Assembly (NCBI GenBank): GCA_015493525.1
Contig: WGCY01000037.1
Coordinates: 62,001 to 126,000, forward strand
Origin: Bacteroidales bacterium
GTDB taxonomy: Bacteria > Bacteroidota > Bacteroidia > Bacteroidales > F082
Direction: 5' to 3'
DNA length: 64,000 bases
Part shown: positions 1 to 64,000 of the stretch, piece after piece
How the letters are laid out: every line of letters starts with the position of its first letter
How positions within the stretch are numbered: position 1 is the stretch's first letter
Position numbers and translations under genes: made by a program
Notes under the pieces: model-generated
Told to the model about the DNA's origin: nothing
Databases searched by the model: none
The model's input: the letters and a program-made list of their open reading frames with translations, nothing else

Positions 1-991
1 TGGTATTCAGTTGCACTTCGTTGAGATCAAGTGCATGGGGAAATGCCTGTTCTGCCTCGTCAACAGGAATAAACTCATAATAAATACCATAGTCGAGCAT
101 CAACAGCATATCGTTGGCATCGCTCCTGTCCTGAATGCCAAAGAAACCTTCGGAAGCATTATACGTTTCAAAATAGCGCATACTTTTATCAGGAATCAAT
201 GTGGCAAACTGTTCACGGTAAGGCGCAAAACTCACACCGCCATGAAAAAAGACTTCCAGATTGGGCCACACCTCGGTCATTGTTTCTTTTCCGGTAAGTT
301 CAAGCATCTTCCGCATCAATACCAATGTCCACGAAGGCACCCCCGAAAGGCTTGTAACATTATGGTTTTGTGTGGTTTCAGCCATAAGCTGCAACTTGCT
401 TTCCCACTCATCCATGAGGGCAATGGAGAGCGATGGTGTCCGCATAACCTGTGCCCAGTAAGGCATGTTGTGTATCAAAATTGCGGAGAGGTCACCCTCG
501 AAATAAGATTGGTTGTTTACTTCCTGAATATTCTGGCTGCCCCCCATGAGCAGGCCTTTTCCCTGAAAAATAGAAGAGTCGGGATGGTTATTCAGATAAA
601 GTGTCAGCACATCTTTCCCCGCCTTGAAGTGGCACTCTTCGATGGTCGACTGGCTTATGGGTATAAACTTACTTTTGTTGTCCGTTGTCCCCGAAGACTT
701 GGCAAACCATTTAATCTCTTCAGGCCACAGCAGGTTTTTTTCACCCTTTCGCATCCTGTCAATCAGCGGTTTTATGTCTTCGTACCTGCTCACAGGAACC
801 CTTTGCCTGAAAATTTCCGGACTCCGAATGCTTGCATAATCATATTTTTTTCCCCACTCGGTAGAGACACCGGCCTGTATCAGCTTCTCAAACCAATCGT
901 GTTGCACCTCCATGGGAAATTTCAAAAAGAGGTCAATCTGGTGCATCCTCTTTTTAATCAGCCAGGTGAGTACGGAATTTATTATTGCCAT
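1..991 (-). CDS. GH3 auxin-responsive promoter family protein, N-terminal part (partial)
   Basis: Reading the complement from the ATG at 991 gives an open frame of about 330 codons that runs off the left edge of the window. It begins MAIINSVLTWLIKKR and contains a Ser/Thr-rich nucleotide-binding loop (AKSSGTTDNKSKFIPIS, about residue 95), as in the GH3 branch of the acyl-adenylate-forming enzymes. Bacterial GH3 homologues are usually about 500 residues, so roughly the last third is missing. Plant members join amino acids to acyl acids; the substrate of bacterial members is unknown, so no reaction is assigned. A TAnnTTTG element lies 31-38 bases upstream of the start and supports it. No in-frame stop was seen in the stretches I translated. 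Confidence 0.85.
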   Translation of the reverse strand, partial: MAIINSVLTWLIKKRMHQIDLFLKFPMEVQHDWFEKLIQAGVSTEWGKKYDYASIRSPEIFRQRVPVSRYEDIKPLIDRMRKGEKNLLWPEEIKWFAKSSGTTDNKSKFIPISQSTIEECHFKAGKDVLTLYLNNHPDSSIFQGKGLLMGGSQNIQEVNNQSYFEGDLSAILIHNMPYWAQVMRTPSLSIALMDEWESKLQLMAETTQNHNVTSLSGVPSWTLVLMRKMLELTGKETMTEVWPNLEVFFHGGVSFAPYREQFATLIPDKSMRYFETYNASEGFFGIQDRSDANDMLLMLDYGIYYEFIPVDEAEQAFPHALDLNEVQLNT

Positions 992-1021
992 GCGTTTTTT
1001 GTACAGGATATTAAAAGAAAC

Positions 1022-1029
1022 CAAATTTA
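1022..1029 (-). promoter_or_regulatory. -7 promoter element for the GH3-family gene
   Basis: The complement reads TAAATTTG, a perfect match to the Bacteroidota housekeeping -7 motif TAnnTTTG, 30 bases before the ATG. A TTTG lies further upstream but at too short a spacing to be a convincing -33 element. Confidence 0.5.
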
Positions 1030-1044
1030 AAAAGTTTTTGCAAA

Positions 1045-1440
1045 CAGTTGGAACAGAAAAACCATCCGTTGGAATAATATTTTGAACCTTACCCGTTTTT
1101 CAGGTTTATTGATACGGGATGGGCAATAACCTGAGTTCAAGATAAGACTTGCTTACGGTTATAGATAATTTTTCCATAGACGACTCAAATTGACGAAGTA
1201 CTATCGGGATAATTCAAGGAAATTTGAGGAAGTATAGGGGGAAATTATCCGGGTCTTTTGGGCGGCAAACGGGCTGTACGCCATAGCTTCCTCAGGCCTT
1301 CCATGCACCTGTAGCCGGTGCGTGGTCTCGTCTCAAACGAGCCTCCGCCCGCCAACAGTTGCTATGAAGCCCTTTCGTCAGGCTATTTGCTCCATCCCTG
1401 CCGCGGGAAAAACTTCTCCACAAAAAGCCTACTTTTGTTC
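1045..1440. other. Intergenic stretch with no recognised gene
   Basis: About 400 bases between the divergent GH3 and ispE genes. It becomes GC-rich near 1300-1410 and has one short hairpin (CTCGT/ACGAG) there. A 65-codon open frame crosses it but has no family features and runs into the ispE start; it was not called. Confidence 0.4.
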
Positions 1441-1492
1441 TTCAGGAAACTTCTCATAATTTGTTTCCTGAAAGAAAGGGATTATGAGAAGT
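1441..1492 (+). promoter_or_regulatory. Two overlapping, mutually exclusive hairpins upstream of ispE
   Basis: TTCAGGAAAC (1441-1450) is the exact complement of GTTTCCTGAA (1463-1472). ACTTCTCATAAT (1449-1460) is the exact complement of ATTATGAGAAGT (1481-1492). The left arm of the second stem shares two bases with the first stem and otherwise forms its loop, while the right arm of the first stem forms the loop of the second. Only one can form fully. The structure ends 19 bases before the ispE ATG, where an attenuator or translational switch would sit. A small palindromic repeat is the alternative. Confidence 0.55.
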
Positions 1493-1511
1493 CCCCCTTA
1501 AATTATCAACC

Positions 1512-2318
1512 ATGATACTTTTCCCTTCGGCAAAAATCAATCTCGGACTTTGGGTAACAGCAAAACGCAACGATGGTTTTCACAACATCGAAAGTATTTT
1601 TTATCCTATACCGATGCACGATGCCATCGAATTCAGGGAGTCTTCAAAATTTAAGCTCAACATCTTTGGGCTGTCAGTACCCGGAAAACTTTCGGAAAAC
1701 CTGCTGGTCAAGGCATGGGAGCTATTGCACCGCCACTACCAGGTTCCTCTGCTGGAAATCAACTTACTGAAAGCCATCCCTGTTGGAAGCGGCCTTGGTG
1801 GCGGTTCGGCAGATGCGGCTTTCTTTTTAAAAGCATTGAACAATTTTTTTCAACTAAACATAAAGGAGGATGAACTGCTCAGCCATGCCGCCCAAATCGG
1901 CAGTGACTGCCCGTTTTTTATCCGGAACAAACCGGCTTTTGTTACCGGACGAGGAGATTTTATCAGGCCGTGCAGGGTTAACCTCAAAGGTTTTTATCTC
2001 ATGCTTGTAGTCCCCCATCGTCCTTTGTCCACCGCCACTCTTTTTTCAAAAATAAAACCGGTAAAGAGAAAAAATTCCCTTTCGGAAATTATAAAACTGC
2101 CCGTAAAACAGTGGCAGCCCTTTCTCACCAATGATTTTGAAAAAATTGTTTTTCGGGAAAATCCTGTAATGGCAAAGACAAAAAATGCCCTGCTCCATCA
2201 GCATGCCCTGTACGCCTCCATGACGGGAACCGGAAGTGCCGTTTACGGACTTTTCAATACAAACCCTGATACAGAAACACTCCGAAAATACGGTACAATA
2301 TACAAGTACAGGCTGTAA
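1512..2318 (+). CDS. ispE: 4-diphosphocytidyl-2-C-methyl-D-erythritol kinase
   Basis: IspE phosphorylates the 2-hydroxyl of CDP-methylerythritol with ATP in the cytoplasmic MEP route to isopentenyl diphosphate. The 268-residue product has the normal length. It shows the N-terminal GHMP-kinase substrate segment (FPSAKINLGLWV, residues 4-15), the glycine-rich ATP loop PVGSGLGGGSADAA (residues 90-103), SDCPFF, and the C-terminal GTGSAVYG motif. The start follows an unusual pair of alternative hairpins and no clear ribosome binding site. The next gene, hemD, is convergent with a 39-base gap. Confidence 0.96.
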   Translation: MILFPSAKINLGLWVTAKRNDGFHNIESIFYPIPMHDAIEFRESSKFKLNIFGLSVPGKLSENLLVKAWELLHRHYQVPLLEINLLKAIPVGSGLGGGSADAAFFLKALNNFFQLNIKEDELLSHAAQIGSDCPFFIRNKPAFVTGRGDFIRPCRVNLKGFYLMLVVPHRPLSTATLFSKIKPVKRKNSLSEIIKLPVKQWQPFLTNDFEKIVFRENPVMAKTKNALLHQHALYASMTGTGSAVYGLFNTNPDTETLRKYGTIYKYRL

Positions 2319-2357
2319 AACTGTTTATATTCAAAACATAAACCTGGAAACTGCCAT

Positions 2358-3128
2358 TTATTTCCTGCGGCGGCGACGGCGTTCTTTCTCACGTTCGGAA
2401 ATAAAACCATCAATGGCCATGGCCATGGAAGGGGCGGCCTGTGTAGGTGCCGTAATATTAACGGTAAGGCCGGCCTCTTTTATTGCTTTGTTGGTAGCCG
2501 GGCCAAAAGCAGCAATCAACTGCCCGCCCTGTTCGTAATCAGGGAAATTTGTCATTAAGGAGTTTATGCCACCCGGACTAAAGAAAATCAGCAAATCATA
2601 CTTTTTAATATCCAAATGGGAAAGGTTGCTGGGAACCGTACGGTAAATAACGCCCTGGGTATACTTTATCTTTTCTTTGTCAAGAATTTTGAATATGGCC
2701 TGGTTGGGCACATCCGAGGAGGGAACGATAAAAGTTTCATTGCTGTGTTTTTTCAGCACTTCCAGTAAATCCTTAAAGTTCTGCTTCCCAAAGAAAATCT
2801 TTCGCTTACGGTACTGCACATATTTTTGCAGATAATAAGCCGTAGACTCGGAAATACAGAAATATTTCATCGAGTCGGGAATCTCTTTTCGTAATTCTTT
2901 GGCAATCCTGAAAAAGTGGTCCACTGCATGGCGACTGGTAAGGATTACCGCCGAGTGACCGTTAAAAGAACTCTTGTTCATTCTAAATTCCTGAGCAGAA
3001 ATACCTTCAATAGTAATAAATTTTTGAAAGTCAATGTTCAGATTAAACTTATTTCCCAATTCACCATAAGGCGATTTGCTAATGTCTGCCGGTTTCGGCT
3101 GCGATACTAAAATATTTTTAATCTTCAA
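2358..3128 (-). CDS. hemD: Uroporphyrinogen-III synthase
   Basis: HemD closes and inverts ring D of hydroxymethylbilane to give uroporphyrinogen III for heme and corrinoid synthesis. The 256 residues fit the family's two-domain layout: an N-terminal segment beginning KNILVSQPKPAD, a middle VILTSRHAVDHFF, and a C-terminal domain with LIFFSPGGINSLM and IAAFGPATNKAIKEAGL. HemD sequences are poorly conserved, so the call rests on these fingerprints. The gene follows a DUF4271 membrane protein on the same strand with a 69-base gap, probably as an operon. The product ends in an odd basic tail, EREKERRRRRRK. Confidence 0.88.
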   Translation of the reverse strand: MKIKNILVSQPKPADISKSPYGELGNKFNLNIDFQKFITIEGISAQEFRMNKSSFNGHSAVILTSRHAVDHFFRIAKELRKEIPDSMKYFCISESTAYYLQKYVQYRKRKIFFGKQNFKDLLEVLKKHSNETFIVPSSDVPNQAIFKILDKEKIKYTQGVIYRTVPSNLSHLDIKKYDLLIFFSPGGINSLMTNFPDYEQGGQLIAAFGPATNKAIKEAGLTVNITAPTQAAPSMAMAIDGFISEREKERRRRRRK

Positions 3129-3197
3129 TGTCCCGATTTTTTAATCCACTCTTAAATGAAATGTCCTGTCTCTATCGGCTTTCCAACCAAAATTTAA

Positions 3198-3944
3198 TCA
3201 CATCAAGTATATTTTTATCAACAAAAATAAAGGTGCGATTTCAACGGTGCAAAGATATAAAAATAAATGAAGCACATTAAAATTACGTGTGGAGAGGCTT
3301 GTCTCTGCTGTCTTAAACCATTTGAACAACAACAAAATCAGCCACAAACCGATGATGCCATCCATAATAACAACAGCCCCCGAGTAAAAATAAATCAACA
3401 GCAAGAACGTTAAAAACAAACCACTTATGTAAGCCCACAAGAGGTTATTTTTCATTTGCAGGGAAGCCTGCTGGCCTGTATCAAAAACAAATCCTGTCAA
3501 AAAAGCAGAAACCTGAACGTACAGGAAGAAACTGACAACTCCCCCCGCAGCAAAAAACCAAAAATGCGGGGAACTTAAAATACCGGAAGGGACCGCTCCG
3601 GTTTTCATTTGCAGTACCATAAGAAACAAGGTGGTGCTGACAATAAAATTGAGCATTAAAAAAGAGGGCAAAAAAAGACCTTGTTTACCACCGGGATCAT
3701 TTTTTCGGGAGCCTGTACCCGAAAACCAGGAAAAAACAACTTTTGCAAAAGCCGGCTGATAAAACCGGATTACGGCAATCAGCAACAATAACCCGAAAAG
3801 CATATAAAATACCCCATTGTTATCGGCAACAGGCAGCAGCCTGGGATGAATGACAACCGGATGCTTTTGAAAAAACACGCCCATGCTTCGGGAGCTGTCC
3901 CCAAGCATATAATTTACCGTATCTATAGTAACCTTATTTGCCAT
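3198..3944 (-). CDS. DUF4271 domain-containing membrane protein
   Basis: A 248-residue integral membrane protein of a family known from Bacteroidota, function unknown. It has an N-terminal soluble stretch of about 45 residues and then six or seven hydrophobic segments, including MLFGLLLLIAVIRF, FLMLNFIVSTTLFLMVL, FWFFAAGGVVSFFLYV and a C-terminal HLFLYLCTVEIAPLFLLIKI. It lies just upstream of hemD on the same strand, so a link to heme synthesis or the envelope is possible but unproven. No catalytic motif is visible. Confidence 0.8.
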   Translation of the reverse strand: MANKVTIDTVNYMLGDSSRSMGVFFQKHPVVIHPRLLPVADNNGVFYMLFGLLLLIAVIRFYQPAFAKVVFSWFSGTGSRKNDPGGKQGLFLPSFLMLNFIVSTTLFLMVLQMKTGAVPSGILSSPHFWFFAAGGVVSFFLYVQVSAFLTGFVFDTGQQASLQMKNNLLWAYISGLFLTFLLLIYFYSGAVVIMDGIIGLWLILLLFKWFKTAETSLSTRNFNVLHLFLYLCTVEIAPLFLLIKIYLM

Positions 3945-4101
3945 AAATTTTTAATCCCTGTCAACCAATACAATACATAAGGGACAAGGAGGTTTAAAAC
4001 CGCTTAACGTATCATACATAGCTGATTAAAAAGCCTTAACAAAAAATAAATATTTTTTGTTAAATAATTAACTATAATAAATTCCGCAACAAAATTAATA
4101 A

Positions 4102-4109
4102 TACTTTTG
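4102..4109 (+). promoter_or_regulatory. -7 promoter element for the pta operon
   Basis: TACTTTTG matches TAnnTTTG and lies 28 bases before the pta ATG in a very AT-rich leader (4020-4137). No -33 TTTG is present at the expected distance. Confidence 0.55.
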
Positions 4110-4137
4110 CAGCAGTTTTATTAAAAGTAAATTCAAT

Positions 4138-5151
4138 ATGGAATTAATCAGTAAAATACATGAAATGGCCCGTCAGGCGGGGAAAACAATTGTCCTGCCC
4201 GAAGGGAATGAAGAGCGAAACCTTCGCGCTGCCGACCATGTCCTGAAAGAAAACATTGCTTCCCTCATTTTGTTGGGAAACAAAGAGGAAATTTTGGGCA
4301 AAGCCGCCACCTACGGCTTACAAAATATGGAAAAAGCCACAATAATTGACCCCAAAGACCATCCCCAAAAAGAGTATTATGCCCGTATGCTGGCAGATAT
4401 CCGCAAGAAAAAAGGGATGACTTTCGACGAAGCCATAAAACTGGTGGAAGAGCCGTTATATCTTTCCACCTTGCTCATCAAAGATGGGAAAGCGGATGGC
4501 GAGGTCAGTGGTGCCGAACATGCCACCGGCGATGTGCTGCGCCCTGCTTTTCAGATTATTAAAACCTTGCCCGGAGTAAGCGCAGTCTCGGGTGCATTTA
4601 TTATGATTTTGAAAGACAAGAATTTTGGGACGGATGGTGTTATGGTTTTCGCCGACTGTGCCGTAAACCCTGACCCTTCGGTACGTGAACTGGCCGAAAT
4701 TGCCGTCGAATCGGCCAAAACAGCCAAAAATATTGCCGGCATCGAACCTCTTGTGGCCATGCTGAGTTTCTCAACCAAAGGCAGTGCAAAACACGAAAAA
4801 GTGGACAAGGTAGTGGAAGCCATGGCCATAGCCAAAGAGATGAACCCTTCGTTACAAATTGATGGGGAATTGCAGGCTGATGCCGCCATTATTGAGGCCA
4901 TCGGCCAAAAGAAAGCTCCCGGTTCAGCCATTGCAGGAAAAGCCAATGTGTTGGTGTTTCCCTCGCTCGAATCCGGAAATATTGCTTACAAACTGGTCCA
5001 GCGCCTTGCAGGTGCCGAAGCCGTTGGCCCTGTTTTACAAGGACTTGCAGCCCCCATCAACGATTTGTCGCGCGGTTGTTCCGTGGACGACATTGTCAAT
5101 ATGATAGCCATTACTGCCAACCAGGCCAACGGGCTGTACGGTGATAAATAA
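4138..5151 (+). CDS. pta: Phosphate acetyltransferase
   Basis: Pta interconverts acetyl-CoA and acetyl phosphate; with acetate kinase it makes ATP from acetyl-CoA in the cytoplasm. The 337 residues match the short single-domain Pta form. Visible family motifs are IVLPEGNEERNLRAAD near the N terminus, DGEVSGAEHATGDVLRPA (about residues 120-137), the central SFSTKGSAKHEKVDKV, DGELQADAAI, and NVLVFPSLESGNIAYKLVQR with GPVLQGLAAPINDLSRG at the C terminus. It is the first gene of a three-gene operon ending in ackA. Phosphate butyryltransferase is a less likely reading because the Pta-specific C-terminal block is intact. Confidence 0.95.
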   Translation: MELISKIHEMARQAGKTIVLPEGNEERNLRAADHVLKENIASLILLGNKEEILGKAATYGLQNMEKATIIDPKDHPQKEYYARMLADIRKKKGMTFDEAIKLVEEPLYLSTLLIKDGKADGEVSGAEHATGDVLRPAFQIIKTLPGVSAVSGAFIMILKDKNFGTDGVMVFADCAVNPDPSVRELAEIAVESAKTAKNIAGIEPLVAMLSFSTKGSAKHEKVDKVVEAMAIAKEMNPSLQIDGELQADAAIIEAIGQKKAPGSAIAGKANVLVFPSLESGNIAYKLVQRLAGAEAVGPVLQGLAAPINDLSRGCSVDDIVNMIAITANQANGLYGDK

Positions 5152-5152
5152 G

Positions 5153-6142
5153 ATGACTGAAAAAAAATTAAAAATTTTAAAAATGAGCGAATTAGTTCAA
5201 TTTAGCCTTGGCGGACGGCTTAAGCCCAAAGGAAATATTCAAACCATCGGTATTATCGGATGTGGTACCGTAGGCCAGGTCATTGCACGTATTGCTGCAC
5301 AATATGGAATGGATGTTGTTTTTTTGGATTTAACCGAAGAACGCCTGAAAGAAATTTATACCGACATTGAAAGCCAACTCGACGAAGTAATTGCCCAATG
5401 GGGAATCACCTCTTCTGAGAAAAAACTTATCATGTCAAGAATAAAAGGCACGACAACTTATCCCGACCTGAAAAATTGTGATTTGGTTATCGAAACCATT
5501 AGCTCACGCCAAAAAGGGACATTACTCAATCTGCGAAAAGAATTGTTTAAAAAAGTAGAAGAAGTGGTAAGCAGCGAGACCATTATCTCATCAGACCTGT
5601 CCACCTTAATTATTTCTGACCTTGCTGTCGTTTTAAAACATCCGGAAAGGGCCATTGGGCTTCATTTTATTGAGCCTATTGACAAAACAAATATTGTGGA
5701 GGTTGTAAAAGGCCGCAAGACATCAGATGAAACTTATGAAAAAATAAGCCGGTTTTTGAGAATGATCAACAGAAAAGCCATTCTTATCAACGAATCCCCC
5801 GGAAACGTTTCCACACGTATTTTGATCCCCCTTATTAACGAAGCCTGTGAAATCCTCATGGAAGGCGTGGCCTCCATATCCGATATTGACGAAACCATGA
5901 AAGAGACCACCGGATATATTTACGGGCCTTTTGAAATTGCAGACAAAATGGGCCTGGACAAAATCCTGAAATACATGGACAACTTGTATCAGGAATACGG
6001 AGACAGAAAATACAAAGCCTCCCCCATTATAAAACGTTTGGTAAGGGCAAATTACCTCGGCATACAAACCAAAAAAGGATTTTACAATTACGAAGGCAGC
6101 AAGCCTGTGGGCAATACCATTTCATGTGCCATTATTAATTAA
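5153..6142 (+). CDS. 3-hydroxyacyl-CoA dehydrogenase-like protein with altered active site
   Basis: The protein has the full 3-hydroxybutyryl-CoA dehydrogenase fold: an N-terminal Rossmann segment (GIIGCGTVGQVIARIAAQYG), a central GLHFIEP with the catalytic-type His, and the C-terminal domain ending YLGIQTKKGFYNY. Two usually conserved spots differ. FNP after GLHF is IEP, and the catalytic Asn of the usual PGFxxNR block is Thr (PGNVSTR). The family's NAD-linked oxidation of 3-hydroxyacyl-CoA is therefore uncertain here. The gene abuts pta and precedes ackA by 18 bases. The ATG at 5153 was chosen (329 residues); a GTG at 5141 and an ATG at 5183 are alternatives. Confidence 0.82.
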   Translation: MTEKKLKILKMSELVQFSLGGRLKPKGNIQTIGIIGCGTVGQVIARIAAQYGMDVVFLDLTEERLKEIYTDIESQLDEVIAQWGITSSEKKLIMSRIKGTTTYPDLKNCDLVIETISSRQKGTLLNLRKELFKKVEEVVSSETIISSDLSTLIISDLAVVLKHPERAIGLHFIEPIDKTNIVEVVKGRKTSDETYEKISRFLRMINRKAILINESPGNVSTRILIPLINEACEILMEGVASISDIDETMKETTGYIYGPFEIADKMGLDKILKYMDNLYQEYGDRKYKASPIIKRLVRANYLGIQTKKGFYNYEGSKPVGNTISCAIIN

Positions 6143-6160
6143 GCAAAAAGAGGAAGAAAA

Positions 6161-7366
6161 ATGAAAATTATTGTTTTGAATTGTGGCAGCTCCTCCATCA
6201 AATATGAGCTGTTGAATATGCCTTCCAAAGAAGTTTTGGCAAAAGGCCTTGTGGAAAAAATAGGCCTCCGCGGGAGTGCCATAAAACACAGCCGTAATGA
6301 TGGCCTCGAAAAGAAGATAACCGGTGAAATACTGGACCATCAGCAAGGTATTGAGTACCTGCTTGGCATTTTAATCAGCAAAGAATATGGCAGCCTGAAA
6401 AACATGGAAGAGATCTCTGCCGTAGGGCACCGCGTGGTACATGGTGCCGAAGAGTTTAGCGGCAGCGTGTTGATTACCAAAGAAGTAATTGGTGCTTTAG
6501 AACGTTCTTCCGAATTAGCCCCCCTGCACAACCCGCCCAACCTGAAAGGAATTTATGCCATGCAGCAATTGCTGCCAAATGTTCCGCAAGTCGGAGTTTT
6601 CGATACAGCTTTTCACCAGACCATGCCGCCCCACGTTTTTCTGTACGGAATACCTTATGTACTCTATGAAAAATATAAAATCAGGCGTTACGGCTTTCAC
6701 GGAACCAGCCATAACTATGTTTCGCACAGGGCCTGCGAAATGTTAAATGTGGATTATGACAAACAGAAAATCATCAGTTGTCATCTCGGAAACGGCGCAT
6801 CGGTTGCTGCCATAAAAGAGGGAAAATCGTACGATACTTCCATGGGCATGACGCCTACCGAGGGGCTTATTATGGGAACACGTACCGGAGACCTCGATCC
6901 GGGCGCTTTGCTTTTTATTGCCGAGAAAGAAAGAACATCCATAAGCTACACCCGGACTTTGCTCAATAAGTTCTCCGGTATGATTGGGATCTCCGGCATT
7001 TCGTCCGATATGCGCAATATTGAAGAAGCTGCCGAAAAAGGGAACAAACGCGCCAAAATCGCCCTGGAAATGTTTGCATACCGCGTGAAAAAGTATATTG
7101 GTGCCTATGCAGCCGCATTAGGCGGTGTGGATATTCTCATTTTTACCGGTGGCATTGGTGAAAACGACACGGAAACCAGAAAAAAAATACTGGACAACAT
7201 GCAGTTTCTCGGTATTGAGCTGGATGAGGAAATGTTAGACAAACGGGGCCAGGAGATGATCCTGTCCACCGAAAACTCAAAAGTTAAAGTGCTGGTAGTC
7301 CCCACAGAAGAAGAACTAATGATTGCTTCCGACACTTACGAACTGGTAAAATGGCATTTGTCCTGA
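6161..7366 (+). CDS. ackA: Acetate kinase
   Basis: AckA transfers phosphate between acetyl phosphate and ADP, completing the Pta-AckA overflow and fermentation route. The 401 residues show the ASKHA-fold phosphate-1 segment VLNCGSSSIKYELL at the N terminus, GHRVVHGAEEFSGS, VFDTAFHQTMPP, the RRYGFHGTSHNYVS block, HLGNGASVAAIKEGKSYDTSMGMTP in the ATPase core, and the C-terminal FTGGIGEND. The gene is last in the pta operon and is followed within 20 bases by a strong intrinsic terminator. Confidence 0.97.
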   Translation: MKIIVLNCGSSSIKYELLNMPSKEVLAKGLVEKIGLRGSAIKHSRNDGLEKKITGEILDHQQGIEYLLGILISKEYGSLKNMEEISAVGHRVVHGAEEFSGSVLITKEVIGALERSSELAPLHNPPNLKGIYAMQQLLPNVPQVGVFDTAFHQTMPPHVFLYGIPYVLYEKYKIRRYGFHGTSHNYVSHRACEMLNVDYDKQKIISCHLGNGASVAAIKEGKSYDTSMGMTPTEGLIMGTRTGDLDPGALLFIAEKERTSISYTRTLLNKFSGMIGISGISSDMRNIEEAAEKGNKRAKIALEMFAYRVKKYIGAYAAALGGVDILIFTGGIGENDTETRKKILDNMQFLGIELDEEMLDKRGQEMILSTENSKVKVLVVPTEEELMIASDTYELVKWHLS

Positions 7367-7384
7367 GGCAAGTTGCTATAAAAA

Positions 7385-7420
7385 AACAAGCCTGCCTTAT
7401 TTTTTCGGCAGGCTTGTTTT
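7385..7420. terminator. Intrinsic terminator between ackA and yebC (bidirectional)
   Basis: AACAAGCCTGCC and GGCAGGCTTGTT form a perfect 12-bp stem with a 10-base loop, followed by T8 on the plus strand and preceded by an A-run that gives T's on the minus strand. It can end both convergent transcripts. Confidence 0.93.
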
Positions 7421-7438
7421 TTTTGTAAAGGACTGGTT

Positions 7439-8182
7439 TTACATATTTTTCATCATTTCATCGGTCATTTCCAGATTATGAAAAACTTTCTGGACATCAT
7501 CGTCATCTTCAAACAAATCAATCACTTTTAAAATTTTCTCGGCATTTTCCAATGACAGTGTTTTGGTATCGTTGGGAATTCTCTGGAGTTCGGCAGACTC
7601 CGGCTCAATACCCAGATCCTCGAGTTTCTTCATCATTGTTCCGAAATCTTCCATGGAGGTGGTAACATTAAAGAAACCTTCTTCGTCAAGTTCGATGTCT
7701 TCGGCACCGGCCTCAATCAGCTCCATTTCAAACTCATCCGGATCAAGATCACCCTGAGGAATTACAAAAACGCCTTTTCGGTCAAACAGATAGCTTAACG
7801 AGCCATTGGTTCCCAGGCTGCCTCCATATTTGTTAAAAATAGCACGGATATTGGAGACCGTGCGTTGGAGGTTGTCTGTGGTGCATTCGATATAAACCGC
7901 TATACCATGGGGCAAATAGCCTTCGTAAACAACCTCTGAGAAACTGGCACTATCCTTGTCTTTTCCTTTGCTGATGGCCCTTTCAATGTTGTCTTTCGGC
8001 ATACTCTGGCCTTTGGCATTGGCAATGGCCATGCGCAACCGCGGGTTGCCGTCCGGGTCGGCACCACCCTCTTTTACAGCAACTGTGATTTCTTTGATGA
8101 GTTTGGAAAAAATCTTGGAACGTTTGGCATCAAGTGCCCCTTTTTTTCGTTTTATGGTTGACCATTTACTATGTCCTGACAT
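7439..8182 (-). CDS. yebC: YebC/PmpR family DNA-binding or translation-associated regulator
   Basis: A 247-residue YebC/TACO1 family protein. The N-terminal signature MSGHSKWSTIKRKK and the following DAKRSKIFSKLIKEI are diagnostic, as are GNPRLRMAIANAKGQSMP and YEGYLPHGIAVYIECTTDN. Family members have been described as transcriptional regulators and, for TACO1-type proteins, as helping translation of difficult peptide stretches; the role here is not decided by sequence. The C-terminal tail is acidic (DLFEDDDDVQ). A minus-strand TAACTTTG element 38-45 bases upstream supports the start. Confidence 0.95.
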   Translation of the reverse strand: MSGHSKWSTIKRKKGALDAKRSKIFSKLIKEITVAVKEGGADPDGNPRLRMAIANAKGQSMPKDNIERAISKGKDKDSASFSEVVYEGYLPHGIAVYIECTTDNLQRTVSNIRAIFNKYGGSLGTNGSLSYLFDRKGVFVIPQGDLDPDEFEMELIEAGAEDIELDEEGFFNVTTSMEDFGTMMKKLEDLGIEPESAELQRIPNDTKTLSLENAEKILKVIDLFEDDDDVQKVFHNLEMTDEMMKNM

Positions 8183-8219
8183 AATATAATAAAGTTTAAA
8201 GTTTCTTAATTTCGCCTGG

Positions 8220-8227
8220 CAAAGTTA
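8220..8227 (-). promoter_or_regulatory. -7 promoter element for yebC
   Basis: The complement reads TAACTTTG, matching TAnnTTTG, 37 bases upstream of the yebC ATG. Confidence 0.55.
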
Positions 8228-8336
8228 AGAAAAATAAGCCATTTTTTGTCGGGTTTGTTTTTTTGTACAATGGGGAAACCCGGGATGGGCGGCTGGCCTT
8301 AGCATGTCGTACGCCAAAACAAAAAAATGAAGCGGG

Positions 8337-8462
8337 CCAAAAGTGGGTTTCACGCAAAGTCCACAAAGCGTTAACGCAGAAAACGCAAAACTTAAATCAG
8401 TGTGGCAAAACGATTTGCGTTTTTAGCGTGAACTTTCAAAAACTATCTTTTTGGATACCCCT
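8337..8462 (+). repeat. Dispersed intergenic repeat, copy 1
   Basis: A roughly 125-bp element that starts with AAAGTGGGTTTCACGCAAAG and ends near CTTTTTGGATACCCC. It recurs at 62603-62752 in the same orientation and, as its first half, at 30974-31046 inverted. Inside, AAACGCAAA and TTTGCGTTT form an inverted pair. It fills most of the 304-base gap between yebC and the downstream gene. Short open frames through it encode a similar peptide in copies 1 and 3, but this follows from the DNA repeat. Confidence 0.85.
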
Positions 8463-8486
8463 GAATGAAACGGTTCACAACAGGTT

Positions 8487-10088
8487 CTACCATCCGGAAA
8501 TACTGATTCCGGCCGACCACTGGTTTAACGCCGGCCCCTGTCCTTTCAGAAACATCTGGTTCAGGCCATACGTGGCATACAACGAAACAATTCCATAACC
8601 GATACGCAGGGTGGCATCAAAACGAAACGGCTGTAAGTTGAAGCTGTTCACACTCTTCACAATATTACGGTTTGTGCTGTTGGGTGTTGTGTAATAGCCG
8701 GGCAAATAACTTCCGTCTGCCGGATTCTCAAGATAATATTTTTTGTTCGCTTCATTAAAATATATTTTGGTATGCGAACGCAAACGGGCATTAATCAGCA
8801 CTCCCACACCGACAAAGAACCTGCGGCTGCGGCGGACATTATTGGACTGAAACTCAAAAATCACGGGGACGGTAACATAAAATAACGACAGCTTACTTTT
8901 CCTGACGCTTACGTTGCGCATATAAAACCCGCTTAACGCATTACTGTCGGGCGAAAGATAAGTGGGGTTGGAAAAACGGTAATCGTTAAAGCTAAATCCC
9001 ACACCGGTAACCAACCCGATGGTTTTGGCTTTGTTAAAAGCAATATTTTGCTCAAAAAGGTTCACATTTACATTAATGGACTTCTCGTACTGTTGGTTCA
9101 AAAAACCATATTTTTTCCCGTATTCCGTGTTAAAAGAAGGGGTTAAGTAGCCGTTAATTCCCAAATCGACACCCGCCCAGTGTCCGTTAAATTTCACCGG
9201 TTTAGTCCGTTTCCATTTTACATTTCCATTGTCATCGACAATCAGCACATGGCCGCCGAGAGACACCTTGGTGGTGTCGCCATCGACCACTTCCAGATGA
9301 ATGGAGCCAACATTGACACGGGTAGTATCTTCCATGCCCGGCCCGTAGGGATGGCTATAGACCACCACGCGTGCCTGTTTGCCCTGTTGCTTTACATGAA
9401 TGGCTTCCGGGGAAGCATTTGCCAGTTTTATGCTTGCCGCCGTAGAGGCATCTTTACTTAAATATTTTTGGGCATTTACGCGGACATCAGAAGCTCCAGA
9501 AGCTTTTGCAAAGACTGAGTCAGCAATTAATTTCCCTGCTTTAATGTCAGCCGCACCGCTGGCCTCGGCAAACAGCTTTTTTGTCTGTCCTGAAAGGGAT
9601 AAGTCTGCTGCACCGCTGGCATGTGCCGTAACTGTCCCGGAACCCAAAATCAAATTCACATTGGATGCCCCGCTGGCAACAACCTTAAACATCTGCCCAC
9701 CCAGCGTATCTGCACTTTTTACCACAGAAGCACCGGAAGCATGTACAATTGAAAGGGAGGGCACCGTAACATAAAACCTGAGTTTTGTAGGACTGATATC
9801 GGCATAAGAGAAATTCAACACCTTATTGTTAACTGAAACATGGACAGCATTCAGAATATTTTCATCCGTTTGTATCACCACGCTGTAAGGAGTATTTCCC
9901 TTTGTCAGGATAACGATGTTATCAGCAGCCCCGGCGCGGATCTCATCAAAAGCAGGAACAGTTTCCGTGCTTTTCACAACATGGCCATTGCCCTTGATGT
10001 TTCTATAATTTCGTTGACAATAGGCTTCCACACTTACAAAAAACATAAGCGTCATCAACAGGATGGTTATCGAGGTAACTTTTTTCAT
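8487..10088 (-). CDS. DUF2807 head-GIN domain protein fused to an outer-membrane beta-barrel
   Basis: A 533-residue exported protein. A signal peptide (MKKVTSITILLMTLMFFVSV, ending near EAYCQ) precedes a head-GIN/DUF2807 beta-helix at about residues 38-215. This is marked by repeated turns of the form xASGAxx (HASGASVV, VASGASNV, HASGAADL, EASGAADI, KASGASDV). The C-terminal half, from about residue 300, looks like a PorT-type 8-strand barrel with alternating aromatic strands and a final SISGW. The first domain is often annotated as a putative adhesin; the barrel suggests outer-membrane anchoring. Function is unknown. The gene sits downstream of a large T9SS cargo gene on the same strand. Confidence 0.82.
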   Translation of the reverse strand: MKKVTSITILLMTLMFFVSVEAYCQRNYRNIKGNGHVVKSTETVPAFDEIRAGAADNIVILTKGNTPYSVVIQTDENILNAVHVSVNNKVLNFSYADISPTKLRFYVTVPSLSIVHASGASVVKSADTLGGQMFKVVASGASNVNLILGSGTVTAHASGAADLSLSGQTKKLFAEASGAADIKAGKLIADSVFAKASGASDVRVNAQKYLSKDASTAASIKLANASPEAIHVKQQGKQARVVVYSHPYGPGMEDTTRVNVGSIHLEVVDGDTTKVSLGGHVLIVDDNGNVKWKRTKPVKFNGHWAGVDLGINGYLTPSFNTEYGKKYGFLNQQYEKSINVNVNLFEQNIAFNKAKTIGLVTGVGFSFNDYRFSNPTYLSPDSNALSGFYMRNVSVRKSKLSLFYVTVPVIFEFQSNNVRRSRRFFVGVGVLINARLRSHTKIYFNEANKKYYLENPADGSYLPGYYTTPNSTNRNIVKSVNSFNLQPFRFDATLRIGYGIVSLYATYGLNQMFLKGQGPALNQWSAGISISGW

Positions 10089-10160
10089 AATAAATAATAT
10101 TTTTTTGTGTCTTCAGGTGAGACGGCCAACACGGAAATAAAGTTACAGCCAGCTGTACTT

Positions 10161-12764
10161 TTAGCGCAGAATAGTAACCGATCCCTGCAGATGACGTTTT
10201 TTCAGTCCATCCGTAGCGATAAAATAGACTTCACAGGTATAGAAATAGACTCCGGATGCGCATTTTTCTTTTGTATTGATATTGGTGCCATCCCAGTTTA
10301 TCATAGGGTCTTTGGTATGAAAAACCTGCTTCCCCCAACGATTGAAGATAACCATATCCACGTGGTCCACAATGGCTTTGGGGTTGCTGCCGATGGAATT
10401 CATGGGAACCATTTTATCATTTACGCCATCGCCGTTGGGCGTAAACACATTGGGGAGTTCATATTGCGGACAGACATCGTAATTGACACACACCCTTGCA
10501 CTCATATTGCTCACGTTGCCGATGGTATCCACCGCCTCCACAGCATAACAGCCCACCACGTTTTCCAAATTTTGATGCAGAAACGAAACGGTATCGGCAT
10601 GGTTACCATCTATTGAATCAAGCAGGGAGAGTTGGCCATCGGAAGGGGCATAATAGATACGGTATTTTTCCAAATCGTAGTAGCAACTGTCCCGGGGCAG
10701 CATCCAAATTTTCAGTGTATTCTCTATCTTGTCACAATCTGTATAAACAGCATTCTCCGGGGCACAGGGCGGAATAATATCTCTTGGAATGGCACAGGCA
10801 ATCTGTGAATAATTTATGATCGGATTTACCAATCCGGGCAGCGAATAGTGTCCGATTGATTTTATGTAATAGCAATATTGAAGTGTGTTATTCAGGTTTT
10901 TGTCCACAAATATTGGCGTATTCACCGTTGTAAGCGAATCAAAACGGCTGCTGTTTTCCGTCTTCCTGAAAATCACATACTGGTCATTAATCCACGGAAC
11001 CTGTGGGGAGAAGAAGAGTGTCAGCCTTTTGTCTGAAGCCCTTATCCGGAGAAAAACCGAAGAGGCCTCCTGAGAACTTCCCATGGCCCCGGAAGTTTCA
11101 CTTTTCAGATCGACGCGGTACTTTACAGCAGCACCTTCCGTGTTCAGGTTTACCCCTGCATCCCGGAAAATAGTATCATTTAGCCCTGAAAATGTCTTCA
11201 CCAGTTGCATTTGTCCTCCCGAGGCCTGATCGCTGCGGTACAAAAGATAACTGTACGGGCCCGGAAACTGAGTGGTATCCAGCTCCGTGGGCTTTGACCA
11301 GTCCACATAAACCCGGCCGGAAGAAAAATCGGCAGTATCGTTACTCACATGGGTGATAATGGGGACATCGCGTTTGAGGGAGGCACAGGCCTGGCCTGAG
11401 GCAAAACCCTCTGCCCTGTCGGCAAAAAAAGCAGTTACCCGGTAACAATACCGCACGCCTTGCGAAAGGTGGTTGTCATCACGAAAAGTACATTTGTTGA
11501 CATTATCCGTTGTGCCCACCAACTGAAACCCCGTATAAGCAGGGACCCCCGTTTCACAGGCTCCGTGTTGCCAGAAAGTACTGTCGGCTTTTCGATAGAT
11601 TCTGTAGCCGGCCACATTTTTACAGAGAGAAGTATCCCATGTCAGGTCAATACCATTGCCCAATGCGCTGGCTTTCAGGTTTTCGGGAGCCGGGCCAACG
11701 ACTTTTATTTTTACATCTTTGAAACTGGCCAGGCTCACCGGAAAGCCACTGTCTTTTGCTTTAAAGCCAACGGAATAAGGCCGGTAGCGCACATGGCTGC
11801 AACGTGTGTGCCATGAAAAAACAGTGGAAACGGTGTCATTGCCTTTTGCCGGATCAGGAAAAATTGTCGCCGGGCTTTCCGCTTGTTCAAAAGGCCCGCC
11901 AAAAGCGGACAGAGTTACGTTTGTCCCATCCGGGTCTATCGCCGTTGTTTTAAAATGCAAACTATCCCCCGCCCTGACACAAGTGTCGTTTCCTGTAATT
12001 ATTACGGGCGGCTTATGACTGCAACTGACAATAATAATCTGCATATCGCGGCGCACATAACCTATCAGAATCCCCCTGCGCCACTCTTCCGTCAGAAATG
12101 CCACATTGTACTCTCCCTGCAATATGGGACTTACCCATTGCATTTCTCCTGTTACCGAATCGATACGAAAATATTTTGAAGCCCGGGGGAAAGTATATCC
12201 GGGAATATCTTTCCCGCCCGTACCTTTACAAGCCACCAGTTTGTACGACAGGCTGTCGCCATCCGGATCATAAGCCCCCGGGTCATGGTAAAAAGGCTGG
12301 TTCACACAACCCTCATCTATGGGTGGATTAAGCAATTGGACAGAGTTATTGTAACCGAGAAACGGGTTAATCAGGAGATAACAGTCCACAAACATGGAGA
12401 CATTTACCGAATTGGGAATATTTACCACACCATTGTTACGGCTATAATCTTCCACGGTTATGGTATAAGCACCCGGACCGGAATAAGTATGGCGGCCCAC
12501 ATAACGATTGTACGAGATGTCATTCCCCAAAGGGTAAAAATCGATACGGGGAATATTGTCGGTGCTGCCATCGCCCCAGACAATGGGCATGGTATTTCGC
12601 GCATCATCCGCAGGACTGGAAGTACGGGTGTACATGGTGATAGTAAATTCATACGTCAGCCCTTCGATGTGCCGGTAGGTTATCTCGGCAGCACGTTGAT
12701 GTGTGGCCAGGCCTGCCCGGACAAAGAAAATGAAAAAAAACAAGGTTAAAAAATACCGTTTCAT
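10161..12764 (-). CDS. Large secreted protein with gliding-motility/T9SS type B C-terminal domain
   Basis: An 867-residue exported protein. The signal peptide (MKRYFLTLFFFIFFVRAGLA) is followed by a region starting HQRAAEITYRHIEGLTYEF, then PKD-like and fibronectin-III-like beta domains (for example LKASALGNGIDLTWD near residue 370). It ends in a CHU_C/gliding motility-associated domain with the hallmark LPNVFTPNGDGVNDKMVP, FNRWGKQVF and GVYFYTCEV. That domain directs export by the type IX system and delivery to the cell surface. No enzymatic motif was seen, so it may be structural or adhesive. Its start is divergent from the RelA/SpoT gene. Confidence 0.9.
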   Translation of the reverse strand: MKRYFLTLFFFIFFVRAGLATHQRAAEITYRHIEGLTYEFTITMYTRTSSPADDARNTMPIVWGDGSTDNIPRIDFYPLGNDISYNRYVGRHTYSGPGAYTITVEDYSRNNGVVNIPNSVNVSMFVDCYLLINPFLGYNNSVQLLNPPIDEGCVNQPFYHDPGAYDPDGDSLSYKLVACKGTGGKDIPGYTFPRASKYFRIDSVTGEMQWVSPILQGEYNVAFLTEEWRRGILIGYVRRDMQIIIVSCSHKPPVIITGNDTCVRAGDSLHFKTTAIDPDGTNVTLSAFGGPFEQAESPATIFPDPAKGNDTVSTVFSWHTRCSHVRYRPYSVGFKAKDSGFPVSLASFKDVKIKVVGPAPENLKASALGNGIDLTWDTSLCKNVAGYRIYRKADSTFWQHGACETGVPAYTGFQLVGTTDNVNKCTFRDDNHLSQGVRYCYRVTAFFADRAEGFASGQACASLKRDVPIITHVSNDTADFSSGRVYVDWSKPTELDTTQFPGPYSYLLYRSDQASGGQMQLVKTFSGLNDTIFRDAGVNLNTEGAAVKYRVDLKSETSGAMGSSQEASSVFLRIRASDKRLTLFFSPQVPWINDQYVIFRKTENSSRFDSLTTVNTPIFVDKNLNNTLQYCYYIKSIGHYSLPGLVNPIINYSQIACAIPRDIIPPCAPENAVYTDCDKIENTLKIWMLPRDSCYYDLEKYRIYYAPSDGQLSLLDSIDGNHADTVSFLHQNLENVVGCYAVEAVDTIGNVSNMSARVCVNYDVCPQYELPNVFTPNGDGVNDKMVPMNSIGSNPKAIVDHVDMVIFNRWGKQVFHTKDPMINWDGTNINTKEKCASGVYFYTCEVYFIATDGLKKRHLQGSVTILR

Positions 12765-12920
12765 ACTTCTTACGAATGGTTCTCAAAACTACAAATATTA
12801 TCCAAGAAATTCTTTTTTTCATAACAGGTGAAAATCAAAAACTTATAAAAAGCAAAAAGAGGCCGGACAAAAAATTTCACCAACATAAAGCACGCATGAC
12901 AAAGACATTACAAAAAAACT

Positions 12921-12928
12921 TAATTTTG
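12921..12928 (+). promoter_or_regulatory. -7 promoter element for the RelA/SpoT-family gene
   Basis: TAATTTTG matches TAnnTTTG and lies 26 bases before the ATG at 12955. Confidence 0.6.
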
Positions 12929-12954
12929 TTCATTCCGAGAGGACTGTTGAAAGT

Positions 12955-15165
12955 ATGAAAAAATCGACCACAGAAAATGAAAGGCAGGAGATCCTGCGCC
13001 AGTACAGGCACCTGATAGAGGTATGGACTACCCGCAAGGAGACCAAAGACCAGTGGGATGTGCGCAAGGCTTTCCGCATGGCTGCTGATGCACACAAAGA
13101 TATGCGCCGTAAATCGGGCGAACCTTTTATTTTACATCCCATTGCCGTGGCGACCATAGCCGCCGGAGAAATGGGGCTGGGACGTACTTCCATCATATCG
13201 GCCTTGCTCCACGACACCGTTGAAGATACGGATATTACACTGGAAGATGTGGAAAAAATATTCGGGACAAAAGTTTCCCGCATTATCGATGGCCTGACAA
13301 AAATTGATGAGATCTCAGACAATAACTCTACAGCTCAGTCAGCTACCCTGAAGAAGATTATTTTTACGCTATCGGAAGACATGCGGGTAATCCTCGTAAA
13401 ACTCGCCGATCGTCTGCACAACATGCGTACCATGGAGATTATGCCACAGGAAAAACAACTCCGAATCTCCTCGGAAACACTTTACATATATGCCCCATTG
13501 GCTTACCGCCTGGGGTTTTTTGCTATTAAAAGCGAACTGGAAGAACTCTCTTTTAAATACTCACAACCAGATCTTTATGCCGAGATAAAAGCAGAAATAG
13601 AAAGAAGCCGTCCCGAGAAAAATGCCTACTTGAATGATTTCATGGCCCCTATTCGTACCTCATTGAAACAGAAAGGATTGAATGCCGATTTGCTGATAAA
13701 TGAAAAAACAACTTATTCTGTCTGGCAAAAAATGAAACAGCTGGAGTTGCCTTTTCAGGAGTTATACGATACTTTTAGCCTGGACATTGTTGTGGATACG
13801 GGAGATCAGGACGAAAGCCTGGAATGCTGGGCTGTATATTCCGCGCTCACGGTCCAGTACAAACCTAACAACAAAAAGTTGCGCGACTGGATGAGCACCC
13901 CCAAAGCCAATGGCTACGAAGCTATTCACACCATCGTCATGGGGCCAAAGGGACGATGGGTATCTGTTCATATTCGCAGCAAACGCATGCAGGAAATTGC
14001 CCAAAAAGGTTATGCTGCTTACCTGAAATACAGGACAAACACTTCTTCGCCGGGAAACCTCGACAACTGGCTCAACAAAACCCGGGAATTACTTATGGAG
14101 AACAACGATGAGGACGAGTCTATCGGCTTTATCGACGATTTTAAACAAAATCTTTTCTCCGAAGAGATTTATGTTTTTACCCCCAAGGGAGAAATGATTA
14201 CCCTGCCCAAAGGGGCCACAGTCCTTGATTTTGCTTACGCCATTCATACCGACCTTGGAAACAGGGCCATTGGGGCAAACCTCAACCGCCGGGTTGTTAC
14301 CATCGATTATAAACTGAAAAGCGGCGACCAGGTAGAAATAATCTCTTCAAAAATCATAAAGTTACAGGAAGACTGGTCAAAAATGGTCGTTACGGCACGG
14401 GCCAAAACAAAAATAAAAACAGCACTGAAAAATGAGCGAAAAAAGTTCAGGAAAGCAGGTGAAAAAAAACTTGACGATCTTTTTTCTCAACTAAAAATTG
14501 AAAACAACAACCAAAATATCCAGGAATTAATGAAAGGGGCAAAAATAAGCAGCCCCATCGATTTCTATTATTTTCTGGCCACGGACAAACTGAACGAAAG
14601 TGACATTAAACGTATCCTCCTGCCCGAAGGAGACCGCTCCGGATGGCTTCGGGGACTACATATCCCTTTTATCAGCAAACAACCCAAAGCTGTCCTGCCT
14701 GCTTCGCCCACCGCTACGGAACCTTCCCCATCGGACATCCCGGAAAGCCAAAAAAATTACGTTATATCCGAATGCTGCCACCCAATTCCACACGACAACG
14801 TCATTATCCTGGAAATTCCGGGCGGCAATACGGAAGTACACAGAACCGACTGCGAAAAAGCCATCCAGCTTATGTCTGTTTATGGCCGTAATATATCAAA
14901 GAAAAAATGGGTCCCCCTCAAGGGGAAAACATATCAGGCCAGCCTGCAAATCTCAGCCAAAGACAAACCCGGACTGCTGAACATGGTTACAAACATGATT
15001 TCCAATGATTTTAAACTAAACATGAGTGCCATCAACATGCATTCACACAAAGGGCTTGTCTTTATTAAAATTGTCATCTTTGTGCCCAACGCTACTATCC
15101 TGAAAAAACTTATGACAAGCCTTTCCAAAACGGAACAGGTTATAAAAGTTGTACGGACTTTGTAA
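12955..15165 (+). CDS. spoT: RelA/SpoT family protein, intact hydrolase and degenerate synthetase
   Basis: The 736 residues have the full long-RSH layout: HD hydrolase (about 45-200), synthetase (about 235-360), TGS (from about 400, VFTPKGEMITLPKG), a Cys-rich helical segment (SECCHPIPHD) and a C-terminal ACT domain. The hydrolase keeps H61, the HD pair 86-87 with VEDTD, and VKLADRLHNMRT. The synthetase looks damaged: the usual AxR before the first strand is SLD (YDTFSLDIVV), and the EVQIRT block holding a metal-binding Glu reads SVHIRS. The prediction is a (p)ppGpp hydrolase, with synthesis left to another RSH elsewhere. It stands alone behind its own promoter. Confidence 0.92.
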   Translation: MKKSTTENERQEILRQYRHLIEVWTTRKETKDQWDVRKAFRMAADAHKDMRRKSGEPFILHPIAVATIAAGEMGLGRTSIISALLHDTVEDTDITLEDVEKIFGTKVSRIIDGLTKIDEISDNNSTAQSATLKKIIFTLSEDMRVILVKLADRLHNMRTMEIMPQEKQLRISSETLYIYAPLAYRLGFFAIKSELEELSFKYSQPDLYAEIKAEIERSRPEKNAYLNDFMAPIRTSLKQKGLNADLLINEKTTYSVWQKMKQLELPFQELYDTFSLDIVVDTGDQDESLECWAVYSALTVQYKPNNKKLRDWMSTPKANGYEAIHTIVMGPKGRWVSVHIRSKRMQEIAQKGYAAYLKYRTNTSSPGNLDNWLNKTRELLMENNDEDESIGFIDDFKQNLFSEEIYVFTPKGEMITLPKGATVLDFAYAIHTDLGNRAIGANLNRRVVTIDYKLKSGDQVEIISSKIIKLQEDWSKMVVTARAKTKIKTALKNERKKFRKAGEKKLDDLFSQLKIENNNQNIQELMKGAKISSPIDFYYFLATDKLNESDIKRILLPEGDRSGWLRGLHIPFISKQPKAVLPASPTATEPSPSDIPESQKNYVISECCHPIPHDNVIILEIPGGNTEVHRTDCEKAIQLMSVYGRNISKKKWVPLKGKTYQASLQISAKDKPGLLNMVTNMISNDFKLNMSAINMHSHKGLVFIKIVIFVPNATILKKLMTSLSKTEQVIKVVRTL

Positions 15166-15311
15166 AGCAGCAGACATATCCGCTATACCAAAAACAAAAC
15201 CTGTTGCATATCCGGTATTTTTTTCTGCAAAAAAATAAAAATATTATTTCTATTTAAACCATTTAAAGATAATTTGTTATTTTTACCCCACAAAACTTTA
15301 TCACGGATAAT

Positions 15312-15764
15312 ATGAAACAGGAAACGAAAAAAGACACTTTTGAAAAGGTGAAAAAGGTTTTCACTGAGTATCTTGACTCCAGGGGACACCGAAAAACACC
15401 CGAGCGTTTTACCATTTTGAAAGAGATTTATGCAACCGATGGGCACTTTGACATTGAGACGTTGTATATTCGAATGAAAAACAACAAATACCGTGTCAGC
15501 CGTGCCACGCTTTATAACACCATCGAACTGTTGCTGGACTGCAACCTCGTAACCAAACATCAATTCGGAAACAACTGTGCACAGTTTGAACGCTCCTTCA
15601 AATACAAACAACACGATCATTTTGTGTGTATGGAAGATGGTACCGTATTAGAGTTTTGCGATCCGCGTATCCATGAGATTCAGAAGTCTGTGGAAGAACT
15701 ACTGGGCGTTAAGGTAGCTTACCACTCACTGACTTTCTACGGAAAATGTCCTGAGAATTCATAA
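15312..15764 (+). CDS. fur: Fur family transcriptional regulator
   Basis: A 150-residue Fur-family repressor with the winged-helix recognition region (KTPERFTILKEIYATDGHFDIETLY and YRVSRATLYNTIELLL) and a dimerisation domain containing KQHDHFVCMEDGTVLEFCDPRI. The usual two CxxC structural zinc pairs are reduced to single Cys residues (CMED; GKCPENS), as I recall for Bacteroidota Fur paralogues. Iron is the likeliest ligand, but zinc or peroxide sensing cannot be excluded. It follows the RSH gene by 146 bases and is closed by an intrinsic terminator that overlaps its stop codon. Confidence 0.92.
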   Translation: MKQETKKDTFEKVKKVFTEYLDSRGHRKTPERFTILKEIYATDGHFDIETLYIRMKNNKYRVSRATLYNTIELLLDCNLVTKHQFGNNCAQFERSFKYKQHDHFVCMEDGTVLEFCDPRIHEIQKSVEELLGVKVAYHSLTFYGKCPENS

Positions 15765-15803
15765 AAACAGCAAATAAAATATTCCGTTTTTGCTGTTTTT
15801 TTT
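15763..15803 (+). terminator. Intrinsic terminator after fur
   Basis: AACAGCAAA and TTTGCTGTT pair as the core of an A/T-extended stem with a 14-base loop, followed by a T-run. It separates fur from purA. Confidence 0.85.
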
Positions 15804-15816
15804 CGCCCGGACTCTT

Positions 15817-15824
15817 TACCTTTG
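15817..15824 (+). promoter_or_regulatory. -7 promoter element for purA
   Basis: TACCTTTG matches TAnnTTTG directly after the fur terminator and 34 bases before the purA ATG. Confidence 0.65.
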
Positions 15825-15849
15825 TTGCAAAATACAGGCAACACCTTAA

Positions 15850-17154
<1,305 letters not shown>

Positions 17155-17301
17155 AAAGCAAAGCCGTTGGTTTTGTTTCTTCGGTTGGTAAAGAAGAAGT
17201 TGGGCTTCATGCGAAAGAAAACGTGTTGAAAAATAAAAATATCGTTACTACCCAGCAGCAAATGTTCTCATTGCAAGTGTTTTTAACCATCATAAAATCA
17301 G

Positions 17302-17394
17302 CCGATAAATAGCTTCTTAAAAGAACCTACCTTCCATAGGAATTCCTACGGAGCCTGCATCCCTTCGAGAAGGGAAATTATTGGGATTTATCGG
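17302..17394. repeat. Nested inverted-repeat element between convergent genes
   Basis: CCGATAAAT (17302-17310) and ATTTATCGG (17386-17394) are exact complements bounding a 93-base segment. Inside lie the perfect palindrome TAGGAATTCCTA (17337-17348) and the hairpin CCCTTCgaGAAGGG (17361-17374). It may serve as a bidirectional terminator or be a small palindromic element; no T-run typical of an intrinsic terminator follows. Confidence 0.5.
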
Positions 17395-17414
17395 TTATTT
17401 TATAGTATTACCCC

Positions 17415-18470
17415 CTAAATAATTGTGAATACCTCTCCGCTCAGGTCCACTTTCATGCGGACAATGACCGGAAGGTGGTCGCTAAAGCCGCCGTAATAAT
17501 ATTTTCCGGCAGTGCGGTTGGGAACAGCAGGCCCTTTTTTCGGATGATAAAGCATCCAGCTTTTTTTGAATATCTCTTCCTTAAACGAATCTGTTTTGAT
17601 GCCATTGTAACCGCCAATCATGGCCGAAGAAACAATAACCTGGTCAAATAAGTCCCAACCCTTGTAGTAAAGCGAACCCTGTCCGGCCTTGAAGGGTTTC
17701 AGCGCAAGGTTATACAGTTGTTTTTTGGCAAAAGGCTGTTTCGGCTCTTGCGCCCCCAACGAGACCGTCAGGCTTTTATCGGTAGGATTGTCATTCAAAT
17801 CACCCATAATCAGAATGTTGGCATTGGGGTCCACATTAAAAATCGAATCCGCCATAAGGCGCAGCAAATGGCCTGTGAAACGGCGCAGGGCATCTGTCTT
17901 TGCCTGACCGCCATAGCGCGAAACCCAATGATTGACAAAAATATGGATGGTATCTTTTCCGTAAACCAGGCCTTTTGAATAAAGGATATCGCGGGTAGGG
18001 TTTTCGGGTTCGGAAGGAAATTGCAAACGGATAAAACGTGTTTTCAACGGGTGATAAATGGCTGGCTGGTATAACATGGCCACATCAATGCCCCGTTCAT
18101 CAGGACTGTCCTTGTGAAGAATTTTATAACCGGCTTTTTTCAGCTTACCGGTGTTTATCAAATCTTCCACAACCTGTCGGTTTTCCACTTCCGAGAGTCC
18201 GAAAACCGTTGGAAACCGGTGGCCGTTTATGGCAGACATCACTTTGGAAATATTATTCAGCTTATGCTCATACCGTTTTGTGTTCCACGGTATTCTGCTC
18301 GTGGGCAAATGGTCGTTGTCCCGCGTTTGAGGGTTGTCAATCGTATCAAACAGGTTTTCCACGTTGTAAAAAGCGACAGAAAAAGGTTTCAGCTCATCCT
18401 TTTTACAGGAAGAGACGAGGTAAGTCAGTAAAGCGACAAACGCCAGGGTGCCAAAAATATATTTTTTCAT
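17415..18470 (-). CDS. Endonuclease/exonuclease/phosphatase family lipoprotein
   Basis: A 351-residue EEP-fold protein with a lipoprotein signal peptide (lipobox TYLVSSC, Cys at about residue 22), so it is likely anchored in the envelope. Catalytic-fold motifs run in order: FYNVENLFD, FGLSEVENRQVVEDL with the metal-binding Glu, VNHWVSRYGG, MGDLNDNPTD and the terminal SDHLPVIVRM with the catalytic Asp-His. Such proteins hydrolyse phosphodiesters or phosphomonoesters in nucleic acids, inositol phosphates or lipids; the substrate cannot be told. It is a single minus-strand gene between purA and pheT. Confidence 0.88.
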   Translation of the reverse strand: MKKYIFGTLAFVALLTYLVSSCKKDELKPFSVAFYNVENLFDTIDNPQTRDNDHLPTSRIPWNTKRYEHKLNNISKVMSAINGHRFPTVFGLSEVENRQVVEDLINTGKLKKAGYKILHKDSPDERGIDVAMLYQPAIYHPLKTRFIRLQFPSEPENPTRDILYSKGLVYGKDTIHIFVNHWVSRYGGQAKTDALRRFTGHLLRLMADSIFNVDPNANILIMGDLNDNPTDKSLTVSLGAQEPKQPFAKKQLYNLALKPFKAGQGSLYYKGWDLFDQVIVSSAMIGGYNGIKTDSFKEEIFKKSWMLYHPKKGPAVPNRTAGKYYYGGFSDHLPVIVRMKVDLSGEVFTII

Positions 18471-18617
18471 TTCACAAAATACTTATCGAATTTGCGCGGC
18501 AAAATTAATCAATTAACTATCAACTATTCTATTAACAGAAAATAAATATTTTGTCGCTGAACCACTTCCCCATCGCCATCTTCTCCCTGACGAAATGGCA
18601 GTACTCGATTTTTTTCT

Positions 18618-18625
18618 TACCTTTG
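18618..18625 (+). promoter_or_regulatory. -7 promoter element upstream of pheT
   Basis: TACCTTTG matches TAnnTTTG in the 310-base gap before pheT. It implies a leader of about 150 bases. Nothing else was recognised in the gap, including no clear T-box or leader peptide. Confidence 0.4.
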
Positions 18626-18780
18626 CCTTTTGGGTTTAAAGTTCCGGAATCGGGCTTAGACATATTGATTAACAGTTATTTAAAGAATATCATACATCAG
18701 GGTTTACCCGGATATTTTTCGACAGTGAAATATTTCAGGGGGTCTTGACTGAAAAACAAGAACAATAAAAATTAAAAATA

Positions 18781-21237
18781 ATGAAATTATCCTATAATTG
18801 GCTGAAAGATTATATTGATTTAGATGTTAATCCGCTGGAGTTGTCCGCCATATTAACCGACATTGGACTGGAGGTGGAAGGTTTTGAAGAAACGCAGTCC
18901 ATCAAAGGCGGGTTGGAAGGCATAGTCATTGGCGAAGTCCTTTCCTGTGAGAAACACGCCAACGCTGACAAGTTGAGCGTTACCACGGTAGACGTAGGCG
19001 GCAAAATGCTCCCCATTGTCTGCGGTGCCCCCAATGTGGCAAAAGGCCAGAAAGTATTGGTTGCCACGGTGGGGACCACGCTGTACGACGGCGACGAAAC
19101 TTTTAAAATTAAAAAGGCCAAAATCCGGGGCGAAGTTTCCGAAGGTATGATTTGTGCCGAGGACGAGCTGGGTTTGGGAGACTCGCACGAGGGCATCATG
19201 GTGCTTCCCCGGGAGGTGAAGCCCGGAACGGCAGCTTCCGATTATTTTAACATTCAAAAGGATTTTGTTTACGAAATAGGGCTTACGCCCAACCGGGGCG
19301 ATGCCGCTTCGCACATCGGCTCTGCCCGCGACCTTGTGGCCGGCCTGAACCGCTATTTCAATACAAGAAAATACCATCTCCGGCTGCCATCGGTAGAAAA
19401 TTTTAAGATTGACAACCACGACCTTTCCATTGATGTTGAGGTGAAAGATACCGATGCCTGTCCGCGCTATACAGGTATTACGCTAAAGGATGTCCAGGTA
19501 AAAGCATCCCCCGAATGGCTAAAAATAAAATTGGGAAGTATCGGCATTCGTCCCATCAACAATGTTGTGGACATCACCAATTTTGTACTGCATGAAACCG
19601 GACATCCATTGCACGCATTCGATGCTGCCAAAATAAAAGGGAAAAAAGTGGTGGTGCAGAAAATGCCCGACCAGACACCTTTTGTTACACTTGACAAAAT
19701 GGAGCGCAAGCTTCATGTGGATGACCTTATGATTTGCAACGAAGAAGAGGGCATGTGCATAGCCGGGGTATTTGGTGGTGCCGATTCGGGCGTTACTGAT
19801 AAAACCACTTCCGTCTTTCTCGAAAGTGCTTATTTCGATCCGCGCCACGTACGCAAAACATCCAAAAGACATGTGCTTCAGACAGATGCCAGTTTCCGGT
19901 TTGAAAGGGGGGCCGATCCCAACATTACCATTTATGCCCTGAAACGTGCTGCCCTCCTGATCAAAGAGCTGGCAGGAGGAACCATCTCCTCCGAGATAAA
20001 AGATGTTTATCCCCGGCCCGTTGAAAAATGGACCATCGATGTCTCCTATGCGCATGTTGACCGGCTGATTGGCAACGTCCTTGACAGGAATATTATCAAA
20101 GAAATCGTACAAGACCTGGAAATGGAAATTGTTGAAGAGACACCGGACGGGCTGAAACTTCTTGTCCCAACCTTTAAAGTGGATGTACTGCGCGAAGTGG
20201 ATGTGATAGAAGAGATTCTGCGGATATACGGTTACAATAACGTTAAACTGGAGAATAAAATCCACTCTTCCGTAAGCCTTCGCCAAAAACCCGATCTGGA
20301 AAAATTACAAAATGAAATCTCTGATTATCTTGTGGGACAAGGGTTTTCGGAAATCATGAACAACTCCCTCACCAAATCAGAATACATCAACAAGAGCCGG
20401 GATTTTAATGAAAAACACAACGTAAAGCTGCTTAACCCGCTGAGCAAGGACCTGGACATCCTGCGCCAGACACTGTTGTTTGGCGGATTGGAAGTCATCG
20501 CCTATAACCAAAACCGTAAACTCAACGACCTGAAACTTTTTGAATTTGGAAAAGCTTACTTCAAAAAAGAAGATTACGACAAAAGCCGGGGGGTAAAAAA
20601 CTATTTTGAAGAAAAACACCTTACTTTTTTTGCTACCGGCCGTATAAAACCTGAAAATTGGAATGCACAAAATGCCCGGGCCGATTTCTATTATGTTAAA
20701 GGGCTGGCCGACAGCCTGCTGAAAAAGCTGGGGATTGATAAAAACGAATTGGAAACGACAGAGATTTCAAACGGAAATTTCAGTTATGCATGGCAACTGT
20801 CCAAAGACAAGAAAGTCCTGGCACAGATTGGTTCTGTTCACACAGACATTTTAAAAATGACCCATGTGAAAAATGAAGTCTTTGTGGCCGATTTTAACTG
20901 GGATTTGACAACCCGGCTGGTTTCACGCCACGATGTACAATATGTTCCGGTTCCAAAATTTCCATCGGTACGGCGTGATTTGGCACTTGTCGTGGACCAG
21001 GCCGTTCGTTTTGATGACTTAAAGAAACTGGCTTTTCGCTCAGAAAAGAAGTTGTTGAAATCGGTAAATATCTTTGACATTTACGAAGGGGACAAAGTTC
21101 CGGAAGGTAAAAAATCCTACGCTCTCTCTTTTGTCTTGCAGGATGAGCATAAAACACTCACTGACAAGGTAATTGATAAGGCCATGCGCCGGTTACAGCA
21201 GACTTTTGAGAAAGAATTGAAGGCCGTACTCCGGTAA
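18781..21237 (+). CDS. pheT: Phenylalanine--tRNA ligase beta subunit
   Basis: The large subunit of the alpha2-beta2 PheRS that charges tRNA-Phe and edits Tyr-tRNA-Phe. The 818 residues begin with the typical MKLSYNWLKDYIDLD and contain the tRNA-binding OB fold (CEKHANADKLSVTTVDVGG, about residues 60-78), GMICAEDELGLGDSHEGI, the B3/B4 editing region (FNIQKDFVYEIGLTPNRGDAASHIG and NVVDITNFVLHETGHPLHAFD), the B5 segment, and a C-terminal ferredoxin-like anticodon-binding domain ending in the RLQQTFEKELKAVLR region. The pheS partner is not in this window. A sigma-54 activator follows 28 bases downstream. Confidence 0.97.
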   Translation: MKLSYNWLKDYIDLDVNPLELSAILTDIGLEVEGFEETQSIKGGLEGIVIGEVLSCEKHANADKLSVTTVDVGGKMLPIVCGAPNVAKGQKVLVATVGTTLYDGDETFKIKKAKIRGEVSEGMICAEDELGLGDSHEGIMVLPREVKPGTAASDYFNIQKDFVYEIGLTPNRGDAASHIGSARDLVAGLNRYFNTRKYHLRLPSVENFKIDNHDLSIDVEVKDTDACPRYTGITLKDVQVKASPEWLKIKLGSIGIRPINNVVDITNFVLHETGHPLHAFDAAKIKGKKVVVQKMPDQTPFVTLDKMERKLHVDDLMICNEEEGMCIAGVFGGADSGVTDKTTSVFLESAYFDPRHVRKTSKRHVLQTDASFRFERGADPNITIYALKRAALLIKELAGGTISSEIKDVYPRPVEKWTIDVSYAHVDRLIGNVLDRNIIKEIVQDLEMEIVEETPDGLKLLVPTFKVDVLREVDVIEEILRIYGYNNVKLENKIHSSVSLRQKPDLEKLQNEISDYLVGQGFSEIMNNSLTKSEYINKSRDFNEKHNVKLLNPLSKDLDILRQTLLFGGLEVIAYNQNRKLNDLKLFEFGKAYFKKEDYDKSRGVKNYFEEKHLTFFATGRIKPENWNAQNARADFYYVKGLADSLLKKLGIDKNELETTEISNGNFSYAWQLSKDKKVLAQIGSVHTDILKMTHVKNEVFVADFNWDLTTRLVSRHDVQYVPVPKFPSVRRDLALVVDQAVRFDDLKKLAFRSEKKLLKSVNIFDIYEGDKVPEGKKSYALSFVLQDEHKTLTDKVIDKAMRRLQQTFEKELKAVLR

Positions 21238-21265
21238 TTTATAATTTTTTATTAATAACAAGGTT

Positions 21266-22501
21266 ATGGATGTTCAAAGTGTAAAACAACGATTCGGGAT
21301 TATCGGGAACTCCCCCCTGCTCCATCGGGCCATAGACATTGCCATGCAGGTGGCTTCCACTGACCTCACAGTACTGATAACCGGTGAAAGCGGTACCGGA
21401 AAAGAGGTTTTTCCGCAAATCATTCATCACCTTAGTCCGCGAAAACACGGAAATTATATAGCTGTAAACTGCGGGGCTATTCCGGAAGGCACCATCGATT
21501 CGGAACTTTTCGGGCACGAGAAAGGTTCTTTTACCGGCGCGCACGAAGCCCGCAAAGGCTATTTTGAAGTAGCCAACGGCGGAACAATTTTTCTTGACGA
21601 GGTGGCTGAGCTTCCGTTGTCCACACAAGTACGGCTTTTACGGGTACTCGAAGTAGGCGAATTCATGAAGGTCGGTTCGTCCAAAGTCATCAAAACCAAT
21701 GTGCGCGTGGTGGTTGCCACCAACGTCAACATTCCCGAAGCCATTGAAAAAGGAAAATTCCGTCAGGACCTCTATTACCGCCTGAATACCGTACCGATTT
21801 ATATCCCTCCGCTGCGTGAGCGAAAAGATGATATTCACTTGTTGTTCAGGAAGTTTGCTGCTGATTTTGCCGAGAAATACCGAATGCCCCCTTTGCGCCT
21901 CACGGAAGATGCCATTCAGGTGTTGCAAAACTATTACTGGCCGGGGAATGTGCGCCAGCTGAAGAATATTACGGAACAAATCTCCATTATCGAAAAAGAA
22001 AAAATGGTACAGGCCGAAACACTCAGGACTTATCTTCCGGATACCTCACGCCCGGGCCTGCCGGTGCTGTACCATCAGGATGACGAAAAACAAATATCCG
22101 AAAGGGACCTGCTTTACAAAGTGCTTTTCGACATGAAAAAAGACATCACCGAGTTGAAAAAAATTGTTGTTGACATCCTGGAAAAGAACCCGGATGATGT
22201 GTCCATGGAAAAGACAAAAGCCCTGCTGGTAAAACACATTTCGGACGAAAGTCAGGGCCTTATACGCCCCGAAGGGGATGAAGTAAAAATTGTCCCCAGC
22301 AACGAACCTTCTTCTCCGGAAGATGAAGATTTCCATCCCTCCGAAATTATCGAAGAGTCGCTTTCCCTGCAGGACAAGGAAAAGGAGATGATACGCAAAG
22401 CCCTCGAAAAGCACAACGGCAAACGCAAAGATGCCGCCAGTGAACTGGGTATCTCGGAAAGGACCCTATACCGGAAAATTAAAGAATATCAAATCCGGTA
22501 A
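21266..22501 (+). CDS. Sigma-54-dependent transcriptional activator
   Basis: A 411-residue bacterial enhancer-binding protein with no receiver or GAF domain. The AAA+ core occupies about residues 10-255: Walker A GESGTGKE, the sigma-54-contacting GSFTGA loop (GHEKGSFTGAHE), Walker B GTIFLDEVAELP, and arginine-finger and sensor segments FRQDLYYRLNTVPI and WPGNVRQLKN. A linker with an acidic stretch leads to a C-terminal Fis-type helix-turn-helix (RKDAASELGISERTLYRKI). The missing sensory domain suggests control by level or by a partner. It may be cotranscribed with pheT. Confidence 0.94.
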   Translation: MDVQSVKQRFGIIGNSPLLHRAIDIAMQVASTDLTVLITGESGTGKEVFPQIIHHLSPRKHGNYIAVNCGAIPEGTIDSELFGHEKGSFTGAHEARKGYFEVANGGTIFLDEVAELPLSTQVRLLRVLEVGEFMKVGSSKVIKTNVRVVVATNVNIPEAIEKGKFRQDLYYRLNTVPIYIPPLRERKDDIHLLFRKFAADFAEKYRMPPLRLTEDAIQVLQNYYWPGNVRQLKNITEQISIIEKEKMVQAETLRTYLPDTSRPGLPVLYHQDDEKQISERDLLYKVLFDMKKDITELKKIVVDILEKNPDDVSMEKTKALLVKHISDESQGLIRPEGDEVKIVPSNEPSSPEDEDFHPSEIIEESLSLQDKEKEMIRKALEKHNGKRKDAASELGISERTLYRKIKEYQIR

Positions 22502-22557
22502 CCCGATTTAAGAAAGTGAGAAACTTTTTATTCAGGTACGTCTTTAGAAACTTACCC

Positions 22558-23583
22558 TTACTTTTTATAAAAAAGTTTTCCCGTAAGGATAAAAGAAGAA
22601 AAGGCGAAAACCCCGAATACCAGACTACTCACGGCCATTTGCATTCCACCCGACAGGATATGCCCGCTGGTACACCCTCCCGCCATGCGGGCACCAAAAA
22701 GCAGGATAAATCCACCGATGAAAGCCCAAACCAGCCGTTTTGAAACCGAAGGGCCTTTGGTTTCGGCCCATCGTGAATAAACAGCCTTTATTTTAAAATC
22801 TTTCCGCAACAAGGCAAAAACCAATCCCGCCACCAGTGCACCAAACAGAAAAATTAATTCCCAATGGCCGGGGACCGATATCTTTGAAAAATAGGTATTA
22901 TCTGTCAATCCGGATACTTTGTCAGCCACATAGGGATAGGAAGTAGAAGCACCAATGGGCCTGTTGGAAACAGCTTTTAAAAATATGATGCTGTTCAACA
23001 CGGCAAGTCCTACGCCACTGACTATCCAGCGATAATTTAAAGCAGGGTTCAGGCCTTTGCGTTTCTCTATTCTGTGCAGGAAAAAAGCAAACAGGATAAA
23101 AGCGGCTGCCACAACTGTCAGCAACAAAAAGAAAATTACCGGATGGCTTCCCGTAAGGCTGAAAAGGGAAATTTTTCCAAGGTTGGAGCCCAGCACAGGC
23201 TGAATAAGTGGTTTGGCGATTGTAAAAGTCAGTCCGCCCAATAGCCCGCCGGCAATGCCAGACAAAGCATCTAACGAACCTTCACCGAGAGAAACAGCCA
23301 TCGTTCCGGGACAATAGCCCAAAATAGCCATGCCGACACCAAAAAGGAGGCCGCCCAGCAAAATTCCGCCCAAAATAAAAGGCTTCACATGATAAGAAGC
23401 CAGCCCGAAGGCTATTTCCGTATTCAAAATCAATGCACCAAGACCGATGACAAGGAGAATAACTTTGGCAACGGTAAGATCTTCCAAAACAGCATTGCCA
23501 CTGATAACGTCAAATCTGTTTAACCTCGAATACACAAGAAGTCCGCCAAACAAGAAACCGAGAAAAAGAGTAAGCCAATCCAT
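22558..23583 (-). CDS. YeeE/YedE family sulfur-compound transporter
   Basis: A 341-residue polytopic membrane protein of the YeeE/YedE (DUF395) family, whose characterised member TsuA imports thiosulfate. About nine to ten hydrophobic segments are visible. The functional Cys-containing motifs are present twice: GMAILGYCPGTMAVSLGEGS near residue 85 and GARMAGGCTSGHILSGGMQ near residue 305. A LysR-type regulator lies upstream on the same strand, which fits sulfur-responsive control. With the SQR elsewhere in the window it supports exposure to reduced sulfur. Thiosulfate is inferred from the family only. Confidence 0.9.
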   Translation of the reverse strand: MDWLTLFLGFLFGGLLVYSRLNRFDVISGNAVLEDLTVAKVILLVIGLGALILNTEIAFGLASYHVKPFILGGILLGGLLFGVGMAILGYCPGTMAVSLGEGSLDALSGIAGGLLGGLTFTIAKPLIQPVLGSNLGKISLFSLTGSHPVIFFLLLTVVAAAFILFAFFLHRIEKRKGLNPALNYRWIVSGVGLAVLNSIIFLKAVSNRPIGASTSYPYVADKVSGLTDNTYFSKISVPGHWELIFLFGALVAGLVFALLRKDFKIKAVYSRWAETKGPSVSKRLVWAFIGGFILLFGARMAGGCTSGHILSGGMQMAVSSLVFGVFAFSSFILTGKLFYKK

Positions 23584-23759
23584 AGATAAGTATGATTAAA
23601 ATGAATAATAACATTACAGAAAAGTTGTCCCTCATCATTCACAATAAAATGATTAACAATTCATTCAGGTGCAATAATAAAACTTATTATGCAATTGATA
23701 TCAGGAAAAAAGATTATTAAGGATAACCACAAGTTATGGTTAGCTGGAACAACACCGGA

Positions 23760-24665
23760 CTATTTATGATTTTTCATGGGGAAATTATGGATGACAAACT
23801 GCATAAACATTTCGGCCAAAGGTTCTTCGTTTCCGTGAGGTGATATGAAGCGGAAAAAACGGCTTATGGAAGAACCCGGAAGTTCTATAACCGTCAATTC
23901 ACCCCGATGAAGCTCCTGCAACACACTATTTATGGAAAGAAAAGCAAAACAGTCCGTTTTTTTCAGATAATTTTTGATTCCCTCGGTACTCCCAAGCTGC
24001 ATCTCCACATTTAAATCGCCAATGGAAAGATGTTGTGTTTTTAGATAATGTTGGATGACCTGCAAGGTGCCCGAGCCAAATTCGCGAATGGCCAGCGGTA
24101 TCTTCTGCAGGGCCTCTTTATCAATTTCCCCATCCGGGAACAGCGATGGATTTTTTCTCGTTACAAGCACCACTTCATCCTCCATAAAAGGCGTGTATTT
24201 AAATTCCGTCTTTTTTGCATAGCCTTCAATAATGCCCAGCTCAATTTCCTTTTGCATCAAGGCCGACTCAATCTGCCACGTGTTGCCATTGATAAGGTTT
24301 ACCTGGACATCCGGGTACTGCTCATGAAACCCGGCAAGTACACCGGGAAGGACATACTGGGCAATTGTTGTGCTGGCACCAAGATGCAGGGTACCACTAT
24401 TTTTCCGGGCAGGTTTGTCCATCTCAAACTGTAATTTCCGGTACAGTGCAAAGATTTCTTCTGCATAGCCAAAAAGCACCTGCCCTTCCGGCGTCAGGCT
24501 GATTTTGCTTCCCTGCCGGACAAATAGCTTCACCTTGAAATAATTTTCCAGGGCACGGATGTGTTTGCTCACAGCAGGCTGAGAGATAAAAAGCTCTTCT
24601 GCAGCCCGCGAAAAACTCAACTGCTTAGCCGCAGTGTAAAAAACTTTCAGGCGAAAATCAAACAT
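23760..24665 (-). CDS. LysR family transcriptional regulator
   Basis: A 301-residue LTTR. The N-terminal winged helix reads FDFRLKVFYTAAKQLSFSRA then ISQPAVSKHIRALENYF, and the C-terminal two-lobed effector domain starts near residue 90 (GTLHLGASTTIAQYVLPGVL). The ATG at 24665 was chosen because MFDFRLKVF is the usual beginning; the upstream in-frame extension starts at TTG. The transporter gene 177 bases downstream is the likely regulon member; the effector is unknown, with a sulfur metabolite a reasonable guess. Confidence 0.92.
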   Translation of the reverse strand: MFDFRLKVFYTAAKQLSFSRAAEELFISQPAVSKHIRALENYFKVKLFVRQGSKISLTPEGQVLFGYAEEIFALYRKLQFEMDKPARKNSGTLHLGASTTIAQYVLPGVLAGFHEQYPDVQVNLINGNTWQIESALMQKEIELGIIEGYAKKTEFKYTPFMEDEVVLVTRKNPSLFPDGEIDKEALQKIPLAIREFGSGTLQVIQHYLKTQHLSIGDLNVEMQLGSTEGIKNYLKKTDCFAFLSINSVLQELHRGELTVIELPGSSISRFFRFISPHGNEEPLAEMFMQFVIHNFPMKNHK

Positions 24666-24716
24666 ATAAACTGTTTTCTGCAAAAGTGCAGATAATTTCA
24701 ATTCAGGCCACCGGCA

Positions 24717-25943
24717 TCAAAAGACAAACTTTCCGGTTTTAAAATAATGGTTATCCCCTGTGAGGCGATAAAGGAAAATCCCATGGGTAAAAACAGGAAT
24801 ACGACAGGCCTGTTGTGGTTTCAGGTTATCAAAGGCTGCCACTTTTCTTCCCTGAAGATCAAAAACAGAGAGCCGGAAGTTTCCGGAAACAGGGAGAGAA
24901 GACATTTTTAAAAAGCAGGCATTGCCTTGTTTAAAAAAGGAGACCGCTATTTTATCTTTTTTTTTAGAAGGAACAGCCGTCAGCGGACCGGCCAGCCAAA
25001 TAGTGCCATTTATCATCAGCTTTTCATGGTTTCCGTTGGCATCTTTTATCCAGCCATCATAGAGGTGGTCGTTACGGTCGCCCGTCCCATCATCAGCCGG
25101 TGAGCTATCGCCCATGGCTACCACCCTGCCTTTGCCAAAAGAAGCAGAGGCAAACATAACATCACGGTTACCAAAAGAAGATCCGCTACGGTATATCAGC
25201 CCCTCCACCGAATTGTTATCGGATGGATGCAGGCTCATGGAAGTACCGGCAAAAAACCACAAAGCCGTTACTTTCCCCATGGGGCCATCCAAAACGGGGT
25301 TACCGGGCAGGTTCCTGACATTATTTGTTTTATCATCAAATTTTAACAAGTCGAAAGATATTCCGAAAGGGTCCGCCTGCATAGAGTTATTCTCCATCAA
25401 ATCGTTCCACACCGAGGGCGAGTCAATCCCATCACCGTTACGGTCGGAGCGGTCATGGTCAGAAATCATAAACAAACCACCGCCATGATAGACAAATTGC
25501 AGGATAGCTGTCTTCTCCGCATTGGTAAACCGGATATTGGGTTCATCCACCACAAACACGGCATAATTTGATAAGTCCTGCGGATTGCTGCTCCTGCCAT
25601 AAGTTATTTCTCCGTTGTAGGGAAGTGTTTCCACCTCAAAACCTTTTTTTACCAAATCGATGCCCCACGATGAGAGTGCCCCCGTCCAGTAAGTCTCTTT
25701 TGTGGAAGCCGTTATATTTTTCTGGGAAGGGGTAGGAAAACGTTGGGCATTGGATTCTCTCCCTGACCCCGCCACAGGGTTGCCGTGTTTATAGCTCAGG
25801 TTAAACTGGTCGGCATCAATTACCCAATCAGCATTATTGGCCGTTTCGGCTTTGGTGGCATCAAACAGAACTTTCTGCTGGGCCATCAGCCCTCCCAGCA
25901 TCAGAAAGGAAAAAAGGAACGTAAAAAGAAGCTTAGCACGCAT
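24717..25943 (-). CDS. Secreted protein with type A T9SS sorting domain and GATase-like fold
   Basis: A 408-residue exported protein starting at the ATG before a clear signal peptide (MRAKLLFTFLFSFLMLGGLM, ending AQQ). The central part (about residues 75-305) resembles the class-I glutamine amidotransferase-like or DUF4350-type fold: YAVFVVDEPNIRFTNAEK, FVYHGGGLFMISDHDRSD, and GKGRVVAMGDSSPADD. The C-terminal 80 residues form a Por-type sorting domain (FRLSVFDLQGRKVA and IFLYRLTGDNHYFKTGKFVF). It is probably a type IX cargo on the cell surface or released. No catalytic Cys is evident, so a sugar- or peptide-binding role is as likely as hydrolysis. Confidence 0.75.
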   Translation of the reverse strand: MRAKLLFTFLFSFLMLGGLMAQQKVLFDATKAETANNADWVIDADQFNLSYKHGNPVAGSGRESNAQRFPTPSQKNITASTKETYWTGALSSWGIDLVKKGFEVETLPYNGEITYGRSSNPQDLSNYAVFVVDEPNIRFTNAEKTAILQFVYHGGGLFMISDHDRSDRNGDGIDSPSVWNDLMENNSMQADPFGISFDLLKFDDKTNNVRNLPGNPVLDGPMGKVTALWFFAGTSMSLHPSDNNSVEGLIYRSGSSFGNRDVMFASASFGKGRVVAMGDSSPADDGTGDRNDHLYDGWIKDANGNHEKLMINGTIWLAGPLTAVPSKKKDKIAVSFFKQGNACFLKMSSLPVSGNFRLSVFDLQGRKVAAFDNLKPQQACRIPVFTHGIFLYRLTGDNHYFKTGKFVF

Positions 25944-26033
25944 ATTGTAAATTTTAAAAGTGGGCAAAGATAAAGAATTACCTTTCTCCCAGAGAAATTT
26001 TAACAGCCGATTTATAATAATTAAAAAAAATTG

Positions 26034-26041
26034 TACATTTG
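26034..26041 (+). promoter_or_regulatory. -7 promoter element for tRNA-Gln and probably rimP-nusA-infB
   Basis: TACATTTG matches TAnnTTTG and ends 9 bases before the mature tRNA 5' end, the normal distance for a tRNA promoter. Confidence 0.7.
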
Positions 26042-26050
26042 CACCCCGAT

Positions 26051-26121
26051 TGTCCGATGGTGTAATGGCAGCACTGCAGATTTTGGTTCTGCCGGTTCAG
26101 GTTCGAGTCCTGGTCGGACAA
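26051..26121 (+). tRNA. tRNA-Gln (anticodon TTG)
   Basis: The 71-base gene folds as a cloverleaf. The acceptor arms TGTCCGA and TCGGACA pair perfectly. The anticodon stem GCAGA/TCTGC encloses the loop TTTTGGT with anticodon TTG. The T arm carries GGTTCGAGTCC. CCA is not encoded. The first translation gene, rimP, follows within 60 bases, so the tRNA may be cut from the 5' end of a longer transcript. Confidence 0.95.
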
Positions 26122-26177
26122 CAAAAGGTTAAACGAGAATGATTTGGAGGGGACGGATGTCCCCTCTTTTATTGGAA

Positions 26178-26639
26178 ATGATTAGTGAAACACAAATAAA
26201 AAAATGGGCTGAAGAACAGCTTGAAGGCACCGACCGGTTTTTGGTTTATGTGAAAACAGGTATGGACAACGTCATCAATGTTGTTATTGATAGCGATACC
26301 GGCGTTACCATTAGCGACTGTATTGATTTGAGCCGGTATATTGAGCACCAGCTTGACCGCGACAAGGAAGATTTTGAGTTGAAAGTTCTCTCTTCGGGAC
26401 TGGAACATCCTTTTTCGCTGTTGCGCCAGTATAAAAAATATATCGGCAAACGTATTCAGCTAAAGCTGGAGAATGGTAACGAAAAAAAAGGTATTTTGCA
26501 GGAAGCAAATAACGAATACATTGTTTTACAGGAAGAAACGGAAAAAAAATACAAGAAAAAAATGAAGAGAATAACCGGCGAAAGCATACGGATCTCAATG
26601 GAAGAGATTAAGCAGGCCAAAGCGGTTGTTGAATTTTAA
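26178..26639 (+). CDS. rimP: Ribosome maturation factor RimP
   Basis: RimP assists 30S ribosomal subunit assembly in the cytoplasm. The chosen ATG gives a 153-residue protein starting MISETQIKKWAEEQLEGTD, the usual Bacteroidota length. The alternative ATG at 26139 would add 13 residues unlike the family. The N-terminal domain holds VVIDSDTGVTISDCIDLSRYIE and LKVLSSGLEHPFSLLRQYKKYIG; the C-terminal SH3-like domain starts at about residue 80. It is followed by nusA after 19 bases and infB, the conserved rimP-nusA-infB order. Confidence 0.93.
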   Translation: MISETQIKKWAEEQLEGTDRFLVYVKTGMDNVINVVIDSDTGVTISDCIDLSRYIEHQLDRDKEDFELKVLSSGLEHPFSLLRQYKKYIGKRIQLKLENGNEKKGILQEANNEYIVLQEETEKKYKKKMKRITGESIRISMEEIKQAKAVVEF

Positions 26640-26658
26640 TTGACAAAAACTGAAAGAA

Positions 26659-27894
26659 ATGGATAACATAAACTTGGTCGAGAATTTCTCAGAATTTAAG
26701 GAATTTAAAAACATCGACAGGGAAACCATGATGCGTATTATTGAAGATGTGTTTCACAGCATGTTGGAAAAGAAATACGGTGAAGAGAGCAATTTTGATG
26801 TCATCGTAAACATCGACCGTGGCGATCTGGAGATATGGCACAACCGTGAAATTGTTGAGGATGGAGAAGTGGAAAACCCGTCCACGCAAATATCATTTTC
26901 GGATGCCATAAAAATTGAACCTGACTTTGAAGTTGGTGAAGAAGTTTCCGAACAGATTTTCCTGTCTGATTTCGGCCGCAGGGAAATCCTCAACGTCAGG
27001 CAAGCCCTTGTATCCCGTGTTTTGGATTACGAAAAAGACAACATCTACAAAAAATACAAAGAGAAAGTCGGCGAAGTGCTTACCGCAGAAGTATATCAGG
27101 TATGGAAAAAAGAAATCCTCCTGCTGGACGATGAAAATATTGAGCTGATCCTGCCCAAATCCGAGCAAATCCCTTCCGACTATTTCAAAAAAGGAGACAA
27201 TATACGGGCAGTGGTTTCCAAAGTAGACATGCGCAACAGCAATCCTGTGATTATCCTGTCAAGAACTTCCCCCGTCTTTCTCGAAAGGCTATTTGAGTCA
27301 GAAGTGCCGGAAATATTTGACGGGCTGATTACCATTAAAAAGATTGTCCGTGTTCCCGGCGAACGGGCAAAAGTTGCCGTGGAATCGTACGACGACCGGA
27401 TTGATCCCGTGGGGGCCTGCGTGGGCATGAAAGGTTCACGTATCCATGGTATTGTCCGCGAATTGCGTAACGAAAACATTGATGTTATAAACTACACGGC
27501 CAACGAAAGCCTTTTTATCCAACGTTCACTTTCGCCGGCAAAAATAACCTCTATCCACCTTGACGAAGAAAATCACCGTGCGGATGTGTATATGAAACCC
27601 GATCAGGTTTCGCTTGCCATCGGCAAAGGAGGATTTAACATCAGGCTTGCCGGACAACTTACCGGATACGAGATTGATGTCTATCGCGATACAGATACCG
27701 ACACCGAGGATGTAAAACTTCAGGAATTTTCCGATGAGATTGACCAGTGGATTATAGACGAGTTAAAAAATATCGGCTGCGATACGGCAAAAAGCGTTCT
27801 TGAACTGGATGTTCAGGAACTGGTCAACCGGACAGACCTGGAAGAAGAAACTATTCGGGAAGTTATTCGTATCCTTACAGCAGAATTCGAGTAA
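26659..27894 (+). CDS. nusA: Transcription termination/antitermination protein NusA
   Basis: NusA binds RNA polymerase and nascent RNA to modulate pausing and antitermination. The 411-residue product has the Bacteroidota layout: N-terminal polymerase-binding domain (residues 1-130), S1 domain (about 135-200, GEVLTAEVYQVWKKEILLL), KH1 with VGACVGMKGSRIHGIVREL and KH2 with VSLAIGKGGFNIRLAGQLTG, then a short helical tail with an Asp/Glu-rich stretch. It is the middle gene of the rimP-nusA-infB operon with a 74-base gap to infB. Confidence 0.97.
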   Translation: MDNINLVENFSEFKEFKNIDRETMMRIIEDVFHSMLEKKYGEESNFDVIVNIDRGDLEIWHNREIVEDGEVENPSTQISFSDAIKIEPDFEVGEEVSEQIFLSDFGRREILNVRQALVSRVLDYEKDNIYKKYKEKVGEVLTAEVYQVWKKEILLLDDENIELILPKSEQIPSDYFKKGDNIRAVVSKVDMRNSNPVIILSRTSPVFLERLFESEVPEIFDGLITIKKIVRVPGERAKVAVESYDDRIDPVGACVGMKGSRIHGIVRELRNENIDVINYTANESLFIQRSLSPAKITSIHLDEENHRADVYMKPDQVSLAIGKGGFNIRLAGQLTGYEIDVYRDTDTDTEDVKLQEFSDEIDQWIIDELKNIGCDTAKSVLELDVQELVNRTDLEEETIREVIRILTAEFE

Positions 27895-27968
27895 TTCAAA
27901 AGAACAAATAACAGACAACGGCAACAATAATATTTCAGGATTTAAATAAAGACAAAAGAAAAAACCAT

Positions 27969-30962
27969 ATGGCTGAAGCAAACAAAACAATACGATTAAG
28001 TAAAGCTGCCAGGGAATTCAACATCAGTAAAAATACGATTGTCGAATTTCTTGAAAAAAAAGGTTTTAAAATAGAAAGTTCTCCCAACACCAAGTTGGCC
28101 CCTGAAATGTATGGATTACTCGTTAATGAGTTTCAGGATGAAAAAGCTGTCAAAGAAAGTGCACACAAAAAAGATATTGAGTTTAGCACAGGCAACGAGA
28201 GCATAAGTATCGAAGATACACTGAAAGAGAAAAAAGAAGAGGCTATCCCGGAAGAGTTTCCCGAAACAGACGACCTGTTCATAACCTCTGTAAATACAGG
28301 TTATGAGGCCCCGGCAAAACCAGTAAAAGAAGAAATTGCCAGCCAGCCGGAACAGCCAGCACAAGAAACCAAACCCGAAGAGAAAGAGGCAAAAGCAGAG
28401 GCAGAGGTTCCGGAAGCCCCTGTAGAAAAAGAGACAGCAGAGCCACCGGTAGAAAAAAAGCCGGAAGAAAAAGAGAAAATTATTGAACCGGAAGAAGAAA
28501 TTCAAAAACCTGTACAGAAACCGGCTGCCGAAAAAGAAGAACCTGCTAAAGAAGAACCCGCCGAACCGGAGGTAACAGGCCCTAAAATAATGGGGAAAAT
28601 TGACCTCGACAGCCTGAACCAGAAAACAAGGCCGGCAAAGAAATCCAAGGCAGAGCGTAAAAACGAAGCAGCGAAGAAAAAAGCAGAAAAACCCCGGGAT
28701 GTTGCTGCCAAAAAAGAGGTGAAAGCTGAAAAACCTGAAGAGAAACTGGCACCTAAACCGGCTGTTCAGGAAGAACCGGCCAAAAAGCCTGAAGAAAAAC
28801 CGGCAGATGATAATTTCATCGCTACCAAAGTAGAGAAACTTACCGGCCCTAAGATTCTGGATAAAATTGTCCTTCCGGAAAAGAAAAAGAAAAAACCGGT
28901 AGCTTCTTCTTCCGGCGATGGACACAGCAAAAAGAAAAGACGCAGAATAGACACCCGTAAAAAAAGTGAAATCCCAAAAGGCAAAGGGGCATCCGCAAGG
29001 GGCCGGAACGACCGCCATCAGAAACCCGGGCACAAGAAAGTCGTTAAGCACGAGCCTACGGAAGAAGAAATTCAAAAACAGATAAAAGAAACGCTGGCCC
29101 GCCTTGCCCCTACCGGCAAATCGAAAGCTTCAAAATACAGAAGACAAAAACGCGACAGCATCTCTCATGCCCATGAGGAGGAGCTGAAACAACAGGAACG
29201 CGACCAGTTTGTCCTGCAGGTTACAGAATTTCTGACAGCAAACGAGCTGGCCAACATGATGAACATCAATGTTAACGAGATTATCAAGACCTGTATGCAG
29301 ATTGGCCTTTTCGTATCCATCAACCAACGGCTTGATGCGGAAACCATCTCCTTACTTGCTGATGAATATGGCTATAAAGTCAAATATGTCGATGTGGAAG
29401 ACCATGAATCGCTGGACGTAAAAGAAGAGGAAGATGACCCGGCCAAATTGGTGGACCGGGCACCCATTGTTACCGTCATGGGGCATGTTGACCACGGGAA
29501 AACAAAACTTCTTGATTACATTCGCCGGGCCAATGTAGTAGCAGGCGAAGCAGGGGGTATTACGCAGCATATCGGTGCCTATGAGGTAACCACGTCAACA
29601 AATAAAAATATTACATTCCTTGATACACCTGGCCACGAAGCTTTTACGGCCATGCGGGCACGTGGTGCCAAAGTTACCGATGTGGCCATCATTGTTATCG
29701 CCTGCGATGATAATGTAATGCCCCAGACCAAAGAGGCCATTAACCATGCACAGGCTGCGGGGGTACCTATCGTTTTTGCATTGAACAAAATAGACAAGCC
29801 CACTGCCAATGCGGAAAAAATCAAAGAAGAGCTTTCTGCCATGAACATTCTTGTGGAAGACTGGGGCGGCAAATACCAGTCGCAGGAAATTTCTGCTGTT
29901 ACCGGTCAGGGCGTTCCCGAACTACTGGAGAAAGTGCTCCTCGAAGCAGAGATGCTGGAATTAAAAGCCAATCCGGATAAACCGGGAAAAGGAACAGTCA
30001 TTGAAGCTTCCCTCGACAAAGGACGTGGCTACGTCTCCACCATTCTGGTCCAGGATGGAACCATCAAGAAAGGGGATATCCTGATTGCAGGGCCCGTTTT
30101 CGGCCACGTAAAAGCCATGTTCAATGAAAGGAGTGAACCTGTGGTTTCGGCAGGTCCTTCCACTCCTGTATTGTTGCTGGGATTGAATGCCGCACCACAG
30201 GCCGGTGACACTTTCAATGTAATGACCGATGAAAAAGAGGCCAAAGCCATTACAACAAAACGTCATCAGCTGATACGTGAACAAAGTATGCGTTCGCAGA
30301 AACACATTACTTTGGATGAAATCGGACGACGTATCGCTATCGGCGATTTTAAAGAGCTGAACATCATTGTAAAAGGCGATGTGGATGGTTCTGTTGAAGC
30401 ACTCAGCGATGCCCTGTTGAAACTCTCTACTCCGGAGACAAAAGTAAATGTCATCCACAAAGCCGTGGGAGCCATTACCGAATCGGATATCCTGCTCGCT
30501 TCTGCTTCCGATGCCATAATCATCGGGTTCCAGGTGCGGCCCATGCCCCAGGCGCGCAAACTTGCCGAAAAAGACCAAATCGATATCCGCCTGTACTCGG
30601 TTATTTACAAAGCTACCGAAGAACTGGAAGCTGCCATCGAAGGTATGCTGGCCCCCAAAATGGAAGAAAAAGTTACCTGTAACCTGGAAGTCCGCGAAAC
30701 TTTCAAAATTACGAAAGTGGGGACCATTGCCGGTTGTTATGTGCTGGATGGGAAAATAAACCGCAACACGCGTGTCCGGCTGATTCGCGATGGCATCGTA
30801 GTTTACACCGGAAACCTCGGCTCACTGAAACGATTTAAAGATGATGTGAAAGAAGTGAGCTCAGGTTACGAATGCGGCTTAAACATCGAAAACTTCAACG
30901 ACATAAAAGTAGGCGACTACATCGAAGGCTTTGAAGAGGTAGAAGTAGCCCGCAAGAAATAG
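27969..30962 (+). CDS. infB: Translation initiation factor IF-2
   Basis: IF-2 is the GTPase that places initiator tRNA on the 30S subunit and promotes subunit joining. The 997 residues include an N-terminal IF2_N helix ([20 protein letters not shown]), a long low-complexity linker rich in Lys, Pro, Glu and Ala (about residues 75-390), a second IF2_N-type segment, and the G domain from about residue 500 with [16 protein letters not shown] and NKIDK. Domains II to IV finish the protein. It closes the operon; an inverted dispersed-repeat copy follows 12 bases after the stop. Confidence 0.98.
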
Positions 30963-30973
30963 AGTATTAATCT

Positions 30974-31046
30974 GCTATAATGATTTAAGCTTTGCGTTTT
31001 TTGCGTTAAAATTTTGCGCACTTTGCGTGAAACCCACTTTTTGAAC
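30974..31046 (-). repeat. Dispersed intergenic repeat, copy 2 (half-length, inverted)
   Basis: The complement reads AAAAAGTGGGTTTCACGCAA and continues through AACGCAAAAAACGCAAAGCTT to CATTATAGCA. It matches the first half of the copy at 62603 nearly base for base and lacks the second half. It lies between the convergent ends of infB and the outer membrane factor gene. Confidence 0.8.
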
Positions 31047-31123
31047 AGCTTTTTTTCATCCTGATGGGTACAGGCCCCTGTTTGAATAATCTGTTCTTTT
31101 ATTGAGCCCTTTTTGGGTTCGCC

Positions 31124-32572
31124 CTACTTTTTCTGTTGAGTCGAATCAGCCTGTTGCTGTGAAGCCTGAAAAGCTTTTTCTTCTTCGGGCGACAGCCATC
31201 CGCCACCGAGTGCTTTGTACAAAGAGACAAAAGCATTCAGCAGATTGGCCTTTGTCTGGGAACGGGCAAGCTGTGCTTCAAAACTCTGCCGTTGCGATTC
31301 CAGTACTTCAAGATAACTGGTTTCGCCTTTGTCATAACGTTCATAAGAAAGCAACTCGGCATTGATGGCTGCCACAGAGCGTTGTTGCTGGGCAATTAAT
31401 TCCTGCCGGAGGGTATGAATGGAAATCAAAGCATTTTCCACCTCTTTAAAAGCCTCCAGTGTAACATTTTCATACTGATGCAAGGCAGCCGCCGTGTTGG
31501 CACGTTCTATCTCCACCCGGCGTTTATTTTTTCCAAATTCAAAAACAGGACCTAACAGAGAACCACCGACTGCCCAGCCTAATCCGGTGGCTGTCAACGA
31601 GGTGAGGCTTGTAGTGGCAATTCCCAGCAGGCCGGTAAGGTTGAGCGAAGGCCATCGCATGGCTTCGGCAGCACCAATTTTGGCATTCTGGGCAGCGTAC
31701 AGCTCCTCAGCCTGTCGCACATCCGGCCTTCTGAGAAGAAGCTGCGAAGGTAACCCTGCCGGGATATCCATGGGGACAATTTCATCGAAAAGTGTTTCTC
31801 CGGCAGGAATAGCTGCATCATAATTTCCCAAAAGAGTGGCCAGGGCATTTTTACCGTAGGCAATATTTCTCTCATAAACCGGAATAGCGGCAGCTGAGAT
31901 GGCCCGCTGTATCTGAGACTGGTTAAGATCAATCTCAGGAACAATACCGTATTTATATCTTGCTTTGATAATATTCAACGAACTGTCCCGCGCAGAAAGT
32001 GTCCTTTGCGATATTTCCAGCTTTTTCATGTTGTCAAGCAGGGTGAAATAGGCAGAGGCCACTTCCGAGATTAAGCCAATCTGCACCGTTCTCAAACCAT
32101 ACTCGGAAGCAAGCAATTCTGCTTTTGCCGATTCGTTCATCCGGCGGTATTTGCCCCAGAACCCAATTTCCCAGTTCATTTGGGTGTAACCGTAAAAATT
32201 GCTGCTGGCACTGGTAAACTGCATAGTTCCGATAGAATTGCCCCGTGAAGCTCCGGCACTAAAACTAAAAGAAGGCCATTGCTCCGATTTTGTGTAACCC
32301 AGGCTCGCACTGGCAGCTTCCACACGTGCGGCAGCTACCATGACATTTTTATTGTTCTTCAGTGCCTTTGTTATCAGCGTATCCAAAATAGAATCGTCAA
32401 ACATCTCCCACCATTTCAGGTTAACTATTGTATCGTTGGTCAACGAATCATACTGAAATGTTTCAGGGCCATTGTATTCAGGCCTGACAAAATCAGGTCC
32501 CAGCTTACATCCCGAAAGGTAAAGAAGCATTCCGGCAAAGAGTATAAATAATATTTTTTTCATATTGGCCAT
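31124..32572 (-). CDS. RND efflux outer membrane factor (NodT/OprM-type lipoprotein)
   Basis: A 482-residue TolC-superfamily outer membrane channel subunit with a lipoprotein signal (MKKILFILFAGMLLYLSGC). The family start KLGPDFVRPEY, the WWEMFDDSILDTLI segment, two repeats of long amphipathic helices and FNKAKAQTRS-like coiled coils are visible, along with LLRRPDVRQAEELYAAQN. A second ATG nine bases in is an equally good start. It should work with the pump and adaptor encoded further right on the same strand. A Y1 transposase element now lies between it and the pump gene. Confidence 0.93.
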   Translation of the reverse strand: MANMKKILFILFAGMLLYLSGCKLGPDFVRPEYNGPETFQYDSLTNDTIVNLKWWEMFDDSILDTLITKALKNNKNVMVAAARVEAASASLGYTKSEQWPSFSFSAGASRGNSIGTMQFTSASSNFYGYTQMNWEIGFWGKYRRMNESAKAELLASEYGLRTVQIGLISEVASAYFTLLDNMKKLEISQRTLSARDSSLNIIKARYKYGIVPEIDLNQSQIQRAISAAAIPVYERNIAYGKNALATLLGNYDAAIPAGETLFDEIVPMDIPAGLPSQLLLRRPDVRQAEELYAAQNAKIGAAEAMRWPSLNLTGLLGIATTSLTSLTATGLGWAVGGSLLGPVFEFGKNKRRVEIERANTAAALHQYENVTLEAFKEVENALISIHTLRQELIAQQQRSVAAINAELLSYERYDKGETSYLEVLESQRQSFEAQLARSQTKANLLNAFVSLYKALGGGWLSPEEEKAFQASQQQADSTQQKK

Positions 32573-32573
32573 A

Positions 32574-32736
32574 TTTATCTTTTATTTATCGCCTACGGCG
32601 AATGTTTATTCGTTTCTTTCTAATTACAACAACTTAACCGCTACGCGGTATGTTTTATCCCAACATATTGCCCGTAGGGCATTCAAAATTGTAAACACAA
32701 AACTAAGAACGTAACTTTCCCCGTAGGGGATTAATT
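32574..32736 (+). repeat. Left 163-bp palindromic cassette of the Y1 element
   Basis: Direct copy of 33203-33365 with 7 mismatches and no gaps by my count. It contains hairpins CGCC-TAC-GGCG (32590-32600), CCGC-TAC-GCGG (32638-32648), GCCC-GTA-GGGC (32670-32680) and CCCC-GTA-GGGG (32719-32729). Its inner edge reaches the transposase stop codon. Confidence 0.92.
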
Positions 32737-33200
32737 TAATCAAAAAATTCAAATAAGTATTTTTTATCATATTCAATTTCAAATTTTTTCAGAAATTCAA
32801 TATATTCATCCCTGAAAGTTTTTTTCCTGTGATGTTGTTCCTGGTTTTTAACATAATTGTAAACATTATCAATGTGCGACCTGCTGTATGAAAATGCACC
32901 GTAACCTTCTTGCCAGTTAAATTTGTGGCTGAACCAGTTTTTTTCATTTATAAAAAGGGAGGTGCTACGTTTCAGTTCATAAACCGTATCTGATATTGAA
33001 ACAGAAGGGTTAAATCCCAGAAAAACGTGTACATGGTCGGAAACACCGTTTATGATAATTGATTTATGTTTCATATTTGTAGCGATACCGCTCATATAAC
33101 TGAAAATATCTGTTCGGTATTCTTCTTTAAGTAACCGGTCACGATATTTTACAGCAAATACTAACTGTATGAATAACTGTGTAAAAACTCCGGGTTTCAT
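32736..33200 (-). CDS. Y1-type (IS200/IS605, REP-associated) transposase
   Basis: A 154-residue single-strand DNA transposase of the HUH Y1 superfamily. The HUH pair is H56-V-H58 in NGVSDHVHVFLGF and the likely nucleophile is Y116 in NYVKNQEQHH, followed by Q120. The C terminus EFLKKFEIEYDKKYLFEFFD is typical of the Bacteroidota group. The length is normal and the frame intact, so it may be active. Its start codon is 2 bases from the right cassette and its stop codon touches the left one. No accessory tnpB gene is present. Confidence 0.93.
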   Translation of the reverse strand: MKPGVFTQLFIQLVFAVKYRDRLLKEEYRTDIFSYMSGIATNMKHKSIIINGVSDHVHVFLGFNPSVSISDTVYELKRSTSLFINEKNWFSHKFNWQEGYGAFSYSRSHIDNVYNYVKNQEQHHRKKTFRDEYIEFLKKFEIEYDKKYLFEFFD

Positions 33201-33202
33201 TT

Positions 33203-33365
33203 TTTATCTTTTATTTATCGCCTACGGCGAATGTTTATTCGTTTCTTTCTAATTATAATAATTTAACCGCTACACGGTATTTTCTATCCCAACATATTGC
33301 CCGTAGGGCATTCAAAATTGTAAACACAAAACTAAGAACGTGACTTTCCCCGTAGGGGATTAATT
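33203..33365 (+). repeat. Right 163-bp palindromic cassette of the Y1 element
   Basis: Same sequence and orientation as the left cassette. Hairpins lie at 33219-33229, 33267-33277 (CCGCTACACGG, one pair lost), 33299-33309 and 33348-33358. Its outer end overlaps two bases of the stop codon of the RND pump gene. Confidence 0.92.
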
Positions 33366-36300
33366 ATTCTGTTTTATTATCGTGAACGGAGCCCTTCGTT
33401 TGCAGTTTCTCCCGTTTTTTCTCGTAACCGGCCAGCTTGCCAATCATCACAAACAGCATGGGATACATGAAAACGCCAAGGAAAGTGGCAACGGCCATAC
33501 CGCCCAGCAGGGCCACCCCCATCACTTTCCGGGCCTCGGCACCGGCACCGCTGGCAACCACCAGGGGCAAAACACCGAGGATAAAAGAAAAGGCTGTCAT
33601 CAGAATCGGGCGAAAACGTTGTTTTGCGGCTGTCATTGCCGCATCAAAAAGGCTCGCCCCTTTTTCAAATTCCATGTTGGCAAACTCCACAATCAGAATG
33701 GCATTCTTGGCAGCCATGGCAATCAGCATCACCAGCGAGATTTGCATAAACACATTATTCACATAACTCATACTGAAAATCCTGGCAAAAAGAATAAAAA
33801 TCAAGGCACCAAACACGGCAAAAGGTGTTCCAAGCAGAATACTGAACGGAAGCGACCAGCTCTCGTATTGTGCCGCGAGGATGAGGAAGACAAAGAGAAG
33901 GGCAAAGACAAACACAATATTTCCCGAACCGCTGGCTTTCTTCTCCTGGTACGACATATTGGACCAGGCATAGCCCATATCTCCGGGAAGCACTTTGGCG
34001 GCCACCTGCTCCAAGGCATCCATAGCCTGGGCAGAAGAATATCCTTTTGCCGGCTGGCCGGTAAGCTCTACCGAACGGAGCAAGTTGTAACGAATGGTAT
34101 AATCGGGGCCGGTGGTATCTTTTACCGTTACCAATGCCGACAACGGAACATTATCGCCCGCTTTGTTCTTTACAAAAAACAGGTTCAGCCCTTCCTGGTT
34201 TACACGATATGCTGGTTCAGCCTGAATAAAAGTCTTGTACAGCCGCCCAAACCGGTTGAAATCATTCACATAAGTTCCGCCAAGAAAAGCACCGATAGTG
34301 GTGTACAAGTCGTTGAGGTTTACACCGGCTTTCAACGCCAGGTCTTTATTTATCTTCAGGTATTTCTGTGGCACATTGGCCTGATAAGTGGTGAAAATAG
34401 AACCTATTTCAGGACGCTTTTGTGCAGCAGCAATAAATTTCTTTGCCTCCTCGGCAAGATAGGCCGGTGCATGGCCTGTTTTATCCTGCAACATCAGGCT
34501 GAATCCCGAACCATTTCCCAACCCGGGAATGGCCGGAGGCCCGAAAGCAAACACCTGCGCCCCTTTTATCTTCTTTTGCAGTTCCTGATTGATTTGATAG
34601 ACAAACTGGTTGACGGTTACATCCCGTTTGTCCCAGTCTTTCATACTCACAAAAATAAAGGATGAGTTGGGCGTCATGGCTCCCGAAAGCATACTGTAAC
34701 CAGCAGCCGAGGTAACATAGCTGATGACATCTTTGTGCCCTTCAAGGATTTTCTCCACCTTTTTGGTAATGGCATCCGAACGTTGCAGGGAAGCGGCATC
34801 GGGCAGCTGGATATTGACAAAGAAATAGCTCATGTCCTCTTCGGGAATAAACCCGCCGGGAATAAACTTCCCGACAAAAACAATGCCCAAGGTTAAAATG
34901 ACAATAAAGATAACGCCCCGTTTAATGTTTCTGGTAACTTTCTCGGTATTTTTCAGATATCCGGTTGCCGTTTTATCCAATACCCTGTTGAACCAGCCAA
35001 AAAACCTGCCCAGCAAACCGCCCGCAGGTTTTTGCTTCCGAAGTAATATGGAACACAATGCAGGGCTGAGTGTCAAGGCATTAATGGAAGAAAATACTAC
35101 AGAAACCGCAATGGTAATCGCAAATTGCTGGTAAAGCCGCCCTGTGATACCGCCCATACTCGCCACAGGAATAAAAACAGCTACCAACACCAACGTAGTG
35201 GCAATTACCGGAGCGGTAACCTCTTTCATGGCTGCCACGGTGGCATCGCGTGAGGACATTCCGTGTTCAATCTTCACCTGCACGGCTTCCACCACCACAA
35301 TGGCATCATCCACCACAATACCAATGGCCAGTACCAGTCCCAGCAGCGACAGGGTATTTACGGTAAACCCGAGCATGGGGAACAGCATAAAGGCACCCAC
35401 AAGGGAAACAGGAATAGCAATGGTAGGGATGAGCGTAGCCCGCCAATCCTGAATAAATACAAAAACCACAAGGATAACGAGGAAAAGGGCCACAAAAAGG
35501 GTAATAATAATCTCTTTGATACCGGCAGAAATAGGTTTGGTCGCATCCATAGAAACTTCCCAATGAATTCCGGCAGGAAAACTTTTTGAAAGGTTCTTCA
35601 TCGTATTGACAATCTCTTTCGACAGCTCAACAGCATTGGAACCGGGCTGCTGATAAAGGCTGATAATGGCACATTGCTTTCCGTTCATACGGGTATAAGC
35701 GAGGTATTTCTCCATACCGAGTTCTACTTTGGCCACATCTTCCAGTTTTACCTGCGAACCATCCGGGTTGGTCCGGATAATGATGTTTCTGAATTGTTTT
35801 TCTGTAACCAACCTGTCGGGCAAACGCACGGTATAGGTAAACTCTGTTCCGGGCGGTGCCGGTTCTGCACCAAATTTCCCTCCCGGAATAACTTTACTCT
35901 GCTCATTAATGGCATTCTTGATATCGTTAATGGTTATACCAAGTTGTGCCAGCCGGTCGGGTTTTACCCAAATACGCATGGAATAATCGGCAGCACCCAG
36001 GACGTTTACATTTCCAATCCCTTTGATACGGGCCAACACATCTTTGATGTTAATCAAAGCATAATTACCGAGAAAGTTCTGGTCGTAACGCCCATCGGAA
36101 GTCAGGGTTACCAGTAAGATGATGTTGGGCAGCGTCTTTTTGGTGGTTACCCCGAACCGCGTAACTTCCTGCGGCAGTTTGGCCGTAGCGGCGGAGACCC
36201 TGTTTTGGGCAAAAACCGTAGCCATATCAGGATCGGAACCTACTTCAAATGAAATCTGTAAACGCATACTGCCATCGTTGGAGTTGGTAGATTTCATGTA

Positions 36301-36528
36301 AATCATGTTCTCCACACCATTCATCTCCTGCTCTACGGGAGTAGCAACCGATTGCTCCACGCTCACCGCATTGGCACCGGTATAATTTCCCAATACTTCC
36401 ACCACGGGAGGTGTAATATTGGGGTATTGCTCCATGGGAAGGCTAATGAGGGAGATAGCCCCCACAATAACCATAATGATAGCAATAACCATGGCCACTA
36501 TGGGCCGTCTGACAAAAAAGTTACCCAT
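33364..36528 (-). CDS. RND multidrug efflux pump, HAE1 family (AcrB/MexB-like)
   Basis: The 1054-residue inner membrane proton-drug antiporter has the full family length. It begins MGNFFVRRPIVAMVIAIIMV (TM1), followed by the first periplasmic loop with LPMEQYPNITPPVVEV and the QNRVSAATAKLPQEV region. The TM4 segment GLVLAIGIVVDDAIVVVEAV holds the two proton-relay Asp residues. The second half repeats the layout, with the AAKNAILIVEFA segment and TAFSFILGVLPLVVASGAG near the C terminus. The adaptor gene ends 3 bases upstream, so the two are tightly cotranscribed. The stop codon overlaps a transposon cassette. Confidence 0.96.
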   Translation of the reverse strand: MGNFFVRRPIVAMVIAIIMVIVGAISLISLPMEQYPNITPPVVEVLGNYTGANAVSVEQSVATPVEQEMNGVENMIYMKSTNSNDGSMRLQISFEVGSDPDMATVFAQNRVSAATAKLPQEVTRFGVTTKKTLPNIILLVTLTSDGRYDQNFLGNYALINIKDVLARIKGIGNVNVLGAADYSMRIWVKPDRLAQLGITINDIKNAINEQSKVIPGGKFGAEPAPPGTEFTYTVRLPDRLVTEKQFRNIIIRTNPDGSQVKLEDVAKVELGMEKYLAYTRMNGKQCAIISLYQQPGSNAVELSKEIVNTMKNLSKSFPAGIHWEVSMDATKPISAGIKEIIITLFVALFLVILVVFVFIQDWRATLIPTIAIPVSLVGAFMLFPMLGFTVNTLSLLGLVLAIGIVVDDAIVVVEAVQVKIEHGMSSRDATVAAMKEVTAPVIATTLVLVAVFIPVASMGGITGRLYQQFAITIAVSVVFSSINALTLSPALCSILLRKQKPAGGLLGRFFGWFNRVLDKTATGYLKNTEKVTRNIKRGVIFIVILTLGIVFVGKFIPGGFIPEEDMSYFFVNIQLPDAASLQRSDAITKKVEKILEGHKDVISYVTSAAGYSMLSGAMTPNSSFIFVSMKDWDKRDVTVNQFVYQINQELQKKIKGAQVFAFGPPAIPGLGNGSGFSLMLQDKTGHAPAYLAEEAKKFIAAAQKRPEIGSIFTTYQANVPQKYLKINKDLALKAGVNLNDLYTTIGAFLGGTYVNDFNRFGRLYKTFIQAEPAYRVNQEGLNLFFVKNKAGDNVPLSALVTVKDTTGPDYTIRYNLLRSVELTGQPAKGYSSAQAMDALEQVAAKVLPGDMGYAWSNMSYQEKKASGSGNIVFVFALLFVFLILAAQYESWSLPFSILLGTPFAVFGALIFILFARIFSMSYVNNVFMQISLVMLIAMAAKNAILIVEFANMEFEKGASLFDAAMTAAKQRFRPILMTAFSFILGVLPLVVASGAGAEARKVMGVALLGGMAVATFLGVFMYPMLFVMIGKLAGYEKKREKLQTKGSVHDNKTE

Positions 36529-36531
36529 AGT

Positions 36532-37722
36532 TTACTGGTTATTAAGGTTTTTAATAATTTCTGATTTGGATTTGAAAGTAGTAACATCCGGAATAATTTT
36601 CATCCCTTCTTTTACTTTTTGCAGCCCTTCGAGCACCACTTTGTCATTTTTCTTCAGGCCACCGGTAATAATCCACATGTCGCCAACTGTAGGCCCTACC
36701 TTCACGGCAGTAAAATGGACAAGACTATCCTGAACAGTGAAAACGCTGTGTTTTCCCTGCACTTCCGCCACACTTCGCTGGGGAACCAGCAATGCATTTG
36801 AATCCACATAAAGTTCGGCCCGGACTTTGGCAAACAACCCCGGACGTAAAATCCTGTCGGGGTTGGGGAAAGAGGCCTGGATAAGGATTGACCCGGTGGA
36901 GGGATCCACCTGGCGGTCTATGAAATCAATTCTTCCCTTGTGTTTAAAAACAGAGCCATCGGCAAGGATAAGTTCCAGCTTCCCTTCTTTTGCTTTTGAT
37001 TCTTTCAGCTTTGTTTTTCGCATTTCGTTGGTATTCTGTCCATAGGCACGTGCCAGCATCAGGTAGTCTGATTCGGAAAGGAAAAACTCAACCCGAACAT
37101 TTTTCAATTTAGATACCGTATTCAGTATCACAGGGTTGGGGTCCTTGCCGACAAACTCGCCCACTTTGGCATTGGTCTTCCCGATAACTCCATTGATAGG
37201 CGATTTGATAAAGCAGTAGCCCAGTTGAATTTTGGCCAGCCTCACACTGGCTTCAGCGGCATTCACGTAGGCTTTGGCCGCATCATATTGTGCCCTGGCC
37301 GCATCGAGATCGCTTTTGCTGACAGCATTCATCTTCGCCAACGGCTCAATCCTTTCCAGATCGCTCTGGGCTTTCACAAAACCTGTTTTGGCTTCGGCCA
37401 GTTTGCTCATTTCCTGTGCTACCTGGGCCTGATAAGGCTGCTGGTCGATGGTGTAGAGCAACTGCCCTTTGGTAACCCGGCTGCCCTCTTCAAAATGAAT
37501 GCCTTCCAGAAATCCGGAAACCCGGGCACGAATAGGAATATCAACCTGTCCGTAAACCTGTCCTACAAACTCCTTATAAATAGGCACATCTCTTTGAAGA
37601 ACCGTAACCACCGGAATTTTCTGTGGTGGCGGAGTTTTTTGCTTTTTGTTTCCACAAGAGGTTATTGAAAAAATCACAAGAACGAAAATGATTTTTAACA
37701 ATTGCTGTGTAAAATTTTTCAT
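36532..37722 (-). CDS. RND efflux periplasmic adaptor (membrane fusion lipoprotein)
   Basis: A 396-residue MFP subunit with a lipoprotein signal (FVLVIFSITSC, Cys about residue 23). The order is beta-barrel and lipoyl half-motifs (IPIRARVSGFLEGIHFEEGS and YCFIKSPINGVIGKTNAKVGEFV) separated by an alpha-helical hairpin of about 100 residues (AQVAQEMSKLAEAKTG), then the barrel with VDPSTGSILIQASFPNPDRILRPG and a membrane-proximal domain. It bridges the pump and the outer membrane factor. It is the first efflux gene on this strand; no clear TAnnTTTG was seen in the 55 bases upstream. Confidence 0.95.
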   Translation of the reverse strand: MKNFTQQLLKIIFVLVIFSITSCGNKKQKTPPPQKIPVVTVLQRDVPIYKEFVGQVYGQVDIPIRARVSGFLEGIHFEEGSRVTKGQLLYTIDQQPYQAQVAQEMSKLAEAKTGFVKAQSDLERIEPLAKMNAVSKSDLDAARAQYDAAKAYVNAAEASVRLAKIQLGYCFIKSPINGVIGKTNAKVGEFVGKDPNPVILNTVSKLKNVRVEFFLSESDYLMLARAYGQNTNEMRKTKLKESKAKEGKLELILADGSVFKHKGRIDFIDRQVDPSTGSILIQASFPNPDRILRPGLFAKVRAELYVDSNALLVPQRSVAEVQGKHSVFTVQDSLVHFTAVKVGPTVGDMWIITGGLKKNDKVVLEGLQKVKEGMKIIPDVTTFKSKSEIIKNLNNQ

Positions 37723-37777
37723 AAAAGACTATTTAATATGTTTGTTAATATTATGTTATGCATTTTTTTGTAAAAAA

Positions 37778-40267
37778 TTAAGGGGCCAGGCCAATATCTT
37801 TGTTGACTTTGTTTGGATGTGGTTCGTCATCGCTGGTGGAGCGTATATGCAAGTCAAGCTGGTCGTACGGAATCTCTATTCCGGCTTCTTTCAGCGTACG
37901 AAAAACTTCATACATCATGTTGCTACGAATAGAATACCATTTCCCATACTGGTTTGTCCAAAACAACAACCTGAAAACCAGCGCACTATTACCCATATCA
38001 ATAAAAAAGATGGACGGTTGGGGATCCTGTGCCACATCTTCGTGTTTGTTTAAAAGCTGAAGCAAAACTTCTTTTACCTTATCCGGATCCGAGTTATAGG
38101 AAACACTTACCTTGATTTCTATCCTTCGCTTTCGGTCGGAAAGTGTCCAGTTGACCACTTCGTTGGAGATGAGGTTTCCGTTGGGAACAATAATTTCAGC
38201 CCCATCAAAAGTACGGATGTTGCTGGCACGAATTCCGATGGAACGTACAGTCCCCACCAATTTTCCTACCTCGATGGTATCGCCTATTTTAATGGGACGC
38301 TCAAATAACAGGATAAATCCGGAAACAAGGTTGTTGAAAATATTTTGCAGTCCAAAACCAATACCCACACCAAAAGCGCTAAACATGATGGCAAGGTCGC
38401 TCATGGGCAGTCCCAATGCACTAAAAGCCAGCAAAACGCCAATGGTAATCAGCGTGTACCGGGCCATCATGGCAATGGTGTGCGGCAGGCCCTCATCCAT
38501 ATGCACTTTGCTCAGGATGTCATCTTCAAGAACATCCCTGACAATCCGGGCGATAAATATGGAAAGCCAGATAATAAAGAAGAAGACAAAAAGCCTCCCC
38601 CACGAAAAGGTAATAGACCCCAGTTTGTATTCGTTCCACAACCATTCATCCATGGAATGATAAAAAGAAGTATCCCAGCCCAAAATAGACAGCATATAAT
38701 GCCCAAGAATAAGTAATGCCAAAATATTAAAAAACCGGGGGACCTGTTTAATAAGTTTATTTTTGTTCTTCCGGATAAAATTACTTTTCTGTGCCCACCT
38801 GCCAGTGATAAACGTAATTGACAAACCATTGATAATGACAACTGTTACAGCTATCAGGAAAAAGACAAATACGATTTCTGCAATGGAAAACAACAGGTAC
38901 CTTGCCAGTAAAACTTTACCAAAAACATTTCCCAAAAATCCGGAAACAATTACAACAATAGCCACAAAGCCCAAAGCAAGGACAAAACGCCCGATTCCTT
39001 TACGCGCTTCTTTTTCTTTACGAAACTGTAAAACAAAAAGCAGGGCCGACAGGAGTTCTATAACAGAAATAAAAAGGAGTAAAAACCGCGAATACAAATG
39101 GGCAACCGGCAGATAAGAGTACAAAATCATGGCCGCCAAAACAATGGCCAAAGCGTAAATATAAATATGGTAACGTTTTGTGATAAAACTACTGAGCAGT
39201 ATGGTAATGGGAGGAATAAGCAGCAGCACCAACAGGTCCTTGAAAATAAGCGGCCGGTTTGAATAGATGATAACCGAAGCAAATATACCAATAATCAAAG
39301 CGGTACTTATGGGTTTTGACAACAGCGTTTTCAGCCTTCTCTTATAGGCGATACTTTTCCCCTCTTCAAGTGAAATGGATGCCCTGCGAAGCCGGAAAAA
39401 GAAAAATATAAGGACAATAATCAGGATAACGTGAACAAACACAGTCGCCATGTTGTCCGACAGGAATGTTGTCAGGTTCCTCAGGTCAACTTTGTAAAAT
39501 TGCTGAAAAGGTGCGGAGAGGTCCCTGTTTTTTTTATCGTGGTAATTCAGGGCAAAGAGGGAAGCTTGTTTGGCCGAAAGAATCTCAGCCTGTTTTTTCA
39601 GCTGCATTTTGTTCAAAAGAGCTGTTCGCGTATCAATCTCCAGCTCCAAAGCAGAGATTTTCCGGATAATCCCCACGGTAATATTTGTCAGCTTATTGAC
39701 GGTATAAATCGTTTTGCTGAGGTTTGAAAGCACCTCGTTTGCTGAGTTCTCAACAGTTTTTCCCAGCCGTTTTTTCTGAATAACCGTTTTAACTTTTTTC
39801 CAGTATTTCTGGTTAGACATTAATATATGCCTGTTCTCCACCAGGTTATCCAGAATGGTATTCAGCTCGGTTTTTTTATGGTGTAGAATACTTTGTTGTT
39901 GATGCAGAAAAATCAGGTTGGTCTCAAGTTTTCTCATCCCTTCGTCGGCAAGATCTGTTTTTTTGTCCGCTTTCATCTGGACATCAATCCTTTCGACCAG
40001 CGAATCGGTTTTTCTTTTTAACTTCAACAGCTCTGCCTGACTAATCAGGCGGTCTTTGATTTGCCGTGCTTCCAATATGGCTTCCGAAGATTGCTTGGAT
40101 ATATCTACAACATTGACTGTCTCCTCTTTATCCGCCGCTTTGGCAACAACTTTTGTTTGTCCAAAAGCCGCTGAAACCAAAAAAACGGCAAAAGCAACAA
40201 AGAAAATAAGCCTGGTCAGGCGTATAAAGTAATTTTGTCGTATGGCAGCTATATTTATTCTCAACAT
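37778..40267 (-). CDS. MscS-family mechanosensitive channel (large, MscK-like)
   Basis: An 829-residue membrane protein. A signal peptide (to about residue 36, SAAFGQ) and a periplasmic coiled-coil domain of about 230 residues precede roughly ten transmembrane segments. The C-terminal 290 residues are the MscS core: the pore helix FSAFGVGIGFGLQNIFNNLVSGFILL with its glycine-rich face, then FERPIKIGDTIEVG, GTVRSIGIRASNIRTFDGAEIIVPNGN and the cytoplasmic alpha/beta vestibule. It should release solutes on hypo-osmotic shock. It lies 55 bases upstream of the efflux operon on the same strand. Confidence 0.93.
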   Translation of the reverse strand: MLRINIAAIRQNYFIRLTRLIFFVAFAVFLVSAAFGQTKVVAKAADKEETVNVVDISKQSSEAILEARQIKDRLISQAELLKLKRKTDSLVERIDVQMKADKKTDLADEGMRKLETNLIFLHQQQSILHHKKTELNTILDNLVENRHILMSNQKYWKKVKTVIQKKRLGKTVENSANEVLSNLSKTIYTVNKLTNITVGIIRKISALELEIDTRTALLNKMQLKKQAEILSAKQASLFALNYHDKKNRDLSAPFQQFYKVDLRNLTTFLSDNMATVFVHVILIIVLIFFFFRLRRASISLEEGKSIAYKRRLKTLLSKPISTALIIGIFASVIIYSNRPLIFKDLLVLLLIPPITILLSSFITKRYHIYIYALAIVLAAMILYSYLPVAHLYSRFLLLFISVIELLSALLFVLQFRKEKEARKGIGRFVLALGFVAIVVIVSGFLGNVFGKVLLARYLLFSIAEIVFVFFLIAVTVVIINGLSITFITGRWAQKSNFIRKNKNKLIKQVPRFFNILALLILGHYMLSILGWDTSFYHSMDEWLWNEYKLGSITFSWGRLFVFFFIIWLSIFIARIVRDVLEDDILSKVHMDEGLPHTIAMMARYTLITIGVLLAFSALGLPMSDLAIMFSAFGVGIGFGLQNIFNNLVSGFILLFERPIKIGDTIEVGKLVGTVRSIGIRASNIRTFDGAEIIVPNGNLISNEVVNWTLSDRKRRIEIKVSVSYNSDPDKVKEVLLQLLNKHEDVAQDPQPSIFFIDMGNSALVFRLLFWTNQYGKWYSIRSNMMYEVFRTLKEAGIEIPYDQLDLHIRSTSDDEPHPNKVNKDIGLAP

Positions 40268-40361
40268 ATGGAAAAACCAATCTTAACGCAAGGTAATACA
40301 AATATATAATAAACCTGTTAACTATTGTCATTCATTAAATAACAAAAGATATTTCCGCCAA

Positions 40362-41408
40362 CTACAACTCCCATCCAATGGTCGTTTCAAAAACGTAATC
40401 AAATTTTGAGGCACCTGCTACAGGCTGGTTATCAAAGTTATAAGTAAAGCCCAGATTAATAAAAAGATCTGCAATAAAATCATATTTCAGATTAAAATTA
40501 AAATCGGACCGGAAACGTCGTTTTTCCGTTAAGCCCGGATAACCGTAAAGGGAGGTGTTAATTTCCAAATCTCCCATATTGAAGATAACATATTCCAGGC
40601 CCATATAGGCCTCCAGACTGTTTTTGCCCGACTGGCCTGTTTCTTCATAATAATTCTCAATATTCCAAACCGCACCACCGGAAACCGATAAAGACTGTAC
40701 ATGGTTATTAACCAGGAAATTTCCAGCACCGACTTTTATGGTAGCACGTAATTTCAGCTTTTGTTCCGTACTATTTAAGAAATTGCCTGAGCCGGTAAGA
40801 AACCAGCTTTTCCCAATAAAATATTTCCCTCCGATATTGCCCTCGGTACGTTTTGTTTTTGAATCAATGGTATCCTCAATAGTTTGAAAAGTACGGTTCA
40901 TACTATAGGAAAGATTGGTACTAAACGTATTGGCAAGATATCCGGCATTCAGCTTGCTGGTAAGCTGGCTGTTGTTGTTCGCTTTGGCCAGCGAATAACC
41001 CAGGGACACATCGAATGATAATCTGCTGAGAAATGATTTATCCGCTTCTTTCAGATAAATAACATTCAATTTCTTCACAGAGACACTGCCGGCCTGAAAA
41101 TCATGTACAATAATGTTCTCCGGATGGGCAGGGTCAGATGACAAGCTCCCGTAATAACGAACGCCTTTGGAAAGATAAACGATAAAAAACTGACTTGTCT
41201 TCAGGTATTTAACCTTTTCCCATTTGATTTTAAAATCACCGTCGCTGTATTTGGTTTTCAACTGCACAATCCCCTGTTTCATCTCTTTTATCTCTCCCAC
41301 GAGGTAATTCCCATTGTCCATAACAAGAGAATCGGTCTGGGCAAATGCATCGGCAGACAGCAAAAGAGAAAAGAACAGCAGTTTTATAAATAGTACTTTA
41401 CCAGACAT
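40362..41408 (-). CDS. DUF481 family outer-membrane protein
   Basis: A 348-residue exported protein with a signal peptide (LLSADAFAQ). An N-terminal SH3-like region (DNGNYLVGEIKEMKQGIVQLKTKYSDGDFKIKWE) is followed by a DUF481 beta-barrel of alternating hydrophobic strands from about residue 125 to the terminal ETTIGWEL. DUF481 proteins are presumed outer-membrane barrels of unknown function. The next gene downstream by transcription is the MscS-type channel, and a SYLF gene lies upstream; all three may answer to envelope stress. Confidence 0.85.
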   Translation of the reverse strand: MSGKVLFIKLLFFSLLLSADAFAQTDSLVMDNGNYLVGEIKEMKQGIVQLKTKYSDGDFKIKWEKVKYLKTSQFFIVYLSKGVRYYGSLSSDPAHPENIIVHDFQAGSVSVKKLNVIYLKEADKSFLSRLSFDVSLGYSLAKANNNSQLTSKLNAGYLANTFSTNLSYSMNRTFQTIEDTIDSKTKRTEGNIGGKYFIGKSWFLTGSGNFLNSTEQKLKLRATIKVGAGNFLVNNHVQSLSVSGGAVWNIENYYEETGQSGKNSLEAYMGLEYVIFNMGDLEINTSLYGYPGLTEKRRFRSDFNFNLKYDFIADLFINLGFTYNFDNQPVAGASKFDYVFETTIGWEL

Positions 41409-41455
41409 GTAGTTATCACCTTAATTTACACCATCCATTTTGCTGTATTCGTAAT

Positions 41456-41980
41456 TTAATAAGGTTTTATTTTAAATTTTTGCCCACCAATAGAAGCTTC
41501 GTACATAAGCCCGCCAATGGCCTTTGTAAAAACTAGTATCCCATCGCGGTATTGGGCATCCTTGGAAACGCCTTCTTTTAGGGCCACAGCCGAAACCTGT
41601 GCCGCAAACTCATAATTACTGCCGGTAAACCGGTCATAAGCTTCTTTATTTTCCAGAAAGATAATTTCAGCATATTTCTGTCCACCGGCCTGCAAGCCAA
41701 TGGTTACCTGGGTCATTTTGGCCCCGGACACCGGTGCGCCTCCCCTGAAAACAGTCCCTTTTCCACCGGCACCGCCAATACCGAAGCCGCCTTTCCCGAT
41801 ATGGGGAAAAACAACATAGCCATAGGCCGAATTAAAAAACTTGGTGATACCGGGATCGTTTTTCTTAAACTCCTGGATTATTTTTTTCGACTCTTTAATA
41901 TTATCATTGTTTTTCTGGGCAAAAGCAGCACCTGAAAAAGCAAACAGAACAAGTGCCAGTAACGTAACTTTGACTTTCAT
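41456..41980 (-). CDS. SYLF (Ysc84-type) lipid-binding domain protein
   Basis: A 174-residue exported protein with a signal peptide (LALVLFAFSGAAFAQ). The SYLF domain covers most of the mature part: FFNSAYGYVVFPHIGKGGFGIGGAGGKG, VTIGLQAGGQKYAEIIFLENKEAYDRF and DGILVFTKAIGGLMYEASIGGQKF. The eukaryotic Ysc84/SH3YL1 domain binds phosphoinositides; bacterial versions are exported and of unknown role. The promoter carries a perfect 16-bp palindrome over the -33 region, so the gene is probably tightly regulated. Confidence 0.92.
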   Translation of the reverse strand: MKVKVTLLALVLFAFSGAAFAQKNNDNIKESKKIIQEFKKNDPGITKFFNSAYGYVVFPHIGKGGFGIGGAGGKGTVFRGGAPVSGAKMTQVTIGLQAGGQKYAEIIFLENKEAYDRFTGSNYEFAAQVSAVALKEGVSKDAQYRDGILVFTKAIGGLMYEASIGGQKFKIKPY

Positions 41981-42013
41981 TTTTTAAGTATTAAGTGAAT
42001 ATATTTGGAGTGC

Positions 42014-42046
42014 CAAAGATATAAAAAAGGTTCTACATATGTAGAA
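42014..42046 (-). promoter_or_regulatory. SYLF-gene promoter with palindromic operator
   Basis: On the minus strand TATCTTTG (42021-42014) matches TAnnTTTG, 34 bases before the ATG. Nine bases further upstream lies the perfect palindrome TTCTACATATGTAGAA (42031-42046), covering the position of the -33 element. This is the geometry of a repressor or activator site for a dimeric regulator. The rest of the gap up to 42212 holds nothing recognised. Confidence 0.65.
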
Positions 42047-42212
42047 TTTTTTTATATCGGCATTACATACTGATACACGATACATTATGCATGGCAAAAC
42101 CATTTACAACAGGCTTGCCGTTATGAATAACCTGTTTGTTTTGGTTTCATTACTATAGTACTTGTAATATCCATAATATTTAAAATTCCCGTTTATCATT
42201 TACATAAAACAA

Positions 42213-42250
42213 AAAAAAGCCTCGTAACAGGAGTGAAACAAGGCTTTTGC
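42213..42250 (-). terminator. Intrinsic terminator after the 64-aa small gene
   Basis: On the minus strand AAAAGCCTTGT pairs with ACGAGGCTTTT (one mismatch) around a 12-base loop and is followed by a run of T's. It ends the two-gene transcript from 42624. Confidence 0.85.
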
Positions 42251-42281
42251 GGGCGGGCTTTTGTGGGTATTGCTACCCGAA

Positions 42282-42476
42282 TTAAAGGAAAAAGGATCGC
42301 TTATGAATAACGGAATAAAGACGATAGTGTTTGTTGTCTGTTTGATCAAAGAAATAAACCTTGTCGCCTTTAATGAATATCTTGGCAGAAAGCTCTTTCA
42401 CATCGCGCTGTTGTAATCCCTCACGGGCAAGTTGCTCCAGCGAAAATGTTTTGTTAATTTGTATCGCCGTTTCCAT
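42282..42476 (-). CDS. Small hypothetical protein (64 aa)
   Basis: Unrecognised soluble protein. The N-terminal half is helical and acidic (FSLEQLAREGLQQRDVKEL); the C-terminal half suggests a short beta sheet (KIFIKGDKVYFFDQTDNKHYRLY). It starts one base after the stop of a zinc-ribbon gene and is followed by a terminator, so the two form a micro-operon. The dedicated terminator and coupled start are the main reasons to accept it as real. Confidence 0.6.
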   Translation of the reverse strand: METAIQINKTFSLEQLAREGLQQRDVKELSAKIFIKGDKVYFFDQTDNKHYRLYSVIHKRSFFL

Positions 42477-42477
42477 T

Positions 42478-42624
42478 TTATTTGACTTTTATTTTTATTC
42501 CTTCCTTAGCACAAACCGGACAAAAAGAATCTTTAATTATTGTAACGTAACCACACCGCGGACACTTATAATAAGTATGCACCTTTACTTTCGGTTTCTT
42601 TTTTGTCGGCTCCGGTTTATTCAC
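42478..42624 (-). CDS. 48-aa zinc-ribbon protein (GTG start)
   Basis: The complement from the GTG at 42624 encodes a 48-residue basic protein. It has a Lys/Pro-rich N terminus (NKPEPTKKKPKVKVHTYYK) and two Cys pairs, CPRC and CPVC, spaced as in rubredoxin-like or zinc-ribbon knuckles, then a Lys-rich end. No ATG is available in frame; the frame is closed upstream by a TAA at 42655-42657. A TAAACTTG element (one mismatch to TAnnTTTG) lies at 42650-42657. One base separates it from the next small gene. It may bind RNA, DNA or the ribosome; this is inference from size and charge. Confidence 0.65.
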   Translation of the reverse strand: MNKPEPTKKKPKVKVHTYYKCPRCGYVTIIKDSFCPVCAKEGIKIKVK

Positions 42625-42850
42625 TTTATAAGAGTAACAACAGCTGTGCCAAGTTTACCAACGAACAGGGTCGAGTAGCGTAAAATATTGTACCACAAAC
42701 AATAAAAGGATTTTTAAAATTGTTTTTCTAGTTTTGTTTTTCTGCAGCAGACCGGTTTCTTTACAGTTTCGGAGATATTCCGTTTCCGGAATCGGTATCT
42801 TTTTCCGGTTTTCCCTCCCGAATGCCGGCACAACAGGACAAAAATTGATG

Positions 42851-42858
42851 TACTTTTG
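42851..42858 (+). promoter_or_regulatory. -7 promoter element for deoC
   Basis: TACTTTTG matches TAnnTTTG, 26 bases before the deoC ATG. Confidence 0.6.
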
Positions 42859-42884
42859 TAAAAAAATTAAGAAACCGGATACAG

Positions 42885-43739
42885 ATGAAATACAGCCGTT
42901 ATTCCACTTCACTTCCCGAACTGACAAAAAGGGCGGAAGATATTATTAACCAGCAATTTAAACCGGACGAGCTGCTCTCGATGTACAAAAACATACTGGG
43001 GCTCATCGACCTGACTACCCTGAGTGGGGATGATACCCGGGAAAAAGTCCGGAACCTTTGCCTGCAGGCCATTGATTTTGAAAATAAAAATCTGGGTACT
43101 CCGAAAACCGCGGCCGTGTGTGTTTATCCCGTTTTTGCAGGGGTTGTTTCCGAAACCCTGAAAGGTACCGGCATTCAGACAGCCTGTGTGGCAGGTGCTT
43201 TTCCCAGCGGACAGTCGCCATTGAATGCCCGCCTGCTGGAGGTGTCGTATGCGGTGGAAAACGGTGCCGATGAAATTGATATGGTTATCAGCCGGGGACG
43301 CCTGTTGGAGGGAGATACCGGATTTGTTCTGGAAGAGGTAAAAGCCCATAAGGAGGCCTGTGCAGGGAAACACCTGAAAGTGATTCTGGAAACAGGAGAA
43401 CTGAAATCGCCCGAACTGATTAGGAAAGCCTGCGAACTGGCACTGGAAGGCGGAGCTAATTTTTTAAAAACTTCTACCGGTAAGGTTATGCCGGCAGCTA
43501 CCCATGAAGCGGTTTTGATTATGCTGGATACCATCAGCGAGTTTTATAAATCGGAGGGCAAAATGATCGGGATTAAACCGGCCGGCGGCATTGCCACTCC
43601 CGGTGAAGCCCTGAATTATTACCTGTTGGTGCAGGCAGTACTGGGCGATCAATGGCTGAACAAGAAACTTTTCAGGATAGGGGCCAGCCGGCTGGCCGGA
43701 AACCTGTATCAGGCCATTGAGGAACTGGCTACCGTTTAA
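42885..43739 (+). CDS. deoC: Deoxyribose-phosphate aldolase
   Basis: DeoC splits 2-deoxyribose 5-phosphate into acetaldehyde and glyceraldehyde 3-phosphate in deoxynucleoside breakdown. The 284-residue TIM barrel has the Schiff-base lysine in GGANFLKTSTGKV, the second active-site lysine in GIKPAGGI, the acid motif ENGADEIDMVIS, and AVCVYPVF near residue 80. It is longer than the 220-260 residues of many homologues because of an N-terminal extension of about 30 residues. A lipoprotein gene follows 11 bases downstream. Confidence 0.95.
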   Translation: MKYSRYSTSLPELTKRAEDIINQQFKPDELLSMYKNILGLIDLTTLSGDDTREKVRNLCLQAIDFENKNLGTPKTAAVCVYPVFAGVVSETLKGTGIQTACVAGAFPSGQSPLNARLLEVSYAVENGADEIDMVISRGRLLEGDTGFVLEEVKAHKEACAGKHLKVILETGELKSPELIRKACELALEGGANFLKTSTGKVMPAATHEAVLIMLDTISEFYKSEGKMIGIKPAGGIATPGEALNYYLLVQAVLGDQWLNKKLFRIGASRLAGNLYQAIEELATV

Positions 43740-43750
43740 ATCTTTTTAAT

Positions 43751-44170
43751 ATGATGAACAGCAGGAAATTATTCTCATTTGCCATTTTCATTGCCGTTGC
43801 ACTTCTTTTTTCGTGTACCACCGTAGACAATACAGAACCACAGGCCCCGGTTGACCTTGTCGCCAAGTTCCTGGGGACATGGCATGTTGTGGATAATGCC
43901 ACACGGTTAAACTACGATGTAACGATTTCTCGGCACAGTGCTTATCCCAAGACCAAAGTTTACCTGACAAATTTTGCCGATTTTAGCGGGCGCATCGAAG
44001 GAGAAGTGGTGGGGAAAACCATTCTGCTCCATAACCAGCAAACCAGCGATCCGGATTACACCATCGACGACGGCACCGGAACATGGATTAACGATAAAAA
44101 AATTGATTTCCTGTATACTTTAAATGACGGGGTCAATGCAAAGGTTCGCGAAGCTGTTTTCACGAAATAA
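43751..44170 (+). CDS. Hypothetical lipoprotein (139 aa)
   Basis: A small exported lipoprotein with lipobox ALLFSC (Cys about residue 22). The mature part looks like a small beta-barrel of lipocalin-like type (KFLGTWHVVDNATRLNYDVTISRH and FSGRIEGEVVGKTILLHNQQ) with GTWxV at its first strand. The function is not recognised. It probably shares the deoC transcript. Its last 51 bases overlap the end of the convergent DUF4296 gene. Confidence 0.75.
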   Translation: MMNSRKLFSFAIFIAVALLFSCTTVDNTEPQAPVDLVAKFLGTWHVVDNATRLNYDVTISRHSAYPKTKVYLTNFADFSGRIEGEVVGKTILLHNQQTSDPDYTIDDGTGTWINDKKIDFLYTLNDGVNAKVREAVFTK

Positions 44171-44587
44171 ATAAGGAAAGTTTTTGCCATTATCTTTCTT
44201 CCGGGATTTTATCCCCTCTTTTATTCTTTTTTCCTCATTCAGAACATATTGCTTCTCCGTTAATTTCGACATGACCCCATCGTAGATTTTGGCCATCACA
44301 TCTCCTTTGTTGTTGTAATAATCGAGACTGGACCTGATTTGGCTTTTGGTAACATGATAGCGGTTGTACAAAACCTGATAATAATCCGCCTTTATATCTT
44401 TATACTCCGGATAATGTTCCCTGTTGTAAATGGCAGCCCCCTGAATAATTTCCATATCTGTCAGGATATCAATCATTTTCTTTTCAGGAATAAGGTTTGC
44501 AGGCTTTTTAACCTCCAGTTTGTTTACCTTATAACATCCCGAAAAAAGAAGGGCCAGTAACAGCACCAATATGGATGACCTCTTCAT
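44120..44587 (-). CDS. DUF4296 domain-containing lipoprotein
   Basis: A 155-residue lipoprotein (lipobox ALLFSGC) of a family seen in Bacteroidota. The conserved domain covers IPEKKMIDILTDMEIIQGA, YNRYHVTKSQIRSSLDYYN and the helix MAKIYDGVMSKLTEKQ. The function is unknown. It follows recQ on the same strand by three bases, suggesting translational coupling. Its C-terminal 17 codons overlap the convergent lipoprotein gene, and this tail (FRENSFANLCIDPVI) is not typical of the domain, so it may be an extension. Confidence 0.82.
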   Translation of the reverse strand: MKRSSILVLLLALLFSGCYKVNKLEVKKPANLIPEKKMIDILTDMEIIQGAAIYNREHYPEYKDIKADYYQVLYNRYHVTKSQIRSSLDYYNNKGDVMAKIYDGVMSKLTEKQYVLNEEKRIKEGIKSRKKDNGKNFPYLFRENSFANLCIDPVI

Positions 44588-44590
44588 GGT

Positions 44591-46798
44591 TTAATTTCCC
44601 ACCTCCGACAAAAACTTAATACGCATGAGCCTTATTTCCTCTTCATTGTATTCCGCTTCGCCCAGCTCATCAAGCGCATCCTGTACCGAATCGGTTTCTG
44701 CTTCCAGAAAATACTCATAAATATCTTCCTGATGGTACTCGTCCACCTTCTCATCAATATAATAATTAATGTCGAGACGGGTTCCTGAAGAGACAATCCG
44801 TTCAATTTCCGTCAGCATCTCGTCCAGCGAGAGGTTTTTTGCATGGGCAATGTCGTTCAGGGGAAGTTTCCGGTCAATACTTTTGATAATATAGACTTTT
44901 AAACCTGATTTGTTGACCACCGATTTTATCACGATGTCATTGGGGCGCATAATGTCATTTTCCTCCACGTACTCTTTTATCAGGTCGCAAAACGGCTGGC
45001 CGTATTTTTGTGCTTTCCCCACGCCGACACCGATAATCTGTTGCATTTCACTAATGGTTATCGGGTATTGGATAGCCATATCTTCGAGGGAAGGATCCTG
45101 AAAGATCACAAAAGGGGGCAGGTTTTCTTCGTGAGAAATCTCCTTACGCAAATCTTTCAGCATGGCAAAAAGGACAGGGTCGGAGCCGCTCATCTTCTGC
45201 CCTTTTCCGGGAACCAGTATGCCGTCATTGCTGCCACTCTCATATTCGTGGTCTTCCGCTACCATAATGCTGTAGGGCTTTTTGATAAAATCTTCGCCCG
45301 CCTTCGTCAATTTTAAAATACCGTAATTCTCAATCTCTTTTTCCAGCAGGCGTTGAATCAAAGCCTGGCGAATGATTACCACCCAATAATGGCTTTCTTT
45401 CTTTTTCCCTTTACCAAAAACCGGCGTTTTATCCAGCTTTATCGCCTTGACATCCCCGCTTTTTTTACCGGCAATGATATCGGCAATCATATTCACCTTA
45501 TACTGTTGTTTCAAAAAGCGGACTGTTTCCAAAACCAGTTTCACATCTTCCATTCCCTCAAATTTTTCTTTGGGGTGCAGGCAGTTATCGCACGAGCCGC
45601 AATTTTCTTTAGTATAGACCTCTCCGAAATAATGAAGCAACAGTTTATGCCTGCACACCGAAGATTCAGCGTAAGCCACCGTTTCAAAAAGCAACTCTTT
45701 GGCAATTTCCTGCTCGGCCACAGGCTTGTCTTTCATAAATTTCTCCAGCTTCTGGATATCATCATAGCTGTAAAAGGTAAGACAATTTCCCTCACCGCCA
45801 TCGCGGCCCGCCCTGCCGGTTTCCTGATAGTACCCCTCTATGCTTTTGGGAATGTCGTGATGAATCACAAAACGGATGTCCGGTTTATCAATGCCCATAC
45901 CGAAGGCAATGGTAGCCACAATTACATCCACTTCTTCCATCAGAAATTTATCCTGATTGTTTCGCCGTGTGGCAGCATCGAGGCCTGCATGATAAGGTAC
46001 CGCTTTAATACCGTTTACCACCAATGTCTCCGCTATTTCCAATACTTTCTTACGGCTCAGGCAATATACGATGCCCGATTTGCCTGACTGGGTTTTAATG
46101 TATTTAATAATGTCTTTAATAACCGCCTTGGTCTTTGGACGAATCTCGTAATACAGGTTCGGACGGTCAAAAGAGGATTTAAATACACTCGCCTGAACGA
46201 TATCCAGTGTCTTCAAAATATCTTCCTGCACTTTCAGGGTAGCAGTAGCCGTCAGTGCAATAATGGGGACTTTGTGGCCAATAGCCTGAATGATAGGCTT
46301 TAACTTACGGTATTCAGGTCTGAAATCATGGCCCCATTCCGAAATACAATGTGCTTCGTCGATGGCATAAAAAGAGATTTGAATCTGTTTAAGAAACTGA
46401 ATATTGTCCTCTTTGGTAAGAGATTCGGGGGCCATGTAAAGCAATTTCGTTTTGCCGGCAAGCAAATCCGAACGGACCTGGTTCATCTCAGCTTTGGAAA
46501 GGGATGAATTCATAACGTGGGCAATGGCCGTTTCCGAACCAAAATTACGAATCATGTCCACCTGATTTTTCATAAGGGCAATCAACGGGGAAACAACAAT
46601 AGCAGTACCCGGCTTGGCAAGGGCCGGCAATTGATAACATAAAGATTTGCCGCCACCCGTAGGCATAACCACAAAACTGTCGTTCCCGGCCATGAGGTTG
46701 TTGATAATGGCCTCCTGGTTCCCTTTGAATTTTGAAAAGCCAAAGAAACTTTTTAGTAAAGGTTTCAGGCCGTAAGTATCATTTTTCACACTTCCCAT
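44591..46798 (-). CDS. recQ: ATP-dependent DNA helicase RecQ
   Basis: RecQ unwinds DNA 3' to 5' in recombination and fork repair. The 735 residues include helicase motif I (MPTGGGKSLCYQLPAL), motif II DEAH in YAIDEAHCISEWGHDFRPEY, motif VI (IEGYYQETGRAGRDG), the zinc-binding cysteines CRHKLLLHYFG and NCGSCDNCLHP near residue 400, the RQC winged helix, an HRDC domain (about 540-620) and a C-terminal acidic extension beyond the 600-residue bacterial core. The gene is divergent from kdsD. Confidence 0.97.
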   Translation of the reverse strand: MGSVKNDTYGLKPLLKSFFGFSKFKGNQEAIINNLMAGNDSFVVMPTGGGKSLCYQLPALAKPGTAIVVSPLIALMKNQVDMIRNFGSETAIAHVMNSSLSKAEMNQVRSDLLAGKTKLLYMAPESLTKEDNIQFLKQIQISFYAIDEAHCISEWGHDFRPEYRKLKPIIQAIGHKVPIIALTATATLKVQEDILKTLDIVQASVFKSSFDRPNLYYEIRPKTKAVIKDIIKYIKTQSGKSGIVYCLSRKKVLEIAETLVVNGIKAVPYHAGLDAATRRNNQDKFLMEEVDVIVATIAFGMGIDKPDIRFVIHHDIPKSIEGYYQETGRAGRDGGEGNCLTFYSYDDIQKLEKFMKDKPVAEQEIAKELLFETVAYAESSVCRHKLLLHYFGEVYTKENCGSCDNCLHPKEKFEGMEDVKLVLETVRFLKQQYKVNMIADIIAGKKSGDVKAIKLDKTPVFGKGKKKESHYWVVIIRQALIQRLLEKEIENYGILKLTKAGEDFIKKPYSIMVAEDHEYESGSNDGILVPGKGQKMSGSDPVLFAMLKDLRKEISHEENLPPFVIFQDPSLEDMAIQYPITISEMQQIIGVGVGKAQKYGQPFCDLIKEYVEENDIMRPNDIVIKSVVNKSGLKVYIIKSIDRKLPLNDIAHAKNLSLDEMLTEIERIVSSGTRLDINYYIDEKVDEYHQEDIYEYFLEAETDSVQDALDELGEAEYNEEEIRLMRIKFLSEVGN

Positions 46799-46825
46799 AC
46801 AACGTGTTAATATAAATATATGTCG

Positions 46826-46833
46826 TACTTTTG
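46826..46833 (+). promoter_or_regulatory. -7 promoter element for kdsD-lptB
   Basis: TACTTTTG matches TAnnTTTG on the plus strand, about 110 bases before the kdsD start, in the divergent recQ/kdsD gap. Confidence 0.5.
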
Positions 46834-46944
46834 AACAATGAATAAAATTTCAAGCCATGATAAGTTTCTGTGGCTTTTATTCATTGAACCATTACAAATA
46901 TAATAATAATATTTTATAAAAGCGTTAAAAATATTTTAAAAAAA

Positions 46945-47910
46945 TTGAAACTATCTGAGAAAATCCGCCACACTGCCCTTGAAACCATTGTTACAGAGAG
47001 TATGGCCGTTGAAATTTTAAAGAATTCTGTGAATCAGGATTTTATTGATGCCGTTGAAATAATTTACAATTCAAAGGGACGGGTCATTATCACCGGGATA
47101 GGGAAAAGTGCACACATCGCTTCCAAAATTGTGGCTACACTGAACTCAACGGGGACACCGGCCATTTTTATGCACGCTGCCGATGCCATTCATGGCGACC
47201 TGGGCATTGTAAGAGCAGATGATGTGGTCATGGCTATTTCAAAAAGCGGGGAAACACCGGAGATAAAAGTTTTGGTACCCCTCATCAAATCACGGGGAAA
47301 CCACCTGATTGCCCTTGTGGGCAACATGAATTCCTACCTCGCACTTCAGTCGGACAAAGTGCTAAACGTAACTGTTGAGAAAGAAGCCTGTCCCAACAAC
47401 CTTGTCCCAACAGCCAGTACCACAGCGCAACTTGTTATGGGAGATGCCCTGGCGATAAGCTTGCTTGAACTACGGGGCTTTACCTCCGGTGATTTTGCAA
47501 AAATCCATCCCGGCGGAACACTGGGCAAACGGCTTTACCTGCGGGTGGCCGATCTTTTTGTGCACAACCAGGTCCCAAAAGTCAATATCAGTGAGACCAT
47601 GGAAAATATTATTCTCGAAATATCTTCCAAACGTCTTGGCGCAACAGCTGTCTTGCAAAACAAAAAACTGGTGGGGGTCATTACCGATGGCGATTTGCGC
47701 CGTATGCTGCAAAACCATGCTGATTTTAAAAAGCTGAAAGCCTCGGATATTATGACCCCGCATCCAAAGAGCATCCAAAAAAACCAAATGGCAGTGGATG
47801 CCCTCAGAATTATGAAAGAAAACAATATCACACAGCTCCCGGTTCTCGATGCGGAGAGATATGTGGGCGTTGTACATTTGCACGATATTTTAAAAGAGGG
47901 AATTTTGTAA
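46945..47910 (+). CDS. kdsD: Arabinose-5-phosphate isomerase (KpsF/GutQ family)
   Basis: KdsD makes D-arabinose 5-phosphate from ribulose 5-phosphate, the first step to Kdo for LPS. The 321-residue protein has an N-terminal SIS domain (KGRVIITGIGKSAHIASKIVATLNSTGTPAIF and AISKSGETPEI) and a C-terminal CBS pair (about residues 205-320, DLFVHNQVPKVN and ITDGDLRR). The start is TTG; the next in-frame ATG would cut into the conserved N-terminal helix. lptB follows after 3 bases, joining two LPS genes. Confidence 0.93.
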   Translation: MKLSEKIRHTALETIVTESMAVEILKNSVNQDFIDAVEIIYNSKGRVIITGIGKSAHIASKIVATLNSTGTPAIFMHAADAIHGDLGIVRADDVVMAISKSGETPEIKVLVPLIKSRGNHLIALVGNMNSYLALQSDKVLNVTVEKEACPNNLVPTASTTAQLVMGDALAISLLELRGFTSGDFAKIHPGGTLGKRLYLRVADLFVHNQVPKVNISETMENIILEISSKRLGATAVLQNKKLVGVITDGDLRRMLQNHADFKKLKASDIMTPHPKSIQKNQMAVDALRIMKENNITQLPVLDAERYVGVVHLHDILKEGIL

Positions 47911-47913
47911 ATT

Positions 47914-48657
47914 ATGAAACTCTGGACAAAAAATCTGGTGAAAAAGTATCACCAGCGTACGGTAGTAAAAAAAGTTTCTATTGAAGTAAACCAGGGAGAG
48001 ATTATTGGCTTACTGGGCCCCAACGGTGCCGGAAAAACCACCACTTTTTATATGATGACGGGGCTCATCAAACCTTATGAAGGACAGGTCTTCCTGAATG
48101 ACAGGGAAATTACTGAATTGCCCATGTACAAACGGGCAAAGCTGGGTATCGGTTATCTTGCCCAGGAAGCTTCTGTTTTTAGGCAGTTAAGTGTGGAGGA
48201 TAACATCAAGGCCGTTATGGAGTTTACCTCCCTGACAAAAAAACAGCAAAAAGAACGCCTTGAATCGTTGTTGGATGAGTTTGGTTTACAACGTATTCGC
48301 AAGAGCCTGGGCATTCAGCTATCGGGTGGCGAACGAAGACGTGTGGAGATTGCACGTTCACTCGCCGTTAACCCGAAATTCATTTTGCTCGATGAACCTT
48401 TTGCCGGCGTTGACCCCATCGCCGTTGAAGATATCCAGAATATCGTGGCCAAATTAAAGACAAAAAATATCGGTATTTTGATTACAGACCACAACGTTCA
48501 CGAAACCCTTTCCATTACCGATCGTGCTTACCTTCTTTTTGAAGGGGCTGTGTTAAAATATGGTACATCCGAGGACCTTGCCAACGACAAACAAGTGCGC
48601 AAAGTGTATCTTGGCCGCAATTTTGAACTCCGAAAAAAGAACAACAAAGACGATTAG
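47914..48657 (+). CDS. lptB: LPS export ABC transporter ATP-binding protein
   Basis: LptB powers lipopolysaccharide extraction from the inner membrane with LptF/G. The 247-residue ABC protein has Walker [10 protein letters not shown] (about residues 34-42), the Q-loop in [19 protein letters not shown] typical of LptB, the signature [16 protein letters not shown], Walker [21 protein letters not shown] and the H-loop [11 protein letters not shown]. It is cotranscribed with kdsD. The stop codon overlaps the end of the convergent pssA gene by 4 bases. Confidence 0.96.
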
Positions 48658-49388
48658 CCCTTACTTTTTCTCAGATACGCTATCCACGACAAAAGGAGAT
48701 AAAAAAGTATAATGAGCGGAACAGCTACTATTTGCCACACGGCAACTAAAACTATCGCCACAGCAAGAAAAATATATTTTATGTTGTTCCCCTGCCATCC
48801 GTATGATTTAAATTTAAGGGAAAACATGGGAAAAGAACTGACCAGCAACAAGGAGCCCAGAACAGCCACACCAAACAGAAAATAGGTATTGGTTACCGAG
48901 AGATACCAGAAATTTTGCGATGCATACAGCTGTTGCCGAATGATGGGCAACGAAGCAACAAATATGGCCAAAGCAGGTGTCGGCAGGCCTTTGAACGAAG
49001 TAACCTGTGTCTCGTCGATATTGAATTTTGCCAGGCGCAACGCCGACATCCAGGGAACCATTATGGCTACCAACGGGAGAAAATCGAACCCGTTTACTAC
49101 CGGATTCCCATAACTAATGCGTATCATTTGATACAAAATAAACCCCGGTGCCACCCCAAATGTAACCATATCAGACAACGAATCAAGCTGTAAGCCAATA
49201 TCCGATTTGGCATGAAGCAAACGGGCGGAAAAACCATCAAAGAAATCAAAAACAGCCCCGATAAATATAAAAAGACCGGCCAGGGCAAGGTCTGCAGGAG
49301 TTCCCTTTACCCCAAAATAAACAGAAGTAATGCCCGAAGTAAGGTTCAAAAGTGTGATGCTGTTGGGAATATGGTTTTTAAATGCCAT
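48654..49388 (-). CDS. pssA: CDP-diacylglycerol--serine O-phosphatidyltransferase
   Basis: PssA makes phosphatidylserine, the precursor of phosphatidylethanolamine, at the inner membrane. The 244-residue protein has the CDP-alcohol transferase signature spread over [26 protein letters not shown] (D-G-x2-A-R-x8-G-x3-D-x3-D) and [11 protein letters not shown]. About eight hydrophobic segments are visible, starting with [17 protein letters not shown]. It is convergent with lptB. No decarboxylase partner lies alongside. Confidence 0.95.
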
Positions 49389-49457
49389 GGCCGATAATTT
49401 TATCCAAAACTACAAAGAAAACAATTCGTTAATAATAAATATTTCAATATTATTTAT

Positions 49458-49465
49458 TAGCTTTG
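49458..49465 (+). promoter_or_regulatory. -7 promoter element for the SQR gene
   Basis: TAGCTTTG matches TAnnTTTG, 32 bases before the ATG at 49498. Confidence 0.6.
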
Positions 49466-49497
49466 TGGCCGGTATTAATTTAAACTGAATATAAATT

Positions 49498-50955
49498 ATG
49501 GCAAAGGTACTCGTTTTAGGAGCTGGCATTTCCGGGCATACGGCTTCCACATGGCTAAAGAAAAAACTGGGCAGCAAGCATGAAGTAGTGGTGGTTGCCC
49601 CCACAATGCACTATCACTGGATTCCCTCCAACATATGGATTGGCGTGGGAAGGATGACACCTGAACAGGTAAAGTTCAGGCTCGAAAACCGTTACCGCAA
49701 ATCCGGTATTATCTTCAAACAGGCCAAAGCCGTTTCTCTTCATCCCGAGGGAGATGCTCATTCCGAAAAAGGATTTGTTACCATTGAATACACCGGCCAG
49801 GACAAAGTGGGAGAAACTGAAAAAGTCGACTACGATTTTCTGATAAATGCCACCGGCCCCAAGTTGAAATTTGAGGCCACCGAAGGGCTGGGACCGGGAA
49901 AAAATTCTGTTTCGGTCTGTTCGTTCGACCATGCTGCCAAAGCCTGGGAAAAGCTGAATGAATCAATCGAGCGCATGAAAAAAGGCGAAAAACAAAAGTT
50001 CCTTATCGGCACAGGACATCCGGGAGCTACCTGTCAGGGGGCCGCTTTTGAATACATTTTAAACGTCCATTATGAAATAGCCAAGAACAAACTGGAGCAT
50101 CTGGCCGAGCTTACATGGATAACCAACGAATATGAGATTGGCGACTTTGGCATGGGGGGTGCCTACATTAAAAGAGGGGGTTATATCACCTCCACCAAAA
50201 CTTTTGCCGAATCGTTTTTGAAAGAGCGTAACATTGGATGGATAAAACGCGCCGGCATAAAGAAAGTGGAGCCCGGAAAAGTTTTTTACGAGCTGCTGGA
50301 TGGCACAGAGCACGAAGAGGCCTTTGACTTTGCCATGCTCATTCCTGCTTTCTCAGGCCCGGGACTGACAGCCTTTGACAAGAAAGGCAAAGAGATTACC
50401 TCACGTTTGTTTGCCCCCAACGGGTTTATGAAAGTAGATGCCGATTACACCAAAAAGCCTTTCGAAGAGTGGAAAGCTTCCGACTGGCCATCCACATACC
50501 AAAACCCGGATTATAAAAATATTTTTGCTGCCGGAATAGCTTTTGCCCCTCCCCACCCCATTTCAAAACCGATGTTCAGCCCTAATGGAACCGGCATTTT
50601 CCCTGCCCCTCCGCGCACGGGAATGCCCTCCGGGGTAATTGGAAAAGTAATTGCCGATAACATTATCGAATGGGTTAAAAAAGGGGACGAATCCCTAAAA
50701 CACCACGCTTCGATGTCAAAAATGGGTGCCGCCTGTATTGTATCGGCCGGCTTTGATCATTTCAAAGGGGGCGCAGCTACCATGACCGTATTCCCCATTG
50801 TTCAGGATTGGGACAAATATCCGACATACGGACGTGATATTCGCTATACTGTGGGCGAAGCAGGATTGGCAGGGCACTGGCTTAAATGGTTTATGCATTA
50901 CATGTTTTTGCACAAAGCCAAAGGCTATCCTTTCTGGTGGCTGCTCCCCGAATAA
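49498..50955 (+). CDS. sqr: Sulfide:quinone oxidoreductase-type flavoprotein
   Basis: A 485-residue FAD enzyme of the SQR/flavocytochrome c family. It has the N-terminal dinucleotide loop VLVLGAGISGHTAS, YHWIPSNIWIGVG, and the second FAD segment DFLINATGPKLKFEATEG. It has only three cysteines, C141, C179 (GHPGATCQGAAFEY) and C413 (MGAACIVSAGFDHF), matching the three-Cys set of SQR. The C-terminal tail is amphipathic and aromatic (LKWFMHYMFLHKAKGYPFWW), as expected for a monotopic membrane anchor near the quinone. It should oxidise sulfide and reduce menaquinone. A small Trp-rich gene follows. Confidence 0.9.
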   Translation: MAKVLVLGAGISGHTASTWLKKKLGSKHEVVVVAPTMHYHWIPSNIWIGVGRMTPEQVKFRLENRYRKSGIIFKQAKAVSLHPEGDAHSEKGFVTIEYTGQDKVGETEKVDYDFLINATGPKLKFEATEGLGPGKNSVSVCSFDHAAKAWEKLNESIERMKKGEKQKFLIGTGHPGATCQGAAFEYILNVHYEIAKNKLEHLAELTWITNEYEIGDFGMGGAYIKRGGYITSTKTFAESFLKERNIGWIKRAGIKKVEPGKVFYELLDGTEHEEAFDFAMLIPAFSGPGLTAFDKKGKEITSRLFAPNGFMKVDADYTKKPFEEWKASDWPSTYQNPDYKNIFAAGIAFAPPHPISKPMFSPNGTGIFPAPPRTGMPSGVIGKVIADNIIEWVKKGDESLKHHASMSKMGAACIVSAGFDHFKGGAATMTVFPIVQDWDKYPTYGRDIRYTVGEAGLAGHWLKWFMHYMFLHKAKGYPFWWLLPE

Positions 50956-50988
50956 ACATTTTTAGGACAAATAAAAAAATAAAATATA

Positions 50989-51153
50989 ATGAAAGAACAA
51001 AAACTCAGGACCGTAGCTTATTCCGAAGAATCCTATCCCCCCATGCCTACCAAAGCCACACGGTATTGGCGAAAATTCTGGCCATGGCAGGTATGGCGTT
51101 GGATTGTGTTGAATATCAAGATTATGCGCATTGTTGTGGGTGGACACTCGTAA
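50989..51153 (+). CDS. 54-aa Trp-rich small protein downstream of SQR
   Basis: An uncatalogued 54-codon frame with ATG start, 33 bases after the SQR stop and in the same orientation. The product is a basic, soluble 25-residue N terminus (MKEQKLRTVAYSEESYPPMP), a Trp cluster with five Trp between residues 27 and 38 (YWRKFWPWQVWRW), and one hydrophobic stretch (IVLNIKIMRIVVGG). It resembles a peripheral or single-pass membrane peptide with an interfacial aromatic belt. It could anchor or tune the SQR or its quinone access. No known family was recognised. Confidence 0.6.
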   Translation: MKEQKLRTVAYSEESYPPMPTKATRYWRKFWPWQVWRWIVLNIKIMRIVVGGHS

Positions 51154-51263
51154 TAGTTGGATAATACGATAATTGGTTATTGGCTATTGGTTGTTCATCA
51201 TTCGTCATCGGCCACTTTTGCCTTTTTACTTTTATCTTTTGTCTTTTTTTATCTTTTTCCTCT

Positions 51264-51271
51264 TACTTTTG
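51264..51271 (+). promoter_or_regulatory. -7 promoter element for queA
   Basis: TACTTTTG matches TAnnTTTG, 18 bases before the ATG, at the end of a T/C-rich tract (51220-51270) that contains several near-copies of the motif. Confidence 0.6.
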
Positions 51272-51289
51272 CCGCCTTAAAACAAAAGC

Positions 51290-52519
51290 ATGGATCCATC
51301 CGGAATCAGAATAGAAGACTTTAACTACGCACTGCCCGATGAACGCATTGCCAAATATCCTTTGGCACAACGCGAACAATCCAGACTTTTGTACCTGAAC
51401 CAAGGCCGGATAGCAGAAAAATCATTTGCACAAATACCTGCTTTACTACCCGATAATGCCCTTTTACTTTTCAATGAAACAAGGGTTATTCAGGCAAGGT
51501 TGTTGTTCAAAAAAACTACGGGTGCACACATCGAGATTTTTTGCCTTGAACCCGTAGAGCCGGTAAACGATTTTCAGCTGGCTTTTCAGCAAAGGCCGCC
51601 GGTAGTCTGGAAATGCCTGGTGGGCAATGCGAGAAGGTGGAAAAACGGGCCTCTCGAAGCCAACCTGTCAATTAAAAGCCGGAAAGTACGCCTGTTTGCC
51701 GAAATTAAAGAAAAACGCTCCGGTACCTTCTTCATTTCTTTTTCGTGGGAGCCAAAAGAGGTCTCTTTTGCAGACATTCTGGAGTCGTCAGGACTAACGC
51801 CACTGCCCCCCTACCTGCACCGTGAAGCGGAAGAATCGGACAAAATACGCTACCAAACAGTTTATGCCCGTTTGAATGGTTCTGTGGCAGCCCCTACAGC
51901 CGGACTGCATTTTACCAAAACCATCTTGCAGCAGCTGGATAAGAAAGGTATTGACAGGGACAAACTTATTCTGCATGTGGGTGCCGGAACTTTTAAACCG
52001 GTGTCAGCCAATACTATTGGTGAACACGAAATGCATACCGAACATATCAGCATTTCTATCGAAACGCTCAAACACCTGTACCATGCCGGCGATAAGTGCA
52101 TTATTCCCGTGGGCACAACTTCCATGCGCTCGCTGGAAAGCCTGTTCTGGATGGCATTGCGTATCCAGCTCGGAGCAGACCATCCATTTAGCGTATCACA
52201 ATGGGACCCTTATCAACTTCATATCCCAAAAACTTTCTCTCCCCGCCGGGCACTGGAAATTCTCATCACCAGGTTGACAGAACAAAAAACAAATGTTTTA
52301 AAAGCGGAAACACAACTTATGATTGCCCCGGGTTACCGTTTTCGTTTTGCAAACGGACTGATTACCAACTTCCACCAGCCAAAAAGCACCCTGCTCCTGC
52401 TGGTATCGGCACTCATTGGAAACCAGTGGAAAGAAGCTTACGATTTTGCGCTGGAGAATAATTTCCGTTTTTTAAGCTACGGCGACAGCTGTCTTTTTTT
52501 ACCAAAGTCCATGGAATAA
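51290..52519 (+). CDS. queA: S-adenosylmethionine:tRNA ribosyltransferase-isomerase (QueA-like)
   Basis: QueA transfers the ribosyl part of SAM to preQ1-modified tRNA to make epoxyqueuosine. The 409-residue product is longer than the typical 340-360. The family motifs are clear: FNYALPDERIAKYPLAQREQSRLL, LLLFNETRVIQARL, SGLTPLPPYLHR, YARLNGSVAAPTAGLHFT, LHVGAGTFKPV, GEHEMHTEHI and the terminal ITNFHQPKSTLLLLVSALIG. The extra length sits mostly in the insert near residues 290-340. It is a single gene between SQR and an acyl-CoA synthetase. A QueA paralogue with a changed substrate cannot be excluded. Confidence 0.92.
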   Translation: MDPSGIRIEDFNYALPDERIAKYPLAQREQSRLLYLNQGRIAEKSFAQIPALLPDNALLLFNETRVIQARLLFKKTTGAHIEIFCLEPVEPVNDFQLAFQQRPPVVWKCLVGNARRWKNGPLEANLSIKSRKVRLFAEIKEKRSGTFFISFSWEPKEVSFADILESSGLTPLPPYLHREAEESDKIRYQTVYARLNGSVAAPTAGLHFTKTILQQLDKKGIDRDKLILHVGAGTFKPVSANTIGEHEMHTEHISISIETLKHLYHAGDKCIIPVGTTSMRSLESLFWMALRIQLGADHPFSVSQWDPYQLHIPKTFSPRRALEILITRLTEQKTNVLKAETQLMIAPGYRFRFANGLITNFHQPKSTLLLLVSALIGNQWKEAYDFALENNFRFLSYGDSCLFLPKSME

Positions 52520-52586
52520 AATCCTATCCAAAATACTTCACAAGGAATTCTCTCCACCCGGCAACGAGAAAGAAAAACGTATAGTC

Positions 52587-52601
52587 TTACTAATTTAGTA
52601 A
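52587..52601. promoter_or_regulatory. 15-bp palindrome upstream of the acyl-CoA synthetase promoter
   Basis: TTACTAA-T-TTAGTAA is a perfect odd palindrome, about 120 bases before the -7 element at 52723. It could be a regulator site, but the region is AT-rich, so chance is possible. Confidence 0.3.
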
Positions 52602-52722
52602 CCGTCTTATTAATCCCATAATAACCTGTTTTACAATATATTATAAACCGATAGTGAAGAACTAACAATAAGATTAGCTAAAAAAAAGTGGGAAAATAAT
52701 TGGGTTTATGGGATTTCCATTC

Positions 52723-52730
52723 TATTTTTG
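52723..52730 (+). promoter_or_regulatory. -7 promoter element for the acyl-CoA synthetase gene
   Basis: TATTTTTG matches TAnnTTTG, 30 bases before the ATG. Confidence 0.55.
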
Positions 52731-52760
52731 AAGAACTTATTCATTAAAAAAAATTAACCC

Positions 52761-54530
52761 ATGAAACAAATTTCCTATGATGCACAAAAATTCTTCGATT
52801 TGAAGGAGTTTGTCCTGAACGTAAAATCTTACCAAGAAGCCGTGGCCGGATTTAAATGGCCGCGGATTACCAAATTCAACTGGGCTTTGGATTATTTTGA
52901 TGTCATCGCCGAAGGCAACGATAAACCGGCGTTAATCTTTGCCGATGTTGATGGTGCCGAAGAAACCGTTACCTACGATGAGATGATGAAACGATCGAAC
53001 CAGGTAGCCAACTTTCTCAGTGATTTAGGCCTTGAAAAAGGTGACCGGGTGATGTTGATGATGGACACTTCTGTTGAGATATATGAATTGTTTCTCGGAA
53101 TTATGAAAGCCGGTGGTGCCATTATTCCGGCTTCCACGCTGCTGTCGCCGGCCGATGTTTCCGACAGGATTATCCGGGGGGATGTAAAATTTGTTGTGGC
53201 CCATGACAAATATATCGACCGTGTGGATGAAGCCGGCGATGCACTGTTTCGCCTCAAGGGACTTGTCTGCGTTAAGCCTCCGGAAAACAAATGCCATTGC
53301 GAAAACAAAGAAAATATCCCCTGCTGGGTCGATTACAGGGAATATGAAAACTATGATGAAACTTTTGAAACAAATTTTATCACTTACACCTCTGATATCC
53401 TGTTCTTATTTTTCACTTCAGGAACTACTTCCAAGCCTAAACTGGTCATGCACCCGCATCACTATCCTGTCGGGCATCTTACCACCATGTATTGGCTCGA
53501 TTTGAAACCTGACGATGTACACTACAACATCAGTTCGCCGGGATGGGCCAAGTTTTTATGGAGTAGTTTTATTGCTCCATGGAATGCCGGATGTACTGCT
53601 TTCACATTAAAATATGACCAGTTTGATCCGGACAAGGTATTGGATGCCATGGAAAAATACAAAATTACCAGCCTTTGTGCCCCCCTTAGCGTCTGGAAAC
53701 TTTTCGGCAGCAGGGATTTTGCCAAATACAATTTCTCCCTGAAGAAAATGGTCAGCGCAGGCGAACCGGTTAATCCCGAAATCAGTAAAATGGCCAAAGA
53801 GCTGACCGGGATTGAATTGAGAGAGGGTTACGGCCAAACGGAAACCACTGCTATGATAGGAACATTCCCGGGAATGGCGACCAAACCCGGTTCCATCGGA
53901 AAGATAGCACCGGGCTACGAAGTAAAAATCCTGGATGCCCGGCTCGATGAGGTGGAACGTGGAAAAGATGGGCAAATTTGCTGCGCCATTTACCCCGTGA
54001 AACCTATGGGACTACTCACAGCTTACGAAGACCCGCAGCGCAACAAGGATATTTTTAAAGGCGGCTGGTACCTTACCGGTGATACGGCTTTCATGGATAA
54101 AGAAGGATTTGTTCACTTTGTGGGCCGTGTGGACGATGTGTTTAAAAGTCTCGATTACCGTATCAGTCCCTTTGAGGTTGAGAGTGAAATTATTGAAAAT
54201 CAGGCTGTACTGGAAGTAGGCGTTATTCCCACAGTGGACAAAAAAGACCGTATTGTTCCCAAGGCGTTTATCGTGTTGAACCAGGAATACACACCCAACA
54301 GGAAGATGGCCCTGGAAATTTTCCGTTATATCCGCGACCATATGGCACCTTACAAACGTCCGCGTTCCATCGAATTTATGGATGAATTTCCGAAAACCAT
54401 CAGTTCCAAAGTCATGCGCAAAGACCTGCGTGCTTATGATGAAGAACTCCGGCGTACAGGAAAAACCGGGAAATATGAGTTCTTTGAGTCAGATTTTGCC
54501 CAGGAACTAAACCTGAGAAAGAGAAAATAA
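52761..54530 (+). CDS. AMP-forming acyl-CoA synthetase (medium-chain type)
   Basis: A 589-residue adenylate-forming ligase that makes acyl-CoA from a carboxylate, ATP and CoA. Motifs in order are the phosphate loop FFTSGTTSKPKLVMH (about residues 220-235), YNISSPGWAKFLWSSFIAPW, the adenine and acyl block LREGYGQTETT, YLTGDTAFMDKEGFVHFVGRVDD, the hinge DYRISPFEVESE, and the catalytic lysine in KTISSKVMRKDLR. Two usually conserved Gly residues are Ser here (TTSKPK, SSK). The closest general type is the medium-chain ACSM/acetate-propionate branch; the substrate is unresolved. It is a single gene. Confidence 0.92.
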   Translation: MKQISYDAQKFFDLKEFVLNVKSYQEAVAGFKWPRITKFNWALDYFDVIAEGNDKPALIFADVDGAEETVTYDEMMKRSNQVANFLSDLGLEKGDRVMLMMDTSVEIYELFLGIMKAGGAIIPASTLLSPADVSDRIIRGDVKFVVAHDKYIDRVDEAGDALFRLKGLVCVKPPENKCHCENKENIPCWVDYREYENYDETFETNFITYTSDILFLFFTSGTTSKPKLVMHPHHYPVGHLTTMYWLDLKPDDVHYNISSPGWAKFLWSSFIAPWNAGCTAFTLKYDQFDPDKVLDAMEKYKITSLCAPLSVWKLFGSRDFAKYNFSLKKMVSAGEPVNPEISKMAKELTGIELREGYGQTETTAMIGTFPGMATKPGSIGKIAPGYEVKILDARLDEVERGKDGQICCAIYPVKPMGLLTAYEDPQRNKDIFKGGWYLTGDTAFMDKEGFVHFVGRVDDVFKSLDYRISPFEVESEIIENQAVLEVGVIPTVDKKDRIVPKAFIVLNQEYTPNRKMALEIFRYIRDHMAPYKRPRSIEFMDEFPKTISSKVMRKDLRAYDEELRRTGKTGKYEFFESDFAQELNLRKRK

Positions 54531-54548
54531 TCCACACGTTTCATCTTT

Positions 54549-54695
54549 TAGCCACGAATTCACGAATAAATTTTTTTACAGCAAGTGCCATTCGTGTATT
54601 CGTGGCAACTGTTCCGTGCTCCCAATACTTGTCATTCGTGAATTCGTGGCAGCTGTTCCGCACTTCCAATAATTGTCATTCGTGAATTCGTGGCA
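54549..54695 (+). repeat. Left repeat array, three 44-bp-period units with inverted leader
   Basis: An inverted leader GCCACGAATTCACGAAT (54551-54567) is followed, 22 bases on, by three cores ATTCGTGwATTCGTGGC at 54590-54606, 54634-54650 and 54678-54694. The period is exactly 44 and the 27-base linkers are similar to one another. Leader and first core can form a 17-bp hairpin with one mismatch. The same plan recurs beyond the neighbouring gene at 55201-55443. Confidence 0.92.
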
Positions 54696-54734
54696 GATAC
54701 CATTTCTGGTTTGTGGCAAGCCTTTCTTTGAGGA

Positions 54735-55109
54735 TTACAATACAATTCGTTGGAAGTCCAGCTTTTCGGGGCTGAAGTTTACAAGGAGTGCCAGCTTATT
54801 TCCTGAAACCTTCAAATAGTTCAGGGCCTGGGCTATATATTTATCGGCCATTTCGGATGTGGACTTTACTTCGAGGATTATTTTGCCATAGACCACAAAA
54901 TCTGCATAGAATTTATGAGGCAAGGTAATATCCTTATAAATGACCTTGTATTCTTTTTCCCGTTCAAACGGAATGTTGGCTTTCCGAAACTCATATTCCA
55001 GTGCATCTTTATAAACAATCTCCAGAAATCCGTTGCCAAGGGTATTATAAACTTCATAACATTTGCCAATGATGTTATAACTCTCTTCCCTGTAAATAAT
55101 TTTGTCCAT
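54735..55109 (-). CDS. GxxExxY family protein (PD-(D/E)XK nuclease-like)
   Basis: A 124-residue protein of the GxxExxY family, related by fold to PD-(D/E)XK nucleases. The name motif is G27-F-L-E30-I-V-Y33. The nuclease core is visible as D70 (FYADFVVYGK) and E80-V-K82 (ILEVKS), with a following helix carrying QALNYLK (Q94 to K100). All metal-site residues are present, so it may be catalytic. The biological role of the family is not established. The gene is the only one between two direct copies of a repeat array, which suggests it acts on, or spreads with, those repeats. Confidence 0.9.
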   Translation of the reverse strand: MDKIIYREESYNIIGKCYEVYNTLGNGFLEIVYKDALEYEFRKANIPFEREKEYKVIYKDITLPHKFYADFVVYGKIILEVKSTSEMADKYIAQALNYLKVSGNKLALLVNFSPEKLDFQRIVL

Positions 55110-55200
55110 GATTTTAGGTTTTAATTGGTTCTCTCATCTGCTACACTTTATGTAAATAATTGCTATCCACCCGATTGCTAAATTACAACTTTTATTTGAT

Positions 55201-55443
55201 TAGCCACGAATTCACAAATGTATTTTTATTTACAGCAAGTACCATTCGTGCATTCGTGGCCATAATTATTCCCGTACTTCCAAAAATTGCCATTCGTGTA
55301 TTCGTGGCAGCTGTTCCGTTCTCCCAACAATTATTATTCGTGTATTCGTGGCAGCTGTTCCGTTCTCCCAACAATTGTTATTCGTGTATCCGTGGCAGCT
55401 TTTCCGCACTTCCAATAATTGTTATTCGTGTATTCGTGGCAGC
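55201..55443 (+). repeat. Right repeat array, five units with the same inverted leader
   Basis: The leader GCCACGAATTCACAAAT (55203-55219) is followed by cores at 55244-55260, 55292-55308, 55336-55352, 55380-55396 and 55424-55440. The first interval is 48 and the others are 44. The leader, the TTTACAGCAAGT spacer and the first core match the left array in the same orientation, so the two arrays are direct copies that differ in unit number. Confidence 0.92.
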
Positions 55444-55510
55444 AGTAATTTTTTACTTGTGGCCTACAGGATAAATTTGTTATTTTTTCCGGCAGTAAAC
55501 AGGAAAACAA

Positions 55511-55518
55511 TAATTTTG
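55511..55518 (+). promoter_or_regulatory. -7 promoter element for mobA
   Basis: TAATTTTG matches TAnnTTTG, 17 bases before the ATG. A second match, TAAATTTG, lies at 55472-55479. Both are just outside the repeat array. Confidence 0.5.
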
Positions 55519-55535
55519 CTGTTTCATTCTAAGAC

Positions 55536-56138
55536 ATGGACATCAACAGGGAAGAAATCACAGGAATTATCCTTGCGGGAGGCAGAAGCAGCCGGTTGGG
55601 AAAAGACAAAGGGCTATGCTCATTCAGGAACAAGCCGCTGGTATCGTATGCCATTGATATTTTAAAGCCCCTTTGCGGAAAGATGATGATTTCGGCCAAC
55701 CATTTTCCTGAAAAATATGCTGCGTTTGGTTTTCCTGTTATTCCCGACGAGGTCAAAAATATTGGCCCCATGGGTGGTGTTCTCTCCTGCCTGAAAAAAT
55801 CAAGAACACAGTACAACCTCATTCTTTCGTGTGATACACCTTTTGTAAACACAGATGTTTTCCGTCTTCTGCTAAAAAAAATGGAAAATTTCCAGGTGGT
55901 TTGTCCATCGCACGAGACTTTTCTTCTGGAGCCCCTGAGTGCCTGTTACAACACCAATGTCGTAAGTGAACTGGAAGAAGCCGTCCGCAATAAAGAGTAC
56001 AAAATGATGCAGTTTTTTAAACGTATCCGCTTCAAATCGGTAAATATCGACCAAAACCTGCCTTTTTTTAGCGATAACCTCTTTTTGAACCTGAACACAC
56101 CCGATGATTTGGAAAAAGCGGAGGAGATAAGATGGTGA
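55536..56138 (+). CDS. mobA: Molybdenum cofactor guanylyltransferase
   Basis: MobA links GMP from GTP to molybdopterin for bis-MGD enzymes. The 200-residue nucleotidyltransferase has the N-terminal GTP loop GIILAGGRSSRLGKDKGLCSF, the PDEVKNIGPMGGVLSCL segment with the GP-x-GG turn, the metal Asp in LSCDTPFV and the C-terminal NLNTPDDLEKAE. The length fits. The next gene overlaps its last codons (7 bases), implying coupled translation. It lies immediately after a repeat array. Confidence 0.93.
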   Translation: MDINREEITGIILAGGRSSRLGKDKGLCSFRNKPLVSYAIDILKPLCGKMMISANHFPEKYAAFGFPVIPDEVKNIGPMGGVLSCLKKSRTQYNLILSCDTPFVNTDVFRLLLKKMENFQVVCPSHETFLLEPLSACYNTNVVSELEEAVRNKEYKMMQFFKRIRFKSVNIDQNLPFFSDNLFLNLNTPDDLEKAEEIRW

Positions 56139-57328
56139 GCAGGACAAAACAACAACAGGACGACCTTTGGCTGAGGGCTGCCGTAGTAGGCGGACTGTGG
56201 GCATCCATCGAAATTATTGTGGGCAGTTTTTTACACAATACGCGCATCCCCTTTGCCGGTTCTGTTCTGGCTTTTACCGGTACAATCCTCCTTGTTGGAT
56301 TTTATCAGATATGGCCATACAAAGGGCTGATTATCCGCGCCGGGCTGATTACCGCCATTATGAAATCTGTTTCGCCCAGTGCCATCATCCTGGGCCCCAT
56401 GACAGGTATTATGCTGGAAGCCATTCTTATCGAAGGTATTATACGCCTGTTCGGCAATAACCTTTTTGCTTATATGACAGGGGGCATTCTCAGCCTCTCC
56501 AGTGCCCTGTTTCATAAAATTATCAGCCTGATCATTTATTACGGATTTAACCTTGTAAAGATCTATGTCAATATCATTAACTTCGGATTAAAGCAACTGC
56601 ATCTCGGTCAGGCTACTGACTGGCAAATCTTATGGTTTTTACTTTCGTTTTATGTTGTTTTCGGCATATTGGCCGGATGGCTGGGTTATGTTATCGGGCG
56701 TAAATCACTCAAACTACAAATAGCACAACATCAGGATATTCAAACGGTTAAAAAAGGAAACAACAAAGATTTCTTCGTACTGGATAAAAATCAAAAAACA
56801 TCATTGCTGTTGCTGTGGTTTCATGTCATTGCATTGCCAATGGGACTTTTACTTGTCAATATGCACTATCGCCTGCCGGGACTAATTTTTATGGCCTGTT
56901 ATGTCATTGTGTTCGGTTTTATTTACCAGCGGGCCTTGCGGCGGTTGCAGAAACCTGTTTTCTGGTCGCAACTGGTCATCATTGTACTGCTCTCGGCACT
57001 GTTCTGGGATTTTGGCAAACCCGACCATCAGTGGTTCAGTATTACCGGATTTGTTATCGGCCTGGAGATGTTGCTGCGGGCATTGTTTATTGTGGTGGGC
57101 TTCTCGGCACTTAGCGTGGAACTGCTCAACGAACATGTGCGCAATTTTCTTTTTCGGATTGGTTTTGGCCGTTTTTATAAAGGTATCGGATTGGCATTCG
57201 GGTCATTGCCCGTTATGATTGGATTGTTACCGTCATCAAAAGAGATTTTCCACGCTCCTGTAAAATCCCTGCTGAAGCCGCTGGTAATGGCCGACCAGTG
57301 GCTGGAAATTTTCAGAAAAGAGGATTAA
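56132..57328 (+). CDS. Multi-pass membrane protein coupled to mobA
   Basis: A 398-residue integral membrane protein with about ten hydrophobic segments in two halves joined by a charged loop near residues 190-215 (HQDIQTVKKGNNKDFF). The first half (GLWASIEIIVGSFLHNTRIP, then LGPMTGIMLEAILIEGIIRLFG) recalls the compact substrate-binding subunits of ECF transporters. The second half, with RALRRLQKP and a final amphipathic region, could be a coupling-type subunit. No family can be named with confidence. Overlap with mobA suggests a task in molybdenum or pterin metabolism, perhaps uptake. Confidence 0.7.
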   Translation: MVSRTKQQQDDLWLRAAVVGGLWASIEIIVGSFLHNTRIPFAGSVLAFTGTILLVGFYQIWPYKGLIIRAGLITAIMKSVSPSAIILGPMTGIMLEAILIEGIIRLFGNNLFAYMTGGILSLSSALFHKIISLIIYYGFNLVKIYVNIINFGLKQLHLGQATDWQILWFLLSFYVVFGILAGWLGYVIGRKSLKLQIAQHQDIQTVKKGNNKDFFVLDKNQKTSLLLLWFHVIALPMGLLLVNMHYRLPGLIFMACYVIVFGFIYQRALRRLQKPVFWSQLVIIVLLSALFWDFGKPDHQWFSITGFVIGLEMLLRALFIVVGFSALSVELLNEHVRNFLFRIGFGRFYKGIGLAFGSLPVMIGLLPSSKEIFHAPVKSLLKPLVMADQWLEIFRKED

Positions 57329-57365
57329 AGAGTACCGGTTTTATCGCTGAAAGAAAAAAGTAACA

Positions 57366-57466
57366 AAAACCTGTCAGGTTTTCGACTTCTTATTTTTTTA
57401 ACCTTTCAGGTCGGGTTCGACCTGAAAGGTTGACTACTTATGCTGGGCTGGATTTGTAATCCAGCC
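57366..57466. repeat. Cluster of three palindromes between convergent genes
   Basis: In order: AAAACCTG-T-CAGGTTTT (57366-57382); AACCTTTCAGGTCG/CGACCTGAAAGGTT with a GGTT loop (57400-57431, 14-bp perfect stem); and GGCTGGATT/AATCCAGCC with a TGT loop (57446-57466). The first two share the CCTG/CAGG core. They fill the gap between the membrane-protein and menD genes and may act as bidirectional terminators or REP-like elements. Confidence 0.8.
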
Positions 57467-57483
57467 TTAAAAAGCGTTCGTAA

Positions 57484-59166
57484 CTATTTTCCCAAATACC
57501 GGAAGTAATCTTTCAACACCTGTGCATTTTCTTCCTCAGCGGTAAAGATTTCCAGCAACGCCGGGCGGTTGTTTTCAGAATAAAATTCAGTCAGACATGA
57601 TTTTAGTTCCGCCTCATTTTCTGCTTTGAAGTACCGGACATCAAAAGCCCGGGCAATCATCTCTGCTTTCCAGTGATGGGTGGCAGCAAAAAACTTTTCA
57701 CGTTGTGCACTGACATCCGGGCCGGGAATAAACCGGAAGATATCGCCACCGCCATTGTTGATAACAATGATTTTCAGGTTAGGTGTCAGGTTATGGTTCA
57801 TCAAGGCATTGGAGTCGTAGAAGAAACCCAGATCACCGGTAATGACTGTGTTGATTTTTCCGGGTACTGCAAAAGCGGCTCCCGCAGCTGTGGAGACCTG
57901 CCCATCGATGCCGCTTACCCCGCGGTTGGAGAAATAATGAAACTTTGGCAAACTACCGAAAAGCTGGGCATAGCGTACCGGCGTGCTGTTGCCAAGATGC
58001 AACAAAGAGTTGCCGAGAATCTCAGCGAACAAAATCTCATACACTTTCAGGTCGCACCAGCCTGTTTTTTCCAAAAAGGCTTTCCGTTTTTGCAACACCT
58101 GCTGTTTGTGCTTCATCCAGAAATCCCGGTAATGGCTTTCGGTACCCGGTAGCGCATCTTTTATTTCCGACAGAAAAATCCCGGCTTCAGCTGGTATTAC
58201 GCCGGTAAGACAGAAATAAGTATCCCTTTTTTCACTGGAAGGTGAAATATGCCAATGGTTTTTGGCAGGATATTTCCGCAACAGCTTTTTGATTTTTTTC
58301 GATACGACAGAAGTCCCGAAAGTGATGAGCAACTCCGGTTGAATGTCAACCATTTCATCCTCCGGAATCTCCGTAATGAGGTTGTCAATCTCGTCCATGA
58401 AAGCCGGGGAAGACAGATTGGAGGTCGTTTCCGTCATGACGGCAACCTGTGGCAGTTTGGAAAGCCCCGCAAGCAGCTCATTTCGTTTTCCGGAAGGTTG
58501 CCCCTGCCCTGCCAGAATAAGTGTTTTACGACTTTGTTTCCATTGTTGCAGAAACCTTTCCCTGATTTTTTCGTCTACCGCAGCGGGCATATCAAAGGTG
58601 TCCAGTAAAGTTCCCGTTTCACCATGGCCTGTAAGTCCGTAAAGAGGCTCATCGAAAGGAATGTTGATGTGAACAGGACCGGGTTCGGGAAAAAGGGTTT
58701 GGTCAATAGCTTCGTTGATAAGCATATTGACTTTCTCTTTTTCTGCTTCCGAATTGATTTCCAACGGCAATGAATACGACTTTTTGATAAAGTTGGCAAA
58801 AACATTCTTCTGCCGGATGGTTTGTCCGTCACCGACATCAACCAGATGCGAAGGGCGGTCTGCCGTTAATACAAGCAACGGAATTTTATGATAAAAAGCC
58901 TCCGCTATAGCTGGTGAATAGTTGAGTGCTGCGCTTCCCGAAGTACAGGCAACGGCAACTGTCCGATGATTTTGCAATGCCATACCGAGTGCAAAAAAGG
59001 CGGCACTGCGTTCATCTACCACGCTGATAGCTTTTATATCAGCATGTTGCGCAAAGGAAATGATAATGGGGGCATTGCGCGAACCCGAAGAGAGCACAAT
59101 TTCACGAAGGCCTTTTTTTACAAATAGGTCTGTCAGCAAACTGGCTGTTTTTTTATCGGAAGTCAT
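57484..59166 (-). CDS. menD: SEPHCHC synthase (menaquinone biosynthesis)
   Basis: MenD is the thiamine-diphosphate enzyme that joins 2-oxoglutarate to isochorismate. The 560-residue product has LVVLSSGSRNAPII-like N-terminal family sequence (LREIVLSSGSRNAPIIIS), the TPP-activating segment VVDERSAAFFALGMA, ACTSGSAALNYSPAIAEA, ADRPSHLVDVGDGQTIRQ, and a C-terminal TPP/metal block GDLGFFYDSNAL and INNGGGDIF. The ATG at 59166 overlaps the menF stop as ATGA, so it was preferred over an upstream frame extension. It is the last gene of a menaquinone operon. Confidence 0.96.
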   Translation of the reverse strand: MTSDKKTASLLTDLFVKKGLREIVLSSGSRNAPIIISFAQHADIKAISVVDERSAAFFALGMALQNHRTVAVACTSGSAALNYSPAIAEAFYHKIPLLVLTADRPSHLVDVGDGQTIRQKNVFANFIKKSYSLPLEINSEAEKEKVNMLINEAIDQTLFPEPGPVHINIPFDEPLYGLTGHGETGTLLDTFDMPAAVDEKIRERFLQQWKQSRKTLILAGQGQPSGKRNELLAGLSKLPQVAVMTETTSNLSSPAFMDEIDNLITEIPEDEMVDIQPELLITFGTSVVSKKIKKLLRKYPAKNHWHISPSSEKRDTYFCLTGVIPAEAGIFLSEIKDALPGTESHYRDFWMKHKQQVLQKRKAFLEKTGWCDLKVYEILFAEILGNSLLHLGNSTPVRYAQLFGSLPKFHYFSNRGVSGIDGQVSTAAGAAFAVPGKINTVITGDLGFFYDSNALMNHNLTPNLKIIVINNGGGDIFRFIPGPDVSAQREKFFAATHHWKAEMIARAFDVRYFKAENEAELKSCLTEFYSENNRPALLEIFTAEEENAQVLKDYFRYLGK

Positions 59167-60263
59167 GGGGCAAAGTTGCGCATTTTTTCCACAACCGACA
59201 AGAGGGTGGCCGATTTGTCTTCGGTTTCCTGCCACTCTTTTTCCGGATTGGAATCAGCGGTAAGGCCTCCGCCGGTATAAAGTAACATTTTCTTTTCTGT
59301 AAACTCAGCACAGCGCAAGTTAACAAAAAGTTTTGAAGTGCCCCGTACCTGCCACGGGCCGATAAAACCGGTGTAAAATCGCCGTTGATGGTTTTCGGTT
59401 TCACCAATAAGCTGCCAGGCCGCTTCTTTGGGCAAACCACAGACGGCCGGAGTGGGATGCAACAGATTTACAAAACGACCGGTCTTGCCCTTCAATGTTT
59501 CTGCCGGAAAGCGAAACCGGGTGCAGATATGTGCCAGCCTGCCGGCAAGGATGGTTTCTGCCGGCTGTTTTTCGTAAGTTTTTATCCCTGTTTTTTTTAT
59601 CTGTTCCTCCACAAATACCGACACAAAAGCCTGCTCCTCTTTTTCCTTTTTTTCCCAGGGGACCGGCCCGTTTTTTCCCGACAGTTTTTGCGTTCCCGCC
59701 AATGCCATAGTCTCAAAATATTCAACCTCCTTTTTCAACAGCGTTTCCGGTGTAGCCCCTGCCCAGATACCGTTTCCGGGAAGATAAAAAAGATAAACAA
59801 AAGCGTTGGGATAGCTTTGCTGCAACAATTCGAAAAACAAATCAGGGCTGAAGCCGGTAGGCAACATTTTATCCCTAACCCGCGACAGCACCACTTTCCG
59901 GGCCTCACCGTTTTTGATACGGGCTACCAGGCCTGCTACCTGTTGGAGGTAATCTTCTTTGGTAGTGATAACATTCCGGATATGGGGAAGTTCTGTATCC
60001 TTATCGGAAAAAGCATCCAGATAATCTGATAATTCTTTGTATTCCGGCAGGTTGCCGGCAACTATTTCCGGTTTTATCAAAAAGGCATTCCCTGATTTAT
60101 AAGCATCAAACGGGGCAATGACAAACCCTGATTGTTCATCCAGCGTATCCGGAACAAACTTCTGTACCGGTGTTGTTTGCACGACAAACATCGGTGTTTT
60201 TTCACGCGGTATCCGGTAAACGGCAAAAGCAATATTTTTGGATAACAGTTTGCGGATAAGCAT
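59163..60263 (-). CDS. menF: Isochorismate synthase
   Basis: The enzyme isomerises chorismate to isochorismate, the first step of the o-succinylbenzoate route to menaquinone. The 366 residues contain the chorismate-binding core: KVVLSRVRDKML, FVYLFYLPGNGIWAGATPETLL, MALAGTQKLSG, the helix HICTRFRFP, LLHPTPAVCGLPKEAA, and RFYTGFIGPWQVRGTSKLFVNLR at the C terminus. The ATG at 60263 was chosen; the longer frame begins at TTG. The stop overlaps the menD start. A hotdog thioesterase gene precedes it on the same strand. Confidence 0.94.
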   Translation of the reverse strand: MLIRKLLSKNIAFAVYRIPREKTPMFVVQTTPVQKFVPDTLDEQSGFVIAPFDAYKSGNAFLIKPEIVAGNLPEYKELSDYLDAFSDKDTELPHIRNVITTKEDYLQQVAGLVARIKNGEARKVVLSRVRDKMLPTGFSPDLFFELLQQSYPNAFVYLFYLPGNGIWAGATPETLLKKEVEYFETMALAGTQKLSGKNGPVPWEKKEKEEQAFVSVFVEEQIKKTGIKTYEKQPAETILAGRLAHICTRFRFPAETLKGKTGRFVNLLHPTPAVCGLPKEAAWQLIGETENHQRRFYTGFIGPWQVRGTSKLFVNLRCAEFTEKKMLLYTGGGLTADSNPEKEWQETEDKSATLLSVVEKMRNFAP

Positions 60264-60301
60264 AAACAGCAATATTTTGAAAGGCAATAAGTCCCGTAAG
60301 G

Positions 60302-60733
60302 TTATTCTTCCGAATTTCTTTTTTTCACAACAAAGATGGTAACACGACAGGTGGATATCAGCCGTTCTTCTTTATCTTTCACATCGATATTCCAGATATG
60401 GGAAGAACGGCCCTGATGCATAATGGTGGCTTCGCCAATAACTTTTCCACTACGGGCACTCCGGAGGTGGTTGGCCGTAACATGCTGTCCTTTTACATCA
60501 AATTTTTCACGGTCGACCATCAGTGCCGAGCCAATACTGGCCAGCGTCTCCGCCAGGGCAATGGTGGCACCGCCATGTAAAATACGCATGGGCTGAAAAG
60601 TGCGTTCGTCCACCGGCATACTGGCCTTCATATAACCCGTCCGGGCTTCCAGGTATTCGATGCCCAGCTGTTCCATGAGCGTTCCGCGGTTCATGTCGTT
60701 GAGTGTGGCCATGTCAAAGGTTTGCTGTTCCAT
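60302..60733 (-). CDS. Hotdog-fold thioesterase (probable DHNA-CoA thioesterase)
   Basis: A 143-residue PaaI/YdiI-type hotdog protein. The family block RILHGGATIALAETLASIGS holds the HGG and catalytic acidic helix, followed by HLRSARSGKVIGEAT and SSHIWNIDVKDKEERLIST. Its position as first gene before menF and menD suggests hydrolysis of 1,4-dihydroxy-2-naphthoyl-CoA. A general acyl-CoA thioesterase is the alternative. The ATG at 60733 was chosen because a -7 element lies 18-25 bases upstream of it; the longer frame would start before the promoter. Confidence 0.88.
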   Translation of the reverse strand: MEQQTFDMATLNDMNRGTLMEQLGIEYLEARTGYMKASMPVDERTFQPMRILHGGATIALAETLASIGSALMVDREKFDVKGQHVTANHLRSARSGKVIGEATIMHQGRSSHIWNIDVKDKEERLISTCRVTIFVVKKRNSEE

Positions 60734-60750
60734 GAAGAAATATTTTATGA

Positions 60751-60758
60751 CAAAGATA
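60751..60758 (-). promoter_or_regulatory. -7 promoter element for the thioesterase-menF-menD operon
   Basis: The complement reads TATCTTTG, matching TAnnTTTG. Its position fixes the thioesterase start at 60733. Confidence 0.6.
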
Positions 60759-60956
60759 CGGTTTTGCAGGCAATGTGCTTTATCGTGGTTGTTGTTGGCT
60801 GTCAGGCTTTCGGGGTATAAACCATAAACCATTATATTTTCCGGATTTTGGTGAAGGTACATTCCGCCGAACTGATTTTCCAGTTCGATGAGGGAAATGG
60901 GGAAAAGTTGCCTGATAATGCTCCTACCGGTCAGGGGTTCTCCGACTAAAACAGTA

Positions 60957-61013
60957 AATTAGGGCAACAAACTTCCCTAATTAATAAAAAATAGGGCAAT
61001 TAAGTGCCTTATT
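60957..61013 (-). terminator. Terminator region after the TolC-family gene
   Basis: On the minus strand AATAAGGCA pairs imperfectly with TGCCCTATT (60990-61013) and is followed by TTTTTATT. A second perfect hairpin, AATTAGGG/CCCTAATT (60957-60982), lies just beyond. Apart from these and the men promoter, the 310-base gap holds nothing recognised. Confidence 0.65.
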
Positions 61014-61043
61014 TTAAATCTTTTTACCTTGTAAGGTCTGGGA

Positions 61044-62525
61044 TTACTGCACCAAAAGCTTGGTGTCCACCTTAATGGGCATGTTTTTTTGAAAATCGTA
61101 CAGGGTAAGTTTGCGTAACTGGTAGTAGTTTATCCAGTAATCTTTCAGCGTGTTGAAGTAATTCATTTTGGCATTGTCGTTGTCAATCTGCGCGTTGTTC
61201 AGTTCCAGCACATCGTTGACCATGCCAATCATATAGCGTTTGTGGGTAATTTCATACCGCAGCTGTGCCACCGTATCCGATTTGGCAGCAATGGCCAGTT
61301 GCTTTTTCTGCATGGCAAACTGCATGACTTTCAGAAAAATATTTTGTTCAAAATCAATTTTGTCCTGTTCAACGGAAGTTTTTACCAAATCCTGGTTTGA
61401 CTGGGCGATTTTAATACCGCCCCGGGCTTTCCCCCAGTCAAGCAACGGAAGCGTGATGCCCATACTGACACGCTCCTGGTTCAACGGATTCTGGTAGGCT
61501 TCCTGCAACGTATGCGATGTTTGCGACAGTCCGAAACTGGCATACAGGTCCATATCAAACCGGCCGTTCATTTTGGCCATGTTCACCTGACTGGCAGCCT
61601 CCAGCAACCGTTGTGTAAAAGAAAGCGAAGTAGAGGTGTTCTGTTTGGCTTCTTCAACGGCTTTGCTCACAGGAATATCAAAAAACGAAGTGATCAACGG
61701 CGGAACCAGCTGAATACGGCCACTGTCTTTTATGCGCAGGTAGGACTTAAACCGGAACAGCCTGTCGCTGTAATTCAGCTCCGATTGTTCCACGGAGGCA
61801 TCGGCTTTCAAAAAATTCAGCTGAAGCTGTAGCAGGTCGTTTTCGGCAATTTTCCCGAGATTATAGCGTCCTTTGGCTATCTTGTAGAGCGTATCATAAT
61901 TGTGGTAATTCTTTTTGGCTATCTCCACTTCTATTTGGGCAGTGAGCAGCGAGAAAAAATGGTTAATCGCCTTAATGGCAATATCTTCCTCCGATTCCAT
62001 ATATTGGCGTTTGGCCTCTTCATATTTTATCGGTTCAATCTTTTTTTGCCATTTGTAGGGATTGTAGGAAAAAATAGGTTGCCGGATTCCGATGTTGACC
62101 ACATTGCTCAGGTACTGCCGTGTGGTGGTGTCCGTAAAAAAGTTGTCCATGCGTTGTAACCCGCTGTTGACAAAAATCTCACCGCCGGTCAGCCCGATCT
62201 TCTGGTTCAGCGACAGGCCAATGGAATAGTTGGAAATGCTTTGCGAGGTGTACGAAACCGTTCCATCAGGGGCCGAAATGGCATTGATACTGCGGTTGAT
62301 GTCGGGCAAAGTGGCGGCCAGGTTCAGATTGGGCAGATAGGTGGCTTTAAAAGTACGGTATTGCCAATAACTTTTCCGGAAACGGTGAATGGCTATCAGC
62401 GCATCAGGCGACTGCTTCTGTGCCAAATGAATTACCTCACTGAGGGTATAATGTTTCACGGATTGTGCCGGCAGCAGGCTGATACCGGAAAAAGCAACAG
62501 AAAGAAAAAGGATGACACGTTTCAT
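61044..62525 (-). CDS. TolC family outer membrane protein
   Basis: A 493-residue outer-membrane efflux channel subunit with a signal peptide (MKRVILFLSVAFSGISLLPAQS). Two repeats of the TolC helical hairpin are visible: LSEVIHLAQKQSPDALIAIHRFRKSYWQYR starts the first and the second begins near residue 260. GITLPLLDWGKARGGIKIAQS is the usual equatorial strand block. The start at 62525 follows a -7 element, so a longer frame that begins upstream of the promoter was not used. It lies downstream of a MacB-type permease on the same strand, suggesting a MacAB-TolC-like system. Confidence 0.93.
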   Translation of the reverse strand: MKRVILFLSVAFSGISLLPAQSVKHYTLSEVIHLAQKQSPDALIAIHRFRKSYWQYRTFKATYLPNLNLAATLPDINRSINAISAPDGTVSYTSQSISNYSIGLSLNQKIGLTGGEIFVNSGLQRMDNFFTDTTTRQYLSNVVNIGIRQPIFSYNPYKWQKKIEPIKYEEAKRQYMESEEDIAIKAINHFFSLLTAQIEVEIAKKNYHNYDTLYKIAKGRYNLGKIAENDLLQLQLNFLKADASVEQSELNYSDRLFRFKSYLRIKDSGRIQLVPPLITSFFDIPVSKAVEEAKQNTSTSLSFTQRLLEAASQVNMAKMNGRFDMDLYASFGLSQTSHTLQEAYQNPLNQERVSMGITLPLLDWGKARGGIKIAQSNQDLVKTSVEQDKIDFEQNIFLKVMQFAMQKKQLAIAAKSDTVAQLRYEITHKRYMIGMVNDVLELNNAQIDNDNAKMNYFNTLKDYWINYYQLRKLTLYDFQKNMPIKVDTKLLVQ

Positions 62526-62549
62526 ATATCCAGGTTTATCTATGGATTT

Positions 62550-62576
62550 CCCCGGTGTCCGGGGCATACAAATGTA
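62550..62576 (-). promoter_or_regulatory. Promoter and leader hairpin of the TolC-family gene
   Basis: On the minus strand TACATTTG (62576-62569) matches TAnnTTTG. Just downstream, CCCCGG-aca-CCGGGG (62564-62550) forms a tight GC hairpin at or near the 5' end of the transcript, 25 bases before the ATG. Confidence 0.6.
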
Positions 62577-62602
62577 AATCATTTTTGGAAATGACGAAGT
62601 TG

Positions 62603-62752
62603 TCCAAAAAGTGGGTTTCACGCAAAGTGCGCAAAACTTTAACGCAGAAAACGCAAAACTTAAATCATTATAGCAAAATGATTTGCGCGCTTTGCGGTAC
62701 ATTTGCGCTTTTAGTGAGAACTTTCAAAAATTATCTTTTTGGATAGCCCCGG
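62603..62752 (+). repeat. Dispersed intergenic repeat, copy 3 (longest)
   Basis: About 150 bases from CCAAAAAGTGGGTTTCACGC to CTTTTTGGATAGCCCC. It matches copy 1 over nearly its whole length with an extra segment near 62690 (CGCTTTGCGGTACATTTG), and copy 2 over its first half. Its ends CCAAAAAG and CTTTTTGG are exact inverted repeats, so the element has terminal inversions of 8 bases. Confidence 0.85.
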
Positions 62753-62775
62753 GGTTATCTTTATAACCAAAACGG

Positions 62776-64000
62776 TCAATCGTGCCGCAGCGATTCCACC
62801 GGGTCTTTCAGGGCGGCTTTTTTGGCCGGCAGGTAACCGAAAATAATACCTACGGCAGCAGCCACGCCAAACGACAACAAAATAGACCAGAATGAGACAA
62901 TGGTAAGAATGCCCGTGGTCAGCGTAATGACTTTGGCCATAATGACGCCCAGCAGCACGCCGATGAGGCCGCCGCTGATACTGATAAAAGTGGATTCTGC
63001 AAGAAACTGAAAAACAATGTCTCTTTGCGTAGCTCCTGTAGCACGGCGCACCCCAATCTCACGAATACGCTCCATAACCGAGGCCAGCATGATATTCATG
63101 ATGCCAATACCGCCCACAAGCAATGAAATGCCGGCAATGGCACCGAGTACAATATTGAAGATGTCTTTGGTTTTCTGTTCCTGTTTCAATAGTAATTCAG
63201 GGATCTTAATGACAAAATTTTCGGTATTCTGATGACGACGAAGCAGGATTTTTTTGATAACCTGTGCCGTAGGAAGCAGTTGGCTGCTTTCTCTCACCTG
63301 CACCACAATTTTGTCCAGCTGGTTGTTGTTCTTCCCGGAAGTTTCCTGATTATCATTACCGAAAACAGCCATACCGCCCCCAAAAATGACAACTTGTCCA
63401 CCACCACCCATGAGCGAGGCCTGGTTAACAAGCGACCGGTCTTTGTAGCGCAGCAAAACAGTCTTCAGCGGAGTAAAAATACTTTGATTATAATCGGAGA
63501 TACCCATATTTTCCGCTTTCTTGTTCACCTGTAATCCCCGGATAATACCAATAACCTGCAACCATACATTACCCGCCTTAAGATGTTTTCCCAAAGGATT
63601 TTCATCAGGAAAAAGCCTGGCAGCTATCTCAGGCCCTATTATACAAACAGGGTCTCCCTTTATTACCTGACGCTCAGTAAAAAACACACCTTCTTTTATC
63701 GATAGGTTAAAAATCTTAAAAAAAGCAGAAGAAACACCGGTCAGTGCGGCAGGCATCTTTTTGCCATCGCGCGAAGCCTGCATATTGTAAATGACTTCAG
63801 GGCTTACCCGTTCTACCGAAGGCAGCACATTTTGAATATTCTCAACATCTTTTATCGTCAGGCCGGGCACATATTTCTTTTGCTCCGATTTCCCTTCTTG
63901 TTTATCATCACTGCTTTTATCACTACTATTTTTCCCCTGATGGGCCGGCAAAATAACAATGTTGTTCACCCCGACCATTTTTATCTGGTCAAGGATTTCC
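62776..64000 (-). CDS. MacB-type ABC transporter permease (partial, 5' end outside window)
   Basis: The complement is open through the right edge, reading EILDQIKMVGVNNIVILPA as it enters; MacB-family permeases normally have one transmembrane segment and about 60 residues before this point. The visible 400-odd residues hold the MacB periplasmic domain (VPGLTIKDVENIQNVLP to about residue 270) with an unusual Ser/Lys/Asp-rich insertion (NSSDKSSDDKQEGKSEQKK). The FtsX core follows (GAIAGISLLVGGIGIMNIMLASVMERIREIGVRRATGA and the terminal AKKAALKDPVESLRHD). It would export macrolides, lipids or peptides with the TolC-family protein downstream. Confidence 0.92.
   Translation of the reverse strand, partial: EILDQIKMVGVNNIVILPAHQGKNSSDKSSDDKQEGKSEQKKYVPGLTIKDVENIQNVLPSVERVSPEVIYNMQASRDGKKMPAALTGVSSAFFKIFNLSIKEGVFFTERQVIKGDPVCIIGPEIAARLFPDENPLGKHLKAGNVWLQVIGIIRGLQVNKKAENMGISDYNQSIFTPLKTVLLRYKDRSLVNQASLMGGGGQVVIFGGGMAVFGNDNQETSGKNNNQLDKIVVQVRESSQLLPTAQVIKKILLRRHQNTENFVIKIPELLLKQEQKTKDIFNIVLGAIAGISLLVGGIGIMNIMLASVMERIREIGVRRATGATQRDIVFQFLAESTFISISGGLIGVLLGVIMAKVITLTTGILTIVSFWSILLSFGVAAAVGIIFGYLPAKKAALKDPVESLRHD

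Follow-up and report, generated by a model that had tools for sequence, protein, structure and literature searches.

Among described repeat systems, the closest to the locus reported here are the REPs and REPINs with their RAYT genes. In the portions of two reports that we draw on (PMC2817692, PMC3116915), REPs flank the RAYT genes and the two co-vary; REPINs are described as extragenic inverted doublets, tandem clusters also occur, and the gene is present in single copy. The CGTC-tagged REPs, likewise palindromic, fall outside the GTAG class; they come from Bacteroidetes as well and, in the part of the source consulted (PMC3733652), are reported without a dedicated transposase. As far as these sources reach, the system described below shares with REP/REPIN-RAYT a gene bracketed by palindromic repeats, co-variation of repeat and protein, dispersed intergenic inverted doublets, tandem clusters and few copies of the gene. 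It differs in its repeat, here a doubled 7-mer with no GT(A/G)G head before a GC-rich palindrome, and in its protein: GxxExxY is a PD-(D/E)XK nuclease, whereas RAYT is a tyrosine transposase. With the CGTC-tagged REPs, as represented in that source, it has in common palindromic repeats outside the GTAG class, but its tag is different and a candidate gene is linked to the repeats. In most of the respects compared, the GxxExxY system works in a REPIN/RAYT-like manner, but it is not a member of the RAYT group because its protein has a different fold.

The locus occupies positions 54551-55440 of the window (the whole 64,000-nucleotide stretch of DNA that was analysed), where a gene of the GxxExxY / PDDEXK_3 family is located between two arrays of the core word ATTCGTGnATTCGTGGC. 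Each array is composed of one inverted core followed by direct copies, three on the left and five on the right. In the left array, the inverted leader (54551..54567, minus strand, reading GCCACGAATTCACGAAT on the plus strand) precedes plus-strand cores at 54590..54606 (its inverted partner), 54634..54650 and 54678..54694, the latter two each at a 44-bp step. The nuclease-like gene, coding for 124 aa, lies at 54735..55109 on the minus strand. The right array begins with an inverted leader carrying one mismatch (55203..55219, minus strand), followed on the plus strand by a core at 55244..55260, predicted to form a hairpin with this leader, and by further cores at 55292..55308 (48-bp step), 55336..55352 (44-bp step), 55380..55396 (44-bp step, one mismatch) and 55424..55440 (44-bp step). 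The preliminary description of this DNA had assigned a 44-bp period to both arrays, which holds for all steps but the first right-hand one, of 48 bp. All cores were located by core search, complemented by comparison of the arrays for every core but the first right-hand one, and by folding for the left array and the first right-hand pair. An AMP-binding enzyme (52761..54530, plus strand) is the left neighbour, and a MobA-like NTP transferase (55536..56138, plus strand), which served to locate empty sites, is the neighbour on the right.

The locus contains 10 core matches (up to 3 mismatches), compared to a mean of 0.55 and a maximum of 3 in 100 shuffles. Outside the cores, the arrays are homologous over a 139-nt stretch (74-83% identity) and over a 28-nt leader (89%), such that the bracketing of the gene by two like arrays with the same leader and cores, as originally noted, is confirmed by both core search and alignment. 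The word typical of the clade to which the window protein belongs (its own clade) consists of two copies of the 7-mer ATTCGTG and then GC, and is frequently found in inverted pairs able to form a hairpin; folded as single-stranded DNA and compared with shuffles, the left array has a z of -4.5 and the first right-hand pair a z of -4.6. A search for known RNA families at the locus produced one match only (E 0.8), far under its gathering score. A CRISPR array was considered and ruled out: the locus is unlike one because its inter-core sequences are copies of one another, and its nearest neighbours are the AMP-binding and MobA-like genes, neither of them a cas gene.

The window protein scores 134.5 bits against TIGR04256 (GxxExxY; cut-off 35) and 120.1 bits against PF13366 (PDDEXK_3; cut-off 22), and thus belongs to the GxxExxY family, membership being defined by a profile score over the curated cut-off. 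At E 0.001, these are the only profiles in NCBIfam and Pfam, respectively, that match it, with none of RAYT type; the protein is not an IS200/IS605-type tyrosine transposase, its best fold matches being nucleases. Among 231 aligned family members, E30, D70, E80 and K82 are each 97-99% conserved, and further conserved residues are Y98 (97%) and Q94 (89%). The intact 124-aa gene with its four putative active-site residues, as first described, is therefore upheld by the profiles and the family alignment. An AlphaFold2 model (pLDDT 96, built from 58 sequences) has as its best solved fold 4ic1 (SSO0001; E 2.8e-5, TM 0.62), which we take to be a Cas4 nuclease, followed by LHK-Exo and lambda exonuclease; these top matches, the exonucleases, are presumably members of the PD-(D/E)XK superfamily. 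The conserved residues and the model together place E, D and ExK in the fold as a PD-(D/E)XK active site requires. The search for a sequence relative with a solved structure returned a single match, at a non-credible E of 0.6.

Because the top folds are 4ic1, LHK-Exo and lambda exonuclease, and the Cas4b profile gives a weak match (E 0.015), the window protein is, by its modelled fold, a small nuclease of the Cas4/RecB type, with predicted activity. Cas4 and RecB-type nucleases carry a QxxxY motif, which the conserved Q94 and Y98 of the window protein resemble. Unlike Cas4, the protein is just 124 aa in length, its gene has two neighbours that are not cas genes, and the sequences between the cores are copies instead of diverse spacers.

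The pairing of core and gene was assessed in 80 own-clade loci, the best of 279 confirmed stretches, which derive from genomes of named species and code for proteins 62-98% identical to the window protein (6 of the 80 contigs also belong to the set of 60 relatives used below). In 48 of these loci, an exact 16-base core is found no more than 600 bp from the gene; the other 32 have none at that distance. Near the genes there are 162 matches in 91,599 bp versus 22 in 518,545 bp of far sequence, where the density per base is approximately 42-fold lower; the reversed core pattern, as a control, yielded no match near or far in the same 80-locus sequence. Where both flanks extend at least 150 bp (75 loci), cores occur on both sides in 25, on one side in 20 and on neither in 30. 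The preliminary description had proposed to test whether cores are concentrated near GxxExxY genes, and at 600 bp in own-clade loci they are; it had also held that genes without nearby cores, or cores without the gene, would speak against a link. Both are encountered, the former in the 32 loci just mentioned, and the latter in 7 of 14 core-bearing relatives and 2 of 10 core-bearing genomes of the phylum-wide set (see below), in which no own-clade gene was found, while the rest have one.

The unit as a whole is present in some congeners and absent from others. All 12 genomes of the genus possess the MobA-like gene, and in five of them (G001, G002, G003, G005 and G007) the AMP-binding gene directly precedes it, at a gap of 99-272 bp which has no room for a GxxExxY gene and contains nothing under 5 mismatches from the core. 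These five are empty sites of the kind that the preliminary description had proposed to look for. In G011, the gene and cores are found before the MobA-like gene (91% identity over the gene, one mismatch in the left core, and extra sequence), and the contig stops before the left neighbour; in the remaining five genomes the site has other neighbours or coincides with contig ends. The empty site of G002 (L249) bears a different repeat, of the GCGAGGGCTTC and GAAGCCCTTGC type, without a GxxExxY gene.

Copying of the cassette is evident at one locus of the 80 (L190, from Lentimicrobium), in which direct cassette copies occur about 480 bp to either side of the gene at 4095-4466. Two of the L190 copies hold an internally deleted gene between their cores (residues 1-27 and 102-118 in one, 1-28 and 106-124 in the other), and thereby resemble miniature derivatives of a transposable element. 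More generally, the two flanks of one gene contain matching sequence in 55 of the 72 named loci (direct 49, inverted 30) and in 54 of 80 loci of the relatives (direct 42, inverted 29), the corresponding figures being 4 of 25 for ParE loci and 1 of 45 for far pairs. When the 14 longest flank matches per set are considered, 13 are direct in the named loci and all 14 in the relatives; in this the system is unlike RAYT genes, which are said, in the parts of that literature consulted, to be flanked by inverted REPs.

The genome from which the window derives contains three GxxExxY genes, and no repeated word is common to any two of them. The core is absent, at up to 4 mismatches, beside the other two genes, which have their own repeats nearby (CACGAAGGG and CACTAAGGG for one gene, ACGCAAAGA for the second). 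Outside the locus, this genome has cores in four places (one exact, the other three with a single mismatch), and none of the contigs concerned carries a GxxExxY gene; two of the four (L010 and L011) are imperfect inverted pairs.

The relationship between word and protein was examined in 171 proteins, reduced to 167 by discarding identical ones (possibly leaving a few near-duplicates), and 32 pairs with a common 25-mer in their flanks were excluded from the identity comparison. A repeated 9-mer is common to about 1% of pairs when the proteins are 20-40% identical, and to 55% when their identity exceeds 70%. Among 91 proteins from the relatives, pairs with at least 3 repeated words in common have a mean identity of 64.5% versus 39.5% upon permutation (0 of 2000 permutations as high, kinship being uncorrected). 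Among the 86 own-clade members, 50 carry repeated copies of ATTCGTGGC, and none of the 81 others does. When proteins of at least 60% identity are assigned to the same clade and those below 50% to different clades, a repeated word is held in common by 89 of 211 same-clade pairs from different genomes versus 1 of 106 different-clade pairs from one genome (95 of 217 versus 1 of 106 without the 25-mer exclusion). On these sequence comparisons, the repeated word follows the clade of the protein and not the host. The core word originally put forward for GxxExxY is thus valid for the own clade but too narrow for the family, as ATTCGTGnATTCGTGGC is limited to one clade and the others have other words.

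These data bear directly on an alternative explanation, under which a RAYT or an IS mobilises the repeats, these being REP-like elements of the host, and the GxxExxY gene rides along as a passenger, inserting into such arrays or being selected in their vicinity. Such an origin would account for the cores in genomes without a detectable own-clade gene, for the situation in G207 (48 cores genome-wide, yet the flanks of its own-clade gene are at least 5 of 15 bases off the core), and for the fact that genes of TIGR02436 also lie among repeats. The 89 of 211 versus 1 of 106 pairs, on the other hand, count against a host-determined repeat into which genes merely insert, as do the three GxxExxY genes of a single genome with no repeated word in common and the pieces of the L190 gene that were copied along with the cores. 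We therefore consider a passenger gene unlikely.

Cores are also dispersed in genomes, away from the gene. In a set of 218 genomes drawn across the phylum, with the own-clade gene called at E up to 1e-35, 10 genomes contain the 16-base core and 21 the gene; the gene is present in 8 of the 10 core-bearing genomes versus 13 of the 208 core-free ones (p 7e-8), the latter 13 being those of the 21 gene-bearing genomes with no exact core anywhere. Where both are present, four genomes (G000, G370, G388 and G352) have an exact core no further than 600 bp from the examined gene, while in the other four (G207, G306, G356 and G384) its flanks are 4 to 6 of 15 bases off the core. In G207, the own-clade gene (L398, G207:C1), with no core within 600 bp, is bracketed by GCCACAGATT ... 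AATCTGTGGC. Among the 60 relatives, the core occurs in every one of the 7 genomes whose own-clade gene is of the LPHKFF/Y type, versus 7 of 53 others (p 9e-6), or in 7 of 9 versus 7 of 51 (p 2e-4) when G029 and G047, which have more distant own-clade genes, are added; in 6 of the 7 relatives with the LPHKFF/Y type, the exception being G010, a core is within 500 bp of the gene.

Three genomes of the phylum set hold 97, 48 and 43 cores. The dispersed stretches examined are mostly inverted pairs, with loops of 12 bases to approximately 200, and some are single; of 16 such stretches in G388, 10 contain at least 2 exact cores and 6 a single core. Several of the dispersed stretches examined, L378 and L386 among them, are preceded by TTTTTCCG and followed by CGGAAA. 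In a 400-kb sample of G388, 0 of 9 cores fall within ORFs of at least 110 aa versus 3359 of 4000 random positions, such that the sample exhibits the dispersed, extragenic inverted doublets with spacer by which REPINs are recognised. The bias is weaker in 24 gene-less core loci from the relatives and the own genome (8 of 36 cores in ORFs versus 1921 of 2400). No gene remnant was detected by the gene-less cores in 29 of 32 scanned core loci, some of which overlap; the other 3 contain an intact gene.

The dispersed copies are also pertinent to two more modest roles for the protein and its repeats. The nuclease could merely maintain or expand the adjacent array, by slippage or recombination at cleavage sites, and spread nothing. 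The different number of cores in the window and in its close relative G011, and the nearly uniform direct orientation of the longest flank-to-flank matches, are in keeping with this, but dozens of gene-free inverted pairs are dispersed in G388 and G352, and among congeners the unit is present or absent as a whole; we regard array upkeep as the sole function as quite unlikely. Alternatively, the hairpins could be regulatory sites of the gene (terminators or operators) with no role in mobility, as their position near the gene ends in simple loci like L181 and L405 might suggest. The same palindromes are nevertheless dispersed elsewhere in the genome, and several dispersed stems, as read on the printed strand, have T runs before and A runs after them, opposite to the arrangement in an intrinsic terminator; we regard a purely regulatory role as very improbable.

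A gene in G384 (L405, G384:C17) is bracketed by a differing word, CCGCAAATTCGCAAAT and its inverse. Dispersal of this word in G384 was predicted in advance, but the prediction failed, as no copy was found in 400 kb (about 8% of the genome), as opposed to 9 cores of the usual word in the matched G388 sample; either the word has never dispersed or the 400-kb sample is too small. L405 and two further own-clade genes, L370 (G388) and L387 (G352), seem by eye to share the same neighbour gene, the latter two being bracketed by CCACGAATTCACGAAT; the proteins are 66% identical.

Taken together, we favour, with a probability of roughly 65%, the interpretation that the gene and its two arrays constitute one selfish unit, REPIN/RAYT-like in its way of life and run by an unrelated PD-(D/E)XK nuclease that would bind, cut and thereby move its own repeats. 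The preliminary description had likewise proposed that gene and repeats form one unit, and this gains support from the cores at 48 of 80 loci, the clade-following word, the five empty sites, the L190 copies and the dispersed cores; its comparison to RAYT/REP with a different nuclease fold is similarly sustained by the pairing, the co-variation of word and protein, the empty sites and the dispersed copies. Counting against the interpretation are the 32 own-clade loci with no exact core near the gene, the 13 gene-bearing genomes with no exact core anywhere, the cores of genomes in which no own-clade gene was found, the situation in G207, the failed prediction for the G384 word and, as set out below, the equal repeat richness of TIGR02436 genes and the limited fit of the motif CRCNNAK in other clades. 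Judging from the doubled 7-mer together with the inverted pair, a doublet may be bound by two units of the protein, and the substrate may be the extruded hairpin. The nuclease would cut the palindrome in its single-stranded or extruded state, such as might arise in replication; subsequent repair or strand transfer would add, remove or spread copies, new copies elsewhere being rare. The cassette may move by the same cut-and-repair route, and gene-less palindromes would move in trans. To our knowledge, a PD-(D/E)XK nuclease alone has no joining activity.

If this interpretation is correct, the REPIN way of life arose also with an unrelated nuclease, and a nuclease without known joining activity can sustain dispersed repeats. 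The pairing offers a candidate role for a protein family that is common yet lacks a settled function, and a candidate source of intergenic repeats. The family (GxxExxY / PDDEXK_3) is hardly mentioned in the non-subscription literature searched; within the same scope, the doubled word is absent in all six spellings. Among the matches listed, no title concerned a GxxExxY-repeat pairing and, for the 9-base half words and longer forms, none dealt with such repeats by title. Abundant 7-base direct repeats, TAACTGA, are described for Beggiatoaceae in the part of a report consulted (PMC4679880), the main text of which lacks the words nuclease, four helix and palindrom. The evidence suggests a little-known selfish repeat system, resembling a known one but with a different protein.

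The wider distribution of repeats was assessed in the 60 relatives, 37 of which have GxxExxY proteins over the cut-off. Of 125 listed hits, 91 were placed on loci, fragments and some weak hits being left out, and the flank was sufficient for 85. In 38 of these 85 near flanks, some 9-mer is found four or more times within 500 bp, versus 7 of 68 far stretches and, for ParE toxin genes, 1 of 28 flanks (2 of 30 dropped for short flanks). Genes of the four-helix-bundle family TIGR02436, however, reach 16 of 27 (3 of 30 dropped) and do not differ from GxxExxY in repeat richness (rank test p 0.28). Repeat richness is hence common to a second family, and the notion that GxxExxY genes are uniquely rich in repeats was rejected.

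A motif, CRCNNAK, was derived from the relatives and set down before further genomes were examined, namely six behind own-clade loci, together with samples from the phyla to which an Acidobacteria record and a planctomycete record belong. Among 83 fetched loci, 70 were entered (fragments and weak hits being left out), 65 had enough flank and 24 carried a 9-mer at least 4 times. CRCNNAK is contained in a tied top word in 18 of these 24 (13 of 24 by the alphabetically first top word), compared to 1 of 16 TIGR02436 loci (0 of 16 by the alphabetically first). Of the 24, eight belong to the six genomes selected through their own-clade loci, and some of these genomes may fall within the same phylum in certain taxonomies; without these six genomes, the proportions are 12 of 16 (tied) and 10 of 16 (alphabetically first). 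In the relatives, CRCNNAK fits just 16 of 35 repeat-rich loci of other clades, versus the 18 of 24 in the further genomes, and is therefore a tendency and no rule; as a universal word it was rejected. At only slightly better than even odds, GxxExxY proteins would represent a second phylum-spanning class of repeat-spreading enzymes, of an evolutionary origin independent of RAYT: small Cas4/RecB-like nucleases, with every clade recognising a doubled 7-bp word of its own (often CRCNNAK), by which palindromic repeats would be generated, expanded and dispersed in Bacteroidota as well as in the phyla of the Acidobacteria and planctomycete records. The TIGR02436 loci (L215-L244) have different words, CCAATAGCCAA, AGTCGGGAGTC and CCAAAGACCAA among them, and TIGR02436 is possibly a second protein family with repeats of its own.
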